This document shows, piece by piece, positions 1 through 29,763 of a stretch of DNA of 29,763 bases. Below the pieces are notes generated by a model. The model did no database searches, was not told the origin of the DNA, and saw nothing but the letters and a program-made list of their open reading frames with translations. The DNA comes from a virus. Both the position numbers and the translations under genes were made by a program. The stretch covers positions 1-29,763 of IMG/VR virus record IMGVR_UViG_3300006844_000035; one strand, written 5' to 3'. Within the stretch, counting starts at the first letter, position 1. Each line of letters begins with the position of its first letter.

Positions 1-5
1 ACAAC

Positions 6-29
6 GGCACTGAGATGAGGCACTCTTTA
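6..29 (+). promoter_or_regulatory. Tandem GGCACT elements (copies 1a and 1b)
   Basis: Two copies of the recurrent GGCACT element lie in tandem here. The first reads GGCACTGAGAT (6-16) and the second GGCACTCTTTA (19-29). The second copy ends four bases before the ATG at 34, the same close spacing seen at 1327, 3771 and 29556. No Shine-Dalgarno sequence lies between the element and the start codon. Whether it acts as a promoter or a translation signal cannot be told from sequence. Confidence 0.45.
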
Positions 30-33
30 GAGT

Positions 34-165
34 ATGGAAAATCTAATTGTTGGCCTTGGGGCCTTTGTTGCGGGCGTTGTGTTCAGCTACCTGTTCCTGC
101 GCGCGAATCCGAATAAGAAACGCGCCGTGGATACGTGGGTGGACGAAAACAAGGGACCCAAGTAA
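34..165 (+). CDS. Small single-pass membrane protein, 43 aa
   Basis: This short reading frame runs from ATG 34 to TAA 163-165. Residues 4-23 form one hydrophobic, Gly/Val-rich segment that would span a membrane. A basic stretch (RANPNKKR) and a charged C-terminal tail follow, which suggests a cytoplasmic tail behind an N-terminal anchor. It begins directly after the GGCACT element, and that supports a real start. Holin-like or lysis accessory proteins can look like this, but nothing specific identifies it. It could also be a generic small phage membrane protein. Confidence 0.55.
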   Translation: MENLIVGLGAFVAGVVFSYLFLRANPNKKRAVDTWVDENKGPK

Positions 166-175
166 CTGCGTAGCG

Positions 176-270
176 GGATGCACCCGCAAATATTAGCGGG
201 ATAGCCTGATCTCAAAAATCGGACTGTCCCCCGTTGAGCACGGCGTTAAGGGTCACGATAGTATCCACCA
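176..270 (+). ncRNA. Structured tRNA-like segment ending in ACCA, function unknown
   Basis: Pairing by eye gives a four-stem fold. GGATGC (176-181) pairs with GTATCC (261-266), which is followed by ACCA (267-270). CCCGC/GCGGG forms 183-200. CTGAT/ATCGG closes a seven-base loop CTCAAAA (206-222), which resembles an anticodon arm with anticodon CAA. CCGT/ACGG forms 231-243. It is not a normal tRNA: the D-loop lacks GG, the spacing between arms is wrong, and there is no T-loop consensus. It could be a decayed leucine tRNA, a tRNA-like RNA or chance folding. The genuine tRNA begins 18 bases downstream. Confidence 0.25.
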
Positions 271-288
271 ATTTGTTCTTTGATTTAT

Positions 289-365
289 TGCGGGGTGGAG
301 CAGCCCGGTAGCTCAGCACGCTCATAACGTGAAGGTCGTAGGTTCAAATCCTGCTCCCGCAACCA
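289..365 (+). tRNA. tRNA with CAT anticodon, initiator-like body
   Basis: The sequence folds as a complete 77-base cloverleaf with encoded CCA. The acceptor is TGCGGGG/TCCCGCA, the D-arm is GAGC..GCTC, and the anticodon loop is CTCATAA (anticodon CAT). The T-arm is GTAGG-TTCAAAT-CCTGC and the discriminator is A. The body closely follows bacterial initiator tRNA-fMet, including A11:T24 and the GGTAGCTC D region. Two initiator hallmarks are missing. Position 1:72 is T:A instead of a mismatch, and the anticodon stem reads GCACG/CGTGA rather than ending in three G:C pairs. It therefore probably serves elongation as tRNA-Met, or decodes Ile if C34 is converted to lysidine. Confidence 0.93.
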
Positions 366-787
366 ATTTCGGTCTCATGGCGTGGCTTGAAACATGCAAC
401 TGCTGGTCAACGCAACGGCTGGAGGTGCTCCAGAAATCAGCAACATGAATAACAGGTAACGTGAGATCGAACGTATAGCCCGATGTTGATCTGAGGCATT
501 AGCCGCGTTTGTCATGGACGCGCAGCCCAAGCATCTAGGGCTTCCAATTTAAACGCGGTGTAGCATAATAACCCAAGCACGTGTGAGGGTAATGCGCCGA
601 GATGCATCTCGGAGAATTGCGCCAATATGCCGTCACTGCCGGAGCCGCATAAGCACCGAGCAGGGCTGAGGACAGGACCGCGACCAATTTGAAACGAGGG
701 TCGTTTAAAAACTGGCTAAGGTGCGACGGCACCGGCGAAGTAGGACGGCAGGGTCGCTCCCGCCATGCAGGTAATCAGTCCTGCCCC
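366..787. other. Intergenic region without a convincing gene
   Basis: About 420 bases separate the tRNA from the promoter at 788. I see no well-supported gene on either strand. The region holds a short hairpin (CTGGAG/CTCCAG, 419-433) and several ACCAATTT repeats. It also holds a 65-codon minus-strand frame (732 to 535) that starts at GTG without a ribosome-binding site. That frame encodes a hydrophobic stretch, but composition alone does not establish it as a gene. Confidence 0.5.
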
Positions 788-815
788 TTGACCAATTTGA
801 CACGTGTGGTATACT
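788..815 (+). promoter_or_regulatory. Sigma70-like promoter, predicted leaderless transcript
   Basis: TTGACC (788-793) and TATACT (810-815) are separated by 16 bases. The ATG of the next gene begins at 822, six bases after the -10 box. Transcription would be expected to start at or next to the A of the ATG. No Shine-Dalgarno sequence can fit. A second TTGACA at 797-802 is too close to act as a -35 box. Confidence 0.65.
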
Positions 816-821
816 AGCGAC

Positions 822-1325
822 ATGATAAAAACTATTCTGTTACTAATTTGTAGCGCATTAGTAGTTCGCGCCACTGACACCGTCCACTTCGCTTGGAGTT
901 ACTCCGATCCCATCCAAGAATTTCGAATCTACACAGGAGCCACCCCTCATGCAGGCGAGAACGTTTTCGTCATCCCTGCGGATGCGCGGAGAGCGGGGGT
1001 GGAAATCCCGGACAACCACTACGCGTGGATTACGGCGCGCAACAATGCGGGCTTGGAAAGTCTGCCTTCCCCTGCGGTTCAGTATAAGCCCGTCACGGTT
1101 GAGTTGGTGGTCCAGCAGAGCAAGGACTTACGCGAGTGGGGCGGTCGTGTCGGGGTATTTATTTTCCGTCTCCCGGATGCGGTGCTCGACACTGTGGAGC
1201 AGCGTTTAAACATTACTAAAACGCACGTCGAGGTTCGGGTATTGGGTAATACGTATAGGGTCCCGATTCCAACCGCCGTGGGTAAAAAATTCTTTCGTTC
1301 TTTTGTGGCGGCTCAGCCACTTTAG
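822..1325 (+). CDS. Secreted protein with fibronectin type III-like domain
   Basis: I choose ATG 822 because residues 1-18 (MIKTILLLICSALVVRAT) then form a clean signal peptide. An in-frame GTG at 804 lies inside the promoter. The mature part begins with an FN3-like beta-sandwich of about 70 residues, with FAWSYSD near its start and the typical end AGLESLPSPAVQY. A second region of about 80 residues (VELVVQQSKDLREW onward) has alternating hydrophobic residues and no family I recognise. The total is 167 aa. FN3 modules in phages usually mediate surface or carbohydrate contacts. Export from the infected cell is an inference from the signal peptide; the protein could also be periplasmic. Confidence 0.75.
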   Translation: MIKTILLLICSALVVRATDTVHFAWSYSDPIQEFRIYTGATPHAGENVFVIPADARRAGVEIPDNHYAWITARNNAGLESLPSPAVQYKPVTVELVVQQSKDLREWGGRVGVFIFRLPDAVLDTVEQRLNITKTHVEVRVLGNTYRVPIPTAVGKKFFRSFVAAQPL

Positions 1326-1326
1326 A

Positions 1327-1337
1327 GGCACTGTTTA
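1327..1337 (+). promoter_or_regulatory. GGCACTGTTTA element, copy 2 (exact)
   Basis: An exact copy of the 11-base element starts one base after the stop codon of the upstream gene. It ends two bases before the GTG start at 1340. No Shine-Dalgarno sequence is present. It heads the chain of overlapping small genes that runs to 3366. Confidence 0.6.
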
Positions 1338-1339
1338 TT

Positions 1340-1522
1340 GTGGACAACATTATCGACATAATGCCCTATATCGAGGGCGCGAAGTGGGGTTGGACCGTGG
1401 ACATGACTCACGCGATCTTGAAGCACGGGAGTGAGGAAACAAACCAGTGCCTGAATCGCGCGCGTGAGTCCTTCGAGGCCGAGCAGCGCAAGATCGTCGA
1501 TTCCGCCAAACATCTGATATGA
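1340..1522 (+). CDS. Hypothetical protein, 60 aa
   Basis: The frame starts at GTG 1340, directly behind the GGCACTGTTTA element, and ends at TGA 1520-1522. The product is a small, mostly helical, charged protein. Its C-terminal half (SEETNQCLNRARESFEAEQRKIVDSAKHLI) reads as an amphipathic helix. I do not recognise a family. The stop overlaps the ATG of the next small gene as ATGA, which supports coupled translation and the reality of the frame. Confidence 0.6.
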   Translation: MDNIIDIMPYIEGAKWGWTVDMTHAILKHGSEETNQCLNRARESFEAEQRKIVDSAKHLI

Positions 1523-1614
1523 ACTACGGACGCCCAAGTATCATTACGGTAGGATTGTTGATCACGATCACAGTGGTAGCCTTCGCCGTATCATTCGCAC
1601 TTTTCTTTTCATGA
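1519..1614 (+). CDS. Very small membrane protein, 31 aa
   Basis: ATG 1519 overlaps the upstream stop as ATGA, and the TGA at 1612-1614 overlaps the next ATG at 1611 in the same way. The product starts MNYGRPS and then consists of one long hydrophobic segment (about residues 8-30) rich in Ile, Thr, Val and Phe. Its place in an unbroken chain of coupled starts is the main argument that it is translated. It may be a holin-like or membrane-targeting peptide, but size alone cannot decide. Confidence 0.55.
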   Translation: MNYGRPSIITVGLLITITVVAFAVSFALFFS

Positions 1615-1880
1615 GGTATCACAATGAGCCAGAGCCATTAGATGACGCCGCTCGCGAGGAATGGTATCGCGCCATGCGCGAGTCGAACAAAAAACAAGTT
1701 ATGAAAAAATATCGAGTCACAGTCAGTTACAAAGGCCAAGCCACGGTGGACGTGGAGGCCCCCAACGAAGTCGCCGCCGAGGAAATTGCCATCCGCAAGG
1801 CCGACGAGTGCATCAACGCGAACCTCCACGTGATGGATGTTAGCATGCAGTCATTCGGCGCGCACGCAGAAGTCGCATGA
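1611..1880 (+). CDS. Hypothetical protein, 89 aa
   Basis: ATG 1611 overlaps the stop of the upstream gene. Residues 1-27 are charged (EPEPLDDAAREEWYRAMRESNKK). From about residue 31 (MKKYRVTVSYKGQATVDVEAPNEVAAEEIAIRKA) the pattern is a strand followed by a helix, like small domains of the form YxVxVxxxxxxxVxAxxxxeAxxxA. An internal ATG at 1701 would give just this domain and is an alternative start. The function is unknown. The next gene again starts with an ATGA overlap. Confidence 0.7.
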   Translation: MRYHNEPEPLDDAAREEWYRAMRESNKKQVMKKYRVTVSYKGQATVDVEAPNEVAAEEIAIRKADECINANLHVMDVSMQSFGAHAEVA

Positions 1881-2383
1881 GAATTTACTTTCACCGAGGC
1901 AAGGGATTTTGGGCGGCGATGATTCGCTGGTTCACGCGCTCGAAGTATTCGCACGTGTCCATCGCTTTCGGCGACGAAGTTGTTTACGAAGCCCGGCCCG
2001 GCAAAGGCGTCGTCAAGGGACCGCTCACTTCCAACGAAGGCGTGACCCCGTTCATTTTCAAGACCGGCAACTACATCGACGTTTATGCAGTTAGAACATT
2101 TTGTGAATCGCAACTCGGAACCCCCTACGATTATTGGAGCATCGTCTGTTTCCTCATTGGAATCAAACCTCGCCGGTCAAAGGCCAAGTATAATTGTAGC
2201 GAGTTTACCGCCGACGCATGCGCGACTGGAGGACAGAACCTGCAAGAGCGAGTCGAGTCGTTTAAACTGTCTCCCGACAACCTATCTTGGTCAGCGTCTC
2301 TGGTAGTGGATTACGCGCGGAAATTTCAGTGGGATAATCCTATTGACAAAACCCGACCTGTGGGTGTAGACTACCGGGCATGA
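1877..2383 (+). CDS. Permuted NlpC/P60-like (YiiX-type) cysteine peptidase or amidase
   Basis: This 168-aa protein shows the circularly permuted papain-like pattern. The histidine motif YSHVSIAF comes first (H26), followed by VVYEA (E38). The nucleophile cysteine motif YNCSEF comes near residue 107, ahead of a helix. In ordinary NlpC/P60 enzymes cysteine precedes histidine. Relatives hydrolyse peptide or amide bonds, often in cell-wall peptides, and phages can use such enzymes in lysis. No signal peptide or wall-binding domain is visible, so export would need help from a membrane protein. It sits in the overlapping small-gene chain, and its 3' end contains the promoter for the next gene. Confidence 0.7.
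   Translation: MRIYFHRGKGFWAAMIRWFTRSKYSHVSIAFGDEVVYEARPGKGVVKGPLTSNEGVTPFIFKTGNYIDVYAVRTFCESQLGTPYDYWSIVCFLIGIKPRRSKAKYNCSEFTADACATGGQNLQERVESFKLSPDNLSWSASLVVDYARKFQWDNPIDKTRPVGVDYRA
2343..2372 (+). promoter_or_regulatory. Sigma70-like promoter inside the 3' end of the peptidase gene
   Basis: TTGACA (2343-2348) and TAGACT (2367-2372) are 18 bases apart. The ATG of the next gene is at 2380, seven bases after the -10 box. This repeats the leaderless layout seen at 788 and 6184. It is weaker because it lies in coding sequence, where chance matches occur. Confidence 0.45.
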
Positions 2384-2691
2384 AGAAAAAATTTCGCAAA
2401 GGCGCGCGGGTTAAGTTTCTGTCCAAGGAGGCTATTGGCTCCGTCGTTTCCACGTTCACGCACTGGGGTGGAAATTGGTGCGTCGTCGAAAAGGCTGACG
2501 GATTTTTGGTCGTGGAATCCGAATATGATCTCAAGAAAATCCCTCCTTACATCAAAACGCTGCTCGATCTCGCGGTTTACGAAGATCAACAACGTATCGT
2601 CGCATCAGTGGCAAAATGTCTTGCGGCCAATTCTCCCTACATGGATATCCTCAAGGGCGGCAAGTGGCCTGCCAACATGGGACGCATATGA
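2380..2691 (+). CDS. Small protein carrying a major-capsid N-terminal segment
   Basis: This is a 103-aa protein in two parts. Residues 1-57 are basic and beta-rich (KGARVKFLSKEAIGSVVSTF, then GNWCVVEKADGFLVVE), like a small SH3 or KOW-type barrel. Residues 69-99 match residues 18-48 of the major capsid protein encoded at 19429 without gaps. I count 18 identities in 31, including the shared run LAANSPYM. The two genes also share 18 identical bases (2626-2643 and 19522-19539). This suggests a partial duplication, or a protein that mimics or binds like the capsid N-terminus. ATG 2380 overlaps the upstream stop as ATGA. Confidence 0.7.
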   Translation: MKKKFRKGARVKFLSKEAIGSVVSTFTHWGGNWCVVEKADGFLVVESEYDLKKIPPYIKTLLDLAVYEDQQRIVASVAKCLAANSPYMDILKGGKWPANMGRI

Positions 2692-2975
2692 AGCAAGACC
2701 CTCCGCATTTCGTCGCCCCCAGCGAGGACTGTATGGCCAACCCAGTGCCGGGTTACTGGCGGCAGTTTCTCACGTGCTCGGACGGCCACACCGTGCTAGG
2801 AATCGACCAGACGCCCGAGAAGGCAACTGCGCGCGCCATGGAAGCTTTGGCGGTCCATGAAGATTTTCTCAAGCTGCCCGCCGAGGCGCGGTTGAAATAC
2901 TTTGCGGCTGGCGATCTGTGCAACCGTGATATGAAGGAGTGCATTAAACTCTTGGTTCAGCTTTTAGTAAAATGA
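2688..2975 (+). CDS. Hypothetical protein, 95 aa
   Basis: I take ATG 2688 as the start because it overlaps the upstream stop as ATGA, although the frame is open further upstream. The product begins MKQDPPHFVAPSEDCM. It has a short strand-rich part (YWRQFLTCSDGHTVLGIDQTPEKA) and a helical C-terminal half (AMEALAVHEDFLKLPAEARLKYF, then MKECIKLLVQLLVK). No family is recognised. The next gene overlaps its stop by four bases. Confidence 0.65.
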   Translation: MKQDPPHFVAPSEDCMANPVPGYWRQFLTCSDGHTVLGIDQTPEKATARAMEALAVHEDFLKLPAEARLKYFAAGDLCNRDMKECIKLLVQLLVK

Positions 2976-3238
2976 ATCCGTTCCGAATCGGTGACATTGT
3001 CCGCATTGAGATTGACATCAAGGATGGATACGGCGACACGTGGCTGCACAAAGGCGACGAGCGCGACATCACCGGATTTGCCAGCGACGGCAAGGGGTGC
3101 TTCTTCGCGTGCGGCATGGGCGCGCACTACGAGCACCTCACCCCGGTTGGCGCGTGCAAAAAGCGCATTGAGACTGCGCGACTGATTGCCGCTTCTAAGA
3201 AAGCCGCTAAGGATTTTCCTACTGGACACGGTGTATGA
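2972..3238 (+). CDS. Hypothetical protein with SH3-like N-terminus, 88 aa
   Basis: The start is ATG 2972, overlapping the upstream stop as ATGA. The N-terminal part (FRIGDIVRIEIDIKDGYGDTW, then KGDERDITGFASDGKGCFFACG) has the hydrophobic and glycine spacing of a small SH3-like barrel, similar in style to the N-terminus of the 2380 product. The C-terminal 35 residues are basic (CKKRIETARLIAASKKAAK). The function is unknown. A nucleic-acid or protein contact role would fit the basic tail, but this is a guess. Confidence 0.65.
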   Translation: MNPFRIGDIVRIEIDIKDGYGDTWLHKGDERDITGFASDGKGCFFACGMGAHYEHLTPVGACKKRIETARLIAASKKAAKDFPTGHGV

Positions 3239-3366
3239 AGAAGCTGTTTAAACGCATGCGCGTCGCTTTTATTCTCTGGAAAGGGTATCATGAGCGGCAC
3301 AAAAAGATCATGAGGCCAAAGTATTTTTGGGATGCGTCGGCTTTCATTGACATCATCGACGAATAG
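3235..3366 (+). CDS. Small basic protein, 43 aa
   Basis: ATG 3235 overlaps the upstream stop as ATGA and the frame ends at TAG 3364-3366. The N-terminal two thirds are strongly basic and aromatic (MKKLFKRMRVAFILWKGYHE, then RHKKIMRPKYFW). The tail is acidic (IDIIDE). It is the last gene of the overlapping chain that began at 1340. No family is recognised. It contains one of the GTTTAAAC palindromes (3246-3253). Confidence 0.55.
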   Translation: MKKLFKRMRVAFILWKGYHERHKKIMRPKYFWDASAFIDIIDE

Positions 3367-3367
3367 C

Positions 3368-3378
3368 GGCACTTTTTG
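3368..3378 (+). promoter_or_regulatory. GGCACT element, copy 3 (diverged: GGCACTTTTTG)
   Basis: This copy follows the previous stop codon by one base. An ATG overlaps directly behind it at 3379 and opens a 9-codon frame (3379-3408). The next substantial gene begins at 3418 with its own Shine-Dalgarno sequence (AAAGGAAA). The copy fits the rule that the element stands between transcription units. Confidence 0.4.
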
Positions 3379-3417
3379 ATGTGCGAGTTGCACGTCGATA
3401 AAAACTAAAGGAAAATT

Positions 3418-3696
3418 ATGACTAAAATCGTTCTGTCATGGCCCGCGAATCCCGCAGCCGAACAGGTTACCAAGTATCAAGTCTTCTGGTCGCAGAATGG
3501 TGGAGCGTTTAGCTCTGCTGGCTTTGCAACTGGTGGAGCCACCAGCTTTGAAATCGTGAGTCCCCCTCCGGGCGTCCACGCGTTCAAGGTGAAGGCACTC
3601 AACCTCGCTGGCGCGAGTCCTGATTCGCCAGTAGCCTCTACGCCGGAGATTCCTTCCGCTCCGGGTCAGCCGACCGCTACCGTGGTCGAAAGCTAA
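3418..3696 (+). CDS. Single fibronectin type III-like domain protein, 92 aa
   Basis: The whole protein is one FN3-like domain: IVLSWPANPAAEQVTKYQVFWSQ on one side, and GVHAFKVKALNLAGASPDSPVAS with the typical AGxSPxS end. A Pro/Ala/Thr tail follows. There is no signal peptide. The start has a clear Shine-Dalgarno sequence (AAGGAAA about 9 bases upstream of ATG 3418). It stands alone between a GGCACT element and a strong terminator, so it may be expressed separately and abundantly. Such modules often occur as decoration or adhesion parts of virions, but no structural role is proven. Confidence 0.75.
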   Translation: MTKIVLSWPANPAAEQVTKYQVFWSQNGGAFSSAGFATGGATSFEIVSPPPGVHAFKVKALNLAGASPDSPVASTPEIPSAPGQPTATVVES

Positions 3697-3713
3697 TCGC
3701 TTGGCAAGTTCCG

Positions 3714-3747
3714 AGGCCGGTCTCCGTAAAAAGAGATCGGCCTTTTT
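3714..3747 (+). terminator. Intrinsic terminator
   Basis: AGGCCGGTCTC (3714-3724) pairs with GAGATCGGCCT (3733-3743) with one G-T wobble, and five T residues follow directly. It closes the unit with the one-domain FN3 gene and isolates it from the protease operon. Confidence 0.85.
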
Positions 3748-3770
3748 CGTTGACCCGCGACGCAATCCAC

Positions 3771-3781
3771 GGCACTGTTTA
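3771..3781 (+). promoter_or_regulatory. GGCACTGTTTA element, copy 4 (exact)
   Basis: This exact copy sits 23 bases after a strong terminator and ends two bases before the GTG start at 3784. A terminator just upstream and a gene start just downstream are what a promoter position should look like. No TTGACA/TATAAT pair is seen here. Confidence 0.65.
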
Positions 3782-3783
3782 AG

Positions 3784-4551
3784 GTGAAGAAGATTTGGCT
3801 TTCTGTGTATGCGCTCGCCCTTGCCGGGCTTATGGTCATTATTCAGGTGCGAGATCGATCTGCGCATCAATATGAACGATTGCAAGAGCAAACGGTAATG
3901 GTGAACGGAAACGGCACTGGCACGATCATCGAGCGCGGCCACAATGTGTTCGTCTGGACCGCGAATCACGTGGTGCCTAAGGAACACGAGATCACGGTCA
4001 GCAAGACCATTCGAGTGGCGGGAAAGAAAGCGGGCGAGGTGAAGTTTAAAGCCCGTCTATTGGCGCGCGACCCAGTTCGCGACCTTGCTTTGTTTTGGGT
4101 GGACGTGCCAAAAGGATACTTTCGCGCCGCGCACATTTCCAGTGAAGAACTTTTAGTCGGTGCCCGGCTGACCCATGTAGGAAACGTTGGCGTAGAAAAT
4201 TTCGATGAGAGCGTGTCGATGGGCATCCTCTCGCAGAAAAATGTGCAGCCCACGGAAGCCGACCACCCTACGTGGCCTTGGAAGCTGCCCACTGATCAAG
4301 GAACTTTTTCGGCGTATTATGGTTCTAGTGGCGGGCCGGTATTCAATAAGGACGGAGAATTTGTGGGCGTGCTCGTAGGCGGACTGGTGGGCAAGGGCTA
4401 CATTAATTTTGTTCCGGTTCGGGAAATGAAAGATTTTGCGCGGAAGGCGGGAGTGCTTTGGGCGATTCACGAGGGGCGAAGTCCTAGTGATGAACTGTTG
4501 GAGCAACTCGCCGACCGTAATGTATTGACAATAACATTCAGCGTAAACTAA
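3784..4551 (+). CDS. Membrane-anchored trypsin-like serine protease
   Basis: This 255-aa protein has an N-terminal signal anchor (residues 4-21, IWLSVYALALAGLMVIIQ). A chymotrypsin-fold domain with a complete triad follows: H62 in WTANHVV, D100 in VRDLALF and S182 in GSSGGPV. The final strands (FVGVLVGGLVGKGYINFVPV) are typical. No PDZ domain follows, so this is the catalytic core only. The start is GTG 3784, directly behind the GGCACTGTTTA element. A role in processing virion proteins, lysis or attack on host envelope proteins is possible, but the substrate is unknown. The membrane anchor argues against a classic capsid prohead protease. Confidence 0.85.
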   Translation: MKKIWLSVYALALAGLMVIIQVRDRSAHQYERLQEQTVMVNGNGTGTIIERGHNVFVWTANHVVPKEHEITVSKTIRVAGKKAGEVKFKARLLARDPVRDLALFWVDVPKGYFRAAHISSEELLVGARLTHVGNVGVENFDESVSMGILSQKNVQPTEADHPTWPWKLPTDQGTFSAYYGSSGGPVFNKDGEFVGVLVGGLVGKGYINFVPVREMKDFARKAGVLWAIHEGRSPSDELLEQLADRNVLTITFSVN

Positions 4552-4552
4552 C

Positions 4553-4990
4553 ATGGATAATGTAGACTACAGTAACACGATTGGAGCGCTAGACGCATTG
4601 CGCCAAGAGCAGCAGCGAAAGGCAGAGAAGGGCGTCCGCGTTAATCCTACCGCGAATCCCGCCAGCATAAAGGGTCGCATGACCATAAAGGACCCGGTTG
4701 CTGCCAAGCAGGCCGGTCAACTGGTCACGCTGAAGAACCACGCTTTGAAAGTTCGCAACACTCTTGCGGCGCTTCACGACGAGATCAAATCCAAATACGC
4801 CGCAGGCGAAGACGTGGATGAAAAGACAATTGATAAAGCGGTAATGCTGCGCCGGAAGTTGGACTACTTTGCCGAGATGGGGAATGAGTTGGTGACCGGT
4901 CAAAAGACTTGGGACATACCCGCTAATATGTTTTTGGAGACCGACGAGCGTTTTCCCGAAATCCCGGAAAATCAATCACCCAAAATTTAA
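4553..4990 (+). CDS. Hypothetical helical protein, 145 aa
   Basis: ATG 4553 lies one base after the protease stop, so the two genes are probably co-transcribed. The first 60 residues are polar and basic (LRQEQQRKAEKGVRVNPTANPASIKGRM). The middle is a long helix pair (QLVTLKNHALKVRNTLAALHDEI, then DEKTIDKAVMLRRKLDYFAEM). The tail is acidic and Pro-rich. No family is recognised. The helical hairpin and lack of membrane segments fit a small virion or assembly protein, but this is an inference from location. Confidence 0.7.
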   Translation: MDNVDYSNTIGALDALRQEQQRKAEKGVRVNPTANPASIKGRMTIKDPVAAKQAGQLVTLKNHALKVRNTLAALHDEIKSKYAAGEDVDEKTIDKAVMLRRKLDYFAEMGNELVTGQKTWDIPANMFLETDERFPEIPENQSPKI

Positions 4991-4991
4991 T

Positions 4992-5585
4992 ATGGTAGGC
5001 GACAATCGATATCTCATTATCCGGCGTCTCGTCGAGACGGTCGGTGGCACTCCGTCACCCGGTGATCTGGAAACGGACCTGCTGGAAAAATATCTCACTG
5101 CTATTGGCGGAACGCCTGTGCCGGGGGATTCGTTCATCAATCTTTTGGTCAAGATCGTGACCATCAAAGGCGGCACACCTCGCCCCGGTGACAACGAATG
5201 GAATCTGCTGATGAAATGGTTGGAAACGGAAGGCCAGTGTCTCTGTAATGGCATGATCATCGATCTCTGGCGCAAGCTGTTGTCGGTTACGGATTCGTGT
5301 GGTGAAAATCAACCGGACTCAGTTGTTCTCGCGCAGGCGGGTCCCGGTGGTCCGTTCAACGTTTCGTGGTCTCCGGCTGTTCCCGGCGTCCAGTATATTA
5401 TCACGCGGTCACTTAACGGAGGCGCGTGGACGGTCGCGGCAGTTGAGGACGGTCTCAATGTTCCGTTTGAAGGCGCAGACGTGGGCGTGGCTAATGGCGA
5501 CGCGGTGCGTTTTGGAGTCCGCGTGCTAGGCACCGATTTGGATTGTCAGGCAATCAGCAACACGGTTATCGCAGCCGGATTCTAA
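4992..5585 (+). CDS. GGTPxPGD repeat protein with FN3-like C-terminus, copy 1
   Basis: The first 85 residues contain three imperfect 21-residue repeats of the form [VIK]-GGTP-x-PGD followed by xxxNLLxKxL. They start at VGGTPSPGD, IGGTPVPGD and KGGTPRPGD. A short Cys-containing segment (EGQCLCNGMIIDLWRKLL) links them to a beta-rich C-terminal domain of about 85 residues resembling FN3. The next gene is a tandem paralogue with the same layout. Repeats of this type are likely small helical units with a conserved turn, and a structural or appendage role is plausible but unproven. The start is ATG 4992, shortly after the upstream stop. Confidence 0.75.
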   Translation: MVGDNRYLIIRRLVETVGGTPSPGDLETDLLEKYLTAIGGTPVPGDSFINLLVKIVTIKGGTPRPGDNEWNLLMKWLETEGQCLCNGMIIDLWRKLLSVTDSCGENQPDSVVLAQAGPGGPFNVSWSPAVPGVQYIITRSLNGGAWTVAAVEDGLNVPFEGADVGVANGDAVRFGVRVLGTDLDCQAISNTVIAAGF

Positions 5586-6187
5586 TGGTCGGTGACAATA
5601 AATACCTTATACTTCGACGGTTGGTGGAAGCCGCAGGCGGTGAACCACTGGCTGGCGATCTGGAAACGGACCTGCTGGAAAAGTATTTGCGCGCCATCGG
5701 CGGCACCCCGGTTCCGGGCGATGATTTTAACGTTCTCCTTCGGAAGGTCGTCATCATAAAGGGCGGAACACCTACACCCGGAGACACCGAGTGGAATCTT
5801 CTCGTTAAGTGGTTGCAGACGTTAGACGAGTGCCGCAAGTGCGGTGACATGATCATCGACTTGTGGCGTAGAATTCTGGCCGAGAGCGCGGAACCATCTG
5901 AACCCACTGGACCGCCACCGGATGCCCCATTCTTGTCGTGGGTCGGTCCCCAAACATTTTTCGTAAGCCCGACATTGGCCGGAGGTTTTTTGGAGATTCA
6001 GCACGGTCCCGCCGCCGAGGGGCCTTTCACCGATTTTCTTGACGGTATCGCCACGCCCGGTGCAGATTACCTGCTCGATTTTACGGGCGAGGGAGAGCCG
6101 GGCGGGTTGTGGTATCGCGGGCGGGTTTCGATTGATCAATCCAATTGGTCGGAATGGGGTTCTCCCGCTTGGGACGATAATTCTTGA
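5585..6187 (+). CDS. GGTPxPGD repeat protein, tandem paralogue copy 2
   Basis: The start is ATG 5585, overlapping the upstream stop by one base (TAATG). This choice matches copy 1, since both then begin MVGDNxYLIxRRLVE. Three repeats follow; the first has changed to AGGEPLAGD while the other two keep GGTPxPGD. The Cys pair (CRKCGDMIIDLWRRIL) is conserved. The C-terminal domain differs clearly from copy 1 and begins after a Pro-rich linker (SEPTGPPPDAP). A 26-base block is identical between copies (5064-5089 and 5657-5682). The pair arose by duplication and then diverged mostly in the exposed C-terminal domain. Confidence 0.75.
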   Translation: MVGDNKYLILRRLVEAAGGEPLAGDLETDLLEKYLRAIGGTPVPGDDFNVLLRKVVIIKGGTPTPGDTEWNLLVKWLQTLDECRKCGDMIIDLWRRILAESAEPSEPTGPPPDAPFLSWVGPQTFFVSPTLAGGFLEIQHGPAAEGPFTDFLDGIATPGADYLLDFTGEGEPGGLWYRGRVSIDQSNWSEWGSPAWDDNS

Positions 6188-6212
6188 CGGCTATTGACAG
6201 CCATGCTATACT
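6184..6212 (+). promoter_or_regulatory. Sigma70-like promoter of the resolvase unit, predicted leaderless
   Basis: TTGACG (6184-6189) and TATACT (6207-6212) have the ideal 17-base spacing. ATG 6220 follows the -10 box by seven bases, so the transcript would start on or beside the start codon. As at 788, a second TTGACA lies exactly 7 bases upstream of TATACT (6194-6199). The promoter begins within the stop codon of the preceding gene. Confidence 0.7.
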
Positions 6213-6219
6213 GGCTGCA

Positions 6220-6915
6220 ATGAACGTAGTCGGATACATTCGAGTCAGCAGCAAGGGCCAAATGGACGGTGACGGCCCCCAGCGTCAGATGGACGCCATC
6301 AAGAATTTTTGCACCGCGCAGAATTTGTCGTTGCTCGCGACTTTCACCGAAGAAGGCGTCAGCGGTTCCGTGGAGGGAATGGAACGAGAATCGTTTTCCA
6401 ACATGGTCTCGATGATCGTCCACAAGGGTGATGTCGGTGCGGTAGTCGTCGAACGATTGGACCGTCTTGCGCGCGATCTCATGGTCTCGGAGATTCTCTT
6501 GAAGGAATTGCGTTCGCGAGGCATTAAGGTTTTCGCTGCCGATCAGGGCGTGCTTATTGACATGGCCAACGAACAAGGCGACCCCACACGTAAGTTGATT
6601 CGTCAGATTATCGGCGCGTTGGCCGAGTGGGAGAAATCGCAACTCGTGTTGAAACTTCGAATTGCTCGCGAGCGGAAGAAAGCACAAGGATTTAGAATGG
6701 GGGGCTATCAACCCTATGGTCAGAATCAAAACGAGCGCACGATTGTGGGTCTTATCAAGTTGTGGCGGGGGCAGAAATTTACGTTCGAACGCATTGCGGC
6801 TTTGTTGAACGAGTCGGGGTTCCGCACTCGTGTAAACGGTCTGTGGAGCCGAGGCCGGGTGTGTGATCTTTACAATTATCATATGAACAACAAAATGAAA
6901 GGAAAAAATAAATGA
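6220..6915 (+). CDS. Serine recombinase of the resolvase/invertase family
   Basis: The start is ATG 6220, giving MNVVGYIRVSSKGQ with the nucleophile serine at residue 10. The catalytic domain shows the expected order: PQRQMDAIKNFC, EEGVSGSVEGMERESF, then AVVVERLDRLARD with the conserved arginines. GIKVFAADQGVLI and the long E-helix (GALAEWEKSQLVLKLRIARERKK) follow. The C-terminal 60 residues (TFERIAALLNESGFRTRVNGLWSRGRV) are a short recombinase-type DNA-binding region, without the large zinc and coiled-coil domains of big integrases. At 231 aa it fits a resolvase or small transposon recombinase. It may resolve multimers, invert DNA or mobilise its cassette. No inverted crossover sites were found by eye. 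Confidence 0.9.
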   Translation: MNVVGYIRVSSKGQMDGDGPQRQMDAIKNFCTAQNLSLLATFTEEGVSGSVEGMERESFSNMVSMIVHKGDVGAVVVERLDRLARDLMVSEILLKELRSRGIKVFAADQGVLIDMANEQGDPTRKLIRQIIGALAEWEKSQLVLKLRIARERKKAQGFRMGGYQPYGQNQNERTIVGLIKLWRGQKFTFERIAALLNESGFRTRVNGLWSRGRVCDLYNYHMNNKMKGKNK

Positions 6916-7166
6916 GAGGCGCTTACTACCAGTATCTGCGCATGAATGGCGTAGGTCGTTATACCGACGCAGTTGAGGCGGTCAACAACAAACGCAAGGC
7001 CGATTCGGTTGCCCGATTGGCCCTTAAGAAAGAGGAAGCCGAATTGCGCCGCGCTCGCATCATGAACGATGCGGAACCGGCCTACCAGAACGGTCACCCC
7101 AAGGATGCGGAAAAAGGAAGGTCGCGTCGCAAGCCGCCCGTGATTTCGCCGCCCAGCGCGGATTAG
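6912..7166 (+). CDS. Small basic protein downstream of resolvase, 84 aa
   Basis: ATG 6912 overlaps the resolvase stop as ATGA and has a strong Shine-Dalgarno sequence (AAAGGA) about 12 bases upstream. The product is highly charged and mostly helical (VEAVNNKRKADSVARLALKKEEAELRRARI). It ends in a basic, Pro-rich tail (KGRSRRKPPVISPPSAD). No domain is recognised. It could be a recombinase accessory or a DNA-binding partner given the coupling, but that rests only on position. Confidence 0.65.
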   Translation: MRGAYYQYLRMNGVGRYTDAVEAVNNKRKADSVARLALKKEEAELRRARIMNDAEPAYQNGHPKDAEKGRSRRKPPVISPPSAD

Positions 7167-7185
7167 TCCAAGCCGCTTAAGGCTC

Positions 7186-7221
7186 ATGCCGGAGGTCCCA
7201 ACTTCCGGCATTTTTTTTTTT
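7186..7221 (+). terminator. Strong intrinsic terminator
   Basis: ATGCCGGAGGT (7186-7196) pairs with ACTTCCGGCAT (7201-7211) across a four-base loop, with one wobble, and runs into eleven T residues (7211-7221). It closes the resolvase unit. Confidence 0.93.
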
Positions 7222-7252
7222 CATTTTGGCGTGGCAGTTGCTCTGTTTTGGA

Positions 7253-7263
7253 GGCACTGTTTA
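7253..7263 (+). promoter_or_regulatory. GGCACTGTTTA element, copy 5 (exact)
   Basis: This exact copy lies 31 bases after a strong terminator. Unlike copies 2, 4 and 8, it has no start codon behind it. The next gene starts 80 bases downstream at 7344, after a terminator-like hairpin. The location between a terminator and a leader is best explained by transcription starting here. Confidence 0.65.
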
Positions 7264-7297
7264 TTAGAGAGCACGTGCGGGTCGAGTAACTCACCGC

Positions 7298-7337
7298 AAA
7301 GCGGGGCCGCTCTTGGTAGAACAAAGCCCCGCTTTTT
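7298..7337 (+). terminator. Terminator-like hairpin in the leader of the terminase operon
   Basis: AAAGCGGGGC (7298-7307) pairs with GCCCCGCTTT (7326-7335), enclosing an 18-base loop and followed by a T run to 7337. It lies between the GGCACTGTTTA element and ATG 7344, only six bases before the start codon. It could be an attenuator controlling the terminase operon, or a second terminator insulating it from upstream readthrough. Confidence 0.75.
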
Positions 7338-7343
7338 GTATTT

Positions 7344-7802
7344 ATGGACATATTCGCTTATTATGACTGTTCCCTTGACGCCCCCGAAGTTCAGCCAGCG
7401 TGGGTGCCCCTGTGGGAACGAAGCTGGCGCGCACGAGGCTGGAACCCCCGGCTGATTACTGCCCGGCATGCGCGGCGTAGCAAACTGTATGCGCACTACA
7501 AGAATAGACCGTTAGCGATGCCGTTGCTCGCGCTTCACGCGGTAGGTGGCGGTTGGCTCTCGCGGCTGGAGGTCATCAATTTCAGTTTCGAACCCAAGGC
7601 CCTGTCAAAATCATTTACGGCAGTTGGTCCCGGAATTTTTCAAGCCACTCGGCCCGCTCTTGAACGGTATCTTAAGACCGGAAAGCGAAGCGTGGCGTGT
7701 AGCGCATGGTGCAGCCTTTACGGCGAGGCGTATTGGCTGAAATCTCAATTGGTTTCATTCGCGAGTCCCGAAGAAGCGCTCGCGTGCGGGCGAGAATTCT
7801 AA
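7344..7802 (+). CDS. Glycosyltransferase-like protein with degenerate DxD motif
   Basis: The 152-aa product resembles the N-terminal half of GT32-like sugar-nucleotide transferases. It opens with MDIFAYYD and has VPLWERSWRARGWNPRLITARHAR. It also has GGGWLSRLEVINFSF, where active relatives usually carry an acidic DxD signature (for example SDYDVIN or DLDV). Here the first aspartate position is Arg and the last is Glu. The enzyme may therefore be inactive, metal-independent, or only a structural relative. It sits immediately before the terminase gene and overlaps it by one base (TAATG). The family call rests on remembered motif patterns and is tentative. Confidence 0.45.
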   Translation: MDIFAYYDCSLDAPEVQPAWVPLWERSWRARGWNPRLITARHARRSKLYAHYKNRPLAMPLLALHAVGGGWLSRLEVINFSFEPKALSKSFTAVGPGIFQATRPALERYLKTGKRSVACSAWCSLYGEAYWLKSQLVSFASPEEALACGREF

Positions 7803-9721
7803 TGCTTCCCGAGCCGCTAAGACCCTTTGCCGCGCACGTCGCGAGGCTAGTCCACAATCACGATCTGCTTGAGGCATCGCGCGCCGTGAACGATTTCTGT
7901 GCTCTTGGTTTGAAGATCGACACAGACGACCCGAAAAAGGTCCTGCCACCGCTTCAACATTATTTACATTATCTGCTGAACAACAACGGTATGGAGGAAG
8001 CCGCGCAACTGTTGTGGACGCCAAACCAGTTCAGCCCCGAGCCGCAATATACCAAAGACCTGTGGAAGCTGTTCGATGAGTCCAGTCTGGGTTTGATCAT
8101 GGGCGCGGCGTCGTGCTCGAAGTCGTTCGGTATTGGCGTTCGGTTGTTTCTCGAATGGGTTCGCGACCCAGAGTGGACGCGCATCTCGGTCATCGGCCCC
8201 AGCGAGGACCATTTGGAAGCCAACCTTTTTTCGCATCTGGTGCGGCTGCACGAGAGTGCTTCGCTGGAGATGCCGGGGGAGGTAGGCGAATTGTTCATCG
8301 GGCTGGACCGTAGGAATCAGACGGCGTCGTGTCTCAAGGGAATGATCATCCCAGTCGGCAAAGTTAAGAAGGCCGCGCGATTACAAGGTAACAAGCGCAT
8401 CAATCGTGTGCATCCGCACCCGGTGTTCGGGCCACTGTCGCGTCTATTTATTTTCATCGACGAAATTGAAAACGTGCCGGGCGGTTTGTGGAATGACGTG
8501 GACAACGTCCTATCGCAGATTCAGGAAGAAGGCCCCGAGGGCTTTAAGATTTTCGGCGCGTATAATCCGACTAATCAGAACGATGAAGTCGGCAGGCGAG
8601 CGGAGCCAGTTTTTGGTTGGTCGAATTTCGATCATGAGGTGCATTTCCGATGGAAGTCTTCGCGCGGGTGGGAAGTGCTGCGGCTGTCCGGCGAAAAGTC
8701 AGAGAACGTCGTGCAGAACAAACTCGTGTTTCCCGGTTTGCAGACGCGCGCCGGTCTCGAAGTCATTGCGCGTAACGCGGGCGGACGTAATAGCGCAGGG
8801 TATTACTCGATGGCGCTTGGAGCATATCCACCATCGGGAGTTGAGCTTACGATCATTCCTCCGGGTATGCTGAACAAGTGGCGTGGCACTTACATCTGGT
8901 ATTCCGACCCGCAACCGTGTGGCGCGTGTGATCTAGCGCTCGAAGGCGGCGCGGCTGCGTCGTTCACGCTCGGCAAGTGGGGCAAGGCTACCGGCTACAA
9001 GCTCCCACCGTCCATAGATTTTCCTGAGGGGCAGACGATCATGTTCAAAGACCCGAAGACACACGTCGTTACGCCCCGGTTGGCAATTCAGGTTACAAAT
9101 CAATTTACGTTGCCCAAGGGCGACACTGTGGCGATGAAAGATCAGTTGATCAAGCTGGTGCGTCGTTCGGGCATCAAACCCGAATATTTTGCATGCGACC
9201 GCACAGCGCACGGGCAGGGTGTGTCCGATCTTCTGAAGCACGAATGGAGCGCGGCCATTCACGCGGTCAACTACTCCGAAAGTTCGACCGAGTCAAAGAT
9301 CATGCAAGAGGACACGCAGACCGCCTATGAGCAGTATCTTTATGTATGCACGGAGCTTTGGTTTGCGTTGCGAGCTTTCGGTGAATTTGGTTACGTGTTG
9401 ATCGACCCCGCTGTTGATCTCACAAAGCTCACACCGCAGTTGACACAACGGAAGTATCGTAGCTCTGGTGCCAAGACCAAGGTTGAGTCCAAAAAAGATT
9501 TCATCAGTCGTGGTAACGCATCGCCGGACGAAGCGGATTCTCTAACGTTGCTCGTGCATGCGGTCCGAAAAGGAACTGCGTCAATTCCGTCCATGCAAGG
9601 TTCGGACCCGGAGGACGTAAATGAGGAAGACGCGTGGTATAATCAGTATCCGGGTGGCGCGCGCATAGACCCTACAAACCAAACAGAGGTGTTGTCGTAT
9701 GAAGATGCGAATCAATACTAA
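7802..9721 (+). CDS. terL: Terminase large subunit
   Basis: This is the packaging motor ATPase and headful or cos nuclease. I start it at ATG 7802, overlapping the upstream stop by one base; an in-frame GTG at 7706 lies inside the previous gene. The 639-aa protein has a Walker A-like loop GAASCSKS (101-108), with Cys-Ser where Gly often stands before Lys. Walker B is LFIFIDE (215-221, E221 catalytic), followed by a coupling segment FGAYNPTNQ. The RNase H-like nuclease shows D377 (ACDLALEGG), D466 (ACDRTAHG) and PDEADS (576-579). No small terminase is obvious next to it; the 7344 product is not convincing for that role. Confidence 0.93.
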   Translation: MLPEPLRPFAAHVARLVHNHDLLEASRAVNDFCALGLKIDTDDPKKVLPPLQHYLHYLLNNNGMEEAAQLLWTPNQFSPEPQYTKDLWKLFDESSLGLIMGAASCSKSFGIGVRLFLEWVRDPEWTRISVIGPSEDHLEANLFSHLVRLHESASLEMPGEVGELFIGLDRRNQTASCLKGMIIPVGKVKKAARLQGNKRINRVHPHPVFGPLSRLFIFIDEIENVPGGLWNDVDNVLSQIQEEGPEGFKIFGAYNPTNQNDEVGRRAEPVFGWSNFDHEVHFRWKSSRGWEVLRLSGEKSENVVQNKLVFPGLQTRAGLEVIARNAGGRNSAGYYSMALGAYPPSGVELTIIPPGMLNKWRGTYIWYSDPQPCGACDLALEGGAAASFTLGKWGKATGYKLPPSIDFPEGQTIMFKDPKTHVVTPRLAIQVTNQFTLPKGDTVAMKDQLIKLVRRSGIKPEYFACDRTAHGQGVSDLLKHEWSAAIHAVNYSESSTESKIMQEDTQTAYEQYLYVCTELWFALRAFGEFGYVLIDPAVDLTKLTPQLTQRKYRSSGAKTKVESKKDFISRGNASPDEADSLTLLVHAVRKGTASIPSMQGSDPEDVNEEDAWYNQYPGGARIDPTNQTEVLSYEDANQY

Positions 9722-10277
9722 TTTATATCCCCGCGACGGTTACGTTTTCAAGAACCCGGATGGGGCCATTATTCGCAGCACAAAGGGCTGGAAAGATTTA
9801 ATAGCTCGCGTGCGCGATTACCGGCGAATGAATAACATGCCGCCCGGCGACGTAGAGAATGAAGTTCACGTGCAGGCGTGCCAGAACAATCCGGCGTATT
9901 GTTACGATGCTAGTAACGTGGTCACGAATGTGCCGAACCCACCGCAGCGCACTCTCAAGAGTAGTGTGTTGGCGTGGTTGGCCGATGTGCGACGCCGCAA
10001 GCCGGAGATTCAGTTCGTGTCTGCGGAGTTAGCGGCTGCGCGCGCGAACATTTGCGCCACGTGTCCGTTCAACAAGCCCCTGCCGAGCGGTGGATGTTCT
10101 TCGTGCAAGGCCGCAATCGGCGAGATACGCGCGCAGGTGCTGGACAGAAAAAAAATCGACCCTCGGTTGCACACGTGCGAGCGACTGGGAGTAGACAACG
10201 CCATGCTGGCGCACATGGAACATCCCACGATGGAGAATCCGAATTTGCCAGACCATTGCTGGTTTAAGAGAAAATGA
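9699..10277 (+). CDS. Cys-rich zinc-ribbon-like protein, 192 aa
   Basis: The frame opens at ATG 9699, overlapping the end of terL by 23 bases; ATG 9705 is an alternative. Residues 20-50 contain a basic helical region (STKGWKDLIARVRDYRRMNN). The C-terminal half holds four cysteines in a zinc-ribbon arrangement, CATCPFNKPLPSGGCSSC, followed by two more cysteines (HTCERLG and DHCWFKRK). It lies between terL and portal next to a second protein with a related Cys pattern. A DNA- or terminase-binding role is possible, and no enzyme motif is seen. Confidence 0.75.
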   Translation: MKMRINTNLYPRDGYVFKNPDGAIIRSTKGWKDLIARVRDYRRMNNMPPGDVENEVHVQACQNNPAYCYDASNVVTNVPNPPQRTLKSSVLAWLADVRRRKPEIQFVSAELAAARANICATCPFNKPLPSGGCSSCKAAIGEIRAQVLDRKKIDPRLHTCERLGVDNAMLAHMEHPTMENPNLPDHCWFKRK

Positions 10278-10549
10278 TTTTTCGTTGGCACACACCTTTT
10301 CGTTACGTCGCTGCGCAAGTGCGCAGGTTGTGGGCGTGGATGTTGGACTACGAGACGTTGGTAACAGATGCGCAGTGGGGAGACCGTCGCGAAATTTGTT
10401 CTCAGTGCCCGGAACTTGTGAATGATGAGCAGTGTCGGATTTGCACATGCTATGTGGATGCGAAGGCCATGTTGGCACTGGAACAATGCCCGAAGAAGAA
10501 GTGGAAACGGATATGGACAAAAAGGCATATAAACGGCACTAATTCATAG
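10274..10549 (+). CDS. Small zinc-ribbon-like protein, 91 aa
   Basis: ATG 10274 overlaps the upstream stop as ATGA. The first 30 residues are basic and aromatic (FRWHTPFRYVAAQVRRLWAWML). A metal-binding pattern follows: REICSQCPELVNDEQCRICTC, with VDAKAMLALEQCP completing it. This resembles short phage zinc ribbons of the form CxxCP...CxxCxC...K...CP. It shares the style RxxICxxCP with the preceding protein (NICATCP), so the two may be diverged relatives. The function is unknown. It ends just before the portal operon element. Confidence 0.75.
   Translation: MIFRWHTPFRYVAAQVRRLWAWMLDYETLVTDAQWGDRREICSQCPELVNDEQCRICTCYVDAKAMLALEQCPKKKWKRIWTKRHINGTNS
10535..10545 (+). promoter_or_regulatory. 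GGCACT element, copy 6 (diverged: GGCACTAATTC)
   Basis: This copy overlaps the last codons of the small zinc-ribbon gene and lies 12 bases before the portal ATG at 10557. The trailing sequence ATAGAG resembles the TTTAGAG and TTAGAG seen after copies 1b and 5. It keeps the GGCACT core but has lost the GTTTA part. Confidence 0.35.
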
Positions 10550-10556
10550 AGCTTTT

Positions 10557-12644
10557 ATGGCAGACCCAAAAGATTTGGCAGTAGATGGTTTAATTCAAAG
10601 CCCCGCTATTAATAAGGCGGGAGAGCCTACCCAGCGCAGCATCAAGGACCTGAATATGGCCCAAGAGGTGGTGAAAACCATCGTCGCAGCGGCCCGAAAT
10701 AGACAAATTGTCAACAATCGCATCCTCGCAAAGTATAACGCTGAACGTCCTCATGACCCCGCTCGGTTGCAGGCCGAAGGTCTCGGATGGAAGCAGAATT
10801 TTACCACGAAGCCATTGCCGGGCATGATCGAGAAGGTTGCTCCCCGGTTCGTCCGCGCGGTTAACGCCCAAAAGTATCTGACCAATTCTTCGCTCAACTC
10901 TGAGAAGTGGCACAACTCGGTGGAGAAGACGGAAAAGTTTCGTGCCGCTATTTCCAAAACCATCCGAGCGCGCAAGGGCTGGAAGACTTTGATCGAGGAT
11001 ATTGCGTTTGACAATGCACTGTTCGGAAACACGGTGGTGGCGTGGCTCGACGAGTTTACTTGGTTTCCGAAACACTTCAAGCAGGACGAATCGTATCTCT
11101 CGGACGGCACCAAGCAACTTCCGTCCATGGCTCAGGTTGTCGTTCTCCGCGAAACATTCATGCCCCATGAATTATTTTCATATATTCAAAACCGTGAGGC
11201 GGCTAAGACAGTCGGGTGGAATATCCAAGCGACGACTGACGCAATTAACAAAGCTTCTCCGCAGCAGGTTCGCGAGAGGCTTGGCGACACGTCCAACGAG
11301 ACGTGGTATCAAAACGCCATCCGGGAGTTGACGGTCGGCGCGTCTTACATGGCCGGAGCAAACGTGATCAACGTCTACTCACTTCTGGCCCGAGAAGTTT
11401 CGGGCAAGGTGTCGCACTACCGGCTCGCCGGTAACGAATATACAGAAATTTTCAGCAAGGATGATCGCTTCGATAGCATGGACGATTGCATTTCGTTTTT
11501 CGCGTTTCAAAAAGGCAACGGCACGATGTATGGCTCCAAGGGCGTGGGCCGGGACATCTACGAGTTGGCGGGTATGATCGACCGCACGCGAAATGAAATT
11601 GTTGACCGCTCGCTTTTGTCCGGCAAGACTTTGGTGCAAGGCGACATCAAACGTATTCATACTTTCAAAATGTCGGTGATCGGTAACATGGTCATCATCC
11701 CCACTGGATGGAACGTGCTCGAACAAAAGTTCGATGGCAACGTCGAGGAATTTATTCAGTTGGATGGATTTTTCTCAACCGTGGTGGACCAATTGATCGG
11801 GTCCACGTCGCCGCCCAAGATCGAAGGCGAAGCTTTCCGGTCTCCGGCTGCGGTGAACCTCTACGCGGAGCGAGAGGAAGAACAGCAGGACGTTCGTATC
11901 GCTCGTTTCTTGGAGCAGTTCGTTGATCTCGTTGGCACGATGCAGAAGCGGCTGTGCGATTCGGAGACCGTCGAAGCGGACGCGAAGGCGATGCAAAAAG
12001 AATTGCTTAACGTCATGTCGCGCGAGGAATTGAACGAGCTTGCGAACCAACCCGTGGCTGGGACGATCACGGACTTGACTCCGTTGCAACGGCAGCTTGT
12101 TATATCGCTGGCGGCAGAGAAGAAAGGCAACCCGCTTTACAATCAACGGCAGCTTGAGGTGGAAGACCTGACCGCTCGGCTGGGAACGGATTTTGCGAAT
12201 CGGGTTTTGATTCCCGAGAACGACCCGACTATGCAGGCCGAGCAGCAACGGTTACAGCAGATGGAACTGTCGCTGTTGAGCGTTGGTCAGTCTGTGCCGG
12301 TGAGTCCTCGCGACAATCACATGATTCACTTGGAGGTGGTCATGCCGGTGGCCGAGCAATTGGCGGCAGCGATTATGCATGGGGGCGCGGAGACAACTCA
12401 GTTGGAACCCATTGTGATTCACATCACGGACCACTATAATCGCGCGGTGGAGCAAGGTATTCCGAAAGAAGAATTAAAACAAGTCGCTGACTTCGTGAAG
12501 AAAGCTGGTGACGTAATCGCTCAGTTGAAACAATTGGATGCCGAGGCCGAACAGCTTCAGGCACAGTCTGCACAACACGATCTCGAAGAACAAGTTGACC
12601 CGATAACCGACGACGAATTAATCACCACAACCCCAACTCAATAA
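10557..12644 (+). CDS. Portal protein
   Basis: This 695-aa protein lies in the canonical place between terminase and scaffold. It is of the long portal type seen in podovirus-like phages. Characteristic stretches include WKTLIEDIAFDNALFGNTVVAWLDE, a central region YELAGMIDRTRNEIVDRSLLSGKT, and GWNVLEQKFDGNVEEFIQLDGFF before SPPKIEGE. The C-terminus is a Gln/Glu-rich helical barrel-like tail (AEQLQAQSAQHDLEEQ). Portals form a dodecameric ring at one capsid vertex for DNA entry and tail attachment. The start is ATG 10557. The stop overlaps the next ATG by one base. Confidence 0.85.
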   Translation: MADPKDLAVDGLIQSPAINKAGEPTQRSIKDLNMAQEVVKTIVAAARNRQIVNNRILAKYNAERPHDPARLQAEGLGWKQNFTTKPLPGMIEKVAPRFVRAVNAQKYLTNSSLNSEKWHNSVEKTEKFRAAISKTIRARKGWKTLIEDIAFDNALFGNTVVAWLDEFTWFPKHFKQDESYLSDGTKQLPSMAQVVVLRETFMPHELFSYIQNREAAKTVGWNIQATTDAINKASPQQVRERLGDTSNETWYQNAIRELTVGASYMAGANVINVYSLLAREVSGKVSHYRLAGNEYTEIFSKDDRFDSMDDCISFFAFQKGNGTMYGSKGVGRDIYELAGMIDRTRNEIVDRSLLSGKTLVQGDIKRIHTFKMSVIGNMVIIPTGWNVLEQKFDGNVEEFIQLDGFFSTVVDQLIGSTSPPKIEGEAFRSPAAVNLYAEREEEQQDVRIARFLEQFVDLVGTMQKRLCDSETVEADAKAMQKELLNVMSREELNELANQPVAGTITDLTPLQRQLVISLAAEKKGNPLYNQRQLEVEDLTARLGTDFANRVLIPENDPTMQAEQQRLQQMELSLLSVGQSVPVSPRDNHMIHLEVVMPVAEQLAAAIMHGGAETTQLEPIVIHITDHYNRAVEQGIPKEELKQVADFVKKAGDVIAQLKQLDAEAEQLQAQSAQHDLEEQVDPITDDELITTTPTQ

Positions 12645-12964
12645 TGGAAACCGTAGTCTCTGCCCCCGACTGGACTTCTGAAGACATTCAGAATCTTCGA
12701 ACATTTTTTCAAACTCACACCGGGTCTCGGTTGCTCCCCAAATTGGTGGAGTCGATTCCGGGACTTCTGGAAGAAGGCGACACCAACAAAGTGTTAATAC
12801 GTAATGGAAAGGTTGCCGGTGGGCAAGACATGATTCGAGCGCTCGTCGCGCTTGCAGGCCCCGAACCGCTTCCGCCGCCCGATACGACTCCAAATCATTA
12901 CCCCGATCTGACCAACGACAAAGAATGGAACGACGGGCAGAAAATTCAAACCCAACACGAATAA
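12644..12964 (+). CDS. Hypothetical protein between portal and scaffold, 106 aa
   Basis: ATG 12644 overlaps the portal stop by one base (TAATG). The product has a helical first half (WTSEDIQNLRTFFQTHTGSRLLPKLVESIPGLLE). A short strand segment (NKVLIRNGKVAGGQDMIRALVALAG) and a Pro-rich, acidic tail follow. Small proteins at this place are common in phage head operons and may assist portal or scaffold assembly. I recognise no specific family. Confidence 0.7.
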   Translation: METVVSAPDWTSEDIQNLRTFFQTHTGSRLLPKLVESIPGLLEEGDTNKVLIRNGKVAGGQDMIRALVALAGPEPLPPPDTTPNHYPDLTNDKEWNDGQKIQTQHE

Positions 12965-12967
12965 TTT

Positions 12968-14380
12968 ATGGCTGATACCCAAACCCCCACACCGGACCAG
13001 ACAGGTTTTCCTGACGCTGGAGAAAACAACAAGAAAGTCGCGGACCAACTTGAGTCTCAGGACATCAATGGTAAGTCCAATGCGCCTACGGCAGAAGTGC
13101 ATAAGGCTACAGGTGACGTGCTTGATGCCTTGCTGAAAGAAAAAGAGCAGGCCGCGAACGAAGGCGACGAGACCGCTAAGAAAGCTGCTGCCGAGAAGGC
13201 CGAGGCGGACAAGAAAGCTGCCGAAGAAAAGGCCAAGCAGGAAGCTGAAGCGAACGACCCGGCCAAGAAAGCCGAGCGCGAAGCCGCCGAGAAAGCGGCT
13301 GCGGAGAAAGCGACTGCGGAGAAATCCAAGGCCGACGATCTTTTCAAGGACTCCCCGGCTCTCCCACCGAACGCGAGTCCGAAGTCTTCCGAAGCGTTCG
13401 CTGCGATTAAGCTCAAGGCCACGCAAGAGGTCAGTGCGCGAGACCAGAGAATTTCTGAGTTGGAAGCCAAGAACAAGGAACTGGAAGAAAAGGTCAACAC
13501 TACGAAAGCAGTTACGCCCGAAGTCGAGCGGGAACTGAAGACGTTGCGCGAGTGGCAGGCCAAACTCGACGTGGAACTGGACCCCAAGTTCAAGGAGTAT
13601 ACCAAGACCATCGAGACGGATCGTGAATTCATTTACGCTCAGTTGCGTAAATCGCCCTTAGTAACCGACAAGGTTATCGAGAAGATTAAGAGTCACGGCG
13701 GTCCCGAGAATGTTCAGTTGGAGAAGATTTTCGCTGAGATTGGCGACAAGACCATTCAGACTTTGGTGGAGTCCAAGATCGCTTCCATCGAGACCGCGAA
13801 GTTCAATCGCGACCAAGCCATAAAGGCCGCGAAGGAAAACATCTCGGGCTATATGGCTGATCGCGAGAAGCAGTGGCAGCAGTCGGCGACTCAACACAAC
13901 GACGACACCAAGAGTATCTTGGAGAAGGATTTGTTGCCGAAGTTGGACTATCTCAAGACTCAGTCGGCAAAGCCCGGCGCAGATGAAGCGACAAAGAAGT
14001 CGGTCGAGGCCCACAACAAATGGGTCGGCGAAACTTTGGGTTTGGTGAATGCGGCTTTGGCCGATGATTCCCCGGACATGCGTGCGGTTATGATCGTGGG
14101 CATGGCTCAACTCTTGCATCTGAAGCCGCAACTGGCGGCTGCGGAAACTAAAGTCGCGAAGCTGGAGAAGGAACTGGCCGAGGCGAATCAGAAGATCGCG
14201 GGATTCAAGGGCGCGAGTGTGTCCCGATTGCGCGAATCTGCGGTTCCTCCCGGTGGCAAGTTGCCGGAAGCGAAGCAGACCGAGAACGACATCTTCAACA
14301 CGCGCGCAGGAGACGCGCTCGACAAGATCGCGGCAGGGATTCAAGAGGAACGCGCGCGAGCAGCCGGAGCCGGTAGATAA
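12968..14380 (+). CDS. Scaffolding protein
   Basis: This 470-aa protein is highly charged and mostly helical. Residues 50-125 are an Ala/Lys/Glu-rich coiled coil (repeats such as AEKAEADKKAAEEKAKQEAE). A second coiled coil (ISELEAKNKELEEKV) and a third near residues 385-415 (AAETKVAKLEKELAEANQKIA) follow. The C-terminus ends in a basic helix (IQEERARAAGAGR), the usual capsid-contact tail of scaffolds. Position after portal supports the call, but the major capsid gene is displaced about 5 kb downstream by the sugar cassette. No protease domain is visible in it. Confidence 0.78.
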   Translation: MADTQTPTPDQTGFPDAGENNKKVADQLESQDINGKSNAPTAEVHKATGDVLDALLKEKEQAANEGDETAKKAAAEKAEADKKAAEEKAKQEAEANDPAKKAEREAAEKAAAEKATAEKSKADDLFKDSPALPPNASPKSSEAFAAIKLKATQEVSARDQRISELEAKNKELEEKVNTTKAVTPEVERELKTLREWQAKLDVELDPKFKEYTKTIETDREFIYAQLRKSPLVTDKVIEKIKSHGGPENVQLEKIFAEIGDKTIQTLVESKIASIETAKFNRDQAIKAAKENISGYMADREKQWQQSATQHNDDTKSILEKDLLPKLDYLKTQSAKPGADEATKKSVEAHNKWVGETLGLVNAALADDSPDMRAVMIVGMAQLLHLKPQLAAAETKVAKLEKELAEANQKIAGFKGASVSRLRESAVPPGGKLPEAKQTENDIFNTRAGDALDKIAAGIQEERARAAGAGR

Positions 14381-15255
14381 TGAATACCGACCCCCTCAAC
14401 CGGGGTTTCGGTGTCACGCCCCAGTCTTTGGAGAAGTCGGACATTTTTCGTCCGCTCTCCAAGAAGGTGATGCTCATCCTTCCGGCTTACAAGTCATATC
14501 ATCCCATTACCACGCTGTGCATTGCGCAGTTGAACGACCGGCGTCGTGTGGGCATGCTTCTGTCTTATGACGATGCGTTCGTAGCGCATGCGAGGAACAC
14601 TTGCGCGCGAGAATTTCTGAAGACGGACTCGGAGTGGGCGTTGTGGATTGACGATGACATGTTGGTGCCATGCGGAAACGCGGCGTGGTTCAAGGCGCAC
14701 ACGAGGTGGAAGAATCTACCTGATTCGTTTGCAGGTTTAAACGCAATTGACCGGCTTCTCTCTCATGGAAAGACGCTGGTCGGCGGTTTGTATTTCGGTC
14801 GGCATCCCGGAGCTAACGCAATTTACGCTGAGGCATTGGGGAACCAAAAGGAATCGGAATTCGCGCGGACGCTGCGGTCCGAGATTAAACCCACGGCATG
14901 GGTGGGTTTTGGCTGCTGTCTTACTCACCGAAGTGTGTTCGAGTCCATTGTAGCCAAGCACCCAGAGTTGAACGGTCAATGGTTTTCGAGTAGCGAGCAC
15001 TCGCTGGTATCCGATGTGAACGTGGCGCGAGCGATGCTGGCCGATGGCCCCATGACGGGTGAGAAAGCGCTCAAGGCGTATGAAATTTTGGAAGGCGCAG
15101 CAAAACGAGCGCAGGTCATCTCGGGTCTCGGGACCGGAGAGGACGTAATTTTTTGCAGGCGCGCGAGCGGCGCAGGCCATCAACCCCACGTGGACTTGGG
15201 TTTGGTTTGCGGCCACATCGGTAGCTCCTGCTTTCCTACAGGCATATGGCAATGA
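14380..15255 (+). CDS. GT-A-like glycosyltransferase, first of the sugar cassette
   Basis: The 291-aa product starts by TAATG overlap with the scaffold gene. After about 30 residues it shows the beginning of a GT-A fold (KVMLILPAYKSYHPITTLCIAQL). The metal-binding DxD-like motif WALWIDDDMLVP follows near residue 90. The C-terminal part GEDVIFCRRASGAGHQPHVDLGLVCGHIG matches the usual acceptor-side pattern ED..FC.RA...G....D....GH.G. It should transfer a sugar from a nucleotide donor. With gmd and fcl nearby, GDP-fucose or GDP-mannose is a natural donor candidate, but donor specificity cannot be read from sequence. Confidence 0.78.
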   Translation: MNTDPLNRGFGVTPQSLEKSDIFRPLSKKVMLILPAYKSYHPITTLCIAQLNDRRRVGMLLSYDDAFVAHARNTCAREFLKTDSEWALWIDDDMLVPCGNAAWFKAHTRWKNLPDSFAGLNAIDRLLSHGKTLVGGLYFGRHPGANAIYAEALGNQKESEFARTLRSEIKPTAWVGFGCCLTHRSVFESIVAKHPELNGQWFSSSEHSLVSDVNVARAMLADGPMTGEKALKAYEILEGAAKRAQVISGLGTGEDVIFCRRASGAGHQPHVDLGLVCGHIGSSCFPTGIWQ

Positions 15256-15989
15256 ACCCAGACACATTAGTGGCCGTCTCGGCCTACGCGGGAGACCTTC
15301 ATCAGGTTGAAGCAAACCTCGCCGCGTATTTGCACCACCAGTGCCCGGTGGTAATTTTTTCGCCGCAAGATGCACCGATCAAAAAGGTTTCGCATCCCGG
15401 TGTGATTTGTATGATCGACGGGTTAAAGGGTTGGATTGGTCCGCAGACGCTGGAGCGGCATCGTCGTTTTTTGAAACTACTGTTGAAGTTTCCGTATCAA
15501 CACTTTTTGTTCAATGATTCCGATTCGTTTTGCCTCTCGCCGGAAATTCCAAAGTATTTATATGACCACCCGGATGTCATCTGGAGCAACGAAGTTCCAG
15601 ATACGAATCCGGCTCCGTCCTTTTTGCCTAAGATTGCGTGTCAGCCTCCGTATTGGTTATCGCGAAATACCATTATAGGCATGCTGAAAACGGTGGACAA
15701 GCTTCCGATCTCGTATCACATCGGGTCGAAGAATCCAGAAGATTGGCCGTTACCGTTTCCTACGGAGTGCATCGATCACTATCAGCTTCAACTTGCGTGC
15801 GGGAGTGGATTTCCGCACGAGAACTTTTTGACGGGAGCGAGTTTTGAAACCGCAAGCGCCCACGGGTTCGCAACAATGCGAGACTTGGTAGCAAACCATG
15901 GTCGAACTATGGTGCATTCCGTTAAAACCCCGCAGGTCCTCGGGGCACTTCTCGAAGACCATCGCACGTGGAAGAAAAGACATCCATGA
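15252..15989 (+). CDS. Glycosyltransferase-like protein, second of the cassette
   Basis: The start is ATG 15252 (ATGA overlap with the previous stop) or ATG 15246, two codons earlier. The roughly 245-aa product has an N-terminal fold like small sugar transferases ([25 protein letters not shown]). A central acidic motif follows in [13 protein letters not shown] (DxD), and then a pocket-like region [17 protein letters not shown]. The C-terminal part contains His/Asp residues that could bind the acceptor ([21 protein letters not shown]). It overlaps the gmd gene by four bases. The family assignment within GT-A is uncertain, but the DxD and context support glycosyl transfer. Confidence 0.6.
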
Positions 15990-16936
15990 AAAAAGCATTG
16001 ATAACCGGCATCACTGGTCAAGACGGTTCGTATCTAGCGGAGCTTTTGCTCTCTAAGGAATATGAAGTTCACGGCATCATTCGTCGGTCGAGCAGCTTTA
16101 ACACCGGTCGCATCGATCACATTTTCGATGCTTTGCATTTGCATCACGGCGACCTGAGTGACTCCAGTGCGACTTCCCGGCTGTTGCACAAGATTGCACC
16201 GGACGAGATTTATCATCTCGGTGCGCAATCGCACGTGCGTGTGAGCTTTGATACCCCGGAGTATACGGCAGATGTTACCGGACTGGGCACCGTCCGGTTA
16301 TTGGAAGCAATTCATGAGTCCGGCGCTAAGCCGAGATTTTACCAAGCGTCGTCGAGTGAAATGTTTGGCAAAGTGCGGGAGACACCTCAGACGGAGAATA
16401 CGCCGTTTTACCCGCGCAGCCCATACGGGTGCGCGAAGGTGTTTGCCTTCTGGACCACAGTGAACTATCGTGAGTCCTACGGGCTGCACGCGAGCAACGG
16501 AATCCTTTTCAATCATGAGTCACCTCGGCGCGGCGAGACGTTTGTGACGCGTAAGATAACGCGGGCAATAAAGCGAATGCGGTATATGCTTCAGGACGAG
16601 CTTCGTCTCGGAAATCTGGACGCCCGGCGCGATTGGGGATACGCCAAGGAATACGTCGAGGCTATGTGGCTCATGCTCCAGCAAGACAAGCCCGATGATT
16701 ACGTCATCGCGACCGGAGAGACTCATAGCGTGCGCGAGTTTCTGGAGGAAGCCGCCACGTATGCAGGCGTCGCCGATTGGGAGAGCCGGGTGGTGATCGA
16801 TCCCAAATATTTTCGTCCCACTGAGGTGGATTTGCTTCTGGGAGACCCGTCTAAAGCCAAACGACAACTCGGGTGGGAGCCAAAGACTACGTTTAAACAA
16901 CTTGTGAGGTTGATGATCGATGAAGAAAGAGTCTAG
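15986..16936 (+). CDS. gmd: GDP-mannose 4,6-dehydratase
   Basis: The enzyme converts GDP-D-mannose to GDP-4-keto-6-deoxymannose with bound NADP. The start is ATG 15986, overlapping the upstream stop as ATGA, which gives 316 aa. The Rossmann motif is TGITGQDG (7-14). [13 protein letters not shown] (34-45) matches the family's NADP and subunit-contact region. ASSSEMFG (121-128) carries the catalytic Ser/Glu (Thr in the E. coli enzyme). SPYGCAK gives Y147 and K151. [20 protein letters not shown] matches the substrate region. It is slightly shorter than many bacterial homologues but has all key residues. It overlaps fcl by 17 bases, so the two act as a pathway pair. Confidence 0.95.
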
Positions 16937-17852
16937 GATATTTGTTGCGGGCCATCGGGGTCTCGTAGGTAGCGCCATGGTTCGGCTTTTGAAGTCGCAG
17001 GGCTTCGAGAATGTTATCACGGTGACGCGGCAGGAAGTCGATCTGTCGGACCCGGTTGCGGTGAAGTGGTTCTATTCGGTTTACCGGCCTGAGTATGTGT
17101 TCATGTGCGCGGCGCGCGTGGGCGGCATCAAGGATAATATGAACGACCGCGTCGGTTTCATGCACCAGAACTTGTTGATCGAGCAGAACACGATTTTGCA
17201 GGCCGCAGAGTATAACGTGAAGAAGTTGGTGTTTCTAGGCTCGTCGTGCATCTATCCTCGCGATTGTGTTCAACCGATTCGCGAAGGATATCTGCTGTCC
17301 GGTCCACTGGAAAAATCTAACGAAGCCTACGCGCTCGCGAAGATCGTTGGCGTCAAGCTTTGTCAGTATCTGAACCAAGATCGCGGACTGCGATTTGTCT
17401 CCGCTATGCCTTGCAATTTGTTCGGACCTAATGATACGTTCGATGGTTTAAACGGCCATTTGGTTCCGGGGATGATGGCGCGCATGCACGAAGCCAAAAT
17501 TAAAAGCCATCCTGAGTTTCAAGTGTGGGGCGACGGATACGCGTGCCGGGAACTTCTTTACTCCGACGATCTGGCGGAAGCGCTAATGGTCGTCATGCGA
17601 GATTACGAAGCGCCGGAGCCAATCAACACCGGTAGTGGCATAGAGTTTATGATGAGCGAGATCGCGGAGATGGTTAAAACCGCCGTGGGTTATCCGGGCT
17701 ACATCGCGTTTGACCCCTCTCAGCCGGTCGGCACGCCGCGCAAGATAATGGACAACTCTAAGATCAGGGGCCTTGGGTGGAGTCCCAAAGTTTCGTTTTT
17801 CGAAGCGATGAAAAGAACTTACGAGTCTGAATATGGAAAGCATACCTTATAA
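16920..17852 (+). CDS. fcl: GDP-L-fucose synthase (epimerase/reductase)
   Basis: This enzyme epimerises the dehydratase product at C3 and C5 and reduces it with NADPH to GDP-L-fucose. The 310-aa protein starts at ATG 16920 within the end of gmd. It shows GHRGLVGS (11-18) for cofactor binding, [14 protein letters not shown], and FLGSSCIYP with the catalytic serine and Cys110. Y137 and K141 lie in [19 protein letters not shown] and [10 protein letters not shown] are also family features, as are the [12 protein letters not shown] and INTGSGIE segments. Every active-site residue I know appears present. Together with gmd it completes GDP-fucose synthesis from host GDP-mannose. Confidence 0.95.
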
Positions 17853-18522
17853 TATACCGGTTCCGCCGCAATCGTTTTACGTATTTGCTCCGCTTCAATT
17901 TGGAACGGCGATTGCGTTGAATGGACTGATACGAGTGTTGGCTCGTCGCCATTCGATTCTTCGTTGGGTCGTGAAGTCGGAGTATATTCATGCGGTGCGC
18001 CAGATGATCTCGGACGTGCCCAATGTTCAGGTGCTTGCCGCGATACACGAGCACGAGGTTCGAAGTCGGTGGTTACCGCAGTGCCCCTTGCGCGTGGGGC
18101 TTGGATGTTTTTCTGCCAAGGGCGACATACCTCAAACTGATGCAGAACTTTATGCGCAAGCTGGCGTCCCGTTCGACGCGCGTTGGACTGAATGCAAATT
18201 TCCCAAAGCCTTAGTCAAGGACGCGACACCCACCAAGAAGTCTGTGGCACTCATCTATGAGACGGAGAAGTTTTTGGTCAAGCCAGACTTCCTCCCCGAC
18301 AAGTTGAATATTTTTCGTATGGTTAACCGGTCCTCTGCTTTGGACTGGATACCCGAAATGCTGTCGGCGTCGGAGTTGCATTTTATTGATTCATCGTTTT
18401 TGAAACTCGCGGAATCGCTGCACGCTATGGGCGCGTTACCCAACACGACGTTAGTATTTCATAAATACGCCAAGGGCACGCCCGGCCCCGAGCTTCGTGG
18501 CCCGTGGAAAATTTTTGACTGA
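17833..18522 (+). CDS. Glycosyltransferase-like protein (GT-B/GT9-like), third transferase
   Basis: ATG 17833 overlaps the fcl gene by 20 bases. The 229-aa product opens with a signature resembling heptosyltransferase-like folds ([26 protein letters not shown]), in which a Gly/Ala turn precedes a helix. The C-terminal third, [28 protein letters not shown], matches the pattern in GT-B enzymes where a nucleotide-sugar site precedes a conserved IDSSF segment. It is shorter than typical GT9 proteins. Substrate and acceptor cannot be told. It probably acts with the cassette's GDP-fucose. Confidence 0.58.
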
Positions 18523-18523
18523 T

Positions 18524-19246
18524 ATGAAAAAAGGTCTAATTGCAGTTCAATACTGGGAAGGCGACAAGAAGAAGGCGATGCACCTCGCTCGTTTGATCGC
18601 TGACATCGAACCCCTTCATCGCGACGACGTGGATTTCGTTTTTATCGCGCGAGCGGATTGTGAACACGATCAAGCATCGGTAGATCATGTTCTCCGAAAG
18701 TTCAATGTCAAGAAACTGAAGTGCATGGCTCGCGCAACCGGCCATCCGTGGGGATGCTGGGTATTGTGGTTCTCTTTGCTTGAGTGGGTTTATCACATGC
18801 GCGCGGCGAACAAAATACCGGCATACGAGTGGATATTTCCGTTCGAGGCTGACTGCGTGCCGATGACTAAGAATTGGATTAACGACTGCCACGAAGAATT
18901 TCTTCGTCAGAAGTCTATGCTCGTCGGTGCGGAGTGGCTGCATGGCTACCATCACATCAATGGTAACATGATGGTAAGCGGCAACCTGCAATTTTTGAAG
19001 TGGCTGGTGATGGGCGTTACTATGAACGGTGTCCCTCGCGCCGAGCCGTGGGACGTTTATCTGTTTCCGAAATTTTCACAATGGGGCGTCGGGTTCTCTG
19101 ATAAGTTTTTGAACGCCTACGCGACGCGCACGCTATCGCGCGAGGAATATGCGAAGCTACAGGAGCAAGGGCTGGTGTGGTTACACGGCGTCAAGGATGA
19201 TAGCGCCGCGCACTGGGCGCGCGAATCGTTAGTGAAAAATCATTGA
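18524..19246 (+). CDS. GT-A-like glycosyltransferase, last of the cassette
   Basis: I place the start at ATG 18524, one base after the upstream stop; an in-frame ATG-less extension reaches 18497. The 240-aa product begins MKKGLIAVQYWEGDKKKAM. It shows VDFVFIARADCEHD, a central WIFPFEADCVPM (a DxD-like acidic pair) and GNMMVSGNLQF. The C-terminus has WDVYLFPKFSQWG and LVWLHGVKDDSA, where His/Asp residues near the end resemble acceptor or metal ligands of GT-A enzymes. It ends the cassette, and the long leader of the major capsid gene begins directly behind it. Confidence 0.65.
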   Translation: MKKGLIAVQYWEGDKKKAMHLARLIADIEPLHRDDVDFVFIARADCEHDQASVDHVLRKFNVKKLKCMARATGHPWGCWVLWFSLLEWVYHMRAANKIPAYEWIFPFEADCVPMTKNWINDCHEEFLRQKSMLVGAEWLHGYHHINGNMMVSGNLQFLKWLVMGVTMNGVPRAEPWDVYLFPKFSQWGVGFSDKFLNAYATRTLSREEYAKLQEQGLVWLHGVKDDSAAHWARESLVKNH

Positions 19247-19428
19247 CGTTTTTCGATTTTTCGGTCACTTCTTATTGAGTGCCTTATCCTCTCGGTTGGC
19301 ACCCCCGAGACGGCCTTACCGCTTGATGGCCCCAAGCAGAAAAACTCATTGCCTTGCGTGGCTGGTTGTTCGCTACGTCCGGTTAAACGGAGCACGGTTA
19401 ACTCGCTCCAAATGAAAGGCCCACTAAA
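19247..19428 (+). promoter_or_regulatory. Structured leader of the major capsid gene
   Basis: This 182-base non-coding stretch separates the sugar cassette from the capsid gene. It holds a diverged element (GGTCACTTCTTA, 19263-19274) and a hairpin CTCGG/CCGAG (19291-19309). A second hairpin is GCTTG/CAAGC with a seven-base loop (19321-19337). CGGTTAA occurs twice, 15 bases apart (19380-19386 and 19395-19401). A 29-codon frame (19326-19415) is possible but unsupported. AAAGG about 10 bases before ATG 19429 may act as Shine-Dalgarno. A separate promoter and strong expression for capsid would be expected here. Confidence 0.5.
19263..19274 (+). promoter_or_regulatory. GGCACT-like element, copy 7 (diverged: GGTCACTTCTTA)
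   Basis: The forward sequence GGTCACTTCTTATTGAG resembles GGCACTGTTTATTAGAG at copy 5 with one inserted base. The same site ends in AGTGCC, the complement of GGCACT, so it can also be read as an inverted copy. It lies at the start of the major capsid leader, where a promoter is expected. The match is imperfect. Confidence 0.3.
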
Positions 19429-20706
19429 ATGGCTTTTTTCTGTGATGATCCGACGCAGATCAGTGATATTGCGTCAAAGGACACGAATCGCATCGTGGGG
19501 ACTATTGCGAAGGCTCTTGCCGCCAATTCTCCCTACATGAACGTGGTCCAAGGCGGGACGTTTCCCGCTGGCACCTCCGATGCTATCCGCTCGGTTGTGC
19601 AAATGCAGGCGGCTCCCGGCGACAGTCTCGCCGTTCCCCAGTTCGTCTGTGATACCGAAATTTGCGGTCAAGCCGGTCATCAAGACCTGACTGACACCGT
19701 CGATTTCACCGTTCGACTGGAATCTTTCCGTGGTCGCGGCCCGAACATCTGCGTTAAGAAAGGCTATTCGGCCTTCAAAGGCAGCTATTCCGTCGCCGAG
19801 GACTCTCTGAAGAAACTGGTGACCCAGTATGTCAACGCGGACATCCGCGCGCAACTGTATCTCCGGTCCGCTTCCAAGTTTACGGCTAATGCCAACTTCG
19901 ATTTCAACTCGCTGTTTACCGGTGGGTCCGAGACCGATTTGGGCGTCAAGTTCGCGCCGCTCCTGCCGACCGGCCCGATGACCTTCAAAGCGCTGCACTA
20001 CATCGCTCGCTACCTCCGCGAAGTCCTGTTCGGGGAATGGTATTCGACCGAAAAGGGTATGCCGCATTTTCGGTTCATTGGCGGGTCCGATCAGGTCGAG
20101 TATTTTCGCTCGGAAGTCGGCGTCCAGAACGTCATGTGTTGCTTGACTCAGGGCGGCTACAAGCTTGGTGAAACCACGCTGACGGCCTACAGCTTCGAGC
20201 AGTCTCCCGCGTATCGCGGCATCGCTTTCGGTGTGGACCAACGTCCTCTCCGCGCGACCGGCTTCGATGTCAACGGTCTGCCTGTGCTGGTGAACCCGGT
20301 CACAATCGTCTCGAACCCCGCAAAGAAAACCGCGTATGCCAAAGCCAATCCCGCGTGGATTGATGCGGACTACGAGATCGGTATTCTCATCGCCGATGGT
20401 TCGTTCGAACGTCAGGTGCCTGAACGCTATGTCGGCGAAGGCAGCTTCAAGTTTGCTCCCCAGTTGCACATGGGCGAGCTTGAGTGGCACTACCACATCG
20501 ACAATCAGTGCAATCAGTGGGGCGATTTCGGCTGGCACAAATACCAGATCACTCGCGCCTACAAGCCGCTGCGTCCGCAGCACATCATCCCGATTCTTTA
20601 CAAGCGCTGCAAAGCTGACTTGGGTCTCGTGAACTGCGATACGCCTCCGGCGTCAAGCTTCACTGGGGCTGACAGCTTCACCACGGTTGGGGTGTGCGAA
20701 GACTAA
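19429..20706 (+). CDS. Major capsid protein
   Basis: This 425-aa protein is the likely shell subunit. The N-terminal arm contains RIVGTIAKALAANSPYMNVV followed by GGTFPAGTSDAIRSVVQMQ and APGDSLAVP, a layout I know from capsid proteins of podovirus-like phages. The body is beta-rich with few Lys clusters, and YRGIAFGVDQRPLRATGFD falls near the middle. The C-terminus (HIIPILYKRCKADLGLVNCD) is also typical of the fold's end. The separate leader, and the hairpin directly downstream, indicate strong, possibly independent expression. Its N-terminal segment recurs in the small protein encoded at 2380. The capsid call rests on position, length and motif style. Confidence 0.83.
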   Translation: MAFFCDDPTQISDIASKDTNRIVGTIAKALAANSPYMNVVQGGTFPAGTSDAIRSVVQMQAAPGDSLAVPQFVCDTEICGQAGHQDLTDTVDFTVRLESFRGRGPNICVKKGYSAFKGSYSVAEDSLKKLVTQYVNADIRAQLYLRSASKFTANANFDFNSLFTGGSETDLGVKFAPLLPTGPMTFKALHYIARYLREVLFGEWYSTEKGMPHFRFIGGSDQVEYFRSEVGVQNVMCCLTQGGYKLGETTLTAYSFEQSPAYRGIAFGVDQRPLRATGFDVNGLPVLVNPVTIVSNPAKKTAYAKANPAWIDADYEIGILIADGSFERQVPERYVGEGSFKFAPQLHMGELEWHYHIDNQCNQWGDFGWHKYQITRAYKPLRPQHIIPILYKRCKADLGLVNCDTPPASSFTGADSFTTVGVCED

Positions 20707-20743
20707 GCGAAAGCTCAGTCTGAGCAAATCAGATGGTGAAAAC

Positions 20744-20773
20744 ACGGGCTGGCTGGGAGACCAGCCAGCCCGT
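20744..20773 (+). terminator. GNRA-capped perfect hairpin after the major capsid gene
   Basis: ACGGGCTGGCTGG (20744-20756) pairs perfectly with CCAGCCAGCCCGT (20761-20773) around a GAGA tetraloop. The 13-base stem is very stable, but no T run follows (TCGAGTATAAAG). It is therefore not a standard intrinsic terminator. It more likely protects the capsid mRNA 3' end, serves as a processing site, or causes partial termination. A smaller hairpin (GCTCA/TGAGC, 20713-20725) precedes it. Confidence 0.6.
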
Positions 20774-20790
20774 TCGAGTATAAAGTAGTT

Positions 20791-21561
20791 ATGATCGCCC
20801 TAGTCACAAAAATCGTCAGCCTGTTCCGGGCCGAAGAAGCCAAGGTGACCGCGCTTGTGGGCGGTAATGTTTCCGGCGCAGTCGCGCAGCAAGTTATGCC
20901 TACCTCAACCGAAGTCGAATCGTATTTGCGAATCGCACTTCTGCTCATTCAAATCGTGATCGGAGCGATCACCGCAATTTACGTCTACCGAAAACTCAAG
21001 GCCAAGAAGCAGGACGGCAAAGAACTTTTGATTATCGGTGGCATGTCCATCATTCTGGCGTGCAGTGGCTGTTATGTTCCGAGTCAAAAAGGTGGGCACA
21101 GTTCTTTTTCCACACCGACAGGTTTGTCCGGTGGCGTCCGGCAATCAGAAAATCCGAAGTCGGATACTACTCAAGTTTTGGAGCGGGTCACGCGCGAAGT
21201 TCGAACCGATGGTGTTGTAATTGTGACCGAGGAAAAATTGAACACGAAGATCGGTTCTGCTCAGAAAGATACCGCGCGCGAGATGGGCGCGAAGCTTGCC
21301 TCGTTAAAAGGCGTTGTTTGGGTGGGTATCGCCCTGTTTATTTTTGGCGCAGCCTCGTTGGTCTGGCCCCCTCTCAAGGCAATCGTTGGTAGCACTACCA
21401 CGAGCCTTGTTGCAAGTGCGGCGGGGATTGCGCTTATCATGCTGCCTTCTTTGATCGTTGGGCACGAGATTTTGATTCTGTGCATCGGCGTTGGTGCCGT
21501 GCTGGCGTATTGGTTTGCGCATCGCCACGGGGAATTGCGCGGGAAGCTTAACTCTAAATAA
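20791..21561 (+). CDS. Multi-pass membrane protein with internal lipobox
   Basis: The 256-aa product has an N-terminal soluble part and about five hydrophobic segments (near residues 46-66, 79-95, 174-192, 204-224 and 226-243). The second ends in SIILACSGC, a good lipobox with Cys91, preceded by basic residues (KLKAKKQDGKELL). A soluble polar region (100-165, with VLERVTREVRTDGVVIVTEEKL) follows. This looks like a holin-type segment joined to a lipoprotein-type segment and a three-helix membrane domain. It could be a holin, a spanin-related fusion or a virion membrane component. Start ATG 20791 follows the capsid hairpin, and TATAAA precedes it. Confidence 0.68.
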   Translation: MIALVTKIVSLFRAEEAKVTALVGGNVSGAVAQQVMPTSTEVESYLRIALLLIQIVIGAITAIYVYRKLKAKKQDGKELLIIGGMSIILACSGCYVPSQKGGHSSFSTPTGLSGGVRQSENPKSDTTQVLERVTREVRTDGVVIVTEEKLNTKIGSAQKDTAREMGAKLASLKGVVWVGIALFIFGAASLVWPPLKAIVGSTTTSLVASAAGIALIMLPSLIVGHEILILCIGVGAVLAYWFAHRHGELRGKLNSK

Positions 21562-21564
21562 TTT

Positions 21565-22587
21565 ATGGCCGAATGCCAATCATGCACTCCTTGCGGTGTT
21601 TCGGAAACGAACACAGCCGCGTGTGAATCGTTGTCGTCGCAGATTCAGAATTTCACGACTGACTTTTTCGGGACCGTTATTAAGACGGAAGAAGATGGTC
21701 AAGTCGTTTGGTCGCTTCCGTGTCAACTGAACATCGGTCTCCAGAATAATCCTCGTGCCGTGGGCGAAGGTCTCGCTTGCTATTTCCTTCGCCTGTTCAA
21801 TCAGGGCATCATCGGTGCAACCGGACCCCAAGGCGAACCCGGCGCTCCCGGTGCAGCCGGTAAGAATGCGTTCACAATAACGCTCGCCAGTTTTTCGCAT
21901 CCATCTCTCGGCGCTCCGAACATTCAGATTTCTACGCTGTTCAATCCCGCCATTTTGGAAGGGATGTATATTTTTATCGATGACTCGGGATGGTATCAGG
22001 TGACGGCCACGGATGGCGCGGGCGCGCTATGGCTGACGCTGGTGAAAGAACTTTCTGGCGCGGGCGGCACGATTGTGGCAGGCAAGTTGGTGGTGCCGTC
22101 TGGGTTTCCCGGCGTAAGCGTCACTGGTCCGCAAGGCCCGCAAGGCGCACAAGGCCCGCAAGGCGGTCCCGGCGTGTCGCACACGGCGATTAATGGGATG
22201 TATTACGCGGATGTGGGCACGAATGACAATCTCGGTATCGCGTATGCGGACATTGATTTCGTTAACTCATCGCCCCGAGTTTTGTTGCATGGTCAGGGCA
22301 CATTTCAAATTACGGTCTCGGTGGATTTTGTGGGGTTGACCGGCATCGTGGACACGGACCAAGTATTTTTTCGTTTGCAGAATGACGATACGTCGGTGGT
22401 TCTCCCCGGCTCGGAGCACGCCACTTCGGAAATTTCTGAGAACGAGTTGCGGACGATGTCTTTTACCGTGAATACGGTAACGACAGGTCAGAATCAACAG
22501 GTTTCCTTGCAGGGAAAATGCACGACGGTAGACAAAGTAGCGGTCGTCGCGCTACGCACAACGATTACGTATGTCAAACTGTCATAA
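21565..22587 (+). CDS. Collagen-like fibre protein A
   Basis: The 340-aa product begins with a Cys-rich head (MAECQSCTPCGVSETNTAAC), probably the virion attachment part. TTDFFGTVIKTEEDGQVVW follows. Two Gly-X-Y blocks lie near residues 84-99 (GATGPQGEPGAPGAAG) and 188-205 (GPQGPQGAQGPQGGPG), with a beta-rich segment between them. A C-terminal domain of about 130 residues with alternating hydrophobic pattern may be the receptor or trimer tip. Collagen-like stretches in phages form thin trimeric fibres. The role as head or tail fibre is inferred from position between capsid and tail genes. It could also be a substrate for the cassette's glycosyltransferases. Confidence 0.78.
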   Translation: MAECQSCTPCGVSETNTAACESLSSQIQNFTTDFFGTVIKTEEDGQVVWSLPCQLNIGLQNNPRAVGEGLACYFLRLFNQGIIGATGPQGEPGAPGAAGKNAFTITLASFSHPSLGAPNIQISTLFNPAILEGMYIFIDDSGWYQVTATDGAGALWLTLVKELSGAGGTIVAGKLVVPSGFPGVSVTGPQGPQGAQGPQGGPGVSHTAINGMYYADVGTNDNLGIAYADIDFVNSSPRVLLHGQGTFQITVSVDFVGLTGIVDTDQVFFRLQNDDTSVVLPGSEHATSEISENELRTMSFTVNTVTTGQNQQVSLQGKCTTVDKVAVVALRTTITYVKLS

Positions 22588-22783
22588 TCCTCGGTATAGG
22601 GGTCCAGAGTTGTCTCAGCCGTGCGAGGTCGTTCCGGGTGGGACGCCGGTCATTGAAGCGCCGGTCTACGAATTGGTGGTCCAGAATTCGCCGTTGCAGT
22701 TCGATTGCGATTTTTGGATTGACGATGACGATGAAATGATTCTGGAGGACAACAGCGATTTTATTTGCATCGATAACGCGTAA
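22571..22783 (+). CDS. Small acidic Cys-containing protein, 70 aa
   Basis: ATG 22571 overlaps the end of the upstream fibre gene by 17 bases, and the stop overlaps the next ATG by one base (TAATG). The product starts MSNCHNPRYRGPELSQPCEVVPGG and ends very acidic (CDFWIDDDDEMILEDNSDFICIDN). The Cys-rich start recalls the head of the flanking fibre proteins, so it may be an adaptor or chaperone for one of them. No enzyme or fold is recognised. The overlaps on both sides support it as a real gene. Confidence 0.65.
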   Translation: MSNCHNPRYRGPELSQPCEVVPGGTPVIEAPVYELVVQNSPLQFDCDFWIDDDDEMILEDNSDFICIDNA

Positions 22784-24138
22784 TGAAAACGAGCAACATT
22801 CCAGTCCATAGCGCCGATATCGGCGACAATAGTTTTGTGATCTGCACGGTCGAGATTTCGACTGGCACGTTTCGTCTTCGTCGGGTGCCCAAAGAATTCA
22901 TCGGCGCGCAAGGTATACAAGGTCCCATTGGCCCGGTTGGTCCGACAGGCCCGCAAGGTGCCACCGGTCCGCAAGGCATTCAGGGTATTCAGGGTATCCA
23001 AGGTCCGGCTGGCACGAACGGCACGAACGGCACGAACGGCACGAACGGCTCAGACGGTGTAAGTTTCGGGTTGGAATATGTTTACAGTGGCACCACTTCT
23101 TCAGGCGATCCCGGTTCCGGTGTTTTGCGTTTTAATAACGCTGATCTCGCTTTGGCGACTTCCTTATTCATTTCCGAAACAGACAACGATGGGAACGGTT
23201 TGGCCGCATGGCTGGCCACTTTAGATGACAGCACCTCGACGATTCGAGGATTTTTGCACGTTCGGCACAAAACTAATCCAGCCATTTTTTCCATCTTCAC
23301 CATTAGCGGGACAATTACTGATAATGGAACATGGGATACGTTCACCGTCGCGAATGTCGTAAAGAACGGGACGTTGGTTCAGCCCGACGAAGTAATTATC
23401 AATTTCATTCCCAAGGGCGACAAGGGTGACACGGGTGCCACGGGCGCTCCGGGCGCAGGCGGAACCGTTGACGACTGGTTTTTCTACGTGGATCGTGAGC
23501 ACATCGCTCACAACGCGGGCCAAACCGTTACGGGCGAGGCTGCGTGGGGAAGCACCACCTCGGCGGCGGGTGCCGTCGCTGCGGATGCGAATCAGCCCCA
23601 AGGTCGCAGCATTGCGACGAGCACGACGCTTAACAACTCGACATTTTTCGAATCGCAGACTACGTCATTTCGTATGTTCAGCTTGAACATGAAAAGCGTT
23701 TGGTATTTGCGGCCCAATGAAATCACTGGCGTTCGTATGTGGGTTGGGTTCACGAATCAAACTGGGACCAACATGTTTCTTGCGGCGGATTTGCCCGCCG
23801 TGGTGTTCGTGGGTTTCCGGTTTTCTACAGCGGTCCCGGATACCAATTATCAAGCCGTGGTTTCGGATGGAACCAATCAGACCGTGGTGAATACGGGTGT
23901 TGCGCCAAGTGCGACAATCCCTAGGCTGCTACGTATCGAATGGACCAAGGGCGGTGGGGAAATTCGGTTTTTTATCGACGGCGTGGCGGTGGCTACGATC
24001 AACACTACCCTTCCAACTGCGGACACTGCCATGCGTAATGTTTACGGCGTTAAAAATATCGTCGGAGGCGGTGGCTCCGCTCGAACCCTTAACTGGTATT
24101 TCCAGAAGATGCGAGAAGGCAACGTTGCCTCTGTATAA
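22783..24138 (+). CDS. Collagen-like fibre protein B with lectin-like C-terminus
   Basis: The 451-aa product has a short N-terminal domain (1-40) and then about 17 uninterrupted Gly-X-Y triplets (41-92). These include three GIQ units and a TNG run encoded by a 9-base tandem repeat (23011-23046). A second short block (GDKGDTGATGAPGAGG) lies near residue 215. The last 200 residues form a beta-rich domain. Its end, LRIEWTKGGGEIRFFIDGVAV, resembles concanavalin/LamG-like jelly rolls, suggesting sugar or surface binding. ATG 22783 overlaps the previous stop by one base. Repeat number in such tracts can vary between relatives, changing fibre length. Confidence 0.8.
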   Translation: MKTSNIPVHSADIGDNSFVICTVEISTGTFRLRRVPKEFIGAQGIQGPIGPVGPTGPQGATGPQGIQGIQGIQGPAGTNGTNGTNGTNGSDGVSFGLEYVYSGTTSSGDPGSGVLRFNNADLALATSLFISETDNDGNGLAAWLATLDDSTSTIRGFLHVRHKTNPAIFSIFTISGTITDNGTWDTFTVANVVKNGTLVQPDEVIINFIPKGDKGDTGATGAPGAGGTVDDWFFYVDREHIAHNAGQTVTGEAAWGSTTSAAGAVAADANQPQGRSIATSTTLNNSTFFESQTTSFRMFSLNMKSVWYLRPNEITGVRMWVGFTNQTGTNMFLAADLPAVVFVGFRFSTAVPDTNYQAVVSDGTNQTVVNTGVAPSATIPRLLRIEWTKGGGEIRFFIDGVAVATINTTLPTADTAMRNVYGVKNIVGGGGSARTLNWYFQKMREGNVASV

Positions 24139-24140
24139 TT

Positions 24141-24467
24141 ATGAAACTCAATATTGACCTGTCAGAAGAAAACGGTGGACCAGAAGGACCCCCGTCTATC
24201 CCGGACAAATACTATCCGTCGCTTCACATTAGCGGTAAGGAAGAACTGGACATCCCCAAGGAGGGATTGATGACGGTGCGATACAAGAAAGTTAGTAGCT
24301 CGGAATCTCGAAATGAAAAGTCGGGGCCGCGTTACTCTTGCACCATCGAAGTCTATAAGATCGTGTCTGCGGAGTCGGACGAGGCAGAGTCGCCGACCAA
24401 ACGCAACAGCGAGTCGGAAGACGCGCTCGATAAACTCATGGATGAAAAGAAAAAATCTTACAAGTAA
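24141..24467 (+). CDS. Small virion-associated protein, 108 aa
   Basis: The product starts with polar residues, then YYPSLHISGKEELDIPKEGLM, TVRYKKVSSSE and a strand YSCTIEVYKIVS. A charged tail ends DEKKKSYK. The YPSLHIS and VRYK-VSSSE pattern is like small beta proteins that lie near the capsid or tail genes of many phages, sometimes described as capsid-stabilising or cement proteins. I cannot assign it with certainty. TATAATTATG directly upstream is AT-rich, but no good promoter pair accompanies it. The stop and next ATG overlap by one base. Confidence 0.65.
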   Translation: MKLNIDLSEENGGPEGPPSIPDKYYPSLHISGKEELDIPKEGLMTVRYKKVSSSESRNEKSGPRYSCTIEVYKIVSAESDEAESPTKRNSESEDALDKLMDEKKKSYK

Positions 24468-25426
24468 TGTTTCGTATCACCGACATTGAAGATGAGGCCC
24501 GGAAAATTATCGGGACCTGTGACGACGCCAAGCTTTTTCGCTGGACGGGCGACGTGGTGTCGATGATTGCCAACAAGGGGGACTTCGAGGGTTTCAAAGG
24601 TTGGCTAGACATTTGCACCTCTGGGGATTCTGACTGCGCGCGCAAGTGCATTACGCTCCCGCGCGAGGTGGAAACAGTTACTGCGATTAACATCGGTGGT
24701 CACCCTACGGTGGGATACGGGACGTTGTTCAACTTTCACATGAACGGCATGGGCGACTGTCGTGAACGATGCGACTGGTCGTGGCAAGATCAGGGTGCGT
24801 GGCATTACACCTACCGCGACATCGTCGAACCCAAAAAGCTCGTGGCTCAGTTACAGATGCCCGACGATAACGGTAAGCAATTAATAATTTTCGGATATGA
24901 TTCCGAAGGGCAAAAGCTGCGTCGTCAAGTGGATGGCGTATGGATGGACGGTTATCAGGTGCCGACAATCTACGGCGTCGCGGTCCCGGACACCATTGCT
25001 CCGACCGTGGCGCGCATTACCGGAATTTTCAAAGAGATGACAGCGGGGTCCATCAAGCTGGCGACGCAGGACAATGTTCTGCTGGGAATTTACGAGCCGG
25101 ACGAGACCATTCCACAGTTCCGGCGCATCAAAATCAACCGCCCGGCGACGTGGGTGCGTGTAGCTTATATGCGACACAATCCGGTCTTTCAAAGTAGGTT
25201 TGATCATGTGCCGATGCGCAGTCGCATGGCGTTTCTGCTCGGTGTGCAGGCGCGCAAATTTTATTCCTCTAATGATTTAGGCAACGCGCAACAGTTCGAG
25301 TTGAACGCCACGCGGTTGGAGATCGAAGCCCAGCAGAAGGCCGAACCGACCACTACGGTGAGTCCGATTCAGGTCCTTGATGGCGAAGGTTCGCTCACGG
25401 ACCGCAGGGATTACGACATTGTATAA
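24467..25426 (+). CDS. Tail tube or head-tail adaptor-like protein, 319 aa
   Basis: The product begins with a helical region (EDEARKIIGTCDDAKLFRWTGDVVSMIANKGDFEGF). It continues with CARKCITLPREVETVTAINIGG and a beta-rich domain holding WSWQDQGAWHYTYRDIVEPKKL. The helical start plus LPREVETV motif is a layout I associate with podovirus tail tube or adaptor proteins that bind under the portal. Position directly before a nozzle-like protein supports this. No catalytic residues are seen. The stop overlaps the next ATG by one base. Confidence 0.6.
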   Translation: MFRITDIEDEARKIIGTCDDAKLFRWTGDVVSMIANKGDFEGFKGWLDICTSGDSDCARKCITLPREVETVTAINIGGHPTVGYGTLFNFHMNGMGDCRERCDWSWQDQGAWHYTYRDIVEPKKLVAQLQMPDDNGKQLIIFGYDSEGQKLRRQVDGVWMDGYQVPTIYGVAVPDTIAPTVARITGIFKEMTAGSIKLATQDNVLLGIYEPDETIPQFRRIKINRPATWVRVAYMRHNPVFQSRFDHVPMRSRMAFLLGVQARKFYSSNDLGNAQQFELNATRLEIEAQQKAEPTTTVSPIQVLDGEGSLTDRRDYDIV

Positions 25427-27408
25427 TGGCTACTCCACTCTACGATTTCGACGGGACGTTTTTCCGAGGGATGAAGTCCGACTCGGACCCCGCGCAACTG
25501 CCGCTCGGTTACTACTGGAGCGGCATGAATATCCTCAACATCGGCGGCATGTTGTCGTGTCGTCCGGGGTATCGCTGCGTAGCGACCCTTCCAGTCGGTA
25601 AGCTTCAGGGTGCATTTCTTTTTCGTCCTCGATCTGGCATCGAAGAAATTATCGTGTGCGTGGACGGAGTTCTTTACACTGCGACGTGGCCCTTCTTGAC
25701 GTTTAAACAGATTCCTAATATTTTGATGTCGCCGTTTGCGAAGCAAGTGTTCTGGTGCCAAACGGTGCAATCCGCGCAACGGAAAACAGCGGATCAAGGT
25801 TCGGCCATCGAGACTATTGACCCTCGCAACGTTTTGATCATTCAAGACGGCGGATTGACGGCTCCGGCATTTTACGATGGGTCCAACTCGGACCATATCC
25901 GTAATCAGCCTTTTGAAACGCCGATTGGAGGACCAATGGTGTGGGTAGGTGACCGCCTGTGGGTTGCGTTTAAAAATTCAGTGCGCGCGTCGGATATTTC
26001 CAATCCGTTCAGCTTCCGTGAAAGCATTTATCTCGGCGGCACGGATTCGTTTTCGTTCGATGGAGAAGTAACCGCCATGGTGAAGACACCCGGAACGGTA
26101 AACCCACAGTTGATTGTGTTTACCAACAATAACGCAGAGTTGATTCAGGCTTACATTCGTGATCGCAGTTCGTGGCCGACGACCGTTAATATGCAATCTG
26201 AAGTGTTTAAAGTCGGTTGCACTTCACAGCGGTCAGTTGTTTCTAGCTTTGGTCGGCTATCGTGGTTCAGCGCGTCTGGAATCGTCATGTTTGACAATGC
26301 GCGCGCGAGTCAGGTGTCATCTCGCTTACCCATTCGCGACAACGAAATGATGTTCAGCAAGTCGAAGTTGAGTGACGATCTGTCGTTGGCGGCAGGTGCG
26401 GCTTACGGTTCGTATCTGCTGATGAGTGTCCCAGCCGAGGACAACTACAACAAGCATACGTGGGTGTTGAATGATGCCAGCATTGAGACGATCAACGATG
26501 ACTCCGGCGCGTCGTGGGCCAGCTATTGGATGGGAACCCGTCCCGTGGAATGGTTGTCCGGCACCGTGGCCGGTCAGGAAAGAATTTTTCACGTGTCAGT
26601 GGATAACGACGGCTCCAATCGTTTGTGGGAAGCGTTTATCTCGCAGCGGTTGGACAGCGATTGTCCGATCACGTGGTCGATTGAAACTCGCGGTTATTTC
26701 GGGCAATCGTCCGAAAGAAAACCGGCTGGCGAGCTTTGTAAATTTGGGTGGGCGGAAATTGGTTTGGTTGGTATAGAAGAAGCTCTCGACTTTGGAGTAT
26801 TCTATGCGGGTGGACTGCGAGGTTCATACAAGAACGTGCTCGCAAAAACGATTTCAGTGGAGCGCGGTAATTTAATGACCGAAGTCCCTATCACTGCAAC
26901 CACGCAATTGTTCTCGTTTAAACCTCAATCTCGCGTGGAGCGCACAGAGGAAGCGGCGCAGAAGACGGACGAAACCGGGTCGTGCCCAATCGAGTCCGAA
27001 AGCAACGAAGACATCGATGATAGCTTTCAGTTACTGATTGTCGGTCACGGTCCCGCCGCAGTTCGATGGATTCGAGCTTACAGCACGCACGAACCGGTTC
27101 CGCCAAACGGGACGAATGAAGCGTGCGTGGACGAAACCAAATTTAACGCGATTCGATTCGATGGAGTCGGCGTTCAATCGGAAGACCGAGCCGAGTTGGC
27201 TGCTGAGACGGCCAATCTCGCCTTCCGACAATTTTTTGCGAACAAGACGGTGTCGTTGACTCAGGATGGAATCACGACCGTGGGGGTTGGCGACGCGGAG
27301 AGCGTCGTGTCACAGTCAGCGGCTGACCGAGTGGCCACTCGAATCGCTACCAAGCGCGCCGAGGTGGAACTGTCATCCTTGTTGCCTAGAATTTTCAGTC
27401 TCGGATAA
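25426..27408 (+). CDS. Tail nozzle-like structural protein, 660 aa
   Basis: The N-terminus shows LPLGYYWSGMNILNIGGMLSCRPGYRCVATLPVG. This matches the pattern seen in podovirus nozzle or DNA-stabilisation proteins, where a gene-product ring seals the tail tube. The next 400 residues are strand-rich with repeated Trp/Gly turns. They fit a beta-propeller-like platform, for example VWVGDRLWVAFKNSVRASDISNPFSF and SWFSASGIVMFDN. The C-terminal 250 residues contain a Glu-rich linker and a helical end. It probably forms the distal tail with the 24467 product. Its size is in the usual range for this class. Confidence 0.68.
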   Translation: MATPLYDFDGTFFRGMKSDSDPAQLPLGYYWSGMNILNIGGMLSCRPGYRCVATLPVGKLQGAFLFRPRSGIEEIIVCVDGVLYTATWPFLTFKQIPNILMSPFAKQVFWCQTVQSAQRKTADQGSAIETIDPRNVLIIQDGGLTAPAFYDGSNSDHIRNQPFETPIGGPMVWVGDRLWVAFKNSVRASDISNPFSFRESIYLGGTDSFSFDGEVTAMVKTPGTVNPQLIVFTNNNAELIQAYIRDRSSWPTTVNMQSEVFKVGCTSQRSVVSSFGRLSWFSASGIVMFDNARASQVSSRLPIRDNEMMFSKSKLSDDLSLAAGAAYGSYLLMSVPAEDNYNKHTWVLNDASIETINDDSGASWASYWMGTRPVEWLSGTVAGQERIFHVSVDNDGSNRLWEAFISQRLDSDCPITWSIETRGYFGQSSERKPAGELCKFGWAEIGLVGIEEALDFGVFYAGGLRGSYKNVLAKTISVERGNLMTEVPITATTQLFSFKPQSRVERTEEAAQKTDETGSCPIESESNEDIDDSFQLLIVGHGPAAVRWIRAYSTHEPVPPNGTNEACVDETKFNAIRFDGVGVQSEDRAELAAETANLAFRQFFANKTVSLTQDGITTVGVGDAESVVSQSAADRVATRIATKRAEVELSSLLPRIFSLG

Positions 27409-27411
27409 AGC

Positions 27412-28725
27412 ATGAATTCAATCGTTGAAGTTTTATACGCGCGACGGCCAATCATTAATTATGTGTCGCCAGCAGCTTGCGAACCGCCCATCGCTTCGAC
27501 GGGCATCGCACTGCTTTCTATTTTCTTGCCCGCGTTGTTCACAAAGCTGACGCCCATGGGTAAGCCAAGGATTTTCGGAACGTTTCCGGGTCCTTTTTTC
27601 ATCGATTGGGAAACGTTTCCGGGTGCGATTTGCTACAACATCTATCAGGTGGTTAACGGACAGCTTGTGTTACTTTACGAGTGCGTTACGAATGGACCCA
27701 TCGTGGTGCCGCCCGGCGATTACGTAGTGACCCCGGTTACTCCCGAAGGCGAAGGTCCGCCGAGTCCGCCTAATGGAACTGGAACGCCTGAGTCTCCTGA
27801 GCCTCCCGCACCGCCACTCGGTGGGAATTTCGGTCCGTGTATAGGCGGATGGTCTTTGTTCAGCACTAAGATTACTCCGAATCAGGTCACGACATGGTTT
27901 GGGACTAACACAAACTTTGCACCCGGCACGTATAAAATCGTTGTAGAATTGGACAGCAATTTTTCTGGCGAGTCTCCATGTCTTGCGGTGCAGTTTCCCG
28001 AAGACTACACGGCGGAATGGAACGATGGGACAAATTCGGCGTTGAATCCGTATAACACCGACTTCACGTGTTACGCAACGGTAGAGGATATGTTTGCGGC
28101 TACGCCCCCGCCCTACGATTTTCAGTTCGTCCACACGGGTGGTAAAATCGGGGTCAATCCGCAAGGAAATAACAAGTTAAAATTTTCGCTTTACCTACAG
28201 TGCGGAGGTGGCGGCGAACCTCCCGATCCTCCGTCTGGTCCTTGCGAGGAAACGGGCGATGACACAACGTGCGCCTATGGTCCTACGGGAGATCGGTATC
28301 GCATCGTCGATTACAGTGAAGGTCTGTTCGACATCAGCCTTTGCGGGCTGTCGTGGACGACTTGCGTCAATTGTGAAAGTTATCCTGACACAAATTGTGT
28401 GGACCCAATTCCGTGGGCCGGAACATTTCCGGTCAAAGTGGACGACGGATATTTTATCGAACAGGAATTCGAACCGGCGTCACCATGCGGTGGCTGTCCG
28501 TGGCCCCCGGCGCATTTGCTGCATGGGTTTTGTATCGGTGCCAGTTTGCGAACATCAGGCTCGTTCAATTCGACCGGCTGCGGTTGGGCGATTCACATTT
28601 TCAGTTATCTCGGCCAAGACATTTGGACGGGTGTAAAAAACAAGGGCGAAGGCCCAGTAGGAATTTACCAACGCATTGCGGGATGTTGCCCCGGTCCCGA
28701 GTGCATGAGAATAGAGGCATACTAA
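27412..28725 (+). CDS. Pro/Cys-rich appendage protein with FN3-like domain
   Basis: The 437-aa product starts four bases after the nozzle-like gene (ATG 27412). After a hydrophobic start (residues 25-45), it has an FN3-like domain (FIDWETFPGAICYNIYQVVNGQLVLLYE, with a strand-rich end). A Pro-rich linker follows (PPSPPNGTGTPESPEPPAPP). The C-terminal half is Cys-rich with CxxC pairs (SPCGGCPWPPAH, ETGDDTTC, CVNC, GCCPGPEC), probably disulfide- or metal-stabilised. This modular layout fits a virion surface appendage that binds host structures. It resembles no single family I know. Confidence 0.65.
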   Translation: MNSIVEVLYARRPIINYVSPAACEPPIASTGIALLSIFLPALFTKLTPMGKPRIFGTFPGPFFIDWETFPGAICYNIYQVVNGQLVLLYECVTNGPIVVPPGDYVVTPVTPEGEGPPSPPNGTGTPESPEPPAPPLGGNFGPCIGGWSLFSTKITPNQVTTWFGTNTNFAPGTYKIVVELDSNFSGESPCLAVQFPEDYTAEWNDGTNSALNPYNTDFTCYATVEDMFAATPPPYDFQFVHTGGKIGVNPQGNNKLKFSLYLQCGGGGEPPDPPSGPCEETGDDTTCAYGPTGDRYRIVDYSEGLFDISLCGLSWTTCVNCESYPDTNCVDPIPWAGTFPVKVDDGYFIEQEFEPASPCGGCPWPPAHLLHGFCIGASLRTSGSFNSTGCGWAIHIFSYLGQDIWTGVKNKGEGPVGIYQRIAGCCPGPECMRIEAY

Positions 28726-28726
28726 T

Positions 28727-29548
28727 ATGAATGATACAAATTTGATCATCACTATGGGGCAGTTGCCCGGTGATCTGCACGTCTCGCCACAACAGTTGGC
28801 GAACGAAATGGTTCGTCGGATGAAAATCGTCTCACCGACCGCCGTGAACTTTATTTTCATCGGTGACAATGAGCCGACATCTAATGTAGGTCCGTGGTTG
28901 AAAGACGGAAACAAATGGTATGTTTTCGACGAAGACTTGAAGCGCTATGTGCCGTTGGATATTTCCGATTCGGAGACGTTGTGGTTTCAGACCGGGTCCA
29001 GCACGCCGTTAACCGCCGACCCTCCGGTGTGGTTGCGCACCACCAAAGACGCGACAGAGTCCGATCCGAGCATCGGCAGTCCGATTGGTTGGTATGTTAA
29101 CAACGGAGCGGGATGGATTCCGTTTACGGGTATTACTTTGTCTGGTCCCACTTCCGTTCGTCCTACGAACCCGGTGGACTTTCAACAGTTTTACGACACG
29201 ACCATCGCCTGCTTGATTTGGTGGGAGCGTAATTTGTGGCGCACCGTTTCTGGCGTGCCCGGCGACATCAAGCATGTTTCGTTCAACACGTTGACGGATG
29301 CGCTCACTGCGAATCCGGGCTGGGTGTTGTTCGGCGCGTCGAACCAAAATCTACGTGGCCGATGGATTTCCGGTGCGACGAAGGATGCAGGCGGCTCTCC
29401 CGAAACCGTGCTCACGGTGTCGGCAGGTGTGGCCGAGCGCGCAGCGTTCGAAACCTACGGTGAAACCACTTTAATCGACTCAGACCCCGGTGGCGTGAAT
29501 GTCAACTTTCCCGCTACAGTGGCCCTGTGGACGCTTGTCAAAGAGTAA
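28727..29548 (+). CDS. Tail fibre or baseplate-like protein, 273 aa
   Basis: The start is ATG 28727, one base after the upstream stop. The product has a helical start (SPQQLANEMVRRMK). Short beta modules with recurring turns follow: DNEPTSNVGPWLKDGNKWYVFDEDLKRYVPLDIS and PIGWYVNNGAGWIPF. GPWLKDG, followed by KWYVFD and YVPLDIS, is a layout I know from phage tail tip or fibre proteins. No enzymatic motif is present. It is followed by copy 8 of the GGCACTGTTTA element, which separates it from the next unit. Confidence 0.65.
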   Translation: MNDTNLIITMGQLPGDLHVSPQQLANEMVRRMKIVSPTAVNFIFIGDNEPTSNVGPWLKDGNKWYVFDEDLKRYVPLDISDSETLWFQTGSSTPLTADPPVWLRTTKDATESDPSIGSPIGWYVNNGAGWIPFTGITLSGPTSVRPTNPVDFQQFYDTTIACLIWWERNLWRTVSGVPGDIKHVSFNTLTDALTANPGWVLFGASNQNLRGRWISGATKDAGGSPETVLTVSAGVAERAAFETYGETTLIDSDPGGVNVNFPATVALWTLVKE

Positions 29549-29555
29549 TAAAAAA

Positions 29556-29566
29556 GGCACTGTTTA
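29556..29566 (+). promoter_or_regulatory. GGCACTGTTTA element, copy 8 (exact)
   Basis: This exact copy lies eight bases after the stop of the tail-fibre-like gene. It ends three bases before the ATG of the last, partial gene (29570). As at copies 2 and 4, no Shine-Dalgarno sequence fits between the two. Confidence 0.6.
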
Positions 29567-29569
29567 CAT

Positions 29570-29763
29570 ATGTGGGACTCACTTTTCGGCGCGGTAGGCG
29601 GCATCGTCGGCGGCATGATGCAGGCCGATGCCATCAAGGACGCGACAGAGGCGCAGATTGAGGCGCTTGAAAAACAACGGGAGTGGGTATTTAAACAGCT
29701 TGACCCCACCAAAATCGGCAATAAAGCTCGGCAAGCGGATGTTCAGCGCGCGCAGGAGCGGTT
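29570..29763 (+). CDS. Partial gene, internal virion (DNA-ejection) protein-like
   Basis: This frame starts at ATG 29570, directly after the GGCACTGTTTA element, and stays open to the window end (64 complete codons). The visible part starts MWDSLFGAVGGIVGGMMQ, a glycine-rich hydrophobic segment that could insert in a membrane. A helical, charged region follows (DAIKDATEAQIEALEKQREW), then KQLDPTKIGNKARQAD. Internal virion proteins that are ejected with DNA commonly start like this, and tail genes upstream fit that idea. The full length is unknown because the gene is cut by the window edge. Confidence 0.6.
   Translation, partial: MWDSLFGAVGGIVGGMMQADAIKDATEAQIEALEKQREWVFKQLDPTKIGNKARQADVQRAQER

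Follow-up and report, generated by a model that had tools for sequence, protein, structure and literature searches.

In the stretch of viral DNA analysed here (the window: the 29,763 nucleotides of IMG/VR record IMGVR_UViG_3300006844_000035), a small gene ends in a segment resembling the N-terminus of the probable major capsid protein encoded some distance downstream. This raises the question of how a piece of a structural gene came to form the tail of a separate small protein, and whether this tail does anything for the phage.

Homology between the small protein and the capsid-type N-terminus

The features on which the comparison is based are the following.

2380..2691, + strand: small gene, 103 amino acids, chimeric; ATGA overlap with each neighbour; identical copy in assembly L003; not found at the equivalent site in relative G031
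2380..2559, + strand: residues 1-60 of the small protein, a domain without detectable relatives (no matches)
2560..2676, + strand: residues 61-99 of the small protein, homologous to the capsid-type N-terminus (profile E=1e-13; 18/31 identical over residues 69-99)
2619..2643, + strand: 25-base core in the small gene, 24/25 common to the capsid-type gene (base comparison)
19429..20706, + strand: capsid-type gene, probable major capsid protein, 425 amino acids (gene order and conservation in relatives; no family match)
19456..19572, + strand: capsid-type residues 10-48, homologous N-terminal segment (alignment and profile)
19515..19539, + strand: 25-base core in the capsid-type gene (base comparison)

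The initial annotation had claimed an ungapped match of 18 identical residues out of 31, together with 18 identical bases, and both were recovered by alignment: residues 69-99 of the small protein (2584-2676) pair with residues 18-48 of the 19429-20706 product (19480-19572), no gap being needed. The local alignment score was 102, far above that of shuffled sequences (29.3±4.6, maximum 63 in 2000 shuffles). At the DNA level, an exact run of 18 bases, GCCAATTCTCCCTACATG, is present at 2626-2643 and 19522-19539 and sits within a match of 24 of 25 bases (2619-2643 versus 19515-19539), while the 93-nt segments of the two genes share 59 of their 93 bases overall. A profile of related capsid-type proteins, built from 55 distinct N-termini, was run against all window ORFs of at least 30 amino acids. 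It recovered the capsid-type gene (E=2e-39) and then the small gene, with a significant match over residues 61-99, the next ORF being at E=0.08. In the profile alignment, a one-residue insertion carries the homology slightly further upstream than had been claimed, to approximately residue 61 of the small protein and residue 10 of the capsid-type protein. Judged from sequence comparison, the tail of the small gene is truly a copy, now diverged, of some 40 residues of the capsid-type N-terminus. A chance resemblance or a generic motif, which the shortness of the segment might suggest, has a negligible probability and is refuted by the profile, shuffle and database controls, no comparable match being found in PDB, Pfam or 50,697 phage records; likewise, no tail-like sequence was found in known phages, Pfam, PHROGs or PDB.

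The frame of the small gene stops four residues past the homologous segment and the shell-forming body (capsid-type residues 49-425) is absent, so the gene is not a full paralogous coat gene. Capsid sequence continuing in other frames after 2691 was looked for and none was found. Residues 1-60 had been described as unrelated to the capsid protein, and they match nothing in Pfam, the related loci, phages or IMG/VR; tblastn matches at E=2 and a match to SRP9 at E=0.4 were dismissed.

The 19429 product is probably the major capsid protein, on the basis of its size, its conservation in all relatives and the gene order, in which a terminase, a portal-size gene and a coiled-coil scaffold-like gene (12968-14377) precede it. 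Compared with known capsid families and folds as a candidate HK97-fold protein, it gave no match in PHROG, Pfam, NCBIfam or PDB, none in the 50,697 phage records and none to the N4 coat protein. An N4-like assignment, prompted by the gene order and by genomes of ~70 kb, found no sequence support. AlphaFold models were poor for both proteins (pLDDT 34 for the capsid-type protein and 45 for the small protein) and too weak for fold searches. The capsid-type family is large, with more than 100 IMG/VR contigs, many of them of 70-75 kb. One relative, 69% identical (L160:3431-4684), comes from a contig placed by binning in a Candidatus Peribacteraceae MAG, which is either a hint to the host or a binning error. 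Between the scaffold-like and capsid-type genes, within the structural module, genes resembling GDP-mannose dehydratase and GDP-fucose synthase were recognized by eye (15968-17852).

Distribution of the segment and site of the small gene

For the distribution of the segment elsewhere, IMG/VR scans supplied 34 close capsid-type relatives (77-85% identical), and the best 80 of 122 matches were taken from an N-terminal profile scan of the same collection. In all of these, the segment was the N-terminus of a frame of ~420-500 amino acids, except on contigs cut short. Altogether 85 related records were searched whole, 84 of them viral contigs and the other a bacterial MAG, and the tail sequence was found only at the start of the capsid-type gene; many of these records are fragments, and the search for extra copies covers those fragments only. 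A candidate extra copy in record G020 was a weak match (E=0.65), but it lies inside that record's own capsid frame and was rejected. The extra copy is carried by contig L003 too, which matches the window at 99.97% identity over 11.9 kb, with an identical small gene, and is the same strain in another assembly. Likewise, a scan of the viral collection with the window's own record left out found the 18-mer in L003 and in no other record. The second copy is thus known from one strain, in two near-identical assemblies. An assembly chimera was rejected because L003 carries the identical gene and because the tail has diverged from the capsid gene.

The neighbourhood of the small gene contains three further features.

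1877..2383, + strand: upstream gene, in PHROG 1128 (host-takeover/moron category); conserved at its end in G031
2343..2372, + strand: promoter-like site just 5' of the small gene (TTGACA, 18, TAGACT); promoter-like matches in the region around the gene are not enriched over shuffles
2688..2975, + strand: downstream gene; a 57% identical homologue lies directly 3' of the upstream gene in G031

The frame of the small gene is intact and has ATGA overlaps on both sides, at its start with the upstream and at its end with the downstream gene. One relative, record G031 (L033/L076; capsid-type protein 79% identical), covers this site. There, the homologue of the downstream gene comes immediately after the end of the upstream gene, with no small gene between them, and TTGACA-17-TAAGAT stands at the place equivalent to the promoter-like site. 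With respect to this one relative, the small gene fits an inserted gene (moron), and it was more likely gained in the window phage than lost in G031. Homologues of the downstream gene in G060 and G070 lie in a different setting and were uninformative on the site. The position of the small gene and the promoter-like site suggest the label "early" that it had been given.

The initial annotation had offered two readings, a capsid mimic binding scaffold, portal or host factors, or a remnant of recombination. An origin by recombination, making the small gene a chimera with a captured capsid-type N-terminal arm, is well supported, because one extra copy in one strain stands against 85 related records without it and because the site is empty in the relative; the mimic part of the proposal is plausible by analogy.

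Substitution pattern and the shared 25-base core

The residues of the tail were compared with those of 51 capsid variants, and 25 of the 31 are states found at the same position in these variants. The six unseen residues are fewer than the 10.8 expected (P=0.002) when the phage's own capsid segment is left to drift freely to the same number of residue differences, so the tail is not just a drifted plain copy of the own coat gene. Two origins fit this result: divergence under capsid-like constraint, or capture from a more distant capsid gene with slight drift thereafter. The capsid-invariant positions G24, F45 and G48 are changed in the tail, and three of its last five residues (44-48) are unlike those of any capsid relative. 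The tail residues KCLAANSPY recur in a distant capsid-type protein, that of L004.

The 25-base core is shared only with the window phage's own capsid-type gene, the best of 113 other capsid segments reaching 15 bases, and such a run arises in 0.04% of synonymous-codon shuffles. The simplest reading of the core would be a short exchange between the small gene and the capsid-type gene within the lineage, a suggestion drawn from base comparison that we make with modest confidence and for a single event.

Possible roles of the tail

Our best explanation, proposed tentatively and at somewhat less than even likelihood, is that recombination fused the capsid-type N-terminal arm of the same phage family to an unrelated domain of ~60 residues, with a new small gene as the result, placed between two older ones and right after the promoter-like site. 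Of the capsid N-terminus, the captured piece would be the part that forms a helix and is conserved best. By analogy, the tail might let the small protein bind the scaffold in place of the coat protein, or bind the growing shell, and the protein could thereby enter procapsids or tune assembly. Binding to the scaffold or procapsid would be the leading mechanism because the scaffold holds this part of the coat, a helix, in P22 and SPP1. The P22 procapsid has an N-terminal helix as its coat N-arm, which the C-terminus of the scaffold keeps in place (PMC9965877), and in SPP1 the scaffold binds the coat N-terminal helix, which unfolds into the N-arm on maturation (PMC6813328). Such a coat N-terminal stretch, helical in the procapsid and scaffold-bound, is comparable in kind to the tail segment; in the window phage, however, the segment stands on a separate small protein.

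Other systems offer partial parallels. CpmB of SaPI1 is a satellite protein that competes at the coat-scaffold interface from the scaffold side (PMC5644958). Like the 103-residue protein, it is small and has a motif common to one assembly partner, but its motif is that of the scaffold and its gene belongs to a satellite, whereas the present protein has a capsid segment and a gene of the phage itself. Internal proteins of T4 have a short N-terminal capsid targeting sequence that is cleaved by the prohead protease; similarly, a short segment could send the small protein into the procapsid, although the T4 signal is not a piece of the coat protein. The gene also resembles phage morons and mosaic genes in being an extra gene between conserved neighbours and absent from a relative, and differs from them in carrying a fragment of a structural gene of its own phage family.

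The best explanation is favoured by the profile match, the 85 records, the empty G031 site, the intact frame, the residue states and the P22 and SPP1 helices; against it stand the changes at G24, F45 and G48, the odd end of the tail, the poor AlphaFold models, the restriction to one strain and a capsid label without family match. A working tail and a functionless remnant appear about equally likely. The remnant, quite possible in our estimation, would be a piece of capsid gene, perhaps from a related phage, joined to the small gene and only lengthening its protein. Its occurrence in a single strain, the changes at invariant capsid positions and the degenerate end all fit such a remnant, as does the substitution pattern if the donor was a more distant capsid lineage (the residues common to L004) and ~7 neutral changes followed; the open frame with coupled overlaps and a core kept identical to the own capsid-type gene argue against it. 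A more specific version of the working tail, in which a phage-made mimic of the coat N-arm docks on the scaffold or shell, regulates assembly or enters the virion, while short gene conversion keeps the core matched to the capsid gene, is in our opinion rather unlikely.

Two further readings have much lower probability. The tail could act as a decoy against a coat-sensing host defence, a free arm occupying the sensor while assembly is unharmed. Capsid-sensing defences are known, among them CapRel (PMC9712102) and a TIR system (PMC11312562). However, a fragment acting as trigger would be expected rather to switch such a sensor on, and PADLOC shows no defence link; we consider a decoy improbable. 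At least as improbable is that the 25 shared bases act at the DNA level, as a site in use at both loci, with the protein likeness secondary: the identity of the core is far above the synonymous expectation, but other capsid relatives do without these bases and the protein homology runs well beyond the core.

At this locus, a fragment of a structural gene has clearly come to form the end of another, small phage protein. A functional tail would be a self-encoded coat-arm mimic and a natural tool to probe the contact between coat N-arm and scaffold; one that does nothing would give a snapshot of how chimeric phage genes arise.

Other genes in the window

Several other genes of the window were noted. 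The small protein encoded at 1611-1880 has a weak similarity to AbiEii models (E=0.002), probably by chance. A trypsin-like protease with an apparent N-terminal membrane segment (3784-4551; Pfam Trypsin_2) has a homologue in G031. Adjacent genes at 4992-5585 and 5543-6187 look like tandem copies, with ~72% DNA identity across 217 bases and GGTP.PGD motifs repeated in each, and a similar gene lies in G031. Finally, a serine recombinase (6184-6915; Pfam Resolvase, E=2e-28) adjoins the packaging genes and is present in relative G006 too.
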